Under the pieces are notes generated by a model that searched no databases, was not told the origin of the DNA, and was given only the letters and a program-made list of their open reading frames with translations. Of a stretch of 64,000 nt of DNA, positions 1 to 64,000 are shown piece by piece (positions within the stretch are counted from its first letter, which is position 1; each line of letters opens with the position of its first letter). The position numbers were made by a program, and so were the translations under genes. The DNA comes from Marinobacter sp. F4218 (lineage in GTDB: Bacteria > Pseudomonadota > Gammaproteobacteria > Pseudomonadales > Oleiphilaceae): contig NZ_JAHZIL010000003.1 in the NCBI RefSeq assembly GCF_019443085.1, positions 186,001 through 250,000 on the forward strand, given 5' to 3'.

Positions 1-2
1 TT

Positions 3-722
3 GAACGCGTGACTGTGCCTTACATCGACGACGAGGAAAAGGCCCGGGACATGGTGACGCGCATCAACAAGGCCGCCGAAACCGACAACGCCTCGCCACT
101 GGTATTCGACACCATCGTCAACAGCGATATCCGGGAGGTGATTGCCACAGCAGACGGCTTCATGGTGGACATTTTCGGGACCTTCCTCAGCCCATTGGAG
201 CAGGAGCTTCAGTCCTCCTCTTCCTATACCGTCGGCAAGTCTCACTCCATCAATAACGAAGGCAGCTACGAGCGGCGCATCAACGCAGTCAATTTCGCCC
301 TCGACAACGACGACGGTGCGCGGATACGTCATTACGATGAAGCGGACCTGATCCTGGTCGGGGCCTCGCGCAGTGGCAAAACCCCCACCTGCCTGTACCT
401 CGCGCTCCAGTATGGGGTCAAGGCGGCCAATTACCCGATTACCGAAGAGGATCTGGAAGATCAGCAGATGCCGGCGCCGCTGAAGCCCCATAAACAGAAA
501 ATCTTCGGGCTGACCATCGAACCGGAGCGCCTCGCCACCATCCGCAACGAGCGCCGACCGAATTCCCGGTACTCGTCACTGAAACAGTGCATGCATGAAA
601 TCGAGGAAATCGAGCTGATGTACCGGCGGGAACGGATTCCGTATCTCAACACCACCGCCTATTCGGTCGAGGAGATCTCAACCCGCATCATGGTGACCAC
701 CGGCCTCAAGCGTAACCGCTAA
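3..722 (+). CDS. ppsR: PEP synthase regulatory protein PpsR (bifunctional kinase/pyrophosphorylase), 5' truncated by window edge
   Basis: The reading frame is open from the first bases of the window and ends at 722. It lacks roughly the first 35 residues of the usual 270-280 residue family length, so the true start lies outside; the GTG at 9 is internal. The P-loop GASRSGKT, followed by [11 protein letters not shown] and KAANYP, is the DUF299/PpsR signature, and the C-terminal SVEEI...T...GL block matches E. coli PpsR as remembered. The family phosphorylates PEP synthase with ADP and dephosphorylates it with phosphate, switching gluconeogenic PEP formation. The ppsA partner usually lies beside it, so it is probably outside the window. 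A terminator follows directly. Confidence 0.93.
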
Positions 723-741
723 CGCAGTCCGGTTAATGCAC

Positions 742-771
742 AAAAAAGAGGGCCCGAAGGCCCTCTTTTTT
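742..771. terminator. Bidirectional rho-independent terminator between ppsR and the M16 peptidase
   Basis: A perfect hairpin has A6-GAGGGCC on one arm, a CGAA tetraloop, and GGCCCTC-T6 on the other. The A and T tracts let it work on both strands. It sits between two convergent genes, 20 bp after ppsR and 27 bp from the end of the peptidase gene. Confidence 0.92.
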
Positions 772-797
772 CATCACACCGGCCACCATACCCGGCG

Positions 798-3722
798 TTA
801 CATTTCCTCAATCGCCAGGCCGAGCTCCTCTGCAACCTTGCGGTTTTCGGGACTGGTGACAACCGCGATACTGGCATTCTCCGGCATCAGCCAGGTGCTG
901 GCCACTCGTTTGAGATCATCCAGTGTCACTGCCAGCACGCGCTCGCGGAATCGGGCGCGCTGCTCCGGGCTGCGCCCGAACAGTTTGTTGTGGAACGCGT
1001 GACGAGCGGCCCCGGCCGGGGAGCGCGGGCGGTCCAACTGGCCGATCACGCCCAGGATGGACTCTTCCAGCTCCTGGTAATCGTGGTCGGTGGTCTGCAA
1101 CCACTCCAGTGCCCGATCAAAATCGTCCAAGGTTTCAGCCAGGCGGGGATCCCGATAGGAGAAAAACCGGAAGGTACCATTCACGCTATCCTGGCCGGCA
1201 CCGCCGCCATAGGCACCTCCCTTCTCGCGAATGACCCTATGCAGGTAGCCGTTGCGCAAGAAGCCCCCCAGTACCGTCAGTGCGGCAGCGTCGGGGTGGT
1301 CCACCGGAACGGTACTGTAGGCCTTGGCACAGAAGTTCACCTGGGTGGAGGTCAACCACGCTTCGCGGGTGGTGTAATTAACCGGTTCGATTTTCCACGG
1401 AGACATCTCGGTACCGGCTTCACCCTGCCAGCAGGATTTGAGATCATCCACCATCGCCGGTAACTGATCCTCCTCGCCAACAATCAGGAATTCGCGACTC
1501 TGATTGCGAATCCGGTCATGCAAGGCCGACAGTTTCGCACACAGTCCGTCCAGCTCCTGCGGGTCATTCAGTGCCTGGTCCAGCTGCTTGGTTCCACGAA
1601 TACCGGCGAGGCCGCCAAGTCGAAACGACAACCAGGCACCCGGGCTCATACCCTGGGCAGCCGCCCCCATTGCCAGGGCATGACCGCTACCGGTTACGGC
1701 TTGCTCCCGTCGGGTCCGAATCTGGGCAATGATTTCACGAATGCGATCTTTCTCATCGAAACGGGCACTGGTGTACACGTCCCGCAGCAAAGCCGTCAGT
1801 TCGCTCCGGTTCCGGGCCAATGCCTTGCCATTGAAGACAATGTATCCGGACAGATCCTGAACATCGTCGACCTTTCCCTTGGCACTGAAGGAAGCACCAA
1901 TGCCTCCGGATTCTGCCGAAATACGATCCTGCATCTGCAGGTAGTCCAGATCGCCACACCCTACTTCCGAGATCAGCGTGGTGTAATACGGCACCAGCAA
2001 CAGCTCTTCCTCGGTCAGCGCCGGCACTGGCACCACAACCTGCTCATACACCAGGCCGTTGGTGCCACGGGAATAAACCGTGGCGGAGATGTCGCCGTCG
2101 TAACGGGACTCCGGCTCCGGCATCTGCAGCGGCACATCGGACAGGTCTACCTTGGGCAGGATGGAGTCGTCGTCCTTGCGCATCTGGCGCTTTTCCAGCG
2201 CCGCAGCACGCTCGACAATCTGCTGAATCTCCTCGTCCGTCAACTCGGCCTTGCGACGGGCCAGAGCCTCACGGATGGCCTGCTGGCGATGGCTCTCAAG
2301 CTTTTCGTCCGGGCGCAGGGTCAGAGTGACCCTATGCGGATTCTCCAGCAGTTTCCGGCGGATCAGGTTCGGCACATACTGGGGATCCCGAATTTTCTCA
2401 CGCAGGGATTCCAGCACCGGCTCAAGGTCCAGCAACTCCACCGGATCACCGCCGTGTACCATCGGTGCAATGGCGCTCATGATCAACTGCAGGCCGTAGG
2501 GGAACTGATCTCCGGCGATCTCGCGCTGATGCAGTTCGAGCTGGTGCAAAATGGCCTCGAGGCGCTCCTCGCTGACGCCTTCCTCGGCCACCTTCAGCAA
2601 GGTGCCCTCAATCAGCGTCTCAAGCTCTTTCTGTCTTTCCGGTTCACTGCCTTCGATGCCGCAAACAAAGGTCATCTCCCGGTTGGAATCCTCCAGACCA
2701 CACATCGGTGATGGCGCATGCCCGAGATCGGTGGTTTCCAGGGCCCGCATCAACGGCGACGCGCTGTTCTCCAGCAGAACGGCAGACAGTAGCTGACCTT
2801 CGAGATTTTCCTGCAGATCGAAGCTGTGGCCCAGCAACCAACCCACAACGATGTGAGTCTTCTTCTCGGTGCCCTCACCTTCATTCACGGCATAACCCTG
2901 CTCGACCCTCACCGGGGAAAACATGCGCTTCTCGTCCCGCACCGGCAGTTCGATGTCCAGACGGTCAAATCGCTTCAGGGCCAGCTCCTCGAAACGCTCA
3001 TGGTGTTCGCTCGCCGGAATGTTGCCGTACGTGGCGAAAATGGCGTTGCTGGGGTGGTAATGATGACGATAGAACCTCACCAGGTCGTCGTAACTCAGAT
3101 CGACAATGTGGTCCGGTTCGCCGCCACTGTTGTAATGATAGGTGGTGGTCGGAAACAGGTGACTGCTGAGGTTCTGCCACAACTGGGAGGTAGGCGAACT
3201 CATGGCCCCCTTCATTTCGTTGTAGACCACGCCACGATAGACCAGGTCGGTATCAGGATTATCCGGCGTATCGAATTCCAGCCGATGGCCTTCCTGGGCG
3301 AAATCCAGTTGGTCCAGCTTGGAGAAAAAGACCGAATCCAAATACACCGACAGCAGGTTGTCGAAATCCTTCCGATTCATACTGGCAAACGGATAGGCAG
3401 TCCAGTCGCTGCTGGTGAACGCGTTCATGAAGGTGTTCAGTGAGCGACGGATCATCATGAAGAAGGGGTCACGCACCGGGTACCGTTCACTGCCACAGAG
3501 TGCAGTGTGCTCCAGAATGTGGGCAACGCCGGTCGAATCCATGGGGAAGGTCCGAAGCGCCACGAAAAATACGTTCTCATCGTTGTCCGCTGCCAGATGC
3601 AGGTGGCGGGCTCCGGTCTTCTTGTGACGATACTCCTCAACGTCCAGATTGAGGGTGCCAATCCGGTGACTGCGAAGCTTTTCAAACGCCGGATGGACTG
3701 CGTTCTCGATCTCTGAAGCCAT
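798..3722 (-). CDS. M16C (insulinase/presequence protease-like) zinc metallopeptidase
   Basis: This 974-residue protein has the inverted zincin motif HILEH at residues 68-72, followed by TALCGSERYPVRDPF, a hallmark of the PreP/M16C group. The length fits the four-domain fold of two M16 halves joined by a hairpin linker. No signal peptide is visible, so a cytoplasmic peptide-degrading role is likely (inference). The open frame runs to 3797, but the ATG at 3722 is preferred because AGGA precedes it by 8 bp and conserved sequence begins there. It is convergent with ppsR and divergent from the small membrane protein gene at 3821. Confidence 0.9.
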   Translation of the reverse strand: MASEIENAVHPAFEKLRSHRIGTLNLDVEEYRHKKTGARHLHLAADNDENVFFVALRTFPMDSTGVAHILEHTALCGSERYPVRDPFFMMIRRSLNTFMNAFTSSDWTAYPFASMNRKDFDNLLSVYLDSVFFSKLDQLDFAQEGHRLEFDTPDNPDTDLVYRGVVYNEMKGAMSSPTSQLWQNLSSHLFPTTTYHYNSGGEPDHIVDLSYDDLVRFYRHHYHPSNAIFATYGNIPASEHHERFEELALKRFDRLDIELPVRDEKRMFSPVRVEQGYAVNEGEGTEKKTHIVVGWLLGHSFDLQENLEGQLLSAVLLENSASPLMRALETTDLGHAPSPMCGLEDSNREMTFVCGIEGSEPERQKELETLIEGTLLKVAEEGVSEERLEAILHQLELHQREIAGDQFPYGLQLIMSAIAPMVHGGDPVELLDLEPVLESLREKIRDPQYVPNLIRRKLLENPHRVTLTLRPDEKLESHRQQAIREALARRKAELTDEEIQQIVERAAALEKRQMRKDDDSILPKVDLSDVPLQMPEPESRYDGDISATVYSRGTNGLVYEQVVVPVPALTEEELLLVPYYTTLISEVGCGDLDYLQMQDRISAESGGIGASFSAKGKVDDVQDLSGYIVFNGKALARNRSELTALLRDVYTSARFDEKDRIREIIAQIRTRREQAVTGSGHALAMGAAAQGMSPGAWLSFRLGGLAGIRGTKQLDQALNDPQELDGLCAKLSALHDRIRNQSREFLIVGEEDQLPAMVDDLKSCWQGEAGTEMSPWKIEPVNYTTREAWLTSTQVNFCAKAYSTVPVDHPDAAALTVLGGFLRNGYLHRVIREKGGAYGGGAGQDSVNGTFRFFSYRDPRLAETLDDFDRALEWLQTTDHDYQELEESILGVIGQLDRPRSPAGAARHAFHNKLFGRSPEQRARFRERVLAVTLDDLKRVASTWLMPENASIAVVTSPENRKVAEELGLAIEEM

Positions 3723-3820
3723 TCGAACTATCCTGTCTTTAACAATAAGAGACTTGTAGGGTAACACGGAGTATCGATTATCATGCACAGTCCACAAGCG
3801 ATAAGGTAGCCCCCCAATTC

Positions 3821-4282
3821 ATGACCACCTATTCACCACACACCAAGGCCGTGGATGCCCCCGAAGTGGCCGTGTACTGGGCTGAACGCCGGAGATACCT
3901 CGAACGCATCCGCAGGGTTCCGGAAATCAGGCAACGTTTCTGGCGCGAAGTTGCGATCTATCTGCTTCGGCGGATTTTGTGGTCCTTCGGCTTCTTCCCG
4001 ATTTTTATCGCTTTCTGGATTCCCTTTGTGCTCGCCAGCTTCAATCCGGTGGTCATGGCATCGGATCTGATCCCCCTGCTCCAGGACTTCACGAATTCCA
4101 ACCCCGAAGTTCAGGCAACCACGATCAGCACCCTGACCATCGCCTGGGCGTCGATCGGCTTTATTTTCCTGGTCTTTGACTTCGTGTTAACCCCATTTCG
4201 CTCCCCCTATGAATATGAAGCCGATGTGTACATGAGGTCGTGGGAACAACTCAACCATGACCAGCTTCCGGACAAAGTGTGA
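3821..4282 (+). CDS. Small inner-membrane protein with two transmembrane helices, function unknown
   Basis: I do not recognise this 153-residue protein. It has a basic N-terminal region rich in Arg and Trp, a strongly hydrophobic segment near residues 46-72 (WSFGFFPIFIAFWIPFVL), and a second one near 105-128 (TIAWASIGFIFLVFDFVL). A short acidic C-terminal tail follows. The predicted topology is two helices with both ends on the cytoplasmic side (inference from charge). It stands alone between the divergent M16 peptidase gene and the MORN gene 114 bp downstream. Composition matches its neighbours, so there is no sign of transfer. Confidence 0.75.
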   Translation: MTTYSPHTKAVDAPEVAVYWAERRRYLERIRRVPEIRQRFWREVAIYLLRRILWSFGFFPIFIAFWIPFVLASFNPVVMASDLIPLLQDFTNSNPEVQATTISTLTIAWASIGFIFLVFDFVLTPFRSPYEYEADVYMRSWEQLNHDQLPDKV

Positions 4283-4287
4283 TTTGG

Positions 4288-4380
4288 CCTGCATTCTCGT
4301 TAACTTCAGACACTTTCTGTTACATAAGTTTGCACGCACTGGTTAAGATGCAGAGGTAAACAGAATTCTGAGAATGCAGG
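4288..4380. repeat. Long-range 11-bp perfect inverted repeat in the MORN gene leader
   Basis: CCTGCATTCTC at 4288-4298 is the exact reverse complement of GAGAATGCAGG at 4370-4380. The arms are 71 bp apart and end 16 bp before the ATG of the MORN/PEGA gene. In a transcript covering both arms this would form a closed stem just upstream of the ribosome-binding region. No T tract follows, so it is not a terminator. A regulatory leader is possible but unproven. Confidence 0.4.
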
Positions 4381-4396
4381 TTCAAGAGGTTCCACC

Positions 4397-5752
4397 ATGG
4401 TCGATTTCAGACCGCTTCTGTTCATCAACGCACTGGCCCTGATGCTTCTGGTTACTGCCGGATTCGCCTCCGTCCGGGCCGACAGGACGCCCCTGGTGAC
4501 GGCAGAGCCTCCTGCCATTGAGCAGACCCTAAAGACGGTGGCGGACGAACCCGAGCCCCAAGCGGCTCAACCCCATGTTTTTGCCGAGCCCGCCCAGGCG
4601 CCCGGGTCCCAGCAAATCGAAACCGAGACGGTTGCCACCATAGCCGAGCCGGAAACAACCGAGCAGCCACGCAGGCCGAAGGTGGAGGCAGAGCCATTCA
4701 GCGTGCCGCCTATGCCGGAGGAAACAACCGTGCTGGCCGTCGCGGAACCACCCGCGGCCATGGCAACCCGGACCGATGTTCCGCCAACACCGGAACCAGA
4801 GCCGGCCAAGCCGGCCCCGACCACGGGAACCCTCGTTCTACGCTCAAATGTGGTGGGTGACACCGTAACCATCAATGGCGAAGCGTATGGCGCCACCCGA
4901 CTCGATCTGGAACTCGAACCCGGCCGTTACGATGTCACCATCAGTAAACCCGGATTCAAGGACTGGAGCCGGAACGTTGCCCTCGAGGCCGGCAGCGAGA
5001 TGACTCTGGTGGGCAAGCTCGAGGCCTACACCACCGTCAATTACCGAAAGGGAACCTGGGTCGGCGGTGTGAAAACCGGAGACGGCACTTACGAAGATAA
5101 AGAGGGACTGCGCTACGAGGGCCACTTCGTTGACGGAAAATTCCACGGCGAAGGCACGGCCTGGTATCCCGATGGTAGCCGCTACGACGGCGCCTGGAGC
5201 GAAGGCCAGCGGGACGGGGAAGGCACCTGGCGCGGCGCCGATGGCGCGCGCTACGCCGGGGAGTTCAGCGCCAACCGGTTTGGCGGCAAGGGCACGCTCA
5301 CCAAGGCCAATGGCGACATCCTGACCGGCTTCTGGAAAGACGGGAACCTGAACGGCCACGGTTCTCTGACCACCGCGGACGGCATGCTGTACGTGGGAGC
5401 CTTCCGCGACAACGAGTTCCATGGCCGCGGTTCGCTGACCTACCCTGATGGCCGCCATTACGAGGGCGAATTCTCCAATGGTAAATTTCACGGAACCGGC
5501 GCCGAGGTCTTTGCCGATGGCAAGAAGTACGAGGGCGAATACATTGAAGGGAAGTTCCACGGCAAGGGCCTGCTTTTGAATCCCAACGGCAGCTCCATCG
5601 AGGCAACCTTCCGACACGGCGAGCCCTACGGAAAGGTCCGCCTGACAACGGCGGCCGGTGAAATCTTCACCGCCCGCACAACCGAACCCGGTGTCTGCTA
5701 TCGGGACAAGAGCTATCGGGCCACTCAATGCCCGAAACTGGAAGGCTGGTAA
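4397..5752 (+). CDS. Exported PEGA-domain and MORN-repeat protein
   Basis: The 451-residue protein starts with a hydrophobic signal or anchor segment (about residues 7-27). A Pro/Glu/Ala-rich linker (31-142) follows, then a PEGA-like beta domain (143-209, with a GRYDVTISKPGF core), about eight MORN repeats of roughly 23 residues (217-412, with recurring YEGEF...GKFHG.G and PDG turns), and a C-terminal piece with two cysteines (434, 445). MORN arrays bind surfaces or lipids and PEGA domains are envelope modules in known families, so a periplasmic structural or scaffolding role is inferred. It lies 53 bp upstream of the tail-anchored response regulator and may be cotranscribed with it. Confidence 0.82.
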   Translation: MVDFRPLLFINALALMLLVTAGFASVRADRTPLVTAEPPAIEQTLKTVADEPEPQAAQPHVFAEPAQAPGSQQIETETVATIAEPETTEQPRRPKVEAEPFSVPPMPEETTVLAVAEPPAAMATRTDVPPTPEPEPAKPAPTTGTLVLRSNVVGDTVTINGEAYGATRLDLELEPGRYDVTISKPGFKDWSRNVALEAGSEMTLVGKLEAYTTVNYRKGTWVGGVKTGDGTYEDKEGLRYEGHFVDGKFHGEGTAWYPDGSRYDGAWSEGQRDGEGTWRGADGARYAGEFSANRFGGKGTLTKANGDILTGFWKDGNLNGHGSLTTADGMLYVGAFRDNEFHGRGSLTYPDGRHYEGEFSNGKFHGTGAEVFADGKKYEGEYIEGKFHGKGLLLNPNGSSIEATFRHGEPYGKVRLTTAAGEIFTARTTEPGVCYRDKSYRATQCPKLEGW

Positions 5753-5805
5753 CTGGCATCAGCCCGATCACATACGCGTTTGCAGTAAACGATTGAGGTA
5801 GTGAC

Positions 5806-6903
5806 ATGGCGATCAAGAACGCTCTGCTGGTGGACGACTCCAAGGTGGCACGGTTTGCCCTGAGCAAGCTGCTGGAAAGTCGTGACATGGAAGTGAACAT
5901 GGCAGGATCGGCCGAGGAAGCACTGGATTTCCTGAACGGCTCCGGTCGCCCGGATGTCATTTTCATGGATCATCTGATGCCCGGAATGAACGGGGTAGAA
6001 GCAACCAAGGCAATCAAGGGCAACCCTGACACCGCCGCCATTCCGATCATCATGTGCACCTCCAAGAAGTCACCAACGTTCATGGAAGAGGCCAAGAACT
6101 TCGGCGTTTACAACATCCTCACCAAGCCGCCACAGACCGAAGGCCTTTCCCTGGTTCTCGAGCAATTGAACCGTGACGTCACCGAAGGCACCCTGCCAGA
6201 GCCACCGGATGTCGATTGCGCTGAGACCGACCCGGAGGATGATCTGCTGAATATCCCCGACGATGCCTCTGTCGAACTGTCGATGAAAACCGAAGACGAT
6301 GTCGCCATTCCGGACAGCAGTTCATCGAATGTGGTGCCTCTGACCGGCGACCTGATCGAGCAGATTGCGCGTTCCGCCGTCAAAACCCACATCAACAACC
6401 GCCTGCACGAACTGCTCAGCTCGCTGTTTGACGAGCAATTTGACCATCTGAAGCGGGCACTGGATGAGTCCCGAAGCCGGCAGGAGAAAGCCGTAGAAGA
6501 GCGGCTGACTGGCATGGCCAACCTGGTCGAGGAGCGCACCAGGCACCTCCGGGACGAAGTGGCTGCCGAAGTAAACCTCAACCTGGCTCGCGAACTGGCG
6601 GACCTGAAGCGGGAACTGAAAAGCAATTCCGGGTTCACCGCAGACCACATGGCCGAACTGAAGGACCACATCACCAGCGTACAGACCATCGACACCGAGT
6701 TCTGGCAAACCCTTCAGTCGGAGGCTATCCAGCAGGCCCATGAGATATCCCGGGAAACTGCCGAGGATATCGCCCAGCGAACCATTGATCTCTTCGTCGC
6801 CCAGCAGCGCTCGGCATCCTCCAAGATCTACACGGTGGGCCTGGCGGTCAGCCTGGGAATATTCAGCGTCGGGATTGCCTGGCTATCCGGCCTGTTTGGC
6901 TGA
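5806..6903 (+). CDS. Membrane-anchored response regulator with long helical linker and C-terminal transmembrane tail
   Basis: Residues 1-120 form a receiver domain with the acidic pocket D10/D11, phospho-acceptor D55 (FMDHLMPG), T85 and K107 (LTKPP). There is no DNA-binding or enzymatic output domain. Residues about 200-310 are charged and heptad-like (coiled coil expected), and about 340-364 form one hydrophobic helix ending four residues from the C terminus. The protein is therefore predicted to be tail-anchored with a cytoplasmic receiver. GAGGT precedes the ATG by 6 bp. It follows the MORN/PEGA gene closely, and its last 41 bp overlap the convergent MobA-like gene. The cognate kinase is not in the window. 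Confidence 0.85.
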
Positions 6904-7525
6904 GTCTCACCCTTATCTGCCGCCAGTCCGCCGGGGTGTCCACATCTTCGTGGACTCCGGGAATATCAACCCGGGTCGCCCGGACGCTGGCCAGTAACTG
7001 GCCAGCGCCACAATCACCTTCCAGTTCCATCACCTCGGGCCACAGCCATCGTGGCAGATACGCCGGCACGCCGGGCCGACCGTCGTAATCCGCAGCGACT
7101 GGCTGGTTTGGTACAAACCTGGCGGCCTCGCCAAATGCCCTCAATGAATCTACGTCCAACAGCGGCTGGTCCGCCAGCAGAACGAAGACTCCCCGGGCTC
7201 TGGGTCCCAAACTGGCCAGGCCAGTCGCCAGGGATGCTGACAATCCCTGGTGCCAGTCCGGTGATCTTAGCCAGGCGGTCGGTTGCGAGGAGCAGCGAAA
7301 CCGGATCAGCGGATACCAGGCCCCACAAACGACCCTGACGTCCTTACTGAGGACCCGCCCCAATTCGATGGCCCGGTCCAGCAGAATCCCCTCCTGTCCC
7401 GCCAGGGGAAGCAGCATTTTGGGTCGCCCGTAACGGCTCGAGGCGCCTGCAGCAAGGATAAGTGTCGGAAATTCCTGATCGGTTACGCGCGGGGAGAAGT
7501 TTATGATAAGCGTCTCGTTAGTCAG
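6863..7525 (-). CDS. MobA/MocA-like nucleotidyltransferase, start codon unclear
   Basis: The frame encodes an NTP-transferase-like protein. The nucleotide-binding loop [13 protein letters not shown] lies just upstream of the first ATG (7417), followed by the MLLPL segment, then LLADQPLL (the metal-binding Asp region) and the [10 protein letters not shown] segment. The family moves CMP or GMP onto molybdopterin or similar cofactors. Starting at the ATG would remove the essential glycine loop, so translation must begin upstream. The frame stays open to a TAA at 7526-7528, but no ATG, GTG or TTG lies in that stretch. A CTG at 7525, an ATC or ATA, or a sequence error are the options. The end given is the maximal open extent. 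The 3' end overlaps the response regulator gene. Confidence 0.72.
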
Positions 7526-7572
7526 TTACGTGAAGTCTGGAGCAGAACCAGACTGCCGGTTTCAATGATTTT

Positions 7573-7581
7573 TGCTAGAAT
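7573..7581 (+). promoter_or_regulatory. Possible extended -10 promoter of the PTPS-like gene
   Basis: TGC followed by TAGAAT resembles an extended -10 element 36 bp before the ATG of the PTPS-like gene. The matching -35 position (7553-7558) is poor, which is usual for extended -10 promoters. It falls between the MobA-like and PTPS-like genes, which are divergent. Confidence 0.35.
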
Positions 7582-7617
7582 TCCGCCATCATTCAACCAT
7601 ACCCGCCCGGACTTTCA

Positions 7618-8469
7618 ATGAATCACCTCTTTGTGGACAACCTCACCGTCATTGATTTCGCATACTTGGAGCCAACTCGCGGCCTGGTAGGCGAAAGCTG
7701 GATTGCGGACGTGGTGCTGGGCGGCGACCTTGATGATCAGGGTATGGTATTCGACTTCAGCAACGTGAAGCGGACCATCAAACGGGTCATTGACGAGCGC
7801 GTGGACCACCGGCTTGTCGTTCCCCGCGGATACGAAGGCCTGTCCTGGAACGAGGAGGAACCCGACACGTTTCATTGGGCCCTGACCGACGGCAGCGAAA
7901 TCATCCATCGCTCTCCGGACGAGGCGGTGGTCTGGCTTTCGGCCGAGCGAGTCGTACCGTCTGTGGTTGCCAGCCTGCTGGAGCACGAACTCAAGGCGGT
8001 CCTGCCCGCAAATGTCACGACAGTGGAGATCAATCTGCGGGAAGAGGTAATTGAGGGCGCCTACTATCATTACGTACACGGGCTTAAGAAGCATTTGGGC
8101 AACTGCCAGCGAATTGCCCATGGCCATCGCTCTCCCATCCGGATCGACCGGAACGGCCATCGGGATCACGATCTGGAACGCCGTTGGTCCAAGCTTTGGC
8201 GCGACATTTACGTGGGCTCCGAGGAAGACGTAGTCAGGCGCCATGTGGGCAACGACGGCGTTCGCTATGTCACCTTCGAATACGAGGCGAACCAGGGCGA
8301 GTTTGCGCTCACGCTGCCCGAGGATCGAGTTTACATGCTGGATACGGATACGACGGTGGAATTGATCGCGGCCCATATCGCGGACAAGCTGAAACTGGAA
8401 TTTCCAACCGACACGATCCGGGTCAAAGCCTACGAGGGCGTCGGCAAGGGGGCCATCGCCGCGCGCTAG
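7618..8469 (+). CDS. Duplicated 6-pyruvoyl-tetrahydropterin synthase/QueD-like protein with split active site
   Basis: The 283-residue protein looks like two fused PTPS/QueD domains (a single QueD is about 120 residues). Copy 1 keeps GMVFDF (42-47) and VDH (62-64), equivalent to the DF and LDH motifs of QueD, but lacks the zinc histidines. Copy 2 has HYVHGLKKHLGNC (151-163) and HGH (168-170), matching the zinc ligands and catalytic Cys. It has no DF/LDH pair and ends with VKAYEG (Glu 273), like the VKET end of QueD. Together they supply about one complete set of catalytic residues. Its substrate is unknown; pterin or preQ0 chemistry is inferred from the family. A terminator follows 59 bp later. 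Confidence 0.78.
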   Translation: MNHLFVDNLTVIDFAYLEPTRGLVGESWIADVVLGGDLDDQGMVFDFSNVKRTIKRVIDERVDHRLVVPRGYEGLSWNEEEPDTFHWALTDGSEIIHRSPDEAVVWLSAERVVPSVVASLLEHELKAVLPANVTTVEINLREEVIEGAYYHYVHGLKKHLGNCQRIAHGHRSPIRIDRNGHRDHDLERRWSKLWRDIYVGSEEDVVRRHVGNDGVRYVTFEYEANQGEFALTLPEDRVYMLDTDTTVELIAAHIADKLKLEFPTDTIRVKAYEGVGKGAIAAR

Positions 8470-8528
8470 CACCGGTGCACTGAGCCCCAAGCATCCCTGG
8501 GGCCTTAGCCTGTGTTTTCTTCAGACAC

Positions 8529-8556
8529 AAAAAAACCGCCCGAAGGCGGTTTTTTT
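8529..8556. terminator. Bidirectional terminator between the PTPS-like gene and the tRNA pair
   Basis: A7-CCGCC, a CGAA tetraloop and GGCGG-T7 form a compact hairpin that is symmetrical in both directions. It ends the PTPS-like transcript on the plus strand and the tRNA-Ala/tRNA-Glu transcript on the minus strand. Confidence 0.93.
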
Positions 8557-8592
8557 GATGGCTATCCGGTGGACTAAACCGTCAAGCCGAAT

Positions 8593-8668
8593 TGGCGTCC
8601 CCTAGGGGGTTCGAACCCCTGTTGCCGCCGTGAAAGGGCGGAGTCCTAGGCCACTAGACGAAGGGGAC
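8593..8668 (-). tRNA. tRNA-Glu (anticodon UUC)
   Basis: The 76-nt gene folds with a perfect acceptor stem GTCCCCT/AGGGGAC, a TTCGAACCC T-arm, and an anticodon loop CTTTCAC giving UUC. CCA is encoded. It lies 7 bp after tRNA-Ala and shares its promoter. The enzyme that charges it, GltX, is encoded on the same strand just upstream. Confidence 0.97.
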
Positions 8669-8675
8669 TAGAAAT

Positions 8676-8751
8676 TGGTGGAGCCAGGCGGGATCGAACC
8701 GCCGACCTCAACACTGCCAGTGTTGCGCTCTCCCAGCTGAGCTATGGCCCC
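8676..8751 (-). tRNA. tRNA-Ala (anticodon GGC)
   Basis: The 76-nt gene has acceptor GGGGCCA/TGGCTCC with the G3:U70 pair that AlaRS recognises. The anticodon stem CAACA/TGTTG carries loop CTGGCAG (anticodon GGC), the T-arm contains GTTCGATCC, and CCA is encoded. It is the first gene of a two-tRNA transcript. Confidence 0.97.
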
Positions 8752-8764
8752 TCAACGGCTGCGT

Positions 8765-8793
8765 ATATTAAGGATCCGCCCTATGGGCGTCAA
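8765..8793 (-). promoter_or_regulatory. Sigma70 promoter of the tRNA-Ala/tRNA-Glu operon
   Basis: On the minus strand TTGACG (8793-8788) and TAATAT (8770-8765) are exactly 17 bp apart. The -10 ends 13 bp before the tRNA-Ala 5' end. A GC-rich stretch (ACGCAGCC) follows the -10, as in stringently controlled stable-RNA promoters. It lies in the 116-bp gap after gltX. Confidence 0.75.
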
Positions 8794-8867
8794 CCTCTGA
8801 ACCGCACTTTTTTCAAGTTTTCTGAACATCCCTGCTCAAGCCGTTCATTTCTTCGCCAAAGCGGTTA

Positions 8868-10349
8868 TTAAGCACCCAATGCGGCGTACTCTTTCTCCAC
8901 CCTCTTGGTCTCTTTCTTCGAAAACCCACCCAGCACTTCCAGGGCATGGCGCAAACGGGAACGGGTCATGTCGGGACCCAGCAGATCCATGGAGTCCATA
9001 ACTGACCAGGAATTCGGGGTGCCGGCAACGGCAACGAAGATCGAGAACATGAAGTCCCCCATCTTCAGCTCCATGGCCTTGGCAAGGGATTTAATGTCCG
9101 CGAAGATGTTTTCCTTGCTCCAGTGCCGCTGAGCTTCCAGCTTCCACAGAGTGAACTGCAGGACCCGCTTGATCTGCGTCTCGTCCAGCTTGTTGTGGGC
9201 AAAATCGTCCGGGCTCAAATCCAGCATGCCGGAGAACATGAAGTTGGCCATCGGAGCAACATCAGAGAATACCTCTGCCCTGCCCTTGATGTGCGGCACC
9301 AGCGCTTTCAAGGCGTCCTCGTTGAACCACCACTGGCGCATACGCTCCATAAACTGCTCTTCGGTGAGTTCGTCACGCAACCACTGGCCGTTGAGCCAGC
9401 GCAGCTTCTCCACGTCGAACACCGGACCGCCCAGGGAAACGCGCTGGATATCGAAGTTCTCAATCATTTCGTCCAGCGTGAATTTCTCGCGCTCATCCGG
9501 CATCGACCAGCCCATGCGGCCGAGGTAGTTGGTCACAGCTTCCGGCAGGAATCCCATGCGCTCGTAAAAATTGATACTGGTCGGATTCTTGCGCTTGGAC
9601 AGCTTGCTCTTGTCCGGATTACGCAGCAGCGGCAGATGGCAGAGTTCCGGCATATCCCAGCCAAAGTACTGGTACAGCAGCTTGTGCTTGGGGGCGGAGT
9701 TGATCCACTCCTCACCACGCAGCACGTGGGTAATGCCCATTCTGTGATCGTCTACCACGTTGGCGAGGTGATAGGTGGGCATGCCATCCGATTTCAGGAG
9801 GATCTGGCAATCGACCTGCGCCCAGTCGATTTCAATGGTGCCGCGCAGCATGTCCTGGATTTCACAAATTCCCTCGTCTGGAACCTTCATCCGGATCACG
9901 TGTGCTTCACCCGCGTCCAGGCGACGCTTCACCTCCTCTTCCGGCAACTCCAGATCCCCCTTGATGCCGGGGTTCAGACCCTGAGCCTTGCGCTCTTCCC
10001 GAATGGCTTCCAGCTCTTCCGGCGTGCGGAAGCAGTAGAAGGCATGGCCTGCCGTTACCAGGTCTTCCGCATACTGCTTGTACGAGTCCTTGCGCTCGGA
10101 CTGACGATACGGACCATGGGTACCACCGACGTCGGGGCCCTCGTCCCAGTTCAGCCCCAACCAGCGCAGTGCCTGAAGGATGTCACGCTCGGATTCGGCA
10201 GTGCTGCGAGCCTGGTCGGTGTCTTCGATACGCAGGATGAACTGACCGCCGTGCTGACGTGCAAAGCAGAGATTGAACAGGGCCACGTAGGCGGTACCAA
10301 CGTGAGGATCACCGGTGGGTGATGGAGCAATTCGGGTACGTACTGTCAT
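8868..10349 (-). CDS. gltX: Glutamyl-tRNA synthetase
   Basis: The 493-residue class I synthetase carries the HIGH-type signature in [13 protein letters not shown] (residues 9-21) and the KMSKS-type loop SKLSKRKN (about residue 248). Length matches the Pseudomonas enzyme. It attaches glutamate to tRNA-Glu in the cytoplasm. AGGAAGG lies just upstream of the ATG. The tRNA-Glu gene lies downstream on the same strand but has its own promoter. It is divergent from znuA, with a TATAAT box upstream. Confidence 0.97.
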
Positions 10350-10390
10350 GAAACCTTCCTGAAATGTCGGTGGCCGTTAATAAACCCGGC

Positions 10391-10396
10391 ATTATA
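10391..10396 (-). promoter_or_regulatory. Probable -10 element of the gltX promoter
   Basis: A consensus TATAAT on the minus strand lies 41 bp before the gltX ATG. The -35 position about 17 bp further upstream (ATGCGA) is weak. Confidence 0.5.
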
Positions 10397-10484
10397 CCGA
10401 CCCACTCCGGATTTCGCATAACTCCCCAGTATCGACAACCAAACCAGGCAACACCAACGCAGCTGTTGGACCACACTTTCTTTT

Positions 10485-10503
10485 AATGTAACATTATAAC
10501 ATT
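10485..10503. promoter_or_regulatory. Candidate Zur operator in front of znuA
   Basis: AATGTAACATTATAACATT is an imperfect inverted repeat (7 of 9 arm positions match) that resembles the gammaproteobacterial Zur consensus with its ATGTTATA/TATAACAT arms. It overlaps a TATAAC -10-like sequence and ends 29 bp before the znuA ATG, so zinc-dependent repression is expected. Confidence 0.65.
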
Positions 10504-10532
10504 CTATTTTATTGCTACAGGATCTTCCGGCC

Positions 10533-11474
10533 ATGCTCCGAATCCACACCAAAGCGCTCAATACCCTTGCCGCGGGCCTGCTACTCACCTTGTCTGGCGG
10601 GATCAGCGCGACTGAAGTTGTCACCTCGATCAAACCAGTGGAGCTTCTGGTCCACGCAATTGCGGGGGACGATGTCACCACCAGCACCCTGGTTCAGGCC
10701 GGCTCCAGCCCCCATACCTACAGCATGCGACCCTCCCAGCGCCGGGCTTTGGAAAATGCCGATGTGATCTTCTGGGTCGGACCAGATGTCGAAAGCTTTC
10801 TGAGCCGCATACTGAATGGCGACGAATTCCGGGACCGCACCGTTGCCCTCACGACCGCGGATGACGCTCATGCCAAAGAAAGTGCCGGGCACGACGAGCA
10901 CGGGGACGATCAAGCCGGAGAGACCCATGCCCACGAGCATGGTGACGGTGAGGACCCACATATCTGGCTCGACCCCATGCTGGCGCTGGACATGGCGAAA
11001 CAGATCCACCAGGCCCTTGCCGGGCTCGACGGCGCTAACCAGGAGATTCTGGACAAAAACCTGGCTCGTTTCGAAGCGAGTCTGGCCGAGACGGAAGCCA
11101 CCATCCGGGAAAAGCTGGCACCGGCACATGGCCTCAGCCTGTTCGCCTACCACAGTGCATTCACCCGCTTTGCCGAGCACTACGAACTGCCGCTTGCCGA
11201 CGTACTCACTCTCAATCCGGAGCTGTCACCCGGCGCCCGACACGTGGCGCAGGTTCAGACCAAATTGCGTGAAGCAACGCATCCGTGCCTGCTGACCGAG
11301 CCGCAGTTTAACCAACAGTGGTGGACGTCCATCACGCGGGGCCTGGATGTGACCTTCAGCACCTGGGACCCCTTGGCGACTGACATTCAAGTCAGCGCGA
11401 AGGGTTACCAGGACTTCCAGCTCAGCATTGCCGACGCCGTGTTGAAGTGTTTACCAGAGAATACCGAGCATTAG
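10533..11474 (+). CDS. znuA: Zinc ABC transporter periplasmic binding protein ZnuA
   Basis: The 313-residue protein has a Sec signal peptide (about residues 1-26, ending GGISA). A cluster-A-1 binding-protein fold follows, with a His/Asp/Glu-rich loop (HDEHGDD, THAHEHGDGEDPH) that in ZnuA gathers zinc, then HIWLDP. The open frame reaches a TTG at 10512, but the ATG at 10533 with AGGA upstream fits the signal peptide better. Partner genes znuB, znuC and zur are not adjacent. Downstream is the convergent AEC permease gene, whose end overlaps this one by 24 bp. A Zur-like box sits upstream. Confidence 0.92.
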   Translation: MLRIHTKALNTLAAGLLLTLSGGISATEVVTSIKPVELLVHAIAGDDVTTSTLVQAGSSPHTYSMRPSQRRALENADVIFWVGPDVESFLSRILNGDEFRDRTVALTTADDAHAKESAGHDEHGDDQAGETHAHEHGDGEDPHIWLDPMLALDMAKQIHQALAGLDGANQEILDKNLARFEASLAETEATIREKLAPAHGLSLFAYHSAFTRFAEHYELPLADVLTLNPELSPGARHVAQVQTKLREATHPCLLTEPQFNQQWWTSITRGLDVTFSTWDPLATDIQVSAKGYQDFQLSIADAVLKCLPENTEH

Positions 11475-12365
11475 CGGAATGGACGCCATGGCGAACAGCG
11501 TCTGGCCGCTGATGATGCCCGCCATCAGGGGCGCATCACCACCCAGTTGCCTTGCCAGAATGTAGGCTGAAGTGGCGGTGGGCAGCGTCGCCAGCAAGAT
11601 AACCACCTGCACCAGCAACCCGTCCAGCCCCAGCATCAGGGCCAGTCCCGCCGCCATCAGGGGAAAGGCGAACAGCTTGAGAACAGATGACACCAGGAAC
11701 GGCATCGACGCCCCCCGGAGCGCCTTCATCTGCAACCCTGCCCCCACCGTCATCAACCCCATGGGCAGAGCCAGGTTGCTGAGCGGTGCCAGGATGCCCG
11801 CCACCAGGGGGTGGAATCCGATTTCGAAAAAGCTCCAGACCACACCGATCACCGATCCGACAATTAGCGGATTGGTGACAATGGCCTTCATCACCGGCCC
11901 GAACCGGGCCCGATCCTGACTGGCAACCAAGGAAAACATCAGGATGCAAAGGAGGTTGAGCAACGGCACCATAATGGCGACGGCAATGGCAGCGAGGGAC
12001 AGGCCCTCATCTCCCAGCAACATGCCACCGGCGGCAAGGCCAACGTAGGAATTGAACCGGATAGCACCCTGGAAAACCGAGGAAAACACCGGCCCACTCC
12101 ATTTCCAGAACCACTGGGCAATGCTCAGCGCCAGCGTCATGGCCACCAGCATGGCGCAGACCAGGAGCGCAATGTCGGTGTATGCGGAGGCCGGCAACCG
12201 CGCCTGCCCCAGCTTGAACACCAGCATGGCAGGAAATAGAACGTAGTAGGTAAAGCGCTCTGCACGGGGCCAGAAATCACCGCCAGGAAAGTCCCAGCGC
12301 CGAAACAGGTGGCCAAGCAAAATCAGGACGAAAACCGGAACAAGCGCCTGAACCATTACCGGCAT
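11451..12365 (-). CDS. AEC family (auxin efflux carrier-like) transporter
   Basis: The 304-residue membrane protein has about ten hydrophobic segments in two five-helix halves, separated by a polar loop near SQDRARFG. The IRFNSYVGLA motif in helix 4 and NPLIVGSVIG match the AEC (PF03547) pattern. Bacterial members move dicarboxylates such as malate or malonate, or other organic acids; the substrate here cannot be told. Its 3' end overlaps that of znuA by 24 bp on the opposite strand, and the SDR gene ends 110 bp upstream on the same strand. Confidence 0.87.
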   Translation of the reverse strand: MPVMVQALVPVFVLILLGHLFRRWDFPGGDFWPRAERFTYYVLFPAMLVFKLGQARLPASAYTDIALLVCAMLVAMTLALSIAQWFWKWSGPVFSSVFQGAIRFNSYVGLAAGGMLLGDEGLSLAAIAVAIMVPLLNLLCILMFSLVASQDRARFGPVMKAIVTNPLIVGSVIGVVWSFFEIGFHPLVAGILAPLSNLALPMGLMTVGAGLQMKALRGASMPFLVSSVLKLFAFPLMAAGLALMLGLDGLLVQVVILLATLPTATSAYILARQLGGDAPLMAGIISGQTLFAMASIPLMLGILW

Positions 12366-12475
12366 GAATGCGAACTCCTAGGCAGTCAGGAGCCACGCTC
12401 GCGCCGCCCCGTGATTAGCAAGCTATGCAGCATAACAAATGGACAGCCACCCGTCCCATAAACAAACCGGAAGCA

Positions 12476-13246
12476 TCAGCCCTGACGCAGCTTCTTCAGG
12501 ACCGCCCGTGTAACCGAGGCCGGAGCCGAGCGCGCGACCGGCCAGAGTGCCTTGAATTGGGCCGAGACGGGCCGATGCAGGCGCGGGGAACGCACCTGCT
12601 CCCACACCTCTCTGGCAACGTCCTCGGGCTTGAGGTTGATGCCGAGGCTGCTGAAGAGCTGCGACGCACCGGCGTTGGCTTCGACCATACCGGTTTTGAC
12701 AAACGGCGGCATAATATCGCAGACCCGGATTCCATGCGCTTCCCATTCGATATCCAGTGCCTCGGTGAGGGCGCGTACGGCGTGCTTACTGGCCGAGTAT
12801 GAGGCGAAATCCGGTGTCCCATAAGCCGCCGAGGCCGAACTCATATTAACGACCACTGAACCCGGCGTGGCTTTCAAATAGGGGAAGGCTGCCTGCAAAA
12901 CATTCATCAGGCCAATCACATTGATCTCAATCACCGCCCTGTGATCCGCGATATCAATGCATTCAAAGCGGCCAACTCTTAAGATACCCGCGTTATTGTG
13001 CAACGCGTCAATGGTGCCACCGGTGCAATCTGCGAATTTCGACAGGGCGCCAATGACATCCTTTTCATCGGTTACATCCATAACATGAATGGAGCATACA
13101 CTCTCACCCAGTTCAGCCTGAAGGTCGTTAAGCGCCGGTTGATCGAGATCCCCTGCGCCAACAAACCAGCCTTTTGAAGCGAACAGACGTGCGGTTTCCC
13201 GGCCGATTCCGGCACCTGCTCCGGTAATGAAAATGGACTTGGTCAA
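12476..13246 (-). CDS. Short-chain dehydrogenase/reductase (SDR)
   Basis: This is a classical SDR of about 256 residues. It shows the cofactor loop TGAGAGIG near the N terminus, NNAGI, the catalytic Ser region NMSSASA, and the YSASK Tyr-Lys pair. The acidic residue after the second strand (GDLDQ) suggests NAD rather than NADP. The substrate is unknown. The frame extends to a TTG at 13276, but the second TTG at 13246 is favoured because AAGGAAAAG lies the right distance before it and the Rossmann strand begins there. It follows the fructokinase gene by 55 bp on the same strand, so the two may be cotranscribed. Confidence 0.87.
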   Translation of the reverse strand: MTKSIFITGAGAGIGRETARLFASKGWFVGAGDLDQPALNDLQAELGESVCSIHVMDVTDEKDVIGALSKFADCTGGTIDALHNNAGILRVGRFECIDIADHRAVIEINVIGLMNVLQAAFPYLKATPGSVVVNMSSASAAYGTPDFASYSASKHAVRALTEALDIEWEAHGIRVCDIMPPFVKTGMVEANAGASQLFSSLGINLKPEDVAREVWEQVRSPRLHRPVSAQFKALWPVARSAPASVTRAVLKKLRQG

Positions 13247-13301
13247 GGTTACTTTTCCTTTTTTGTTATTGATCAAAGTTGCTCAGGGAGGTCTCCCAGA
13301 C

Positions 13302-14222
13302 TTAGCTAAGGTTTTCCCCTCCCAACCAAGCGGCTCCCCGAACTCCACTGGAATCCCCATGAACCGCCCGCTTGATAGGGGTTGTGCACTCGCCACCGAA
13401 CACATATTTAGACAGTCGACCTGGCAAGTCCTCGTATATTGGCTCGGCGTTACTCATCCCCCCACCCAGCACAATAATGCCCGGGTCCAACACATTGATC
13501 ACAGCCGCCAGGCCGCGAGCCAGGTGTTCCAGGTACTGGTTCATTGTTTCGCAGGCTTGATGGTCCCCGTTGTGAGCCTGATCGACGAGGTTTCGGGCGG
13601 GCTGGTGTTTTCCGGTGATCAGTCGGTGGGTGAGCGATAGCCCCGTTCCGGAGACGAAGGTTTCGTTGCAGCCACGGCGACCGCAGAAGCATGGGCGTTG
13701 TTCCAGTTCAGCCTGTGAGGTCCAGGCCAGTGGGTTATGCCCCCACTCCCCGGCTACGCCGTTGGGGCCAGTGAGTATCTGGCCGTTCACGCTGATGCCT
13801 GCCCCACAGCCCGTTCCCAGTATGGCTGCAAATACGGTGTGGTGGCTCTTCCCTGCTCCGTCAGTGGCCTCTGAGAGAGCCAGGCAGTTGGCGTCGTTGG
13901 TGAGGGTGACGGGCCGCTGCAATAGGTTGCAGAGGTGCTCCTGCATCGGTTGACCGTTTAACCAGGTGGAGTTGCTGTTCTTTATGCAGCCGGTAATACC
14001 GGAAACGCTGCCAGGTATGCCCATGCCTACGGGGATTGCGGTTGAGCCTGCCTGGGCTTCGGCTTCCTGCACCAGCACGCGTATGGTTTCGAGAGTAGCG
14101 GAGTAATCATCTGCGGGGGTGGGGACGCGGTTCCTGAAATGTTCCTTACTCTGCCGGTCCATCAAGATGACCTCGGTTTTGGTGCCACCCAAGTCAACAC
14201 CGATAAGCCAATTGTTATTCAT
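13302..14222 (-). CDS. mak: ROK-family fructokinase (Mak type)
   Basis: The 306-residue kinase has the ATP motif GVDLGGTKTEV, NSTWLNGQP, the catalytic NDANC, EWGHNP followed by the zinc motif CFCGRRGC, and the C-terminal GGGMSN and HGDSSGVRGAAWL blocks. These match E. coli Mak almost segment by segment as remembered. The family phosphorylates fructose (and mannose) to the 6-phosphate. The frame is open to 14285, but ATG 14222 begins the conserved sequence. It is divergent from dusA; the SDR gene follows. Confidence 0.9.
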   Translation of the reverse strand: MNNNWLIGVDLGGTKTEVILMDRQSKEHFRNRVPTPADDYSATLETIRVLVQEAEAQAGSTAIPVGMGIPGSVSGITGCIKNSNSTWLNGQPMQEHLCNLLQRPVTLTNDANCLALSEATDGAGKSHHTVFAAILGTGCGAGISVNGQILTGPNGVAGEWGHNPLAWTSQAELEQRPCFCGRRGCNETFVSGTGLSLTHRLITGKHQPARNLVDQAHNGDHQACETMNQYLEHLARGLAAVINVLDPGIIVLGGGMSNAEPIYEDLPGRLSKYVFGGECTTPIKRAVHGDSSGVRGAAWLGGENLS

Positions 14223-14428
14223 GGTTGTCTCGATTTTGATTCGCCCCTTATGAAAATACGTCTTCATAGTAGTTGAGGGAACCATAACGGGGATTCATAA
14301 AGATCAAGAGCTGGCAGTTTCGCCAAAGCCCTACGGAAATCTGTCGGTCAAGCCTGTTAAACTACACAGGCATTATCACCGTAATAACCCCCAAGATATT
14401 GTTTATCAGCTGAAAACAGGTTACCAAC

Positions 14429-15463
14429 ATGTCAGCAACGCCATCACTGGACGCCGCTATTCACAATTCCGGCCCCTCACGCCGCTTCTGCGTGGCCCCG
14501 ATGATGGATTGGACCACAAGTCATTACCGGTATCTGGCCCGCTTGCTGAGCCGCAACACCCTGCTCTACACGGAAATGGTGACTACCGGCGCCCTGATCC
14601 ACGGCGACACCGAACGGTTCCTGCGTCACGATCCGGCGGAATACCCATTGGCACTGCAACTGGGTGGCAGCAATGCCGGCGAACTCGCTCATTGTGCGAA
14701 ACTGGCCGAGCAGTTTGGATTTAACGAGGTAAACTTGAACGTCGGCTGCCCCAGCGACCGGGTGCAGAACAACATGATTGGCGCATGTCTGATGGGCCAC
14801 CCTGACAAGGTGGCCGAGGGCGTGAGTGCGATGATCGAAGCAACCAGCCTTCCGGTAACGGTCAAGCATCGCATCGGTATTGACGGCCGGGAATCCTGGG
14901 ATGACCTTTGCGAGTTCATTGAAAAAGTCGCGGCAGCAGGCTGCCGGACTTTCATCGTTCATGCCCGGATTGCGATCCTTGAAGGCCTGAGCCCCAAGGA
15001 GAATCGCGATATCCCACCGCTCAAGTACGACTGGGTCTACCGCCTGAAAGAAACGTACCCGGAGCTCGAAATCATTATCAACGGGGGCATCAAGACCTTT
15101 GACGAGTGTCACGAGCACCTTGAACGTACTGACGGCGTGATGCTGGGCCGGGAGGCCTATCACAACCCCTGGCTACTGGCGGGCGTTGACGCGGAGTTCT
15201 TTGGTGATGCCGCGCCAAGCCGTTCTCGCCATGAGGCGCTCAGGGCCATGTATCCCTTTATCGAGAGTGAACTTGAGCGCGGCGTATTTCTCACCCATAT
15301 GTCACGCCACCTGCTCGGTCTGTTCCACGGTGTGCCCGGAGGCCGTCAGTTCCGGCGCTACATCAGCGAAAATGCCCACAAACCCGGGGCCGGACTGGAA
15401 GTCATACAGACAGCGCTCGAGAAGGTCAGGGAACCGGAACGCTCTGCCATTGCCGAAGCTTAA
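14429..15463 (+). CDS. dusA: tRNA-dihydrouridine(20/20a) synthase DusA
   Basis: The 344-residue FMN enzyme has APMMDWT at the flavin site, SRNTLLYTEMVTTGA, LQLGGS, the catalytic Cys107 in NVGCPSDRVQ, HARIAILEGLSPKENR and NGGIK. The YTEMVTTGA and LSPKENR segments are specific to DusA rather than DusB or DusC. It reduces U20/U20a in the D-loop of tRNAs with NADPH. It is the first gene of a plus-strand run to 18958, and a 117-bp gap separates it from tal. Confidence 0.95.
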   Translation: MSATPSLDAAIHNSGPSRRFCVAPMMDWTTSHYRYLARLLSRNTLLYTEMVTTGALIHGDTERFLRHDPAEYPLALQLGGSNAGELAHCAKLAEQFGFNEVNLNVGCPSDRVQNNMIGACLMGHPDKVAEGVSAMIEATSLPVTVKHRIGIDGRESWDDLCEFIEKVAAAGCRTFIVHARIAILEGLSPKENRDIPPLKYDWVYRLKETYPELEIIINGGIKTFDECHEHLERTDGVMLGREAYHNPWLLAGVDAEFFGDAAPSRSRHEALRAMYPFIESELERGVFLTHMSRHLLGLFHGVPGGRQFRRYISENAHKPGAGLEVIQTALEKVREPERSAIAEA

Positions 15464-15580
15464 TCAACCCCAGACCTTTTGTTGTCTTGTTCCTGTCAGA
15501 GCGGCCCGTTATTGTAGGCATAGAGCCAGCATCCGGGAGTCGGATGCATCAATAACAGATCAGCCGGGACGACAGGACGA

Positions 15581-16546
15581 ATGACGAACAAGCTTGAACA
15601 ACTGAAGACCATGACTACCGTGGTGGCCGATACCGGCGACCTCGACGCCATTGCCAAGTGGCGGCCGGAAGATGCCACCACCAACCCTTCTTTGCTGCTG
15701 AAAGCGGCCGCATCCGATGCCTACAGGCCCATGCTGGACAAGGCAGTTACGGAAGCCCGTCGTCATGGCGGCTCCGACGCCGAACAGCTCACCGTCGCTA
15801 CCGATACGCTGGCAGTACTGGCCGGACGGGAGATCCTGAATCTGATTCCGGGCGTGGTCTCCACCGAAGTAGACGCACGGCTGTCCTTCGACACGGCCGG
15901 CACGCTGGAGCGGGCCCGCCGTCTGGTTGACCTCTACGACAGGCAGGGCGTCGATACCAGCCGGGTGCTGATCAAGATCGCTTCCACCTGGGAAGGTATT
16001 CGTGCCGCCGAGCAACTGGAAAAGGAAGGCATTCGCTGTAACCTGACCCTGCTGTTTTCCTTCATCCAGGCGGCTGCCTGCGCCCAGGCCGGCGCCTTCC
16101 TGATCTCGCCATTTGTTGGCCGGATACTGGATTGGCACCTGGCCAACAGCGGCCGTGACAGCTTCCCCGCTGCCGAAGACCCGGGCGTCCTGTCAGTCTC
16201 TCGAATCTACGATTACTACAAGGCCAACGGTTACGGCACAGTGGTCATGGGAGCGAGTTTCCGCAACATCGGCGAAATCGAAATGCTCGCAGGGTGTGAT
16301 CGATTGACGATCAGCCCGACTCTCCTGCAGGAACTGCAGGACGACAATACCAATCTGACTCGCAAACTGTCGGCTGAGGGTGCCAGCTCACCGGACCGGC
16401 CCGGCACCATCAACGAGCGCCTGTTCCGCTGGGAATCCAACGAAGACGCGATGGCAACCGAGAAGCTCGCGGACGGTATCCGGCGCTTCACCGCCGACCA
16501 AATTGAACTGGAACACCGCGTCCGGCAGTTGGCCAAAGCGGCCTGA
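15581..16546 (+). CDS. tal: Transaldolase
   Basis: The 321-residue class I transaldolase (TalB type) has the Schiff-base Lys132 in [11 protein letters not shown], the DATTNPSLL strand with the acidic catalytic residue, and LTLLFSF. Position and length equal E. coli TalB. It transfers dihydroxyacetone units between sugar phosphates in the non-oxidative pentose phosphate pathway. AGGA lies 3 bp before the ATG. The TerB-like gene follows after 32 bp. Confidence 0.96.
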
Positions 16547-16578
16547 ATTCAATGTGAACGGAGCCTTGCTGTCCCATC

Positions 16579-17025
16579 ATGATAGAGCATCTGAAAAAGT
16601 TGTTTGCCGGCCCGGAGACGGGAGCATCCGAACCTGACCCGCATCAGCTCGCGGTTGCAGCCACGGCGCTGATGGTGCAGCTTTCCCGGATCGACCAGAA
16701 TGAGGACGAGCGGGAACTGCAGACCATCGTGGACTGCGCAGTAAAGGCGCACCAGGTAACCCGGGAGGAGGCAGAGGAGATCCTTGAGGATGCCCTCGAC
16801 CATGCCGAAGACGCGACCTCCATGTACGAGTTCACCGGCCAGATCAATGAGCACCTGAATCAGCATGCCAAGCAGGTGCTGCTCGAGAGTATCTGGCGGG
16901 TGGCGTTTGCGGACGGCCGCATCGACAAGTACGAAGAACACCTGATACGCCGCATGGCAGACCTGCTGCATCTTAATCACCGGGAGTACATGCAGGCACG
17001 GCACCGGGCGGAGAGTTCCGGTTAA
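16579..17025 (+). CDS. TerB-like domain protein
   Basis: The 148-residue, all-helical acidic protein matches the TerB/DjlA-N-like fold. An HQLAVAATALMVQLSRID helix is followed by DE-rich helices, and VAFADGRIDKYEEHLIRRMADLL is the typical second half with its acidic metal-binding turn. No other tellurite-resistance genes are nearby, so tellurite resistance should not be assumed. The gene lies in a tight run with tal (32 bp) and the DAHP synthase gene (14 bp). The ATG has only a weak Shine-Dalgarno. Confidence 0.82.
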   Translation: MIEHLKKLFAGPETGASEPDPHQLAVAATALMVQLSRIDQNEDERELQTIVDCAVKAHQVTREEAEEILEDALDHAEDATSMYEFTGQINEHLNQHAKQVLLESIWRVAFADGRIDKYEEHLIRRMADLLHLNHREYMQARHRAESSG

Positions 17026-17039
17026 GACAAGGAGAAAGC

Positions 17040-18167
17040 ATGTTAGCCATTCTTCACCCCAACACCTCGCTGGACGACGATGCCTATCGCCAGACCATGC
17101 ACTATCTGGAAAACCTGCCGGGGGTGTCTGTTCGGGTCCATGAAATCCAGGGCGCCAGCCAGCGCCTGACCGAGATCTACCTGCTGGGGGATACCAAATC
17201 CCTCGACAAGGAAGAAATAGAGGCCCTGCCCGCCGTCGAACGTGCGATCCGGATTTCCGATGACTACCGCATACTCGGACGCCACCGGGATGATCGCCGC
17301 CAAAGCGGCTTTACCTACAATGGCGTCGAGTTCAGTCAGTCCAACCTGAACGTGTTTGCGGGTCTTTGTGCGGTCGATGTTCCGGAGCATGTGGAAATGA
17401 TGATGCAGGCTCTGGAGGACAATGGCGAAGTCTGTACCCGGATGGGGGCCTACAAGCCTCGTACCAATCCTTACTCGTTCCAGGGGCACGGAAAAGGCTG
17501 CCTGCCCTGGGTTTTCGAGAAAGCGGGCAAGCATGGCATCAAGGTGGTCGCCATGGAGATCACCCATGAGAGCCATATTGAGGAAATCGATACCTGCCTC
17601 GAAAAGCTCGGACGTCCGACCGGAGTCATGCTGCAGGTTGGCACGCGAAACACCCAGAATTTTGAACTTCTCAAGGCAATCGGCCGCCAGAGCACCTACC
17701 CGGTCCTGCTCAAGCGTGGGTTCGGGATTACCCTGAACGAATCCCTGAATGCCGCCGAATACCTGGCAAGCGAAGGCAACGCCAACGTCATTTTCTGCCT
17801 GAGGGGGATGAAAACCGAAGCCGGCCAGCCCCACCGGAACATGGTCGACTTCGCCCATGTGCCAGCAGTCAAACGCTTGACCCGGATGCCAGTGTGCGTT
17901 GATCCGTCCCACTCAGTGGGCAGTCGGGAGAAATCACCGGACGGCGTGCTGGATGTCATGCATGCCACCGCGCAGGGAGTCATTGCGGGGGCCAATATGG
18001 TTCTGGTGGACTTCCACCCCAAACCCGAGAAAGCCCTGGTAGACGGGCCCCAGGCCCTTCTGATGAACGAGTTGCCCGCCTACCTAGAGGACATCCGGCT
18101 CTGCCACGACACCTGGAAGAAACGACAAGCCATTTACCAACGCCTTAAAGGTGAAGCCACAGAATGA
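17040..18167 (+). CDS. 3-deoxy-7-phosphoheptulonate (DAHP) synthase, type I-beta
   Basis: The 375-residue enzyme has a ferredoxin-like regulatory region (about 1-90) followed by the catalytic barrel, with AYKPRTNPYSFQG, VLLKRGF, the DPSHSVG metal motif and VDFHPKPEKALVDGPQ near the end. That barrel plus N-terminal extension is the type I-beta arrangement (Bacillus/Thermotoga-like) rather than the E. coli AroFGH type. It condenses PEP and erythrose-4-phosphate, the first shikimate step. Erythrose-4-phosphate is a transaldolase product, and tal lies two genes upstream. A near-perfect AAGGAG precedes the ATG. The stop overlaps the next start (ATGA). Confidence 0.9.
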   Translation: MLAILHPNTSLDDDAYRQTMHYLENLPGVSVRVHEIQGASQRLTEIYLLGDTKSLDKEEIEALPAVERAIRISDDYRILGRHRDDRRQSGFTYNGVEFSQSNLNVFAGLCAVDVPEHVEMMMQALEDNGEVCTRMGAYKPRTNPYSFQGHGKGCLPWVFEKAGKHGIKVVAMEITHESHIEEIDTCLEKLGRPTGVMLQVGTRNTQNFELLKAIGRQSTYPVLLKRGFGITLNESLNAAEYLASEGNANVIFCLRGMKTEAGQPHRNMVDFAHVPAVKRLTRMPVCVDPSHSVGSREKSPDGVLDVMHATAQGVIAGANMVLVDFHPKPEKALVDGPQALLMNELPAYLEDIRLCHDTWKKRQAIYQRLKGEATE

Positions 18168-18958
18168 TTGTGTACGGACACAGAGGAGCCAAGGGAGAAG
18201 CTCCGGAAAATACCCTGCCCGGTTTCGTCCATGCCTACCGGCACGGAATTCGCCACTTTGAGCTGGACCTGGTCCTGTCAAAAGATGGTAAACCGGTGCT
18301 GGTGCACGATCTGTCGGTGGACCGCACTACCGGCCAGAAAGGCGATGTCAGCAGCTACACCGCTGCCGAGCTGGCGGATATGGACGCTCGGCGCAACACC
18401 AGCTCCTGGCCCCGGAAGATCGGAATCCCCACCCTTGAGGATCTGCTGGATCAGTTCGATGATCTGCAGCACCTCCAGCTCGAGGTCAAAAAAGATAGCC
18501 GGCACCGCCTGAATATCCTGTGCAACCGTGTCACCGAGATTATCCAGCGGCGGGACCTCTACGAGACGGCCGCCATTACCTCTTCAGACACCTGGTTCCT
18601 GAAGCAGATCCGGCGCCGGAACAAGCGCATCCGGATCGGGCTGGTGGCCGAGCGCAAGTTCCCGCGGCCGCTGAATATCGCCACGAGACTCGGCTGTGAC
18701 TACCTGTGCCTGAACTGGAAGCTGTGCTCGAAGGAACTAGTGGCAAATGCACACCGCAAGGAGCTGCACGTCTCTACCTGGACGGTCAACCGGATCCACG
18801 ACATGCTGCAACTGGAGGAGATGGGCGTGGACAGTATCATCACCGATTATCCGACCAGCACCCGGATATTCTTTGATAACCGCGCCAGGGCGCTGCTATC
18901 CCTGCCCTCCTCCAAAGCCGACAACCTATCGGGCGGCGAAGCGCTCTCCGCAGGCTGA
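18164..18958 (+). CDS. Glycerophosphodiester phosphodiesterase (GDPD family)
   Basis: The 264-residue protein begins with YGHRG, then APENT, the metal-binding ELDLVLSKDG and VLVHD, and ends its barrel with STWTVN and DSIITDYP, all GDPD-family marks. There is no signal peptide, so it should be a cytoplasmic UgpQ-like enzyme that splits glycerophosphodiesters to glycerol-3-phosphate and alcohol. Its ATG overlaps the TGA of the DAHP synthase gene by 4 bp, indicating translational coupling. It ends 7 bp from the convergent sthA gene with no terminator between them. Confidence 0.9.
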   Translation: MIVYGHRGAKGEAPENTLPGFVHAYRHGIRHFELDLVLSKDGKPVLVHDLSVDRTTGQKGDVSSYTAAELADMDARRNTSSWPRKIGIPTLEDLLDQFDDLQHLQLEVKKDSRHRLNILCNRVTEIIQRRDLYETAAITSSDTWFLKQIRRRNKRIRIGLVAERKFPRPLNIATRLGCDYLCLNWKLCSKELVANAHRKELHVSTWTVNRIHDMLQLEEMGVDSIITDYPTSTRIFFDNRARALLSLPSSKADNLSGGEALSAG

Positions 18959-18965
18959 CCCCGGA

Positions 18966-20357
18966 TCAGAAGATCCGGTTCAGGCCGTTCAGCGCCGCGA
19001 CCCGATAGGCTTCTGCCATAGTCGGATAGTTGAACGTGGTATTGATGAAGTAGTTCAGAGAATTGGCATCCCCTTTCTGGTTCATGATGGCCTGGCCGAT
19101 GTGAACGATCTCTGCTGCCTGGTCCCCGAAACAGTGGATGCCCAGGATTTCACGGCTCTCACGGTGGAACAGAATTTTCAGCATGCCGACAGCTTCCCCG
19201 GTGATCTGAGCCCGCGCCAGGTCCTTGAAAAAGGCCTGGCCGACTTCGTAGGGAACCTTGGCCTCGGTCAACTCACGCTCGGTTTTACCAACGGAACTGA
19301 TCTCCGGGATCGTGTAGATACCGGTGGGTACGTCCGAGACAAACCGGAAATATTCGTCCTTTACGATGTCTGAGGACGCAGACCGCCCCTGGTCGTAGGC
19401 GGCGCTGGCCAGGCTCGGCCAGCCGATCACATCACCCGCCGCGTAGACATTCTCCACTTCGGTCCGGTAATGCTCATCCACGGCCAATTGCCCACGGCCA
19501 TTTGGCACCAGACCAATGTTGTCGAGCCCGAGCGATTCGGTGTTGCCGCTGCGGCCATTACACCAGAGGAAGGCATCTGCCCTGATTTTCTTGCCCGACT
19601 GCAGGGACAGAACCACGCCGTGATCATCGCCGTCCACCTTCTCGTACTGCTCGTTGTGCCGCACGAGCACACCGTTATTTCGCAGGTGGTAGCTGAGCGC
19701 ATCGGAGATTTCATCATCCAGGAAGGACAACAACCGGCTTCCCGGGTTGATCAGATCAACCTTGACCCCCAGGCCGGCAAATATTGAGGCATACTCCGAT
19801 CCGATAACACCGGCACCGTAAATAATCAGCGTCCGTGGTGTGTGGGACAGGTTCAGGATGGTATCGGAGTTGTAAATCCGGTGGTGACGGAAATCAACGT
19901 CAGGCGGCAGATACGGGCGGGAGCCGGTTGCAATGATCGCCTGCTTGAAATGCAGGGTCTCAACCGATTTGTTGCCCCGGATTTCCAGCCGGTGACTATC
20001 GAGAAATGAGGCACGACCGTTGATCAGATCTACCCGGTTCCGCGAGTAAAACTGGGTTCTCAGCTTTACCTGCTTGCCGATCACCTTCTGGGCGTTCTGA
20101 AGTACCCGTGGGAACGAGAACCAGCGAGGCTCTCCGATATCGCGGAACATCTGATTGGTATTGAATGTGATGATCTGCTTGACCGAGTGGCGCAGGGCCT
20201 TGGAAGGAATGGTGCCCCAGTGGGTGCAGTTACCGCCGACGGTGGGCTTGTCTTCGATGATAGCGACACGTTTACCGTGTTTCGTCGCATTCATCGCCGC
20301 ACCTTCACCGGAAGGCCCAGCGCCGATAACGACGACGTCGTAATGATGTTCTGCCAT
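18966..20357 (-). CDS. sthA: Soluble pyridine nucleotide transhydrogenase SthA
   Basis: The 463-residue flavoprotein of the disulfide-reductase family has the FAD motif GAGPSGEG at the N terminus. [18 protein letters not shown] replaces the redox CxxxxC pair, leaving a single Cys, which is diagnostic of SthA. The second nucleotide fold has [11 protein letters not shown]. It transfers hydride between NADPH and NAD in the cytoplasm. AAGGAG lies upstream of the ATG. It follows nqrM by 58 bp on the same strand and could be the last gene of the nqr transcript. Confidence 0.95.
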
Positions 20358-20415
20358 GCGCGCAGTGACTCCTTATCTACGTCGTGGAAAGGTATTTTTA
20401 ATTATTGAACGTGTA

Positions 20416-20664
20416 TCAGTGCTTGCCGGTCTCGCTGGCGTCGTAAGCAAGGCTGTCAGCAGTTTTGCCCTCGCTGGCGCCACGCTGATTCTCCTCCTCG
20501 CATTTCTGGGTGTTGCCACCGCAGATGTCGCAGGACTGACTGATACCCAGCGCTCCAATCCCGCCGCAGGTACCGCTGATCGGTTTACGACCCAAAATCA
20601 CACCGATGGACATGGCCGCAACCAGCAGGACCACGATAAACAAAACAAGAAGAAAGGTACCCAT
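20416..20664 (-). CDS. nqrM: Na+-NQR maturation protein NqrM
   Basis: The 82-residue protein has one N-terminal transmembrane helix (about 4-24) and four cysteines (33, 45, 48, 55) in the order CGGIGALG...CDICGG...C, the NqrM/DUF539 pattern. In Vibrio NqrM is needed to install the iron centre between NqrD and NqrE. It sits 12 bp after apbE, completing the nqr cluster. Confidence 0.92.
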   Translation of the reverse strand: MGTFLLVLFIVVLLVAAMSIGVILGRKPISGTCGGIGALGISQSCDICGGNTQKCEEENQRGASEGKTADSLAYDASETGKH

Positions 20665-20676
20665 GTTGCCCTCCCT

Positions 20677-21726
20677 TTACTGAGTCACAAATGACGAAAA
20701 CGCCGGCGTCTGATGCGTTTCAAAGCCGTCTTCCGTCCGAATGATGAAATAGGCCGGGATGTTCTCCCTGGTGGCAAGCGCTTCCGCCCGCTCGTAACCC
20801 ATCACGTTAAAGCCGGTCGCCAAGGCGTCGGCTGTCATGCAGTTATCAGCGATTACCGTAACCGACGCCAGATTATGGGCTATCGGCTTACCCGTTTTCG
20901 GGTCTATTGTATGGGAATAACGCCGACCATCCGATTCGTAATAGTTACGATAGTCACCAGACGTTGCCATGGCGCGGTTCTCCAGCGCGATAACGCGGTT
21001 CACCTGCCGCCCTTCCGACATCGGCTGCTCTATCGCCAGGCGCCAGGCGTCACCGCCCGGTTTGCGTCCGCGAACCCGGACTTCACCGCCAATTTCCACC
21101 AGATACGCTTCGATGCCTTCACTGTCGAGGTAACGGGAAACGACGTCAACCCCGTAGCCTTTGGCAATAGCCGACAAATCGATGTACTGGGGTACCGAGG
21201 TTCGTACCGCCGGCGGCGACTCCCTCAACTCAAGCTTATCGTGACCAGTCGCGGCCAGGACGGCTTCCAGTTCCTGATCGGACGGCACATGCTCGGGGCG
21301 CGCCTCCGGGCCAAACCCCCACAGATTCACCACCGGACCGACGGTAACATCGAAGGCTCCGTCGGTCAGCGCTGACACTTCGTCAGCGCGCTTCAGGACC
21401 TCAAGCAGTGGCTCCGATATTGGAATCCACGTCGATTGGTCGTCCACACTATTGAACTTCGACAGCTCGGAATCCGGCCGCCACGTGGACATGGAGGCAT
21501 CAACCTTCTCCAGCTCGGTCTCGATCCCTGCTGCCAGAGTCTCCAGCCGCGACTGGTCTTCGGTCAATACGACATTGATGTGATAACTGGTGCCAAATAT
21601 CGGGCCGGAGATTTCCCAGACCTTTTCTTCGGGCTCAAACGAACAACCCGCCAGAGCGGCCGCGGCCAGCACCAATACAATGCTGGCCAGGGCTACCCTG
21701 ACGGGTCGAAGCATGCAGGATGTCAT
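20677..21726 (-). CDS. apbE: FAD:protein FMN transferase ApbE
   Basis: The 349-residue lipoprotein has a signal peptide with lipobox LAGC, so it is anchored in the periplasm. IFGTSYHI, the DVTVGPVVNLWGFGP block, DLSAIAKGYGVD and IDPKTGKPI are ApbE hallmarks. It attaches FMN by a phosphoester bond to the Thr of SGAT motifs in NqrB and NqrC, both encoded upstream in the same operon. A second ATG four codons in is an alternative start. Confidence 0.95.
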   Translation of the reverse strand: MTSCMLRPVRVALASIVLVLAAAALAGCSFEPEEKVWEISGPIFGTSYHINVVLTEDQSRLETLAAGIETELEKVDASMSTWRPDSELSKFNSVDDQSTWIPISEPLLEVLKRADEVSALTDGAFDVTVGPVVNLWGFGPEARPEHVPSDQELEAVLAATGHDKLELRESPPAVRTSVPQYIDLSAIAKGYGVDVVSRYLDSEGIEAYLVEIGGEVRVRGRKPGGDAWRLAIEQPMSEGRQVNRVIALENRAMATSGDYRNYYESDGRRYSHTIDPKTGKPIAHNLASVTVIADNCMTADALATGFNVMGYERAEALATRENIPAYFIIRTEDGFETHQTPAFSSFVTQ

Positions 21727-21735
21727 CTGAGCTGA

Positions 21736-22962
21736 TTAACCCCCGAAGTCATCCAGCATGATGTTTTCGTCTTCAACACCCAGATCTTTCAGCATCTTGA
21801 TCACGGAGGCGTTCATGATTGGGGGACCGCACATGTAGAACTCACAGTCTTCCGGAGCCGGGTGGTCCTTCAGGTACTTCTCGTAAAGCACGTTGTGGAT
21901 GAAGCCAGTCGGGCCTTCCCAGTTGTCTTCCGGAAGCGCGTCCGAAAGCGCCACATGCCACTCGAAGTTGTCGTTCTCTTCCTGGAGCATGTCGAAGTCT
22001 TCCACGTAGAACATCTCGCGGACGCTCCGTGCACCGTACCAGAAGCTGATCTTGCGTTTGGAATTCAGGCGCTTCAGCTGGTCGAAGATGTGCGACCGCA
22101 TGGGTGCCATGCCGGCACCACCCCCGATGAACACCATCTCGGCGTCGGTCTTCTTGGCGAAGAATTCACCGAACGGCCCCATCACCGTCACCTTGTCACC
22201 CGGCTTCATGTTGAAGACGTAGGTCGACATGATTCCGGGGGGATGATCAGTACCGGGAGGCGGCGTGGCAATACGGATGTTGAACTTGAGTACGCCTTTC
22301 TCTTCGGGATAGTTCGCCATGGAGTAAGCCCGAATGGTCTCCTCCTTGTTCACACCCCGGTAGCGCCAGATGTCGTGCTTGTCCCAATCCTCGTGGAACT
22401 CTTCTTCGATATCGAAATCCTTGAAGCTGATATCGTAAGGAGGACATTCAAGCTGTACGTAGCCGCCAGCACGGAAATCAACTTCCTCGCCCTCAGGCAG
22501 CTTGAGCACCAGCTCCTTGATGAAGGTGGCCACATTGTGGTTCGAGATAACCTCGCATTCCCACTTCTTGACGCCGAAGAACTCTTCAGGAACCTCGATT
22601 TTCATGTCCTGCTTTACAGGAACCTGGCAGGACAGGCGCCAGCCTTCCTTTTCTTCGCGATTGGTGAAGTGCGTCTTTTCCGTAGGCAGCATCGCACCGC
22701 CACCCTCTAGAACCTTACACTTGCACTGGGCGCAGGTACCACCGCCGCCACACGCTGAGGACAGGAAGATTCCCTGGTTGGCCAGGGTACCCAGCAGTTT
22801 CCCGCCCGCACCGGTCTTCATGGTGTGTTCGGGATCGTCATTGATCTCAATAGTCACATCACCGGTGCTTACCAGCCTGGAGCGGGCCGCAAGAATTACT
22901 GCGACCAGCGCCAGAACGATAACGGTGAACATGACCACGCCGAGAATAATTTCTGTATTCAT
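21736..22962 (-). CDS. nqrF: Na+-NQR subunit F (NADH:quinone reductase, sodium-translocating)
   Basis: The 408-residue protein has one N-terminal membrane helix (about 5-26), a 2Fe-2S ferredoxin domain with [11 protein letters not shown] plus a downstream Cys (RLSC), then a ferredoxin reductase-type FAD domain (RAYSMANY) and an NADH domain ([19 protein letters not shown]). It accepts hydride from NADH and passes electrons into the complex. It lies 10 bp before apbE. Confidence 0.97.
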
Positions 22963-22999
22963 GGTCTCGCCTTTTCGTTAAACCGAATCACCGGGTGAG

Positions 23000-23608
23000 T
23001 TACAGAGAAATGCCGGAAAAGGACATGAAGCCCAGGGACATCAGACCTACGGTAATGAAGGTGATACCCAGGCCACGAAGACCTTCCGGAACATCGCTGT
23101 ACTTCAACTTCTCGCGGATACCGGCCAGCGCAATGATGGCCAGCGCCCAGCCCAGGCCGGCGCCAAAGCCGTACACCAGGCTTTCGCCGAAGGTATAGTC
23201 CCGCTCGACCATGAACAGTGACGCACCCAGAATGGCGCAGTTCACGGTGATCAGGGGCAGGAACACACCCAGGGCGGCGTAGAGAGCCGGGATATACTTG
23301 TCCAGAACCATTTCCATGATCTGGACAATGGCCGCGATTACACCAATGTACGTCAGCAAGCCGAGAAAGCTCAGATCAACGTTCGGCAGACCAGCCCAAT
23401 CCAGCGCGCCCTCACGCAGGATGCTGTTATACAGCAGGTTGTTCACCGGCACGGTGACGGTCAGCACGACCACAACGGCTATGCCGAGACCGGTAGCAGC
23501 CTCGATTTTCTTGGAGATCGCCAGGAAGGTACACATCCCCAGGAAGAAGGCCAGTGCCATGTTCTCTACGAAAACGGCCTTAACGATCAAACTGATATAG
23601 TGTTCCAT
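23000..23608 (-). CDS. nqrE: Na+-NQR subunit E
   Basis: The 202-residue protein has six predicted membrane helices and is homologous to NqrD and to Rnf[12 protein letters not shown] in helix 2 supplies the conserved Cys, and NCAILGASL the second conserved Cys. With NqrD it encloses the iron centre in the membrane. The nqrD stop and nqrE start overlap by one base. Confidence 0.96.
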
Positions 23609-24273
23609 CAGAAGGCCTCCTTGGCGGTGTGGCGAGACATCTTGTAATCCGCGTCTTCAACCTGCTCCGGCTTCCAGGTGCGAAGCCCCCAGATCGCCAG
23701 GCCAATGATGAAGAACGCGCTCGGCGGGAGCAGCAGCAGACCGTTCGGAATGTACCAGCCACCCTCGTTTACGGTCGGCATCAGGGACACACCAAACAGA
23801 GAGCCGGCACCCAGCAGTTCCCGGAAGAACGCCACGAACAGAAGAAGAACGGAGTAACCCAGACCGTTACCGATACCGTCGAGGAAGCTCAGCCATGGAC
23901 CATTCTTCATCGCAAAGCCTTCGGCCCGCCCCATAACGATACAGTTGGTAATGATCAGGCCAACGAAGACCGACAACTGCTTACTGATCTCGTAAGCGTA
24001 GGCCTTAAGGATCTGATCAACCACAATCACCAGCGACGCGATGATCGTCATCTGGACGATGATCCGGATGCTGCCCGGAATCTGGGACCGCACCAGGGAC
24101 ACCGCCAGGTTGGAGAACGCCGTTACGGAAATAACCGCAAGACACATGACGATGGTCACGTTCATGCTGGTGGTGACGGCCAGCGCCGAACAGATCCCGA
24201 GGATCTGCAAGGCAATGGGGTTGTTACTAAAAATTGGTTCGAAGAGAACCTGTTTGGCTGATGCATCTGCCAT
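23608..24273 (-). CDS. nqrD: Na+-NQR subunit D
   Basis: The 221-residue six-helix membrane protein has the paired Cys motifs [10 protein letters not shown] and [16 protein letters not shown], matching NqrD/RnfE. It forms the core with NqrE. The start lies 2 bp after the nqrC stop, with GGGGAGG upstream. Confidence 0.96.
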
Positions 24274-24275
24274 GA

Positions 24276-25079
24276 TCAGACCTCCCCTTCACGAAGTTTT
24301 TGCAGGAACGGCGCATAGCCCCGGTCACTCATCCAGTAGTTAACCAGCTGCTGAACACCACGGCTGGTCAGGGTCGCACCGGAGAGTGCATCGACCTTGT
24401 GCTCTTTGTCCGCTGCATCCGCGCTGACGCCGCCTTTGACCAGACGAATCTGGGGCTCGGTCAGCTCGCCATCATAGACTTCCTTGCCTACCCACTGCTT
24501 TTTCCAGCGTGGGTTGTCGACTTCACCACCCAGACCCGGTGTCTCCGCGTGGGCATAGAAGCCCAGGCCTTCAACAGTATTCAGGTCACCTTCCAGCGAG
24601 ATGAAACCATACAGGGTAGACCACAGGCCGTAACCGTGAATCGGTAGCACCACACGAGTCACCTTACCATCTTCACTCATGGTATAGACCTTGGCGATGT
24701 TCGGGCGACGCTTGATGCCGGCCTTATCTTCGGAGGAGGGGATGTCCGTGGACAGCTCCGGATCCGAGGCGGCCTTGTACATGTCGTACTTCATCGGGTC
24801 CTTGACGCCGACCACTGACGGTTCGACGTACTCACCGGTATCCAGGTCAACCAGACGAACCTCGAAACGCTCGAACAGCTCTTCGATTTCCTGTGCACTC
24901 GACCCCTGCGGCAGCATACCGGCCGACGACAGGATGTTGGTCTTGATGTCCAGGTTCTGGTTCTGGATCTGGGCCGGCTTGAGCATTACCGCTGCGGTGG
25001 ACACCACAACGGAGAACACGATACTCAACACCAGAGCAACGATCAGCGTTCTGGAGACGGTTTCTTTAGCTTTAGCCAC
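24276..25079 (-). CDS. nqrC: Na+-NQR subunit C (FMN-binding)
   Basis: This protein of about 267 residues has one N-terminal helix and a periplasmic FMN domain. The flavinylation motif SGATLTS lies near residues 233-239, with Thr236 the expected phosphoester site for ApbE. The frame extends to a TTG at 25085; the GTG at 25079 is preferred because GGAGG stands 7 bp before it. It overlaps the end of nqrB by 8 bp. Confidence 0.95.
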
Positions 25080-26280
25080 GAGCAAGCCTCCGTTTGATGT
25101 TGGCCTGAACCACGTAGTGATCCATCAGCGGCGCGAACAGGTTGGCGAACAGGATGGCGAGCATGATGCCTTCCGGGAACGCCGGGTTAACTACACGGAT
25201 GAGCACAGTCATCACGCCAACCAGAATGCCGAAACACCAGCGGCCGGTGTTGGTCATCGCCGCTGAGACCGGATCGGTGGCCATGAACATCATGCCAAAG
25301 GCAAAGCCGCCCATGACAAGGTGCCAGTGCGCCGGAATGGCAAACATCGGGTTAGTGTCCGAACCGACCAGGTTGAACAGAAGGGAGGTCGCTATCATGC
25401 CAATCAGCACACCCCCAACGATGCGGTAGCTGGCAATTTTCATAACCAACAGGATGATACCACCGATCAGCACCGCCAGCGTGGAGGTTTCACCCATGGA
25501 GCCCTGAATGGTGCCCATGAACGCGTGCATCCAGCCAATCTGCTCTTTCAGCGCGTCCAGGCCACCACTGGCAGCCCAGCTCAATGCTGTCGCACCACTG
25601 AAACCGTCAACCGCAGTCCAGACGGTATCACCGGAAATCTGAGCAGGATAGGCGAAGTACAGGAACGCACGACCGGTCAGCGCCGGGTTCAGGAAGTTCT
25701 TGCCGGTACCGCCGAAAACTTCCTTGCCAATCACTACACCGAAGGTAATACCCAGGGCCACCTGCCACAAAGGAATGGTGGGCGGGCAGATCAGCGCGAA
25801 CAGGACCGATGTGACAAAAAAGCCTTCGTTGACCTCGTGGCGACGCACGGTGGCAAACAGCACCTCCCAGAAGCCACCGACAACAAACGTCACAAAGTAG
25901 ATAGGCACGAAATAGGCCATACCATAAACGAAGTTGTCCCAGAGGCCCGCTCCGGCTCCTGTGACCGCCAGAGCCTGAATAAAGGCTGTACGCAGGCCGC
26001 CGTCGCCAACCAGTGCATCCGGATTGGACGCCAGGAAGCTGTTGGCCTGAAAACCGATGTTCCACATACCGAAGAACATCGCCGGGAAGGTACACAACCA
26101 CACCGTGATCATAATGCGCTTGAGGTCAACACCGTCGCGCACGTGGGCCGTGGTGGATGTCACCTTGCCCGGTGTGTAGAAGATGGTATCAACGGCCTCG
26201 TACAAGGCATACCAGCGCTCGTACTTGCCACCTTTTTCAAAATGATGCTCGATTCCATCGAGAAACTGTCTGATAGCCAT
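25072..26280 (-). CDS. nqrB: Na+-NQR subunit B (FMN- and riboflavin-binding membrane subunit)
   Basis: The 402-residue polytopic subunit has about ten membrane helices. FSGATAL carries Thr231, the covalent FMN site equivalent to Thr236 of Vibrio, and [23 protein letters not shown] is typical of NqrB/RnfD. It is the main sodium-translocating subunit. It starts 4 bp after nqrA. Confidence 0.97.
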
Positions 26281-26284
26281 CGTA

Positions 26285-27948
<1,664 letters not shown>

Positions 27949-27982
27949 GCAGACGTTACGCACTAACTAAAGCGCGTTTCGA

Positions 27983-29452
27983 TCAGTCGCGTGCACGTTT
28001 CGGGAAGATCGGGTAAGTCACACCCGCCATCTGGTTCACGACACGGACGACCTGGGCGCTATAACCGAATTCGTTGTCGTACCATACGTACAGGATGAGA
28101 CGCTTGCCACCGGCGATGGTCGCCTGGGCATCAACCACACCCGCATGACGGGAACCGACGAAGTCGGTGGAGACCACTTCCGGAGAGTTCACGAAGTCAA
28201 TTTGCTTCTGCAGCTCTGAATGCAGCGCCATGTCGCGCAGGTACTCGTTCACACCCTCAACGTCGACATCCTTCTTCAGGTTGAGGTTGAGGATCGCCAT
28301 GGAAACGTTCGGGGTCGGAACCCGGATCGCGTTGCCGGTCAGCTTGCCCTTGAGCTCGGGCAGCGCCTTGGCAACCGCCTTGGCGGCGCCGGTTTCGGTG
28401 ATAACCATGTTCAGGGGCGCACTGCGGCCGCGACGGCTGCCCTTGTGGTAGTTATCGATGAGGTTCTGGTCGTTGGTGTAGGAGTGAACCGTCTCAACGT
28501 GGCCGTCCTCAATACCGTATTCGTCGTCAATCGCCTTCAGTACCGGGGTAATGGCGTTGGTCGTGCAGGACGCCGCGGAAAGAATCTTGTCGTCGTCGGT
28601 GATCCAGTCGTTGTTGATGCCATAGACGATGTTCTTGATATCGCCCTTGCCCGGCGCGGTCAGAATGACCCGACTCACACCTTTGGACTTCAGGTGCAGC
28701 CCCAGGCCGGCCTCGTCGCGCCATTTGCCCGTGTTGTCGATAACGATGGCGTTGTTGATGCCATACTGAGTGTAATCCACCTTGTCCGGACCGTCAGAGT
28801 AGATCACTTTGATGTAGTTGCCGTTGGCGATCAGCGCCGACTCTTCTTCGTTGACGGTAATGGTGCCATCAAAAGGCCCATGCACAGAGTCGCGGCGCAG
28901 GAGGCTGGCACGCTTCTCCAGGTCGTTCTCGGCGCCACCATTGCGTACCACGATGGCCCGCAGACGCAGATTGTTGCCACCGCCGGCCTTCTCGATCAGG
29001 ATCCGGGCGAGCAGACGGCCGATACGCCCAAAGCCGTACAGCACCACGTCCTTGGTGTCATTGTTCGCGTCTTCTTCGGACTGGGCCGCGTACTGACCTA
29101 CAACCGGACCGATTTCGCGCTTGAGGAACTCGACGAGATCGCCGCCCTCCTCTTTGAACTTGACCGCCAGCTTGCCAATATCAACGTGCGCACGACCCAG
29201 TTCCAGGGTATCCATGGCCTGCAGGATAGGCAGGGTGTCATGAACGGACAGCTCACTGTCTTCGACCTGGCGAACAAAGCGATGGGCACGGATGATATCG
29301 ATCACGGACTGGTTGATAATGGCGCGACCATAAACGGACGTGACCACGTTATTCTTGCGGTAGAGACGGCCAATCAACGGAATCATGGTTTCCGCAGTAG
29401 ACTCTCTTTCCGTCCAGTTAGACAGGTGCTGATTGATCTGTTCGTGACTCAC
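27983..29452 (-). CDS. gap: Glyceraldehyde-3-phosphate dehydrogenase, long form with N-terminal extension
   Basis: At 489 residues it is about 150 longer than ordinary GAPDH (about 335). Residues 1-130 are an extra helical region. The Rossmann motif GFGRIGR follows near 138, then the active Cys296 in AASCTTN, HSYTNDQN, RRGRSAPLN and WYDNEFGYS. The long form next to mfd and nqr matches P. aeruginosa PA3001 by memory. GTG at 29452 is chosen, with AGAGGT 8 bp upstream and SHEQINQHL as the start of conserved sequence; the frame itself is open to 29611. A gluconeogenic role is likely but inferred. Confidence 0.92.
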   Translation of the reverse strand: MSHEQINQHLSNWTERESTAETMIPLIGRLYRKNNVVTSVYGRAIINQSVIDIIRAHRFVRQVEDSELSVHDTLPILQAMDTLELGRAHVDIGKLAVKFKEEGGDLVEFLKREIGPVVGQYAAQSEEDANNDTKDVVLYGFGRIGRLLARILIEKAGGGNNLRLRAIVVRNGGAENDLEKRASLLRRDSVHGPFDGTITVNEEESALIANGNYIKVIYSDGPDKVDYTQYGINNAIVIDNTGKWRDEAGLGLHLKSKGVSRVILTAPGKGDIKNIVYGINNDWITDDDKILSAASCTTNAITPVLKAIDDEYGIEDGHVETVHSYTNDQNLIDNYHKGSRRGRSAPLNMVITETGAAKAVAKALPELKGKLTGNAIRVPTPNVSMAILNLNLKKDVDVEGVNEYLRDMALHSELQKQIDFVNSPEVVSTDFVGSRHAGVVDAQATIAGGKRLILYVWYDNEFGYSAQVVRVVNQMAGVTYPIFPKRARD

Positions 29453-29495
29453 GGCTGGGACCTCTGTATAGCACTGGTAAGAAATTTGGGCGCAC

Positions 29496-29524
29496 ATTAT
29501 CCAACTTAAACACCGGAACGGCAA
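29496..29524 (-). promoter_or_regulatory. Probable sigma70 promoter of gap
   Basis: TTGCCG and GATAAT on the minus strand are exactly 17 bp apart. The -10 ends about 43 bp before the GTG start. It lies in the 236-bp divergent gap with mfd. Confidence 0.55.
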
Positions 29525-29609
29525 ATACGGACTAATTACACCTTCGTAAACACAACCGACAGCAACCTGCCGAGCGCCAAAACCGAAACCCGTGGCCGGC
29601 ATCGCAACC

Positions 29610-29638
29610 ATGACACCACTTCGCGCGGGCGTTAGAAT
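29610..29638 (+). promoter_or_regulatory. Probable sigma70 promoter of mfd
   Basis: ATGACA and TAGAAT are exactly 17 bp apart (each 5 of 6 to consensus), 50 bp before the mfd ATG. Confidence 0.62.
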
Positions 29639-29688
29639 ACGCGCCTCGCCGTCTCCCGGTCACCCAAAGCAGGAGAACTTGACTGCCC

Positions 29689-32600
29689 ATGAGCCAAGGT
29701 GCATCCACACCAAGAACACCCCAAGCGCTGATTGCTCCGGCCTTTCCGGATAAACCCTCAGATCACCGTACGTGGGGACAATTGTATGGCAGCAGCGACG
29801 CCTTGGCTATTTGCGAAAGTGCCCGTGCCCACCGAGGACTGACGCTTGTCATTACTCGCAGCACCAGCGATGCCATCCGACTTGAGCAGGCAATGCGATT
29901 CTTCCTGGGCCTGCCGGCCGACGAGGAAGGCGCTGCCATCACCGGGGACGGCCTGGAATTGCTGTCGCTGCCCGATTGGGAAACCCTGCCCTACGACCTG
30001 TTCTCGCCTCATCAGGACATCACCTCGCGGCGCATTCGCACCCTGCACCGCCTGCCGTCCACCCGTCACGGCGTGCTCGTTGTGCCGGCTCGGACCCTGA
30101 TGCACAGACTGCCGCCGGTCAATTACCTGCAGGGCAACACCTTACTGCTCGAGGTGGGCCAGTCGCTGGATATCGACACCTGGCGCCTGCAACTCGAAGC
30201 CGCCGGCTATCGCCATGCGGAGAACGTCTATGAGCACGGCGAATATGCGGTCCGAGGCGCAATTCTCGACATCTATCCGATGGGCTCCAACCTGCCCTAT
30301 CGCATCGACCTGTTTGATGACGAAATTGAAACCCTGCGCACTTTCGATCCGGAAACCCAAAGGTCCATCGACCGAATCGAGCAAATAGAACTGCTGCCGG
30401 CCTTCGAGTTTCCGTGGCACAAGGAGGCCCGTTCCGGCTTCCGTAACCGCTGGTTTGAGCAGTTTCCCGATGCCGACAAAGATGCGCCCATCTACAAAGA
30501 CGTATCGAACGCCATCACACCACCGGGTATCGAGTACTACCTGCCGCTGTTTTTCGACGATACGGCGACCTTGTTTGACTACCTGCCCGGCAAGACCCAG
30601 GTCTTTACGGCCGAGAGCCTGAACGAAGCGGTTAGCCTCTTCGACTCCGAAACCCGCAACCGCTATGAGGACCGACGCCACGACCGGATGCGGCCGATCC
30701 TGCCGCCGACCCGCCTGTTCCTGCAGCAGGATGAACTCTTTGGCCACCTGAAAGCCTTCCCAAGGGTCACTACCCAGGAAGAGCCGGCAACCGGCGCAGG
30801 CGCTGAAAACTGCGCCAGTGAACGTCTTCCGGACGTTGCCATGGACGGACGGGCGGCAGACCCTGCGGGCCGACTCAAACGCTACCTGAATGAGTTCACC
30901 GGCCGCGTGCTGATCTGTGCGGAATCATCAGGACGCCGCGAAGCGCTGATTGAGAATCTCGGCGACCACCAGCTCAAGCCCGTTACCCGTGAAAACTGGC
31001 AGGCGTTCCTGGACGACGAACAGTGCACGCTGGGCATCACCATTGCCCCGATGGAACAAGGCCTGGCACTTCCGGAACGGCACATTGCCCTGATTACCGA
31101 GACCGCCCTGTTCGGCGAGCGGGTTCTTCAGCGCCGGCGCCGGCAGAAACCGACCGAAGCGGACGACGCCGGGTATCGGGATCTGTCTGAACTGCGAATT
31201 GGTGCCCCGGTGGTGCACATTGATCATGGCGTTGGCCGGTACCAGGGCCTTGAGACCATCACCGTCGAGGGCGAGTCCAACGAATTCCTGAAGCTGGAAT
31301 ACGCCGGCGGCTCGAACCTCTATGTGCCGGTCTCCAGCCTTCACCTGATCTCCCGCTATGCCGGAAACGATACCGACCATGCGCCACTGCACAAGCTTGG
31401 AAACGAGCGCTGGAGTCACGCCAAACAGAAAGCACTGGAGAAAATTCGCGATACCGCGGCGGAACTTCTTGATGTCTACGCCCGTCGCGAGGCCCGCAAG
31501 GGCTTCAGCTTTGACGATCCGAAAGAGGCATACCGGGCCTTTGCAGCGGACTTCCCGTTCGAGGAAACGCCCGACCAGGAAGTCGCAATCCAGGCGGTCT
31601 TCGAGGACATGACCAGCGAACGCCCGATGGACCGGCTGGTGTGCGGCGACGTTGGCTTCGGCAAGACCGAGGTCGCTATGCGGGCAGCCTTCATGGCCAC
31701 CTATTCCGGCAAGCAGGTAGCTGTACTGGTCCCGACAACACTGCTGGCCCAGCAGCACTACGAGTCATTCCGAGACCGGTTCTCCGATACCGCCGTCAAC
31801 GTCGAGCTGCTCAGTCGTTTTCGCAGCTCCGGCCAGACCAGCAAGGCTCTGGAGGCCATTGAAGCGGGCAAAGCGGACATCGTCATCGGCACCCACAAAC
31901 TGCTGCAGGGCGATGTCAGGTTCAAGAATCTCGGCCTGGTGATTATCGACGAGGAGCACCGGTTCGGTGTTCAGCAAAAAGAAAAACTGAAAGCATTGCG
32001 GGCAGAAGTCGACATGCTGGCCCTGACCGCCACGCCAATCCCGCGCACCCTGAACATGGCCATGGGGCACCTGCGGGACCTGTCGATCATTGCCACCCCG
32101 CCGGCCCGACGCCTGTCAGTGAAGACCTTCGTCCGCCAGCGGGACGACGCCATGGTCAAGGAAGCCATCCTGCGGGAGATCCTCCGGGGCGGTCAGGTGT
32201 ACTTCCTGCATAACGATGTTGCTACCATCGAAAAGACCGCTGAGGATCTGCGTCGTCTGATACCCGAGGCCCGCGTCGGTGTGGCCCACGGCCAGCTGCG
32301 GGAGCGGGTGCTCGAACAGATCATGTCGGACTTCTACCACAAGCGCTTTAATGTGCTGGTGTGCAGCACCATCATCGAGACCGGCATCGACATCCCCAGT
32401 GCCAACACCATCATCATCGAGCGCGCGGACAAGTTTGGCCTCGCCCAACTGCATCAACTCCGGGGCCGGGTTGGCAGATCCCACCACCAGGCTTACGCCT
32501 ACCTGCTGACACCTCCACCGAGATCCATCAGCTCCGATGCGAAAAAGCGGCTGGACGCCATTGCCGAATCCCAGGACCTGGGCGCAGGCTTTATGCTCGC

Positions 32601-33218
32601 TACCCATGATCTGGAGATCCGGGGCGCGGGGGAACTGCTGGGCGAGGAGCAAAGCGGGCAGATTGAAAGCATCGGATTTACGCTCTACATGCAACTGCTG
32701 GACGAGGCGGTGAAGGCCATCCGTGAAGGTCGGACCCCGAATGCGGACCTGCCACTGAGTCACGGCACGGAAATGAACCTGCGGATTCCGGCGCTGGTTC
32801 CCGAAGACTACCTGCCTGATGTCCATAACCGGCTGATGCTGTACAAGCGTATTGCCAGCGTCGACAACAAAGCAGCATTAAAAGAACTTCAGGTTGAGAT
32901 GATTGACCGCTTCGGATTGTTACCGGAACCTACCAAGAACCTGATGCGTCAGACCGAGTTGCGACTGCAGGCCGAAGGGCTTGGCATTGTGCAGGTCGAT
33001 GCCGGCAAGGAGTGGGCAAGGCTCGAGTTTGGCGGATCGACGCCCGTTGACCCGTTGGTTCTGGTTAAAAAAGTGCAATCCTCACCGGACCAGTACCGAC
33101 TGGAAGGGGCCAACAGCTTCCGTTTTCGGCTGAAGGACGCGTCCACCGGTGGTAAACTCGACGGCATTTCCGAAATGCTTGGCGAACTGGCACCCGCGAA
33201 AACGGCTGCAAACGCCTC

Positions 33219-33222
<4 letters not shown>
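29689..33222 (+). CDS. mfd: Transcription-repair coupling factor Mfd
   Basis: The 1177-residue protein has the UvrB-like N-terminal module with ETLPYDLFSPHQDI, then the RNA polymerase interaction domain (HIDHGVGRYQGLE, FLKLEYAGGSNLYVP). The RecG-like translocase follows, with Walker A GDVGFGKTE near 653, DEEH near 755, TATPIPRTL, and GRVGRSHHQAYAYLL, ending in a C-terminal TRCF domain. It removes RNA polymerase stalled at lesions and recruits UvrA. AGGAG lies 13 bp before the ATG. The stop overlaps the csiV start (ATGA). Confidence 0.98.
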
Positions 33223-36059
<2,837 letters not shown>

Positions 36060-36082
36060 CGGATCCCTCTGCTCAATCTGGC

Positions 36083-36583
36083 TTAATAGATGATAACGGT
36101 GGTGCCGACACTTACCCGTTCAAACAGGTCAATGACATGGACATTGCGCATTCGAACGCAGCCGTGAGACATGGGTACGCCCATGGGCTCGGTCTCCGGC
36201 GTGCCGTGAATGTATATGAAGCGGCGGAAAGTATCGACCCCGGGGCCGCGGTTTTTACCGGATTCGCGACCGCAGAGCCAGAGGATTCGGCTCAGAATCC
36301 AGTCCCGACCCGGATTCTGGCCAGCCAGTTCCGGGGAATGGATTTCACCTGTGGGCCGACGGCCACGGAATACTGTGTAGATGGGCTGGTTGTCGCCGAT
36401 CTTGGCGCGAATGTAGTGTTCACCACGGGGCGTGCAACCGCTGCCGTCCTGCTCACCGGGGCCGTTAACGGCTGTTGAGATCGGATACTCGGCCAACAGC
36501 TTGCCGGTACGATTGACCAGGGTCAGGACCTGACGATCCAGACTGATATGGATTTGCGGGGCGGTAGTACTGTCGAAACTCAA
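36083..36583 (-). CDS. L,D-transpeptidase (YkuD domain) without visible signal peptide
   Basis: The 166-residue protein is almost only a YkuD domain. IHISLDRQVLTL begins the fold, and the active site is HGTPETEPMG followed by SHGCVRM with the nucleophilic Cys. Characterised L,D-transpeptidases act in the periplasm on peptidoglycan, yet no signal peptide or N-terminal helix can be seen here, and no good upstream extension was found. The gene lies between psrA and the MscS gene on the same strand. Confidence 0.88.
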   Translation of the reverse strand: MSFDSTTAPQIHISLDRQVLTLVNRTGKLLAEYPISTAVNGPGEQDGSGCTPRGEHYIRAKIGDNQPIYTVFRGRRPTGEIHSPELAGQNPGRDWILSRILWLCGRESGKNRGPGVDTFRRFIYIHGTPETEPMGVPMSHGCVRMRNVHVIDLFERVSVGTTVIIY

Positions 36584-36641
36584 ACCGGTTAAGCTCCCTT
36601 CGGGCTGGTGCCAGAAGGAAGCCTAACCGACTGCACAGAAC

Positions 36642-37319
36642 TCAGGCAACCGAGACCTTGCTTCCGGAGGGAGGGATCAGCATCGTGTCTTCGGCTTGCA
36701 TGCCCGCAGCGAGGAACGGCACCAGTCGGGCTGCAATTTCCTGCACCGTGGTTTCCACACCCAATTTGTTCTGCAGAATATCCCGGAGGGCGTCGCTGCT
36801 GGACATGGTAAAGGCGGTGGCACCCAGCATGAACTGAATACGCCAGTACCGGTCTACTGCGGACAACTGAGGCGTTGCTTCCTTAAGCAGGCGCATGAAC
36901 CGGCTGAAGGGATCGCCGTATTCCTGTTCGAGAAACTTTCTCAAATGACCCTGGGACTGGGTGTAGGCTAGCCCGAGCAGGCGCATGAAGATGGAAATTC
37001 CCTTCTCGTTGCGCTGCGGCATGCGGACTGCGCTTTCGGTCAACGCCCAAAGAGTCTGGTTCAGTGTCGGCGGCTGCCCTTCACACCTGTCCTCCAGTTC
37101 ATCAAAGGCTTTTTCCAGCGTGGCTGAAAACGGTGTCAGGAAACGGGCGAATACGGCATGGATGAGCGCATTCTTTGAGCCAAAGTGGTAATTGACAGCG
37201 GCCAGGTTTACTTTAGCCTTACTGGTGATCATGCGAAGCGAGGTCTCCGAAAAACCTCGGTCGGCAAACAGCTCTTCGGCTGCATCAAGAATCCGGTCAA
37301 CGGTATCAGACTGCGCCAT
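36642..37319 (-). CDS. psrA: TetR-family fatty-acid-responsive regulator PsrA
   Basis: The 225-residue protein begins MAQSDTVDRILDAAEELFADRGF. Its helix-turn-helix region (ETSLRMITSKAKVNLAAVNYHFGSK) is nearly identical to Pseudomonas PsrA as remembered, and FLTPFSATLEKA continues the match. PsrA represses beta-oxidation genes and itself, and is released by long-chain fatty acids. The open frame reaches 37373, but that extension would cross the operator, so ATG 37319 is chosen. A double PsrA-type operator lies 21-47 bp upstream, so autoregulation is expected. Confidence 0.9.
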   Translation of the reverse strand: MAQSDTVDRILDAAEELFADRGFSETSLRMITSKAKVNLAAVNYHFGSKNALIHAVFARFLTPFSATLEKAFDELEDRCEGQPPTLNQTLWALTESAVRMPQRNEKGISIFMRLLGLAYTQSQGHLRKFLEQEYGDPFSRFMRLLKEATPQLSAVDRYWRIQFMLGATAFTMSSSDALRDILQNKLGVETTVQEIAARLVPFLAAGMQAEDTMLIPPSGSKVSVA

Positions 37320-37339
37320 TTTATTATCAAAGCCTCTAG

Positions 37340-37366
37340 CAAACGTCTGTTTGAAACATACGTTTG
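37340..37366. promoter_or_regulatory. Tandem PsrA operator upstream of psrA
   Basis: Two 14-bp sites of the form (C/G)AAAC-N4-GTTTG, the known PsrA motif, lie at 37340-37353 and 37353-37366, sharing one base. Together they make a 27-bp near-perfect palindrome. TTGACT, a -35-like element on the minus strand, lies at 37373-37368 beside it, so binding would block psrA transcription. Confidence 0.78.
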
Positions 37367-37379
37367 AAGTCAACTTATG

Positions 37380-38288
37380 TCAAGTTCTCGGCTCCGGCTC
37401 TGCGGCCACACCCTGCCAGCCACGATCAATTGCCTGCTGATTCCCCTCGAAAAACGCTTTCTGCACGCGCTCGTAGGCCTTTTCGGCCTCTAACAGATAG
37501 ATCAGATACATGCGCACATGCTCCCGCCGTGTCAGGCGGCGAGCCAACACCCGTTGCTCGGACAACCGGAGCAAATTGCTGAAACGGGTGTTCTTCAGAG
37601 CCGGATTGAAATCCGCCATGCGGGCACACTGCCAGATCAGGCCGTCACTGGCCTCCAGGTGAGCGGCATGGGCTCGCGCATCCCGGAGCATACGCTGACG
37701 CTTCATCACTACCTCCAGATAGGAGGGACTTGATGCATAGATACGCCGTACCGAAGGAATACCCAGTAAAAGGATAATAACGAACGCACCAAAGCCGGTA
37801 CCGGCCACCCAGGCCGGGACAAACCCGGTCAGACCGCTCAGGAATACGAGGGCCGCCACCAACGCAGTGAACAGCCAAAGATCCCGCCGCCTGCGAGCAA
37901 CGGCCAGGGTATAGTTATCCGGCCAGTCAGTCATGGCCAGTTGATCGAAGTCCATCAGCAGGATCCGGTCGCATTGGCGCAGCATCAGCCTGAGCTGGCG
38001 CTGCCTGGAATAGGCCACTGTCTGCTCGACCCCGTCATCCGACGCCTCACCGTGCCCCGAATCGCCGGAATCGACGGCACTCTCGTCGTCAGTGGGAGCG
38101 GTCTCTACTGGCGGCGTCTCTTCGATAGAAGGCTGTGCAGGAGCGCCGGCGGGCATTGCCGGGGGCGTAGCAGACTGGGCGGGATCCTTTACCGTCGATG
38201 GTAGAGGATCGGCAGCCCGGCCCGGACGCAATACGGCCCCTTGGCCAGAGTCTGTAACGGGCGGTGCGGTCCTCTGATTTTCAGCCAT
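37380..38288 (-). CDS. Membrane protein of unknown function with long disordered N terminus
   Basis: I do not recognise a family. The 302-residue protein has a Pro/Ala/Asp/Glu-rich, probably disordered first 85 residues, then a helical part with LMLRQCDRILLMDFDQLAM. Two adjacent transmembrane helices follow (about 138-158 and 160-180: LWLFTALVAALVFLSGLTGF, FGAFVIILLLGI), and then an Arg-rich helical C-terminal half. The topology suggests both ends cytoplasmic. ATG 38288 is preferred over the TTG two codons upstream. It is followed after 60 bp by psrA, which has its own operator. Confidence 0.72.
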   Translation of the reverse strand: MAENQRTAPPVTDSGQGAVLRPGRAADPLPSTVKDPAQSATPPAMPAGAPAQPSIEETPPVETAPTDDESAVDSGDSGHGEASDDGVEQTVAYSRQRQLRLMLRQCDRILLMDFDQLAMTDWPDNYTLAVARRRRDLWLFTALVAALVFLSGLTGFVPAWVAGTGFGAFVIILLLGIPSVRRIYASSPSYLEVVMKRQRMLRDARAHAAHLEASDGLIWQCARMADFNPALKNTRFSNLLRLSEQRVLARRLTRREHVRMYLIYLLEAEKAYERVQKAFFEGNQQAIDRGWQGVAAEPEPRT

Positions 38289-38406
38289 ACTCAACTGTCC
38301 GGAAAATGGGCGGTAAAATAGCCCTAACGTGCGGCTCTATTTGGTTATCGACAGTCTACCGCCATTCTTGAGCCAGCGTCACAACCGCAGTCGCGATCGG
38401 ACCAAC

Positions 38407-38435
38407 TTGGCAATGGCGTAACCGCCCGCTATCCT
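38407..38435 (+). promoter_or_regulatory. Probable sigma70 promoter of the riboflavin synthase gene
   Basis: TTGGCA and TATCCT are exactly 17 bp apart, ending 49 bp before the ATG. No FMN riboswitch-like conserved boxes were seen between 38295 and 38484. Confidence 0.5.
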
Positions 38436-38484
38436 TGGCCCCCACCCCGCAGGTAACCAGGCACTTACGGCAAGAGGTCCGAAA

Positions 38485-39105
38485 ATGTTCACAGGTATTG
38501 TTCAAGGCATAGCAACCGTCGAGGAGATCACCACGGCCCCCGGGCTGAACACCTTCGTGATCCGGTTGCCGGACGACAAGGTGGGCGGAGTTACCATCGG
38601 GGCCTCAGTCGCCATCAATGGCACCTGCCTGACTGTCACCCGCCAGGACGGCAACGCCCTGTACTTCGACGCGATGCAGGAAACCCTGCGGCTGACCACG
38701 CTCGGCAGGCTTGAACCCGGTGATGAAATAAACTTCGAGCGGGCGGCAAGGATCGGCGACGAAATCGGCGGTCACCTTCTGTCTGGCCACATTCACACCA
38801 CGGCAACCATTGTGGAAATCCTGCGACCGGAAAATAACGTCACGCTCTGGTTTGAAGTTCCCGACGAGTGGACCCGCTATATTTTCCCCAAAGGCTACAT
38901 TGCCATCAACGGTGCCAGCCTTACCATTGGCGAAGTTCAGGGCAACCGGTTTAACGTGCACCTGATACCAGAGACACTTCGGGCAACGACCTTTGGCAAG
39001 GCAACCGAGGGCGATGAGGTCAACATCGAAATCGACAGCCAGACCCAAACCATCGTCGATACCCTCGCTCGCATGGGCTACGATCAGCCGCCCAAGAGTC
39101 CCTGA
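38485..39105 (+). CDS. ribC: Riboflavin synthase (alpha subunit)
   Basis: The 206-residue protein has two lumazine-binding repeats. The first begins MFTGIVQG and contains GTCLTVT and IGDEIGGHLLSGHIHTTA; the second has NGASLTIGEV and NVHLIPETLRATTFG, closely matching E. coli RibC. It dismutates two 6,7-dimethyl-8-ribityllumazines to riboflavin. The gene stands alone, away from other rib genes, which is common for this version. It could supply flavin for NQR, but there is no linkage beyond neighbourhood. Confidence 0.93.
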   Translation: MFTGIVQGIATVEEITTAPGLNTFVIRLPDDKVGGVTIGASVAINGTCLTVTRQDGNALYFDAMQETLRLTTLGRLEPGDEINFERAARIGDEIGGHLLSGHIHTTATIVEILRPENNVTLWFEVPDEWTRYIFPKGYIAINGASLTIGEVQGNRFNVHLIPETLRATTFGKATEGDEVNIEIDSQTQTIVDTLARMGYDQPPKSP

Positions 39106-39115
39106 ACGAGACCCG

Positions 39116-40264
39116 CTACTGAAGCCCTGCTTCCAGAACGACAAACTTCGGGCTCGCGTCCAGTTGGCGAACCTGCGGGAAAAACCTGCGCAAACTTCGG
39201 TGGTAGCCAAGATGACGGTTTCCGACCATGAGAAGCCGACCACCGGGAGAAAGGTGTTTCGCTGCCTGGGCGAACAGGCGAAGCGCAACGTGATCTCCAA
39301 CCACCCCACCCTCGTGGAAAGGCGGATTCAGCAGGATCAGATCGAACAGCCCGGCGGAGCCGGCGATGCCATCCGCATGCTCGAAGCTTGCCGGACTGTC
39401 AGGAAATGCTGCGGAAACGTTACGACGAGCACTGAGCACGGCCTGGCTCGATACATCAGTGAAAGTGACCGCCATCTTCGGCCGCACCGCCAACGCACTC
39501 AAACCAACGACACCGTTGCCACAGGCCAGGTCCAGAACCCGGGCATTTGATACCAGACCGGACACAGTTGCTTTCACATGGGGCAACAACAACCGTGTGC
39601 CGATATCCAGCCTCTCCCGGGCAAACACCGCCGGCAGTGCAGCAACCGTGAAACCAAGGTCGTCGGGACCGTAGCCCTTCCAGGTCCCCGGCCAGGGGTC
39701 GAGCCCAGCCGCCCCCCGCCGACAAACCACCACCCGGGCTTTTTTCCGGGCGGGACACACGATTTCCGTCTCCACGGCCTGGGCAAATACTTCCACGCTG
39801 CGGTCGGGCAGGTGCTTGATCATACCGCCAGCGAACAACAGACCGTCATCCTTGAGAACGCCATTTACCCAACGCAGGAGCCAGGCAAGGTAATCCGCAT
39901 GACGGGGGATTCTCAGGACAACCGCGTCGTAGCTGGTCTCTGGCGGCTCGAGCCAGCTCATGACAGTGGCCTTGGCAGATACCCCGGGATTCATCCGGGC
40001 ATTGTGCGCCAGGGCTTCCAAAAGGGTGGCGCTGTCGGCGAGAAGGTCCGGCTGGTACCGGTGAAGGCCGAGAGCCAGGGCACCAAACTGATCATCAACG
40101 ACAAGCACTTTTGGTTCGGTGCCGGCATCCACTCGCCGGAAAACCTCCTCCAGCAACAATTCATCCGCCGCATCCCAGGCCCGGAGTGACGGGTCGCCAC
40201 CCGGACGGGACAGACTGAGCCGCCCCTCTGGATATTCGAGCACTGCAGTTGTCATTTCAGGCAT
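39116..40264 (-). CDS. rlmG: 23S rRNA guanine-N2 methyltransferase RlmG
   Basis: The 382-residue protein has a degenerate N-terminal methyltransferase-like domain and a C-terminal SAM domain with LDLACGNGVVGLSAL and the NPPFHEGG catalytic motif for base N2-methylation. FARERLDIGTRLLLPH precedes the SAM site, as in RlmG/RsmC. It should methylate G1835 of 23S rRNA. A second ATG three codons in is possible. It converges with ribC (10-bp gap) and follows the related rsmC gene on the same strand after 185 bp. Confidence 0.9.
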   Translation of the reverse strand: MPEMTTAVLEYPEGRLSLSRPGGDPSLRAWDAADELLLEEVFRRVDAGTEPKVLVVDDQFGALALGLHRYQPDLLADSATLLEALAHNARMNPGVSAKATVMSWLEPPETSYDAVVLRIPRHADYLAWLLRWVNGVLKDDGLLFAGGMIKHLPDRSVEVFAQAVETEIVCPARKKARVVVCRRGAAGLDPWPGTWKGYGPDDLGFTVAALPAVFARERLDIGTRLLLPHVKATVSGLVSNARVLDLACGNGVVGLSALAVRPKMAVTFTDVSSQAVLSARRNVSAAFPDSPASFEHADGIAGSAGLFDLILLNPPFHEGGVVGDHVALRLFAQAAKHLSPGGRLLMVGNRHLGYHRSLRRFFPQVRQLDASPKFVVLEAGLQ

Positions 40265-40314
40265 CCAAAACGAAGATTTTCACAATCGCGACATTCTAGG
40301 CTGATTATTCTAGA

Positions 40315-40415
40315 AATTATCCCTAGATTAGGACCTGTTCACGCAACATCCCTTTTCCGGTTGGCTCCGTTGTTTTGGACGCGAACCTTTTGCCCCTCAC
40401 CCCAGGGGCTTTTTT
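40315..40415 (+). ncRNA. Candidate small RNA between rlmG and rsmC
   Basis: A good plus-strand terminator at 40392-40415 has no plus-strand gene upstream for over 1.2 kb. About 110 bp before it, TTCACA (40279-40284) and GATTAT (40303-40308) are 18 bp apart and could form a promoter. The resulting transcript would be about 100 nt. It matches no RNA family that I recognise. The start is an estimate. Confidence 0.3.
40392..40415 (+). terminator. Orphan plus-strand rho-independent terminator
   Basis: GCCCCT, a 6-nt loop and AGGGGC are followed by T6 on the plus strand only; the minus strand has no T tract. Both flanking genes (rlmG, rsmC) run on the minus strand, so it cannot end either of them. 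Confidence 0.6.
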
Positions 40416-40449
40416 CGTTAAGCGTCCCGAGAAACGAAGAGGCACCGGC

Positions 40450-41496
40450 TCAGCGTCGTACCGCCCGGTAAACGGTAAAACGTCGATCCTCATAAAGACG
40501 CTCCACCGGACCAATAAAACGCTTGATCAGGGATTCGTAGGGCAAAAAACTGTTCGCAACCAACCTCAGCTCTCCCCGCGACTTCAGGTGGCGAGAGACC
40601 TCGCGCAGGAAATTCTCTGTCATCGACGTGTCTGTTTTCACGCCGGTATGAAACGGCGGGTTGGTCACGATAGCAGGCCAGAACCCTTCCACTTGTGACA
40701 GACCATCCGAGGCCATGATGTTCCCCTGGGCACCGGTGCGCTCATAGGTTGCCCGGGCACAAATCACCGCCTGAGACTGCACGTCCACGCCATCCACAAT
40801 GCTCGGGGCACTCCCCTGCGCGCGCTGCCAGGCCTGATACCATGCGCCAATCACGCCTGCTCCACAGGCAAAATCCAGCAACCGTTCAGCCTTGAGCGGC
40901 GAGCTGACCAGGGTTTCGAGCAATAGCGCCGTTCCATCATCCAACTCACCCTGGCTGAAGATGCCAGGTAGCCCGCACACATCGATTGAACAGCCGGCGA
41001 GACTGACCGTGTTCCACGCCATCCACTCCGCCAGATCAAAATCCGGCAGGGGGGCGAGGTCCGAGGCCGCCCAAACCTGACAATGCCGGGCGCTATCGAC
41101 TTTCGTGGCTGCCGGGGCGATTGCCTTGAATTGCTTCACGGCTCCGGCAATGCCTTCTTTCTTCTCGCCGATAACGATCAGGCTGGCGCCGGGTGCCGCC
41201 AGCCACCGAGCCAGCGACAGCCTCAGGTCCAGTTCTGCCCGGGCTTTCGGCAGGAACACCACCACCGTGTCAAAGCCTGACGCCGTCAGCTCAGGGTCGT
41301 CATAACCAAAGCACACCTGCCAGTGATTTTGCGTCGCCAGCGCAGCCGCCTGCCCGGCGTGCTCACTCATTGCCATGCCGCCGGATGGAAGCTCCGCCAG
41401 CAGCGCCGGGGTGCTGGCGCCGAGCAGGGCAACACGGCCGTTCAATCGGGAACGGTTCCGGATCAGGGCTTCATGGGAATTGGGCATGGCGGACAT
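40450..41496 (-). CDS. rsmC: 16S rRNA guanine-N2 methyltransferase RsmC
   Basis: The 348-residue protein is a two-domain methyltransferase paralogous to RlmG. The N-terminal half lacks a SAM motif but keeps LLGAST and VIGEKKEGI. The C-terminal half has LPGIFSQGELDDGTALLLETL, LDFACGAGVIGAW and NPPFHTGVKTD, like E. coli RsmC. It should methylate G1207 of 16S rRNA in the 30S subunit. It lies upstream of rlmG on the same strand. Confidence 0.92.
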   Translation of the reverse strand: MSAMPNSHEALIRNRSRLNGRVALLGASTPALLAELPSGGMAMSEHAGQAAALATQNHWQVCFGYDDPELTASGFDTVVVFLPKARAELDLRLSLARWLAAPGASLIVIGEKKEGIAGAVKQFKAIAPAATKVDSARHCQVWAASDLAPLPDFDLAEWMAWNTVSLAGCSIDVCGLPGIFSQGELDDGTALLLETLVSSPLKAERLLDFACGAGVIGAWYQAWQRAQGSAPSIVDGVDVQSQAVICARATYERTGAQGNIMASDGLSQVEGFWPAIVTNPPFHTGVKTDTSMTENFLREVSRHLKSRGELRLVANSFLPYESLIKRFIGPVERLYEDRRFTVYRAVRR

Positions 41497-41616
41497 TGGC
41501 AGAAAAATCCCGGGACTGGTTCTTGAAACGGGATACTCTAACCGGAATCAGCCCCTGAGTCTCGCCGGAAATGGCTGCATCAAAGGGCCGATCGGGAGGA
41601 AACGACTGTGAGAGCG

Positions 41617-41790
41617 TTACTTGTATCGAGCGACGGTTCCGACCCGCAGGGCGTCCTCAGGAGACATACCCCATTCTTCGCCATGGCGAGGGCCGGATGC
41701 CTTGCGGTCATCGGTCCGGACATCTGATTCGAGGTTATCGGGCTTTCGCTTTGCCAGGGCAATCAGCGCTTTTTGCATCAGTTCTTTCAT
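41617..41790 (-). CDS. Small protein of 57 residues, function unknown
   Basis: AGGAGG lies 6 bp before an ATG at 41790, and the frame runs 57 codons to a TAA. The product starts MKELMQKALIALAKRKPD, has an acidic middle and ends in GMSPEDALRVGTVARYK. It is soluble, without membrane helix or cysteine. The ribosome-binding site is among the strongest in the window, and the gap between can and rsmC would otherwise be about 415 bp of empty sequence. No family is recognised. Confidence 0.68.
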   Translation of the reverse strand: MKELMQKALIALAKRKPDNLESDVRTDDRKASGPRHGEEWGMSPEDALRVGTVARYK

Positions 41791-41912
41791 GGTCAACCTC
41801 CTCGCTTACTGCAGGTACCAATGTACCAAAACGGGAGGTGACCAACTGTGATGACGCCACGGGTTCAGAAGTGACGGCCTTCACGATTTTTTACGCCATT
41901 TTACAATTGACG

Positions 41913-42593
41913 CTATGCCTTTTTCTGGCGCCCGGCCCGGACCGGCCTTAGCACCAGTTCCTCAACACTGTTCTGCTGGATGCGTTCACGGTCTTGCTCG
42001 TTGGAGATGGACAACCCCATGTCCCGCAGGATGCCGTCCGCAAGATCGTAAACAAACCCGTGTACCGTCAGAGGCTGCCCGCGTTTCCAGGCTTCCTGCA
42101 CGATGCTGTTCTGACACACGTGCCCAACCTGCTCCACAACGTTCAGCTCACACAGGCGGTCAACACGATCCTGTTCGCTGGTGATGTCATCAAGCACTGA
42201 CTGGTGCCGGTCCCGAACATCCTGGACATGGCGCAGCCAGTTGCTGATCAGTCCAAAGCCCTCATTCAGCAGAGCGGCCCGCACCCCACCACAACCGTAA
42301 TGGCCGACGACCATCACATGCTTGACCTTCAGCACCTCGACCGCAAACTGCAGCACCGAGAGGCAGTTGAAATCAGTGTGAACAACCACGTTGGCCACGT
42401 TCCGATGAACAAACAACTCCCCCGGCATCAGGTCCACGATCTGGTTGGCCGGCACGCGGCTGTCGGCACACCCAATCCAGAGGTAGTCAGGCGCCTGCTG
42501 GCTGGACAGACGATCAAAAAACTTCGGGTCTTCGGCTTTGATCCCGTCGGCCCATTCCCGGTTTTTTTCAAGAAGGTGGTCAAGCTGACCCAT
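41913..42593 (-). CDS. can: Beta-class carbonic anhydrase
   Basis: The 226-residue enzyme has the zinc ligands Cys42 (in CADSR, with the Asp44-Arg46 dyad), His98 and Cys101 (GHYGCGG). It interconverts CO2 and bicarbonate in the cytoplasm. The GTG at 42608 gives five more residues, but the ATG at 42593 has GGGGGA 7 bp upstream. It follows the glutamate dehydrogenase gene by 67 bp on the same strand. Confidence 0.95.
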   Translation of the reverse strand: MGQLDHLLEKNREWADGIKAEDPKFFDRLSSQQAPDYLWIGCADSRVPANQIVDLMPGELFVHRNVANVVVHTDFNCLSVLQFAVEVLKVKHVMVVGHYGCGGVRAALLNEGFGLISNWLRHVQDVRDRHQSVLDDITSEQDRVDRLCELNVVEQVGHVCQNSIVQEAWKRGQPLTVHGFVYDLADGILRDMGLSISNEQDRERIQQNSVEELVLRPVRAGRQKKA

Positions 42594-42660
42594 CAAAATG
42601 TCCCCCACTCAATGGCTTGGAGCCTGTGATTGAACGGTAATCCTTGACACAAATCAATAC

Positions 42661-45600
42661 TCAGTTGGTCTCAGGCTCGACTTCAAGATGACCCAAGTGC
42701 GTTGTGCTCTGGGCCAGATCGAGCAATTCCCTCAGTGCGACGGAGAACATCGCATACTCGGGTTCGCGTACACCCTTGAGCTCCGCGAGCATGGATTTCC
42801 ACCGATGGACCATTCCCGTGTGCCGGTTCAGCCAGGCGTCCACGCAGGCCGGAAGATCTTCCGCTTTTTCCGCCAGCCGGAGCACGCCGGTGGTCAAGGC
42901 CCGTTGCTGCCACTCGAGATCCTCACGGAAACTTTCCCTCGCCAGTGCCTGCCAGTGAGACGCAGGAGTGAGCGAAGCAATCGCTTGCGCGAACCAGTTC
43001 AGGTCAAGCCGGTCTCCGACCTCATAATAGAGATTGGCTACCGTTTTCAGGGGCATTCCAGTCGCTTCCTGGGCCTCAATGATGCCCAGCGATGAATACA
43101 GGTAGTCGGTACCTGACACCACCGATGCCAGCTCTTTGGACAAACCGGCCTCGACAAGTGCCATGTGGCGTTTTTCCCAGGCCGTGCGAGCCTGCTCGCC
43201 GAGATATTCCGGCAGATTGGCCGTGATTGCCCAGACACTGTCCGCAAACCGTTCGATATGGTTCTGGATGCTGAGTTCGGCCCGACGGTTACGCAGCAGC
43301 CAGCGGACCGAACGACGCATCAGCCGCATCAGATCCTGCATCAGCGACATCTGCAGTTGGGCAGGAACGTTAAAGTCCTGCTCCTCGATCCGGTCCCACC
43401 AGTTATCGATCCGAAACACATCCCGGGCAATTATCCAGGCCAGGGCGATCGAAGCCGGGTCGGCTCCTGTGGACTGGCTCAGCCTCTCGACAAAAGTGAT
43501 ACCCATGTGATTGACCATGTCGTTGGCAATCTGGGTCGCAATGATCTCGCGTCTCAACTGGTGCTCGCCCAGTTCCTTGGCGAACTTCTGGGTCAACCCG
43601 CGAGGAAAGACCTTATACATCTCCCCGGCGAGGAGGGGCTCATCTGGCAATGTGCTGTCGATCAGCGTTTGCTTCAGGTCGCCTTTCACATAGGAAATCA
43701 GCACCGACAATTCCGGGCGCGTCAGCCCCTTCTTGTCCAGCTTGCGCTCCGACAGGGTTTCATCGTCGGGCAGGAATTCAAGCGCTCGGTTGAGCTTGCC
43801 CTCGGTTTCGAAGGTGTTCATCAGCCGGCGGTACTCTTCAAGCCGGACCGCCGCGTCCTCACTGGCAATACTGATCGCCTGGGTCTGGCGGTAGTTGTTC
43901 TTCAGCACCAGCGCGGCAACTTCGTCGGTCATTTCTTCCAGCATGAGATTGCGTTGCTTGCCGGTCAGATCCCCCATGGCAACAGCCTGGTTCAGCAGGA
44001 TCTTCATGTTCACTTCATGGTCCGAGCAGTCAACGCCGCCCGAGTTGTCGATGAAGTCGGTGTTCAGGCGCCCGCCCCTCAGGGCGAACTCAATACGCCC
44101 GAGCTGGGTAAGCCCCAGGTTTCCGCCCTCACCGACCACTTTGCAGCGCAGCTCGGCGCCGTTAATCCGCAAGCTATCGTTGGCCTTGTCACCGACGTCC
44201 GCATGGGTTTCGCTGACGCCCTTCACGTAGGTGCCGATACCACCGACCCAGAGCAGGTCCACCTGCGCCTTGAGGATATGGGAAATCAGCATGTTTGGGG
44301 GAACCCGGTCCGACTTGATCCCCAGCAGCTTCTTCATTTCCGGACTGAGCGGAATCGACTTGGCGTTGCGACTGAAAACGCCACCCCCTTTCGAGATCAG
44401 CTTGGTGTCGTAGTCGGTCCAGGAGGAACGGGGCAGCTCGAACAACCGTTTCCGTTCCTTGAAGCTCCGTTCCGGATCCGGCGTCGGGTCAATGAAAATG
44501 TGGACGTGGTTAAACGCCGCAACGAGCTTGGTCTTTTCGGAGCACAGCATGCCGTTGCCGAACACGTCACCGGCCATGTCACCGATACCAATCGCCGTGA
44601 ACTCATCCAGCGCAGGGTTCACACCCAACTCTCGGAAATGTCGCTCGACAGACACCCAGGCGCCACGCGCCGTGATGCCCATTTTCTTGTGGTCGTAGCC
44701 GTTGCTACCGCCGGATGCAAAGGCGTCACCCATCCAGAAACCGTATTCAGCGGACAGGCCGTTGGCGATATCCGAGAACGTTGCCGTACCCTTATCCGCT
44801 GCAACCACCAGGTAGTGGTCGTCCTCATCGTGCCGCACGACCCGTTCGGGGGGCTGGATGCCGGCCTCCACGAGGTTATCGGTGATATCCAGCAACCCTC
44901 GGATAAAGGTCTTGTAGGCTTCGATACCCTCGGCCTGGAAGGCTTCGCGATCAGAAGGATCTGGCAGGCGTTTGGCGACAAAGCCACCCTTGGCCCCCAC
45001 CGGGACAATCACGGCGTTCTTGACCTGCTGCGCTTTCACCAGCCCGAGGATCTCCGTGCGATAATCCTCGAACCGATCCGACCAGCGCAGCCCCCCGCGG
45101 GCGACCTTTCCGCCCCTCAGGTGCACGCCCTCAACCCGTGGCGAGTACACGAAAATCTCGAACATCGGCATGGGTAACGGCATGTCCGGGATCCGTGATG
45201 GATCGAACTTGACGCTGATATAGGACTTGTTGGCGCCCTGATCGTCAGGCTGGTAATAGTTGGTACGAAGGGTCGCCTGCATCAATTCCAGATACAGCCT
45301 CAGGACCCGGTCTTCACTGAGGTTTTCCACCTCGTCCAGGCCGGCATTGAACTCGATTTCCAGCTTCTGCTGGGCCGCTCCACTCTTGCCGCCACTCTGA
45401 TAGCGCTCTGGATTGAATCGCACTTCGAAGTAATCCAGCAGCATCCGGGTCAGATCAACATGATTGACCAGGGTGTTTGAGATAAACGTCTGACTGTTGG
45501 AGAAGCGGATCTGCCTCATGTAACGGGCATAGGTCCTGAGCAACGCAATCTCGCGCCAGCTCATGTAAGAGGACAGCAGCATCCGGTTGAAGGCATCGTT

Positions 45601-47547
45601 TTCGGCCTCGCCGTACCAGATACGCCGGAACAGATCTTCAAAGATCGGCCGGATACGATGGATATCCACCACGCGCCCGGTGTGGGCCTGCAGGGTGAAG
45701 TCGTGAATCCATACCGTCTTGTCGTGACGGTCCACCACCTCAAACGGGTGCTCACCCAACACCCGGAAGCCGAGATTGTCGAAAATCGGCATCACATCGG
45801 ACAGGGGCAGTGGCTCGTCGGGGAAGAAGAGTTTGAAATGCAGTGTGCTCTCATTTTCTTCCAGCGCCCGATAGAAGCTCATCGCCAGATCATTAGAGCG
45901 GGCCGACTGGGAGATATGCTCCAGGTCAATGGCCGCACGGCGCGGTGAGAACATATCTGTGTAACTGGCCGGGAAACCGCTGGCCCAGAGCCGGTGTAAC
46001 TCGTTCCCCTCCTCTTCACCGTAGGCTTCGCTGAGCGCCTCGTACAGTCCGTCACGCCAGGACTGGGCCATCTCAATTACCTTCTCCCGAATCTCGGAAA
46101 TCGGAAGCTGGCGGTTTTCCACCTGGGGAACCCGGACCGTGAACTGCACACGGGCGAGTACCGACTCGGAGAAATGGGTCACGAATTCAATGTCTTCCGC
46201 TTCCAGCCGGTCCAACAGCACCTGCTCGACCTTGAGCCGTAACTCGGTGTTGTAGATATCCCGGGGAAAGAAAGCGAGGCAGGTCACGAACTGCCCATAG
46301 ACATCCTCCCGCAGAAAGAGCTCGATCCGCCGACGTTCCTGAATGTAGAGGATGCTCTTGGCAACCTTCAGCAACTCATTGCTCTCGATCTGGAACAGTT
46401 CGTCCCGCGGGTACAGCGTCAGAATCTGTTCCAGTTCCTTGCCCGCGTAATCGTCCCGGAGAAAGCCCGAGCGCTTCATGACACTCTGGTACTTCCGCCT
46501 CAGCAAGGGAATCTCGTCGGGGCGCTCGTTGTATACCCGGGCCGTGTAGAGGCCGAGGAAACGACGTTCGCCGACCACTTCGCCCTTGCTGTTGAACTTC
46601 TTCACCGCGATGTAATCCGGGTAGGCCGGGCGGTGCACCCGGGACCGCTGTGCCGACTTGGCGAAGATAAAGATGTCGTCGGTGCGGGTCATTTCATGGC
46701 GAGTCCGCTGGGGCAACTCGTTCAACCGGACCCTGTCCGGTCGTTCGTTATTGACCCTGAGGATACCCAGCTCGGAGTTCTCGACCCGTCGCACCACCAT
46801 GCCGCTTTTGTCCTTGGCAAAGTCGTACTCGTCATAACCCAGGAAGGTAAAATGATCCTGCACCAGCCAGTTCAGGAAGGACCGCGCCTCCTCCTTTTCC
46901 TCCTCACTGATGCCCGCCGTGGTGTCGTCCAGCTCCTCCAGGATTTCCGTCACCTTGTTGGTCACAACCGGGAAGTCCGCCACCGCGATCCGCACCTCGT
47001 GCAGGACAGTCTGAAGCGCTTCCTCAAGGTCTCTCAGGTCCGCCGGATCGCTGTGACGGTCAATCTCGAGTACGATGAAGGCTTCGTACTCGGCCTCCTT
47101 GTTGGTTTTCCTGCTGGAGAGCAGCTTGCTCAGTTTGCCTTCCTGAGTCCTCTCCACCTGCAGGATCGAGTGCTGGATGGAGTGGGTACCGATCTCCCGC
47201 TGGTTGATCGCGATCCGCAGGGAATCGATCAGAAAGGGAATGTTCGGGTGCAGGATGAAAATGACGGTATGGGTGGACTGCCAACCATCACTTTCAAGGT
47301 CCGGGTTAAACACCGAGACCGGGGATTCCTCGGCACTTCGCTTCTGGAGAAACTGCCAGGCGGCCAGCACCGCACCGTAGGTATCCGAAAATCGTCGACT
47401 AACGAGCTCTTCGAGAGGAATATGGGCGTAATGCTGTTTCGCAAATTCGCTGATTTTCTTTGCCTCTGTTTTGGCAATCTTCTGGGCGAACGCATCAGCC
47501 AGTTGTTCAAAAAACTGATCCTTGCTGGCCACTGTCAGCGCATTCAT
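42661..47547 (-). CDS. gdhB: NAD-specific glutamate dehydrogenase, large (180 kDa) type
   Basis: The 1628-residue protein matches the L180 class in length. A long N-terminal ACT-like regulatory region has EFVTHFSESVLARVQFTVRVPQ. The central catalytic part has RGGKVARGGLRWSDRFEDYRTE, the catalytic Lys region VPVGAKGGFVAKRLP, IGIGDMAGDVFGNGML and GEGGNLGLTQLGRIE, followed by a long helical C terminus. It deaminates glutamate to 2-oxoglutarate, mainly catabolic, under allosteric control in Pseudomonas and Streptomyces. GAGGT precedes the ATG. It is divergent from moxR. Confidence 0.96.
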   Translation of the reverse strand: MNALTVASKDQFFEQLADAFAQKIAKTEAKKISEFAKQHYAHIPLEELVSRRFSDTYGAVLAAWQFLQKRSAEESPVSVFNPDLESDGWQSTHTVIFILHPNIPFLIDSLRIAINQREIGTHSIQHSILQVERTQEGKLSKLLSSRKTNKEAEYEAFIVLEIDRHSDPADLRDLEEALQTVLHEVRIAVADFPVVTNKVTEILEELDDTTAGISEEEKEEARSFLNWLVQDHFTFLGYDEYDFAKDKSGMVVRRVENSELGILRVNNERPDRVRLNELPQRTRHEMTRTDDIFIFAKSAQRSRVHRPAYPDYIAVKKFNSKGEVVGERRFLGLYTARVYNERPDEIPLLRRKYQSVMKRSGFLRDDYAGKELEQILTLYPRDELFQIESNELLKVAKSILYIQERRRIELFLREDVYGQFVTCLAFFPRDIYNTELRLKVEQVLLDRLEAEDIEFVTHFSESVLARVQFTVRVPQVENRQLPISEIREKVIEMAQSWRDGLYEALSEAYGEEEGNELHRLWASGFPASYTDMFSPRRAAIDLEHISQSARSNDLAMSFYRALEENESTLHFKLFFPDEPLPLSDVMPIFDNLGFRVLGEHPFEVVDRHDKTVWIHDFTLQAHTGRVVDIHRIRPIFEDLFRRIWYGEAENDAFNRMLLSSYMSWREIALLRTYARYMRQIRFSNSQTFISNTLVNHVDLTRMLLDYFEVRFNPERYQSGGKSGAAQQKLEIEFNAGLDEVENLSEDRVLRLYLELMQATLRTNYYQPDDQGANKSYISVKFDPSRIPDMPLPMPMFEIFVYSPRVEGVHLRGGKVARGGLRWSDRFEDYRTEILGLVKAQQVKNAVIVPVGAKGGFVAKRLPDPSDREAFQAEGIEAYKTFIRGLLDITDNLVEAGIQPPERVVRHDEDDHYLVVAADKGTATFSDIANGLSAEYGFWMGDAFASGGSNGYDHKKMGITARGAWVSVERHFRELGVNPALDEFTAIGIGDMAGDVFGNGMLCSEKTKLVAAFNHVHIFIDPTPDPERSFKERKRLFELPRSSWTDYDTKLISKGGGVFSRNAKSIPLSPEMKKLLGIKSDRVPPNMLISHILKAQVDLLWVGGIGTYVKGVSETHADVGDKANDSLRINGAELRCKVVGEGGNLGLTQLGRIEFALRGGRLNTDFIDNSGGVDCSDHEVNMKILLNQAVAMGDLTGKQRNLMLEEMTDEVAALVLKNNYRQTQAISIASEDAAVRLEEYRRLMNTFETEGKLNRALEFLPDDETLSERKLDKKGLTRPELSVLISYVKGDLKQTLIDSTLPDEPLLAGEMYKVFPRGLTQKFAKELGEHQLRREIIATQIANDMVNHMGITFVERLSQSTGADPASIALAWIIARDVFRIDNWWDRIEEQDFNVPAQLQMSLMQDLMRLMRRSVRWLLRNRRAELSIQNHIERFADSVWAITANLPEYLGEQARTAWEKRHMALVEAGLSKELASVVSGTDYLYSSLGIIEAQEATGMPLKTVANLYYEVGDRLDLNWFAQAIASLTPASHWQALARESFREDLEWQQRALTTGVLRLAEKAEDLPACVDAWLNRHTGMVHRWKSMLAELKGVREPEYAMFSVALRELLDLAQSTTHLGHLEVEPETN

Positions 47548-47710
47548 GGTCGACCTCGGTTAGTGTGAAATAAACGTAATCGTCGTATCGTCACATAAGC
47601 ATAGTCAAACCCTTGATTTTTGCCGGCCAGACACCAAAACTGCGGCAACTACTTACGGACGAAACACGTTCTTTTGATGAACCCAAAAAGAGTGGGAGCA
47701 GTCACTTCCA

Positions 47711-48673
<963 letters not shown>

Positions 48674-48709
48674 TGTTCACTCCTGACCCGACAGACTGAC
48701 CACGCCACC

Positions 48710-49654
48710 ATGGCCAACATCGACGCTGTAACACATATCAGTCTGCCCGACCTGATCCGCCTGCAAGCGGATGCCAGGGCCCTGAAGCTACCTTCCGCCC
48801 GGCCGGTACGCACCCGGCAGGCGGGCCTGCAACGGTCCCCTCAACGGGGCCGCGGCATGGCCTTCGCGGAAGTCCGCCAGTACCAGCCGGGAGACGATAT
48901 CCGCAGCATCGATTGGCGCGTAACGGCACGGCGTCAGGCACCCCACACCAAGCTCTATGAAGAGGAACGGGAACGCCCGGTCCTGCTGCTGTGCGATCTT
49001 GGCCAGACCCTGTACTTCGCCAGCACCGGCGCCTTCAAGCAGGTCCGTGCCGCCCAGGTTGCCAGCCTGCTTGCCTGGCTGGCGCTGTGGGCCGGCGACC
49101 AGGTCGGAGGCATCGTGTTTAACGACCGGGAACTCAGCGTCCTGCGCCCTGCCCGCCGGAAGAAATCGGTGTTGCGCCTGCTGGACACGCTGGCCGAACA
49201 ACAGCGGCGTCCGGGTCGAGATCCGGAGGCCCGCTCGACTAATGACGTGTCGAATGGCCTGGATCAGGCTCTCGACGAAGCCCGTCGGGTGGCCCATACC
49301 GGCAGCCGCATATTTGTGATCAGCGATTTTCTCGGTGTGTCAGACGAAACCGGCGCCCTCCTCGGGGCTCTGGCCCGCCACAACTCGGTGAGCGCACTGC
49401 GGGTGGTCGATCCGCTGGAGCTCGAACTGCCGAACAGCGGCCGTTTCGCGGTCGCGGGCCCGGACGGGCCGGTCTGGTTTGATGCTGCCAATACGAAGTT
49501 CCAGGAAGCATGGCATCGCAAGGTGGAAGCCCACGAGGCACGTCTGAAAGAGTGCTTCCGAACCTCCGGCGTGGCGGCCGCTACCCTGTCCACTGCCGAC
49601 GACCCTGCAGTGGTTTTGAAGAGCCTGCTGGGGCCGGGAGGGCGGATCGGATGA
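48710..49654 (+). CDS. DUF58 protein of the MoxR/Bat operon
   Basis: The 314-residue soluble protein has the DUF58 core: RGRGMAFAEVRQYQPGDDIRSIDWRVTARR, then a VWA-like fold with LLCDLG. It lacks a complete MIDAS motif. DUF58 proteins always accompany MoxR ATPases in such operons. The stop overlaps the next ATG by 4 bp. Confidence 0.9.
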   Translation: MANIDAVTHISLPDLIRLQADARALKLPSARPVRTRQAGLQRSPQRGRGMAFAEVRQYQPGDDIRSIDWRVTARRQAPHTKLYEEERERPVLLLCDLGQTLYFASTGAFKQVRAAQVASLLAWLALWAGDQVGGIVFNDRELSVLRPARRKKSVLRLLDTLAEQQRRPGRDPEARSTNDVSNGLDQALDEARRVAHTGSRIFVISDFLGVSDETGALLGALARHNSVSALRVVDPLELELPNSGRFAVAGPDGPVWFDAANTKFQEAWHRKVEAHEARLKECFRTSGVAAATLSTADDPAVVLKSLLGPGGRIG

Positions 49655-50121
49655 ATTCCCAGGACCCGCTCAGCCAGCTCAGGGATATTCATCTGCCTCA
49701 GACCGGAGGTTTCTGGCCCCCGGCGCCCGGTTGGTGGATCCTGGCGCTGATCATGCTTCTGGCGATTACCGGCATTGTCTGGCTGATCCGCCGGCGACAG
49801 CAGAAGAATCGCTGGCTCCGGCTGGCGAAGGCGGAACTTGCCAACCTTGAGCGAGGGGCCGCACGAGATCCGGACTGGTTTTCCCGACTGAATAGCCTGC
49901 TAAAACGCGCCGCCCGCCAGCGCTACCCCGACCTCCACCCGGAAACGCTGTCCGGTGAAGCCTGGGTGGCCTTTCTGCTTGAGAAAGCACCGGGCGACCG
50001 GGTGGCCTCGCGACCGGTGGTCGAAGCCATCGTCCACAGTGCCTGGCAGCCAAGGGCCAGCGCCGATCCCCGACAGGCCATGGACTTCGCCTGGCGCTGG
50101 CTGGGAGGTCAGAAATGCTGA
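49651..50121 (+). CDS. DUF4381 single-pass membrane protein
   Basis: The 156-residue protein begins MNSQDPLSQLRDIHLP and has one transmembrane helix (about 28-47, GWWILALIMLLAITGIVWLI), then a basic cytoplasmic helical domain with ARQRYPDLHPETLSGEAW. This is the DUF4381 pattern seen between DUF58 and the first VWA gene in proteobacterial bat operons. Starts at the overlapped ATG; open sequence upstream lies within the DUF58 gene. Confidence 0.88.
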   Translation: MNSQDPLSQLRDIHLPQTGGFWPPAPGWWILALIMLLAITGIVWLIRRRQQKNRWLRLAKAELANLERGAARDPDWFSRLNSLLKRAARQRYPDLHPETLSGEAWVAFLLEKAPGDRVASRPVVEAIVHSAWQPRASADPRQAMDFAWRWLGGQKC

Positions 50122-51140
50122 CCCTCGCCTACCCCTGGCTGTTGTTACTCGCAGGCCTGCCCTTGCTCCTGCAATGGCGGCGGCCGGTCGGACAATCGGT
50201 GGACGCGCCGGTACTATCTGTCGGCCACTGGCTGTCCGAACTCCCCGGCGTCAGTCGAAGGGGCAGTGCCACGCCAATCTGGAAAAAGGTCCTGCTGTTC
50301 GTCATCTGGCTCTTGTTGGTGGTCGCCATAGCACGGCCACAGCACGTGGGCGAGCACGTCCAGCTTCCGGTGTCCGGTCGGGATCTGATGCTGGTGGTGG
50401 ACATCTCCCCGAGTATGGATGAACAGGACATGATCATTCAGGGGCGAAGCATCAACCGGCTGCAGGCCGTCAAGGTCGTGCTCGACGACTTTGTCACGCG
50501 ACGCAAAGGTGACCGGCTGGGGTTGATCCTGTTTGGCACCCAACCCTATGTGCAGGTGCCACTGACCTTCGACCTGGAGACCGTTCGTACCCTGATGCGC
50601 GAATCCGGGCTGGGCATGGCGGGCCGTGCTACCGCTATCGGCGACGCCGTCGGCCTCGCCATCAAACGACTTCGCGATCGGCCTCAGGATCAACGGGTGG
50701 TGATCCTGCTGACGGACGGCGCCAACACGGCAGGTGAGATTACGCCGGACAAGGCCACGGAGATTGCCGAAGCCGCCGGGGTTCGACTCTACACCATCGG
50801 CATTGGCGCAGAATCCATGGTTCAGAGGGGGTTTCTGGGGTCGCGGCGGGTCAATCCCTCTCGGGACCTCGACGAAGCACTCCTCACCCGCATGGCCGAA
50901 CAGACTGGCGGCCGCTATTTCAGGGCCCGAAGCCTGCCTGAACTGGAAATGATCTACGAGAGCATCAATCAGTTGGAACCGATTGAAGTGGAGGGTAAAT
51001 TCTATCGGCCAGTGACCGAGTTATTTGCCTGGCCGGCCGGAATGGCGGCCCTGCTCTGGCTGGCGCTGCTCATGCTCAGACCCTTCAGACACCTGGTGAT
51101 ATCTCGCCAACAGACCGAGGGGGAGGAAGCCCGTGACTGA
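50115..51140 (+). CDS. VWA-domain membrane protein (BatA-like)
   Basis: The 341-residue protein has helices near 3-20, 58-73 and about 301-320 around a VWA domain. The domain has a complete MIDAS motif D96-I-S98-P-S100, ATAIGDAVGLAIKRL and ILLTDGANT. It is the metal-binding partner expected for MoxR. It overlaps DUF4381 by 7 bp and the next gene by 8 bp. Confidence 0.9.
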   Translation: MLTLAYPWLLLLAGLPLLLQWRRPVGQSVDAPVLSVGHWLSELPGVSRRGSATPIWKKVLLFVIWLLLVVAIARPQHVGEHVQLPVSGRDLMLVVDISPSMDEQDMIIQGRSINRLQAVKVVLDDFVTRRKGDRLGLILFGTQPYVQVPLTFDLETVRTLMRESGLGMAGRATAIGDAVGLAIKRLRDRPQDQRVVILLTDGANTAGEITPDKATEIAEAAGVRLYTIGIGAESMVQRGFLGSRRVNPSRDLDEALLTRMAEQTGGRYFRARSLPELEMIYESINQLEPIEVEGKFYRPVTELFAWPAGMAALLWLALLMLRPFRHLVISRQQTEGEEARD

Positions 51141-52920
51141 TTTTCACTTCCTTCGACCGTTCTGGCTGTTGCTGATCCTGAGCCTGCCGCTGATCTACAT
51201 AACCCTGAGGCATTTGGGGGCCGGAGACAGCGGGTGGTCCCGGGTAATATCTGACAGACTGCTCGCGCCGGTGATCCGTCACGGGGGTGCAGCGGGGGCC
51301 AGACATCGGTCGCCGCTATTGCCGGTCTGTTTTGCGACAACGGTACTTGCCGTTGCCCTGGCCGGCCCGGCCTGGCGGGAAGCACCCACGCCGCTGAAAC
51401 AACCGGGGGACAGTCTCGTGATTGCCCTGGACCTGTCACTGTCCATGCTTGCCACCGACGTGGAACCCGATCGGCTGACTCTCGCAAAACGGAAGATCCG
51501 GGATATTCTGGACGCGCGCCAGGGCAGCCTTAATGGCCTGATCGTTTTTGCTGCGGATGCGCACGTGGTTGCCCCCCTGACGGACGACAGCAAGACTATC
51601 GAAGGAATGCTCGACGTCCTCGATCCCGTGATTATGCCGGCACCGGGAAACCGGGCCGATCTGGCAATCGCCCGGGCCAAGGCATTGCTCACCCAGGGGG
51701 CACCGGGTAAGGGCCGGATTCTTCTGATCTCGGATGAAGTGCCCGAACGCTACCACTCTGCAATCAGCAAAACCCTGTCGGGTACTGATCTTAGCCTGAG
51801 CACACTGGTGGTTGGCACCGAGGAAGGTGGGCCTATCCCCCTTGCCAAGCGCGGCTTTATCCGTGACAACGGGGAAATCGTTATCGCTCGGGCCGCACCC
51901 GATACCATGGCCGATCTGGCCGCGGAAAACGGCGGCGCGAGCCAGACACTGACCCTCGACGAAACCGACATCCAGGCGCTCGAACTTGAACCCACGGATA
52001 ACGACGACTGGCAGGAAAGTGAAAGCGGACTTACCGTGAACCGGTGGCAGGACGACGGCTACTGGTTGCTCTGGCTGACATTACCCTTACTGTTACTGGG
52101 ATGGCGAAGAGGCGCATTCGCGATCGTGGCCCTGACCATCATGCCGCTCGTCCCTCAACCCGCTCAGGCCCAGGACTGGGCCGCTCTCTGGCAGCGGGAA
52201 GATCAGCGAGCGCCGGACATGATCCGTGAGGACCCCGACAGCGCGGCCGAGCGGCTGGAGGACCCGGAATGGCGCGGTTCAGCGCTCTATAAATCCGGCC
52301 AATTCGATCAGGCCATTGACGCCTTTTCCGCCGCTGAGGGTGCACGGTCCGACTACAATCGGGGAAACGCCCTGGCACGGGCGGGTAAACTCGAGGAAGC
52401 CATTGCCGCCTATGATAAGGCGCTGGCCCAAAACCCGGACCTGGAGGATGCTGACTATAACCGTACACTGGTGAAGAAGTTGCTCGAGCAGCAACAGCAG
52501 GAACAGGAGAACCAGCAGGAGTCCGGCGACAGTCAGAGCGAGAATCAGGACCAGTCGTCCCAGAATCAGGAACAGCAGCAAAACCCATCGCAATCCAACG
52601 AGAGCCAGAACTCGGGCCAGCAGCCGCAGCAGTCGTCCAATGGGTCACCGGAAAACGAAAACCGCGACCAGCAGGAATCTCCGGGTGAATCCGAAGGTGA
52701 TCGGAAAAAGCAGGAGCAGCAGGACCAAACCAATGGTGGCAAGCAACCTGCGGGTAAGGCCGAAGCGCCCGCACAGATCTCGGAGCGGCCACTATCCCAG
52801 GGCCAGGAGCAGTGGCTGCGGCGGGTTCCGGATAATCCCGGCGGCCTGCTGAAACGCAAATTCCTGCAACAGTACCAGGAACGTCAGACACCATCCGATG
52901 AGGGCGATACACCATGGTGA
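51133..52920 (+). CDS. VWA and TPR protein with long Gln/Asn/Ser-rich tail (BatB/BatC fusion)
   Basis: The 595-residue protein has N-terminal helices near 10-27 and 62-78, a VWA domain with MIDAS DLSLS (D100, S102, S104), a helix near 308-345, and TPR repeats near 385-450 (SALYKSGQFDQAIDAF; YNRGNALARAGKLEEAIAAYDKAL). A low-complexity Q/E/N/S stretch follows (about 460-560). It joins BatB and BatC, separate in Bacteroides. The GTG start has GGAGG 6 bp upstream. The Q-rich tail is unusual and likely disordered. Confidence 0.88.
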   Translation: MTDFHFLRPFWLLLILSLPLIYITLRHLGAGDSGWSRVISDRLLAPVIRHGGAAGARHRSPLLPVCFATTVLAVALAGPAWREAPTPLKQPGDSLVIALDLSLSMLATDVEPDRLTLAKRKIRDILDARQGSLNGLIVFAADAHVVAPLTDDSKTIEGMLDVLDPVIMPAPGNRADLAIARAKALLTQGAPGKGRILLISDEVPERYHSAISKTLSGTDLSLSTLVVGTEEGGPIPLAKRGFIRDNGEIVIARAAPDTMADLAAENGGASQTLTLDETDIQALELEPTDNDDWQESESGLTVNRWQDDGYWLLWLTLPLLLLGWRRGAFAIVALTIMPLVPQPAQAQDWAALWQREDQRAPDMIREDPDSAAERLEDPEWRGSALYKSGQFDQAIDAFSAAEGARSDYNRGNALARAGKLEEAIAAYDKALAQNPDLEDADYNRTLVKKLLEQQQQEQENQQESGDSQSENQDQSSQNQEQQQNPSQSNESQNSGQQPQQSSNGSPENENRDQQESPGESEGDRKKQEQQDQTNGGKQPAGKAEAPAQISERPLSQGQEQWLRRVPDNPGGLLKRKFLQQYQERQTPSDEGDTPW

Positions 52921-54644
52921 AACCGCTAACCTTCCCCACCATTCTGTTGTTATTGCTGGTGACTCTGACGACATCGCTTCGGGCCGAGGAACTCAAGGTG
53001 GAACCGGACCGGACCCGGTTGTACGAAGGCGAAGTGCTGACCCTGACCATAACCGGCTCGATGAAGCTCGACATCAACCTGAGCAACCTGTTCGATTTTG
53101 ATCTCTCGGAGCTGCCCGCACCGGACATTGAAAAGGTGGAGCCGGACTTCGAGGTCATTGGCAAGAACCAGCGCTATAGCATTCGCACCGAAAACAGCGA
53201 GATGATCGGTGAAATCACCTGGACCTACCAATTGGCACCGAGGCGGAATGGAACGCTGACCATACCAACTCTCAGCTTCAGGGATTCGACCTCCAAACCG
53301 GTAAAGATTGAGGTAGTCAGCGGCCATCCACCGGATCAGGGGACCGCCAGCAGGAACAGCTTCATCGAGTTGTCCGCCGACAAGGCTGAGGTCTATGTTC
53401 AGGAACAACTCACGCTGACCATCCGCCTGTTCTTCAGCGGCAACCTCATTCGCGGGGAGTTATCGGAACCCCAACACCCGAATGCCATCATCGAGCCCCT
53501 GGGCAAACAACGGGAGTTTTCCCGCTACCGTGATGGCGTCCGATATCGGGTGGTGGAGCGCCGCTACGCCCTGTTTCCACAACAGCCGGGCGAACTCTCG
53601 CTGCCTCCGATCCGTTTCGAAGGGCAGGCTCGCGATGCCAGCGGCAAACTGATCTTCCTGCGAGATAGCGAACAACTCTACGAAGTGCCGGTCAAGGAAG
53701 TGCCAGCGGGCTTTACCGGGGACACCTGGCTGCCCGCGAACTCCCTCAGCCTGGACGAGGCCGGCTTGCCGCCCACCATGCAGGTGGAAACCGGCGAAAA
53801 CCTTACCCGGAAAATAACCCTCAAGGCGGTCGGACTGCCCTCAGAGGCACTGCCGCCGCTGCCCGACGCAACACCCGAGGGTCTCAGAAGCTATCCGGAG
53901 CAACCGGAACGATCAACAGAAGTAACACCTGAAGGCCTGACCTCCAGGCTAAGCCAGACCAGTGCTCTGGTGCCCGTGCAGTCCGGACAGCTGACCCTGC
54001 CAGAGATCCGCATACCCTGGTGGGACACCAGCACGGACAGCCAGCGTGTTGCCGTTATACCGGCACAAACCCTTCAGGTTGCGGGCTCCCCGGCAAAGGT
54101 TACCCAGCCGACAGCGCCCGCCAACAATGAGGTGGAACCGGAGGCTACTGAAAGCCGCAGTGACATGGCAGCCGAAACCGGGAACGGCGTCGGCGTTTGG
54201 CAATGGCTGAGCCTGGCACTGGCAGTTCTGTGGGTGATCACAATGGTGCTGTGGTGGCGCGCCAGGAAACAAGATGCTCATCCCCGGACAGACTCGAGTG
54301 GCCCCGATTCGCGGGAAGGGACACTGTTTGAACACCTGATTCAGTCTGCCCGCGCAGGGTCATCGTCCACCCCTGTCCTACTGGTGCAGTGGATGAACCA
54401 GCGTTTTCCCGGACACCAGTTCCATACGGCAAGCGAAGTATGCGACTGGTGTGCCGATCAGAACCTGGAAACCGAGATTCGCCGGCTGCAGGCGCACCTG
54501 TTCTCGCCCGCAGCGCAAACACCCCCTGACTGGGACGGCGTTGCGCTGGCTCAGGCTCTGCAGCGACTACGCCGAGAGGGAAACGAGCAGGACTCTCCGG
54601 AATCTGGGCTGCCGCCGCTCTATCCCGGCAACCTGTCTGCCTGA
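52914..54644 (+). CDS. BatD-family protein
   Basis: The 576-residue protein has an N-terminal signal peptide and EPDRTRLYEGEVLTLTITG, the BatD/DUF11-like beta domain start. IKVPTLSF-type strands are seen as TIPTLSFRDS, and QLTLTIRLFFSGNL continues the family pattern. A single transmembrane helix lies near 425-445 (WLSLALAVLWVITMVLWW), followed by a cytoplasmic helical tail. It is the last gene of the moxR operon and overlaps the previous gene by 7 bp. It converges with ccmI 31 bp away without a clear terminator. Confidence 0.88.
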   Translation: MVKPLTFPTILLLLLVTLTTSLRAEELKVEPDRTRLYEGEVLTLTITGSMKLDINLSNLFDFDLSELPAPDIEKVEPDFEVIGKNQRYSIRTENSEMIGEITWTYQLAPRRNGTLTIPTLSFRDSTSKPVKIEVVSGHPPDQGTASRNSFIELSADKAEVYVQEQLTLTIRLFFSGNLIRGELSEPQHPNAIIEPLGKQREFSRYRDGVRYRVVERRYALFPQQPGELSLPPIRFEGQARDASGKLIFLRDSEQLYEVPVKEVPAGFTGDTWLPANSLSLDEAGLPPTMQVETGENLTRKITLKAVGLPSEALPPLPDATPEGLRSYPEQPERSTEVTPEGLTSRLSQTSALVPVQSGQLTLPEIRIPWWDTSTDSQRVAVIPAQTLQVAGSPAKVTQPTAPANNEVEPEATESRSDMAAETGNGVGVWQWLSLALAVLWVITMVLWWRARKQDAHPRTDSSGPDSREGTLFEHLIQSARAGSSSTPVLLVQWMNQRFPGHQFHTASEVCDWCADQNLETEIRRLQAHLFSPAAQTPPDWDGVALAQALQRLRREGNEQDSPESGLPPLYPGNLSA

Positions 54645-54675
54645 AACCTTGATAGAGACCGCCTCGTCTAGCGGC

Positions 54676-55932
54676 TTACTCAGTAAGCTGCTTGTCGATA
54701 ACCAGCTCCACCGGCGCATCCGACCCCACGGCAACGGGAGCTTCGAGGCTGCCTTGCCAGTCGCCCGCCTGGGCAATGGCGTTGCCCGAGCGGCTTAACC
54801 GGGCCGTTACCATGACTTCGTCGGCGCCGGAAATCTTCGCCTCAGGTGACATCGACTTGCTGTCATCCAGGCGCACTTCCGCAGGTAGCGCCCCGGCGGT
54901 CAGCCGCGTGATCGCCAGTGGAGGTCCACCGGCACCGTCGACCCGACGGGCAAAGACGAACAACGTGGTGTCAGCGGGCACCTGATCGCGGAAAGCGTCG
55001 GCGAGCGCGACCCGAACGGTCACCGCGGGACCGTCAGCCGCCATCTGGTTCATGGCTGGCGGCTCCTCGCCCAAACGGTTGTAAGCCTCCCGAATGCCCC
55101 CCTGAATGGAGGCCAGTTGCGGATGGTCCGGGGCGACGGTACCGATGCGCTCCCAGTAACGGATCGCTTCGCGGTAGTCCTGCTGACTGAACGCATGGAT
55201 GCCCAGGAGTCCCAGGGCATTCACCTCGTCAGGGTTCAGCGCCCTGGCCGCCTCAATGGCGGCAGTCACTTCCTCAGTCATAGCTCCCTGGCTACGGTAA
55301 AAAAGCGCTTGCGCCGCAAGCCCCAGGGCCACGGCGCGCGCACCGTCTTCCTCGACGCTGTCCGCCAGTCGCCGGAACGCCCACGCGGCATCCTCGTAGC
55401 GTTCAAGCCGCATGTAGCTTTGCCCGAGCATGGCCCAACCATCGGAGTTTTCGGGGCTGGCCTCAAGCTTCTCCCTCAGTTGCCCGGCCAGTTCGTTCAT
55501 CCGGGTCTGGCGCGCAGCATCGGTATCGCCCATCTCCTGCATGGTGATGAACTGTTCCACCCGGTCCATGGCTCCCCATTCCTGGTAGAGCAGAAAGGTA
55601 GCGGCAGGCAGCACAAGAATAGCCACAAGGCCAACGGCCATTGCACTTTTCCGGCCGCTTACCAGGCGGCTTGGCTGCGCAGTGTCCGGGACATCGTCGA
55701 GCATGGCGCCCGCCAATTCTTCCTTCAGCAGGCGGTAGTTTTCCTCTTCGAGGATGCCGGCCTCATACTCCGCCTCCAGCTCTTTCATCCGGCTGCGGTA
55801 GGCCAACAGGTTCTGATTTCTGAGGTCCGCACGCTCTCTTGCTCCGGAGCTGTGGAACAGTACCGGGTATAAGACAAAGGCAAGGGCAAGAATGATTAAT
55901 ACCGTTGCGGCAATCCAGAAGGTTTCGGTCAT
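54676..55932 (-). CDS. ccmI: Cytochrome c biogenesis protein CcmI
   Basis: The 418-residue protein has two membrane helices (about 5-25 and 96-114), with the cytoplasmic loop LRNQNLLAYRSRMKELEAEYEAGIL between them (CcmI signature). A periplasmic TPR region follows (DGWAMLGQSYMRLERYEDAAWAF) and a C-terminal beta domain (VRVALADAFRD). CcmI holds apocytochrome c C termini for haem attachment. Last gene of the ccm operon, 49 bp after ccmH. Confidence 0.93.
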   Translation of the reverse strand: MTETFWIAATVLIILALAFVLYPVLFHSSGARERADLRNQNLLAYRSRMKELEAEYEAGILEEENYRLLKEELAGAMLDDVPDTAQPSRLVSGRKSAMAVGLVAILVLPAATFLLYQEWGAMDRVEQFITMQEMGDTDAARQTRMNELAGQLREKLEASPENSDGWAMLGQSYMRLERYEDAAWAFRRLADSVEEDGARAVALGLAAQALFYRSQGAMTEEVTAAIEAARALNPDEVNALGLLGIHAFSQQDYREAIRYWERIGTVAPDHPQLASIQGGIREAYNRLGEEPPAMNQMAADGPAVTVRVALADAFRDQVPADTTLFVFARRVDGAGGPPLAITRLTAGALPAEVRLDDSKSMSPEAKISGADEVMVTARLSRSGNAIAQAGDWQGSLEAPVAVGSDAPVELVIDKQLTE

Positions 55933-55981
55933 GGAGTTATCGTCACAGGTTCAGTCATGGGTAAAGCAGAGAAGGGTTGAG

Positions 55982-56461
55982 TCAGGCGTTTGTGTCCCGG
56001 TCACCCTCTGCAAGAATCTTTTCCACCCGGGCTTTCTCTTCCGGGGTCAGAGCGGTCTGCTCAGCGTTACCGCGCCGGGAACGAATCACCACAATGGTAA
56101 CCATCAGCAGCCCGCCGAGGACTGCGATAGCGGGCGTCGCCCAAAGCAGGATGGTGCGTTTTTCGACTTCCGGTTTGTAGAGAATGAACTCGCCGAACCG
56201 GGCAACCAGGGCATCAATAATCTCCCGGTCGGTCGCGCCCTCACTCATCATACGATACACCTCCGCTCGCATATCCTTGGAGATCGGAGCATTCGAATCG
56301 GCAATGTTCTGGTTCTGGCACTTGGGACAGCGCAACTCCTCAATCAGATTCTGAAACCGCTGCTCCTGCTCCACGGTTCGGAAATCATAGACATCGGCCA
56401 CCTCTGCGGTCGCCACCCCAGACAACCCAGTCAGCAGCATGACGAACAGAAGATGCCTCAT
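55982..56461 (-). CDS. ccmH: Cytochrome c maturation thiol-oxidoreductase CcmH
   Basis: The 159-residue protein has a signal peptide, the LRCPKCQNQNIADSNAPIS motif with redox Cys45 and Cys48, and one membrane helix (about 105-125). It helps reduce apocytochrome CXXCH for haem ligation. ATG at 56461 is chosen because it overlaps the ccmG stop (TGATG) and begins the signal peptide; the frame extends to 56512 inside ccmG. Confidence 0.94.
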   Translation of the reverse strand: MRHLLFVMLLTGLSGVATAEVADVYDFRTVEQEQRFQNLIEELRCPKCQNQNIADSNAPISKDMRAEVYRMMSEGATDREIIDALVARFGEFILYKPEVEKRTILLWATPAIAVLGGLLMVTIVVIRSRRGNAEQTALTPEEKARVEKILAEGDRDTNA

Positions 56462-56997
56462 CAACCGTTCCCCCGGGCGTCGTTGATCACGGGCAGCAAG
56501 GTTTCTTGCCATACCTGCTTGTTCACCACGCCAACGTGGCGGTAACGAACCACGCCTGACGCATCGATCACAAAGGTTTCCGGCGCCCCATAGACACCCA
56601 GATCAAAGCCCAGTGTTCCCTTGGGGTCGTAGATTGTCTTGCGGTAGGGATTCCCGAGACGCTCCAGCCAGACCAGTGCGTCTGCCCGATTGTCCTTATA
56701 ATTCAGCCCGACAATCGAGATGCCCTTATCCTGGGCCAGCCACATGAGGTCATCGTGTTCGTCACGGCAGGCCGGGCACCATGTCCCCCAGACGTTCAAC
56801 AGCTGCACTTCACCACGAAGCAGGCTCTCGTCCAGCTCCGCCTCCGGGTTATTGAGGTCCTTCAGGCTGAAAGCGGGCACCGGCTTACCCACCAGGGCGG
56901 ACTCCAGTTTGGTGGGATCCTTCCCGATACCGGCGAACAGGACAACCCCCAGGACCACCGCAATCAACAGGGGAAGGAACAGAAAAAACCGCTTCAT
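56461..56997 (-). CDS. ccmG: Cytochrome c biogenesis thioredoxin CcmG (DsbE)
   Basis: The 178-residue membrane-tethered thioredoxin has an N-terminal helix, NVWGTWCPACRDEHDDL with Cys74/Cys77, and the GLNYKDNRADALVWLERLGNPY loop with GVYGAPETFVID. It passes reducing power to CcmH and apocytochrome. It overlaps ccmF by 4 bp and ccmH by 1 bp. Confidence 0.96.
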   Translation of the reverse strand: MKRFFLFLPLLIAVVLGVVLFAGIGKDPTKLESALVGKPVPAFSLKDLNNPEAELDESLLRGEVQLLNVWGTWCPACRDEHDDLMWLAQDKGISIVGLNYKDNRADALVWLERLGNPYRKTIYDPKGTLGFDLGVYGAPETFVIDASGVVRYRHVGVVNKQVWQETLLPVINDARGNG

Positions 56998-59000
56998 GAC
57001 AAAGCTCCAGCAGGATCATCAGACTGACGAGCGGTGTCTTCCCTGGCGCCCTCACGTACCCCGGCCCGCTCACGAATACGGTAACGGCGGTCAGAAATGG
57101 CAAGGAAGCCTCCCGCCGCCATGAACACTGCACCCAACCACAGCCAACGGACCAGCGGCTTGTACTGGAGGCGGATTGCCCAGGCCTGGTCTGAGATGCG
57201 CTCTCCAATGGCAACGAAAATGTCCCGGAACAGTCCGGCATCGATGTCCGCCTCGGTCATGACGCTCATACCCACCGAATACTGGCGTTTCTCCGGATGC
57301 AGGTCAGCGACCTGCTCGCCGTCCAGGATCACGTCAAAGCTGCCATATTGGGCGGTAAAGTTAGGTCCCTGGCGCTCGCCTATCTCGCGAAAGACAAATT
57401 GATAATCTCCAACCGTGGCGACATCTCCCGGCACCATCCGGACATCTCGCTCGATTCCGTAATTGGACACCACCGTGGCACCGGCCATGGTAATGGCCAG
57501 GCCGAGGTGGCCGAGGACCATGCCGTAGTAGCTTCGGGACTGGCGCTTAAGGCCGTGGAGCCGGCCCTTGCGGGACGAGGATTTGTCCAGAAGATCCCAG
57601 AATGTGGCTACCGCCACCCACATGGCGGAAAAGATCCCGGCAAAGGCCCAGGGTTTGAATCCCCCGTAACCGATCAGAACGGCTGTGCTTGCTACCAGGC
57701 TGATGGCCAGGGGCCACAGCAGTTTGCGCCCGAGCCAGCCACCGTCGGTCTTTTTCCAACGCGAGAAGATACCGGTGCCGAGCAGCAGTCCGGTGGCTAC
57801 TGCCAGCGGGCTGAAGGTGAGGTTGAAGAAGGGTTCGCCAATGGACAATCTGCCCATATCCAGATAATCCAATACCAGCGGATACAGAGTACCCACGGCC
57901 ACCAGCAGGGTGGCCGAGACCAGCAGCACATTGTTGAGCAGCAGGAATATCTCCCGTGAGAGGGTACCGTAACGCGACCGGACATGGACTACGGGCGCGC
58001 GGAAGGCATAGAGCGTCAGGCTGGCGATAACGGTGACCGCCAGCAAGGCTAGCAGGAACACCCCCCGCTCCGGGTCCGACGCGAAGGCGTGCACCGACGT
58101 CAGGACCCCCGAGCGCACCAGGAAGGTCCCCAGCAGACTCAGCGCAAAGGTAACGATCGCGAGCAGTACCGTCCAGCTTTTGAACACACCGCGTTTTTCG
58201 GTCACCGCCAGGGAATGCATCAGTGCGGTCCCAGAGAGCCAGGGCAGGAGCGAGGCATTCTCAACCGGATCCCAGAACCACCAGCCGCCCCAACCGAGCT
58301 CGTAGTAGGCCCACCAACTGCCGAGGGCAATACCGACCGACAGAAATGCCCAGGCCACCGTCGTCCAGGGCCGCGACCACCGGGCCCAGGCCGCATCCAG
58401 CCGACCGTTCATCAGCGCGGCAATCGCAAAGGCAAACGCCACGGAAAAACCGACATAGCCCATGTACAGCATCGGCGGATGAACAATCAGGCCAAAGTCC
58501 TGCAACAGCGGGTTCAGATCCGCTCCGTCAGCCGGTATGTTCGGCAACAGGCGATCAAACGGATTGGACGTAATAATAATGAACAGGAGGAAGCCGACAG
58601 CGACCATCCCCAGAACCGACAGAACCTGGGAGATCATCACAGTCGGCAAGCGCCGGCTGAAGACGGCCACGGCCATCGTCCAACCCGCCAGCATCAGTAT
58701 CCACAACAGCAATGACCCTTCATGACCACCCCAGACCGCACTGAACTTGAAGTACCAGGGCAGCAGGCTGTTGCTGTTGTTGGCCACATAGGCAACAGAA
58801 AAATCATCCGTCAGGAAGGCGTGGGTCAGCACCGCGAACGCCAGTGCGATGAATACAAACAGTCCGGTTGCCAGGGGGCGGGCAAATGCCTGCAGGTTAT
58901 CCCGCCCGGCTATAGAACCTACCAGAGGCACGACGGAAAGGAGCACTGCCAGCAACAGCGCGAGAATCAGTGCGAGCTGTCCGAGTTCCGGATACATCAA
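56994..59000 (-). CDS. ccmF: Haem lyase subunit CcmF
   Basis: The 668-residue protein of about 15 helices has the WWD domain GWGGWWFWDPVENASLLPWLSGTALMHS (haem handling) and conserved His residues near it (HEGSLLLW, HPPMLYMGY). It joins haem from holo-CcmE to apocytochrome c. It lies 36 bp after ccmE. Confidence 0.97.
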   Translation of the reverse strand: MMYPELGQLALILALLLAVLLSVVPLVGSIAGRDNLQAFARPLATGLFVFIALAFAVLTHAFLTDDFSVAYVANNSNSLLPWYFKFSAVWGGHEGSLLLWILMLAGWTMAVAVFSRRLPTVMISQVLSVLGMVAVGFLLFIIITSNPFDRLLPNIPADGADLNPLLQDFGLIVHPPMLYMGYVGFSVAFAFAIAALMNGRLDAAWARWSRPWTTVAWAFLSVGIALGSWWAYYELGWGGWWFWDPVENASLLPWLSGTALMHSLAVTEKRGVFKSWTVLLAIVTFALSLLGTFLVRSGVLTSVHAFASDPERGVFLLALLAVTVIASLTLYAFRAPVVHVRSRYGTLSREIFLLLNNVLLVSATLLVAVGTLYPLVLDYLDMGRLSIGEPFFNLTFSPLAVATGLLLGTGIFSRWKKTDGGWLGRKLLWPLAISLVASTAVLIGYGGFKPWAFAGIFSAMWVAVATFWDLLDKSSSRKGRLHGLKRQSRSYYGMVLGHLGLAITMAGATVVSNYGIERDVRMVPGDVATVGDYQFVFREIGERQGPNFTAQYGSFDVILDGEQVADLHPEKRQYSVGMSVMTEADIDAGLFRDIFVAIGERISDQAWAIRLQYKPLVRWLWLGAVFMAAGGFLAISDRRYRIRERAGVREGAREDTARQSDDPAGALS

Positions 59001-59036
59001 AGCCCTCCAGCCAACTGGCTGTTCGTTAAGTGGTGA

Positions 59037-59507
59037 TCAGTAAGCGGGTGCGTCGCCAGCCTTGCTTGGCTGCTGCCCGTTCTTCGCCGATTTCGCCAAC
59101 GCGTCGGCCACTTCCGGTGGCATATAGTTCTCGTCGTGTTTCGCCAGCACCTGGTCCGCAACAAAGCGACCTTGACCGTTCAACTGGCCCATGGCAACAA
59201 CACCCTGACCCTCGGCGAACAGATCCGGCAGGATACCAACGTATTCCACCGGCACTGACGCGTTGAAATCGGTTACCCGGAACTCGACCTTCAGGCTGTT
59301 CGGGTCGCGAATCACAGACCCTTCCTCAACCATGCCACCGGCGCGAATCCGCACGTCCACCGGTGCCTCACCTGCCGAGATCTGGGTCGGATCATAGAAC
59401 AGGTTGATGTTCTGACGAAGCGCGTAGGTGGTCAGACCTACCGCAATGGCAATTCCTGCGACGAGGAATAAAACAATGGTCAGCCGCTTCTTACGGATCG
59501 GGTGCAT
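59037..59507 (-). CDS. ccmE: Haem chaperone CcmE
   Basis: The 156-residue protein has one N-terminal helix (about 8-28), a beta-barrel domain, and the haem-binding His124 in [13 protein letters not shown], the gammaproteobacterial HxxxY form. The C-terminal tail is flexible. It carries haem covalently in the periplasm. It lies 14 bp after ccmD. Confidence 0.97.
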
Positions 59508-59521
59508 TCAGTATCTGCCCT

Positions 59522-59758
59522 TCAGTCTTGGGAAACATTAACTCGAGTGAACGTGGCCGCTGCCCGGGTTGTGGCACCAACATCCCTGCTCTCGAGGGAT
59601 TCATAGCGCCGACGGCACGATTCGATGACCGCCCGGCGACGGCGAACCGACCAGACCATCATTACCGCCATCAGCACGAAAAAAGCACCGTAACAGGTCC
59701 ATACGTAAGGACCATGCCCGTCCATCGACAGGAAGGCCGCGAGTGATTCGAACGCCAT
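59522..59758 (-). CDS. ccmD: CcmD accessory protein
   Basis: The 78-residue protein has one membrane helix (about 18-38, VWTCYGAFFVLMAVMMVWSV), with RRRRA after it. MDGHGPYVW before the helix is the CcmD pattern. It releases holo-CcmE from CcmABC. The tail is somewhat longer than usual. It lies 3 bp after ccmC. Confidence 0.92.
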   Translation of the reverse strand: MAFESLAAFLSMDGHGPYVWTCYGAFFVLMAVMMVWSVRRRRAVIESCRRRYESLESRDVGATTRAAATFTRVNVSQD

Positions 59759-59761
59759 AAA

Positions 59762-60505
59762 TCAGGTCCTCCCAGCCATAACATGCTCTCTTACCCAACG
59801 CGTGCGTTGTTCGCGGACCAGAATCTCGGTTTGCATGCGCAGGCAGGCGAGCCAGCCAAACACCAGATACAGACCCAGCACGGACAATAACAGTGGCACC
59901 CACATTTCGGCCGGCATGGTTGGTTTTTCGGTCAGCTTGAAGGTCGCCGGCTGGTGCAGAGTATTCCACCACTCCACCGAATACTTGATGATAGGGATAT
60001 TCACCACTCCAACCAAGACCAGAACCGCCACCGCCCGGGCCGCCGATTTCTCATCGTTTATGGCCCGGTCGAGGGCAATCACTCCACCGTAAAGGAACAA
60101 CAGAATCAGCATGGACGTGAGCCGGGCATCCCAGATCCACCAGGTTCCCCAGGTTGGTTTGCCCCAGACCGCACCGGTGAAGAGCGCCAGAAAGGTCAGA
60201 ACCAGGCCAACAGGTGCCACGGCTTTGACAAAGACGTCGGCCAGCTTCATTCGCCAAACCAGGGTGACGACGGCGGCCACAGCCATCATGATGTACACGG
60301 ATTGAGCAAGGAATGCTGTTGGTACATGGATAAAGATAATGCGATAACTGTTGCCCTGAAGATAATCTTTGGGCGCAAACCCCAGCCCCCAGACGATGCC
60401 CGCCATCATCAGCAGTACCCCACCTGCCAGCAGCCAGGGCATTAACCGGGTCGCAATCCCGAAAAACCATTTGGGTGACCCCAGTTTATGAAAAATCTGC
60501 CACAT
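59762..60505 (-). CDS. ccmC: Haem exporter subunit CcmC
   Basis: The 247-residue six-helix protein has the WWD motif GKPTWGTWWIWDARLTS and flanking periplasmic His residues (IFIHVPTAFLAQ). It loads haem onto CcmE. It lies 33 bp after ccmB. Confidence 0.97.
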   Translation of the reverse strand: MWQIFHKLGSPKWFFGIATRLMPWLLAGGVLLMMAGIVWGLGFAPKDYLQGNSYRIIFIHVPTAFLAQSVYIMMAVAAVVTLVWRMKLADVFVKAVAPVGLVLTFLALFTGAVWGKPTWGTWWIWDARLTSMLILLFLYGGVIALDRAINDEKSAARAVAVLVLVGVVNIPIIKYSVEWWNTLHQPATFKLTEKPTMPAEMWVPLLLSVLGLYLVFGWLACLRMQTEILVREQRTRWVREHVMAGRT

Positions 60506-60538
60506 CAGTTGGATACCCTAAAAATCATCAACATCTTC

Positions 60539-61264
60539 CTAGCTGTTTGACAGGCTTATTCTCAACGCCGCCGAGGCCGCAAACGGCGCCAGCGTGATCG
60601 CCAGGACCAGGAAAGCCCCCAGCAGCGCCAGGTAAGCGGCCACCGGCGCGCCTTCGGTAGCCGCAGCGACCGTACCTGTGCCGAAAATCAGGACAGGAAT
60701 GTACAGCGGAATGATCAGCAGGGACAAGAGCACACCCGCCGAACGCAAACCGAGGGTCAAGGCTGCACCAATGGACCCGATCAGACTCAGCACCGGCGTA
60801 CCAATCAGCAGCGTTAGACACAAAACTGCAATGGAGTTCCCTTCCAGATGAACCATTACCCCAAGAACCGGAGCCAGGAGCACCAGCGGCAACCCGGTCA
60901 GCGTCCAATGCGCCAGCGTTTTCGCCAGAACCAGCAAAAACAGCGGTTGCGGCTGAAGCACCAGTTGCTCCAGGGTGCCATCATCAAAATCGTGGCGGAA
61001 CAGATGATCCAGCGACAATAACACTGACAACAGCGCCGCCACCCACAGGATACCCGCACCCGCTTCCCGGAGAAATGACACTTCCGGGCTAACACCAAGG
61101 GGGAAGAGTGTCACCACCATGACGAAGAAGAGCAGCGGGTTGAGCAGGTCCTGACGCTGCCGAAAGGCCACTTTCATATCCCGGCTGAACACGGCCTTCA
61201 TGGATGCCATGTTGCCAACCCCGGAACTCAGAGGTTTGATCAGGGGACGGGTCTCAGCATTCAT
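60539..61264 (-). CDS. ccmB: Haem exporter membrane subunit CcmB
   Basis: The 241-residue permease has six helices, with AFRQRQDLLNPLLFFVMVVTLFPLGVSPE, FDDGTLEQL and LTGLPLVLLAPV typical of CcmB. ATG at 61264, with GGGGAG just upstream and an 11-bp overlap with ccmA, is chosen. Starting at the ATG at 61210 would give 223 residues, the usual family length, and is also possible. Confidence 0.93.
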   Translation of the reverse strand: MNAETRPLIKPLSSGVGNMASMKAVFSRDMKVAFRQRQDLLNPLLFFVMVVTLFPLGVSPEVSFLREAGAGILWVAALLSVLLSLDHLFRHDFDDGTLEQLVLQPQPLFLLVLAKTLAHWTLTGLPLVLLAPVLGVMVHLEGNSIAVLCLTLLIGTPVLSLIGSIGAALTLGLRSAGVLLSLLIIPLYIPVLIFGTGTVAAATEGAPVAAYLALLGAFLVLAITLAPFAASAALRISLSNS

Positions 61265-61892
61265 CGTCTGACTCCCCGCCCAGGACAATGCGTTGCATAC
61301 CTGGCAACTGCAGATCGTGATGGGTGGTTACAACCACCGCCCCGCCCTCTTCCGCGCGATGCTGCAGCAGGGTTTCGATGGCGCGGACGCCGTCTGCATC
61401 AATTGCCGTGAAGACCTCATCCAGCAGCCAGAGTGGCTCGTCGGCAATCAACAGACGAGCGAGCGCCACCCGGCGCTGCTGCCCCGCTGACAGCTTCCGG
61501 CAGGGAACCTCCTGAAAACCATCCAGTCCGGTCCCGGCCAGCGCCTGGTGCAACACTGTATCGGCCACCGGTCGGCGGGATGCCGTCAGCGCCCGGAGGT
61601 TTTCCATTGGTGTCAGCAATGCTTTTATTCCGGGCCGGTGGCCCAGGTAGAGCATGTTGCGGAGAAACTCTTCCCGGTGGATTACCCGAGACTGCCCGCG
61701 CCAGAGCAGCTCACCCGACCAGGCATCGTTGAGCCCCGCCAGGATCCGGAGCAGCGTGGTTTTACCGGTGCCATTGGCACCCTCGACACGGGTCACCGTA
61801 CCGGGCAGTATGGAAAACGAAAGGTCACGGAACAGTATCCGCTCACCTCGTTCACACTGCAGATTGGCAGCCTGTAGTAACGGCTCAGACAT
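61254..61892 (-). CDS. ccmA: Haem exporter ATP-binding subunit CcmA
   Basis: The 212-residue ABC ATPase has Walker A GANGTGKT (38-45), the signature KLSAGQQRRVALARLLI, and Walker B PLWLLDEVF. With CcmBCD it drives release of holo-CcmE. First gene of ccmABCDEFGHI. The frame extends to 61976 but the ATG at 61892 begins conserved sequence. It is divergent from the FliK-like gene. Confidence 0.95.
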   Translation of the reverse strand: MSEPLLQAANLQCERGERILFRDLSFSILPGTVTRVEGANGTGKTTLLRILAGLNDAWSGELLWRGQSRVIHREEFLRNMLYLGHRPGIKALLTPMENLRALTASRRPVADTVLHQALAGTGLDGFQEVPCRKLSAGQQRRVALARLLIADEPLWLLDEVFTAIDADGVRAIETLLQHRAEEGGAVVVTTHHDLQLPGMQRIVLGGESDDEC

Positions 61893-62052
61893 CAGGGCCC
61901 CGTAACCAGGACGATGCACGCTCATACGGCATCGGGTGCATTCAAGACTGACGCGGCGGGTGCAGACATTATTCACGGTAAGACTCGCCAGCGCGGCGTA
62001 TTATAACGAAAGCGCTTGCGGATTACTCTTTTCCAACATCAAATCGATCGCG

Positions 62053-63408
62053 ATGAAACTACCGACTGGCCAACAACCGCCCCAACCCGCCGGGCAAACC
62101 CCGATCTCACCGGCCCGCGCGGCAACGGTGAATGCGGCAGGCGCGGACAACCCGCAGCCCTCTGCGCGACAACAGCTTGATGCGCTGCAGCTGGCCAACC
62201 GGCAAGCCACACTGGCACGGGTCGCCGAAATCATCAATCGTCAGGGCCAGGCGACTTCCGAGGTGTTGCTGGACGTCCGCGGCAAATCACTGCTGGTCGA
62301 AGCCGCCATTGGCAACACCAGACTGGAAACCGGTGACTGGGTCAAGGTCATGCGGGCCGGCAATGAACTCCAGTTGATGGGAAAATTGGCACCGGCACAG
62401 GAAACCGGAATCGCCCGGGCCCTGGTTCAGCACATGCCCTGGCAGCAGAATCTGGAGGGCGGACTCACGAAATTGCTGGCCAGCCTGAGCCAGGGGTTGA
62501 AACCAGACCCGAGTCCCGGCCAGTTGCCCTCTGCCAGACCGTCCCAACCCTTGCCTGAGGCGGCCCGCCAGAGCATCCAGCAGGTGCTCGCCCGCCTGCC
62601 CGCAAGCGCCAGTCTCATGCCCGGCAGCGGACGTCAGGAGCAACCACTGCAACAGATCAAACAATGGATCGCCGAAAGCGGCCTGTTTGCCGAATCGAGG
62701 CTGGTTCAAACCCCATCGGCCACATTGCCGGATCTGAAACTGGCAGTCGGGCGAGTCATTACAGCCCTCCTGACCCAGCAGGGAAACGGTCCGGAGCACT
62801 TTAACCGGCTGACGCCACTGGCCAGCCCGGAACTCGTTCAGGCCCCCCTGAACTTTCCCCAGGCCAGCCCCCGGGCACCGGCTCAATCCGCCAACGGCGA
62901 AGCTACCACCGTCGGCCAGATGCTCCGACTACTGGCGGGCATGCTGAACCGGATTACCGTGAATCAGCTCCACAGCCAGGTTCTGACGGCGAGGACCGGC
63001 GGTGACGCACCGGCGCCCCTGTCTACCCTGCTGCTGGAGCTGCCATGGGTCACCCCCCAGAACGAACCGCGGGTTGCGCAGTTGCGCCTCGAACAGTATC
63101 CCGAGGACCGCGGAACCCAGGAGCAACAGCACAAGGCCTCCGTCAGCGAATGGCGACTCTCGCTGGCCATGGACCTGGATGAAGCCGGCCCCCTGCACTT
63201 TGACGTGGCACTGCGCCAGCAATCGGTCAGCGCCCGGGTCTGGGCCGAGAAGCAGAGCACTCTGCGACAGGTTAACGAGGAATTACCCTTGCTCAGGCAG
63301 AGCCTGACTGACCTGGGGCTGGACGTGACCGATCTGGAGTGTCGAAGAGGCACCCCGCAGGCTTCGGCCACACGCCTTGAACACAGACTGGTGGACACAA
63401 GAGCATGA
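62053..63408 (+). CDS. FliK-like hook-length control domain protein
   Basis: The 451-residue protein is rich in Pro, Gln, Ala and Leu. LLDVRGKSLLVEA near residue 65 and a C-terminal domain (WRLSLAMDLDEAGPLHFDVALRQQSVSARVWAEKQSTLRQVNEELPLLRQSLTDLGLDV) match the Flg_hook region of FliK, which in FliK contacts FlhB to switch export substrate. No flagellar structural gene is adjacent; the FlhB-like gene overlaps its stop. ATG at 62053 is preferred; the frame begins at 61936 inside the divergent ccmA gene. It may be a FliK paralogue rather than FliK itself. Confidence 0.75.
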   Translation: MKLPTGQQPPQPAGQTPISPARAATVNAAGADNPQPSARQQLDALQLANRQATLARVAEIINRQGQATSEVLLDVRGKSLLVEAAIGNTRLETGDWVKVMRAGNELQLMGKLAPAQETGIARALVQHMPWQQNLEGGLTKLLASLSQGLKPDPSPGQLPSARPSQPLPEAARQSIQQVLARLPASASLMPGSGRQEQPLQQIKQWIAESGLFAESRLVQTPSATLPDLKLAVGRVITALLTQQGNGPEHFNRLTPLASPELVQAPLNFPQASPRAPAQSANGEATTVGQMLRLLAGMLNRITVNQLHSQVLTARTGGDAPAPLSTLLLELPWVTPQNEPRVAQLRLEQYPEDRGTQEQQHKASVSEWRLSLAMDLDEAGPLHFDVALRQQSVSARVWAEKQSTLRQVNEELPLLRQSLTDLGLDVTDLECRRGTPQASATRLEHRLVDTRA

Positions 63409-63713
63409 CCGACCGAACCAATGAACACGGCGCCAACGCTGCGGTCGCACTGAAGTACGATGGCGAACAGGCACCGATCATTGCCGCGACCGGTACCCAT
63501 GAACTGGCGGAGGAAATTGTCCGGATAGCCCGGGAGCACAATGTTCCGCTTTATGAGAACGCCGAATTGGCCAGCATCCTGGCCCGACTCTCGCTCAATG
63601 AAGAAATTCCGGAGAGCCTGTACCGGGTGATCGCCGAGATACTGGCATTCGCCTTCCACATCCGGGGCCGGACACCCGACGATGCCCGACCCGCAAACCG
63701 GGAAAGCGACTGA
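63405..63713 (+). CDS. FlhB C-terminal domain-like protein (EscU/YscU/SwU family)
   Basis: The 102-residue soluble protein contains AAVALKYDGEQAPIIAATG, HELAEEIVRIAREHNVPLYENAELASILARL and EEIPESLYRVIAEILAFAF, matching the cytoplasmic substrate-switch domain of FlhB without its membrane part. The autocleavage NPTH of FlhB is replaced (NAA), so self-cleavage is not expected. Its ATG overlaps the stop of the FliK-like gene by 4 bp, pairing two proteins whose counterparts touch in the flagellar export gate. Confidence 0.87.
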   Translation: MTDRTNEHGANAAVALKYDGEQAPIIAATGTHELAEEIVRIAREHNVPLYENAELASILARLSLNEEIPESLYRVIAEILAFAFHIRGRTPDDARPANRESD

Positions 63714-63740
63714 GCGCGCTCCGAAGATTCTAAGGTGGGG

Positions 63741-64000
63741 TTACGCCGCCTGTCGCCGTTTCAAGGCGGATACCAGTTCGGCTTCGGGGCGGGAGATACC
63801 GCAGGTATTCATGAGGTCGTCGATATCGGCACCCAGGTCCACTAAGCGGGAGGCCTCGTCGTAGGAGATTCGCAGCGGGTCGTTCTGGCGCATCTCGTCC
63901 AGTGTGGTTCTCAGTTCGTGAAGCTGTCGTTCGCAGGCGACCAGCCGCTGGCCAACGCCGACGCTGCCGCTGGTGGTCGCGTGCAGTTCCCGGCCAAGGA
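63741..64000 (-). CDS. DUF2802 protein, 3' end only
   Basis: Reading from the window edge on the minus strand, the frame gives VACERQLHELRTTLDEM (coiled-coil-like), then LRISYDEASRLVDLGADIDDLMNTCGISRPEAELVSAL and a stop at 63741. The C-terminal CGISRPEAELV helix-turn is the DUF2802 signature. The start lies outside the window. In Pseudomonas such a gene sits by cheW in the chemotaxis/flagellar region, which suggests that region continues beyond 64000 (inference). Confidence 0.8.
   Translation of the reverse strand, partial: LGRELHATTSGSVGVGQRLVACERQLHELRTTLDEMRQNDPLRISYDEASRLVDLGADIDDLMNTCGISRPEAELVSALKRRQAA

Follow-up and report, generated by a model that had tools for sequence, protein, structure and literature searches.

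A probable bimodular QueD in Marinobacter with catalytic residues divided between two fused PTPS/QueD-type T-folds

Several lines of evidence suggest that a 283-residue protein of Marinobacter sp. F4218 is a bimodular QueD (6-carboxytetrahydropterin synthase) in which the residues of a single catalytic set are distributed over two fused T-fold domains. QueD belongs to the pathway for queuosine, a tRNA base. The protein is encoded on the + strand at positions 7618..8469 of the 64,000-nucleotide stretch of DNA that we analyzed, hereafter the window, and its function is read from genomic context; we put the probability of this reading at roughly 0.8. The protein scores 46.4 bits against the Pfam PTPS model PF01242, above the gathering score of 22.4 bits, with the best-scoring stretch covering residues 25-69 only, and the same model is matched by all 26 family members, the window protein included (E ≤ 0.001). 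Because the protein reaches neither the cut-off of the QueD equivalog model TIGR03367 (38.9 vs. 89.25 bits) nor the QueD motif, we file it as a bimodular variant within the PTPS superfamily. No Pfam match to the QueF_N or QueF domains was found in it at E ≤ 1, and the PTPS-IV motif FGPAQ is absent from it. Our search of the literature, which was limited, returned no description of a bimodular QueD architecture.

The N-terminal half (residues 1-143; 7618..8046, +), which carries neither the zinc ligands nor the Cys, aligns with canonical QueD in HHalign (99.0%, E 4.9e-18), as does the C-terminal half (residues 144-283; 8047..8466, +), which carries the predicted metal site (96.8%, E 2.4e-10). 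We infer the duplication from these two matches to QueD, since the direct comparison of the N and C profiles is weak (28.7%, E 6e-4). A full-length AlphaFold2 model built from 73 sequences (pLDDT 88.8, pTM 0.86) matches solved structures mainly through its N half, with P. vivax PTPS 3m0n aligned over 139 residues (Z 10.0, rmsd 2.7). The C half modelled alone (pLDDT 82.2, pTM 0.77) matches PTPS 3lze over 128 residues (Z 13.3, rmsd 2.5) and E. coli QueD 4ntk_E over 97 (Z 10.5, rmsd 2.5). In the models, the C half is laid out as strand-strand-helix-insert-helix-strand-strand, and the N half as strand-strand-helix-insert-helix followed by a single long strand that leads into the C half; the last T-fold strand of the N half is therefore absent or has no assignment of its own. 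The Cys loop (residues 158-163) is modelled with pLDDT below 50. The original prediction had described the protein as a duplicated PTPS/QueD domain, and the predicted models, in which both halves match PTPS/QueD folds (Z 10.0 and 13.3), support two fused T-folds of this type with complementary losses.

The closest solved folds to the predicted models of both halves are Plasmodium PTPS enzymes. This similarity, a substrate branch point in common, and the presence of folE2 two genes upstream in one Klebsiella plasmid are the points that speak for placing the protein in the folate branch, as an enzyme of PTPS-III or PTPS-VI type. We nevertheless regard such an assignment as very improbable: the window protein reads RIAHGH at residues 165-170 and thus lacks the ExxHGH motif of PTPS-III, a separate ExxHGH protein is encoded alongside the bimodular one in three genomes (G103, G220, and G256), and the operon and phage partners described below are deazaguanine genes.

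The two halves retain different parts of the QueD catalytic set. All features listed here lie on the + strand, and each is invariant in an alignment of 38 rows that combines a 27-sequence script alignment with 11 plasmid, phage, and viral-contig sequences, two of the Klebsiella rows being near-identical. The N half keeps the DF of QueD as D46-F47 (7753..7758), the Lys of the first helix as K51 (7768..7770), and the Asp-His pair as D63-H64 (7804..7809); GMVFDF and VDH are indeed found at residues 42-47 and 62-64, where they had been placed. When this half is aligned with QueD by HHalign, E18 takes the position of the first His and T20, beyond a gap of 7 residues, that of the Cys; V24-G25-E26 falls at the HGH, with V24 and E26 opposite the two histidines. 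The loss of the zinc histidines from the first half, as originally predicted, is thus confirmed and extends to the cysteine. In the C half, H154 (8077..8079), predicted zinc ligand 1, aligns with the first zinc His of canonical QueD, that of YGHRL; C163 (8104..8106) aligns with the catalytic Cys; and H168-G169-H170 (8119..8127), with predicted ligands 2 and 3, aligns with the HGH. The second half had been credited with the zinc ligands and the Cys at residues 151-170, and the residues hold while the range is better given as 154-170. C163-QRIA-H168-G-H170, at 8104, is the single C-x(3-5)-HGH motif in the ORF, and the two other matches in the window lie outside it.

Additionally, the C half holds T246-V-E248 (8353..8361), whose T and E are the invariant residues and which aligns with PTAENIA, the PTAE motif of QueD, and E273 (8434..8436). 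QueD carries a pterin-anchoring Glu, the role predicted for E273, and because the HHalign alignment ends at residue 266 this equivalence was drawn by eye; E142, placed opposite E273 in the N half, varies across the 38 rows. The C half is without DF and DH, in agreement with the loss of the DF/LDH pair that had been claimed for it. The catalytic set of three His, Cys, Asp-His, T/E, and Glu (the last by eye) is therefore complete in the window protein. The original prediction estimated that each element occurs about once; each occurs once per chain, divided between the halves, and this split pattern is kept across the family in all 38 rows.

Among 26 sequences, of which the other 25 are 39-90% identical to the first, 36 residues are invariant. 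These include D46, F47, K51, D63, and H64 in the N half and Y152, H154, G155, L156, H159, G161, C163, Q164, H168-R171, T246, E248, E273, and G274 in the C half. A coincidental residue pattern is ruled out by this conservation. Widening the alignment to 38 rows removes ten of the 36, H159, G161, and Q226 among them, and leaves 26 invariant residues that include every catalytic element.

Relatives of the window locus were collected as 80 loci kept of 133 found, and 76 of the 80 are titled Marinobacter. The window gene is adjoined by tRNA-Glu, tRNA-Ala, and a gltX-like ORF; of the 80 loci, several of which are short, 68 have a gltX match and 67 a match to the upstream NTP-transferase. The reading frame is open over 282-290 aa in 77 of the 78 relatives read. 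The exception, in Marinobacter similis (L073, from 6001), is frameshifted from about residue 225 onward, through either a real mutation or a sequencing error.

Given that each catalytic element is present once, the Asp-His of the N half and the Cys, metal, and Glu of the C half probably meet in one shared interdomain pocket, a predicted site for which residue complementarity and the precedents of PTPS and QueF both argue. Burgisser, in 1995, reportedly described for PTPS, to go by the title, "an intersubunit catalytic triad motif." The active sites of PTPS lie at subunit boundaries, according to a passage of PMC7546909, and in bimodular QueF, as an excerpt of PMC5372742 has it, the motif and the Cys/Glu reside on different T-fold domains and are joined at an interdomain site. 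Bimodular QueF (the E. coli/Vibrio type, PF14819 + PF14489) resembles the window protein in its tandem, weakly homologous T-folds and its divided site, but it is a different enzyme with different chemistry, and the window protein has no QueF match. We hypothesize that a tandem pair of PTPS-type T-folds came to form one chain, that each half may then have lost what the other supplies, and that the N-half Asp-His and the C-half zinc site, Cys, T/E, and Glu would make up one site at the N/C interface, resembling the intersubunit site of single-domain PTPS. Such an enzyme would convert 7,8-dihydroneopterin triphosphate to 6-carboxytetrahydropterin for use by QueE, QueC, QueF, and TGT, and in Marinobacter it would be the sole QueD. 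Bimodular QueD is apparently an independent case of the route taken by bimodular QueF. The earlier description of this route as unusual is fair for QueD, although QueF provides a close precedent in the same pathway.

Phage genomes provide one part of the context from which we read the function. Matches over at least 80% of the query occur in 51 of 50,697 phage records, 50 of the 51 being Vibrio phages, and the 20 matches listed are about 28% identical to the window protein. The gene is flanked by dCMP deaminase and folE in phi-Grn1, phi-pp2, and KVP40, where queF and queC (identified by Pfam in KVP40) follow farther along, and in phage 1.081.O it comes ahead of folE, a gene resembling tRNA-guanine transglycosylase, queF, and queC; the gene is inside a 7-deazaguanine cluster that contains queC in all four of these Vibrio phages, the ones that we read (L192-L195). 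The phi-pp2 copy is annotated as 7-cyano-7-deazaguanine reductase. KVP40.0120 is given as QueD, after Hutinet 2019, in an excerpt of PMC8056088, and a passage of PMC12028318 describes 15% dG modification of schizotequatrovirus DNA that is consistent with dPreQ1. From that passage the pathway would therefore run, with supply by the host possible. PHROG 14221, of "unknown function," corresponds to the bimodular family, as it is matched by the KVP40 protein at E 1.5e-203 and by the window protein at E 5e-22. KVP40.0120 and its Vibrio schizotequatrovirus relatives share the architecture, the split residues, and approximately 28-29% identity with the window protein; unlike it, they serve phage DNA modification and have H159 and Q226 replaced. 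Three viral-contig matches (L184-L186) of 44-45% identity are located at the ends of their contigs and might represent flanking host sequence.

The distribution of the bimodular form among bacteria provides further evidence. A profile of Marinobacter sequences finds matches in 45 of 274 Gammaproteobacteria (E ≤ 0.001), 16 of them full-length and the rest partial, and a broader profile at E ≤ 1e-20 recovers the same 16 of 274. In a phylum-wide sample, the broader profile is positive in 26 of 299 genomes, all 26 in Gammaproteobacteria; three genomes are shared between the sets of 16 and 26, which leaves 39 distinct positives. A QueD over the TIGR03367 cut-off is found in none of the 16 positives vs. 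126 of 258 others (Fisher p 4e-5) and in none of the 26 vs. 111 of 273 others (Fisher p 5e-6), with shared ancestry ignored in both tests. This cut-off is strict, as it is passed by 4 of 9 matching control genomes, and genomes scored as being without QueD may therefore hold divergent ones. Both situations occur in genus g235: the bimodular form without a QueD over the cut-off in four genomes (G330, G360, G503, and G512) and the canonical form without the bimodular one in two (G443 and G488). In genus g235 and in family f185, the surroundings of the bimodular gene and those of canonical queD have no synteny in common.

When the 16 positives were searched with PF01242 (E ≤ 0.001), the bimodular form was the only PTPS-family protein in 10. 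The other six (G000, G272, G103, G220, G256, and G143) encode further members, which are of the PTPS-IV type in G000 and G272 and of the ExxHGH type in G103 and G220; G256 has one ExxHGH protein and one CxxxHGH protein, the latter of 137 aa and, at 88.4 bits, just below the TIGR03367 cut-off. The extra protein of the Marinobacter genome (L001, G000:C2:749108-749488) was considered as the real QueD of that genome and ruled out, as it is of the FGPAQ type, which an excerpt of PMC5445326 gives as the PTPS-IV subfamily motif, and has LHGA replacing HGH. The PTPS-IV protein of G272 (L114) is similar to L001. A 351-aa ORF upstream of L001 resembles, by eye, an alcohol dehydrogenase.

The remainder of the pathway is present in the positive genomes. 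A strong QueC is found in 38 of the 39 (15/16 + 23/23); in G008, which is 75% complete, the QueC match reaches only E 7e-6. QueC is over the cut-off in 246 of the 274 genomes of the class, and, being this common, it attests to the pathway rather than to an association. TGT is found in all 39 positives and in all 14 control genomes, and QueF_N in 7 of 16 positives. All 16 positives tested with TIGR04349 have a QueE match, of which 10 are over the cut-off, two more exceed 270 bits, and four are weak (G272, G000, G117, and G139); the weak QueE of G272 sits in the operon described next, and that of G000 is 60% identical to it and lies beside queC. Since each half is incomplete by itself, a non-catalytic or structural relative can be imagined. 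We consider this scarcely credible for a family whose strictly conserved residues cover the whole catalytic set and which provides the only PTPS-family protein in 10 of 16 genomes, each of which also has a QueE-type match. In a separate observation, G026 encodes a strong QueC with neither a QueD match (E ≤ 0.001) nor the bimodular form; QueC thus need not imply a detectable QueD, and further QueD replacements or salvage may exist.

A genomic link to queC and queE was found in 3 of 20 bacterial neighbourhoods. In G272, G314, and G349, which represent three genera of family f4, queC, queE, and the bimodular gene run in the same direction and overlap or nearly so. In the other 17, tblastn with the QueC and QueE of G272 detected neither gene within about 4 kb. 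The queC of the Marinobacter genome adjoins queE away from the bimodular gene, and no C-x(2-5)-HGH frame was found in the 12 kb read near this pair.

These findings bear on whether the protein is instead a member of the PTPS family that acts on another substrate or yields another product (sepiapterin-type, biopterin-type, or new) for which the split site was reshaped, the original prediction having allowed that the substrate may be new. The window protein is far from TIGR03367, and its metal motif is CxxxxHGH, one residue off both the CxxxHGH of PTPS-I (so given in a passage of PMC5041015) and the CxxxxxHGH of PTPS-II, than which it is one residue shorter. Furthermore, in an excerpt of the AGeNNT paper (PMC5445326), clusters with CxxxxHGH and CxxxHGY, which may or may not include the window protein, are called "PTPS-II-like" and have FolE among their neighbours. 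The queC-queE operons, the phage preQ0 clusters, the exclusion of a QueD over the cut-off, and the retention of every QueD catalytic element all run against a different substrate, which we accordingly judge unlikely. Neither a new substrate nor a sepiapterin-type role is supported, as the neighbourhoods together with the exclusion of canonical QueD indicate the ordinary QueD step. Thus, we favor the reading of the window protein as a bimodular QueD that, judging from this context, probably performs the ordinary QueD step of preQ0 synthesis. It has the fold and the catalytic elements of QueD (PTPS-I, TIGR03367, a single T-fold) and, in part of the genomes and phages, also its gene partners, whereas QueD has one undivided T-fold and CxxxHGH and the window protein has CxxxxHGH and lies below the family cut-off.

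Copies of the gene are also found on plasmids, with matches in 602 of 72,556 plasmid records, 563 of them from Klebsiella. The matches listed are annotated as "hypothetical protein," "isocitrate dehydrogenase," or "6-carboxytetrahydropterin synthase," or carry no annotation. In two K. pneumoniae stretches and one Pantoea plasmid stretch (L188, L189, and L190) the gene lies among zinc-starvation genes: the neighbours are GTP-binding proteins (the one scanned is of the CobW family) and ThrRS, and, in at least one stretch, zigA, dksA, folE2, carbonate dehydratase, CysRS, dihydroorotase, an M14 peptidase, and hemB. In L190, the gene is immediately preceded by an IS1 transposase gene, and its annotated CDS is extended and bears the name "isocitrate dehydrogenase." The Amphritea plasmid copy has no zinc-starvation neighbours, and a Vibrio record carries no annotation. 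With a Zur-box consensus as the pattern, a Zur-like palindrome starts 45 bp before dksA in the Klebsiella stretch L188 (1 mismatch) and another 98 bp before zigA in the Pantoea stretch L189 (0 mismatches). Weaker matches to this consensus occur inside both loci, and the whole window has five at ≤ 3 mismatches; at window 7300-7700, ahead of the Marinobacter gene, no such box was found with it at ≤ 4 mismatches. An excerpt of Haas 2009 (PMC2770081) counts the families of most of the K. pneumoniae and Pantoea neighbours as Zur-linked and also mentions a Zur-regulated cluster on pLVPK, as well as QueD paralogs in which the zinc residues are retained; queD2 is under predicted Zur control according to a passage of PMC9508795. 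These Zur-linked paralogs (QueD2) resemble the Klebsiella and Pantoea copies in being set among zinc-starvation genes, but the QueD2 of A. baumannii (7v0f) has a 200-residue sequence and is therefore too short to be bimodular.

We tentatively raise the idea, which we think somewhat doubtful, that bimodular QueD is a metal-adapted isozyme in which one metal site per two T-folds and the altered CxxxxHGH loop would hold scarce zinc tightly or use another metal. If true, this would explain why the gene was gathered into Zur-type islands on plasmids of Klebsiella and Pantoea and how marine bacteria and phages can depend on the bimodular form alone; it would also mean that divided-site tandem T-folds evolved independently in QueD and in QueF, which are neighbours in the same pathway. 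More broadly, the bimodular form is a proposed QueD for genomes without any over the cut-off of the standard model, and this assignment proposes a function for PHROG 14221 and for the protein matched on the 563 Klebsiella plasmid records. It would also provide, after QueF, a second example from the same pathway in which an intersubunit site apparently became interdomain by tandem duplication and complementary loss, and this evolutionary route becomes directly testable.
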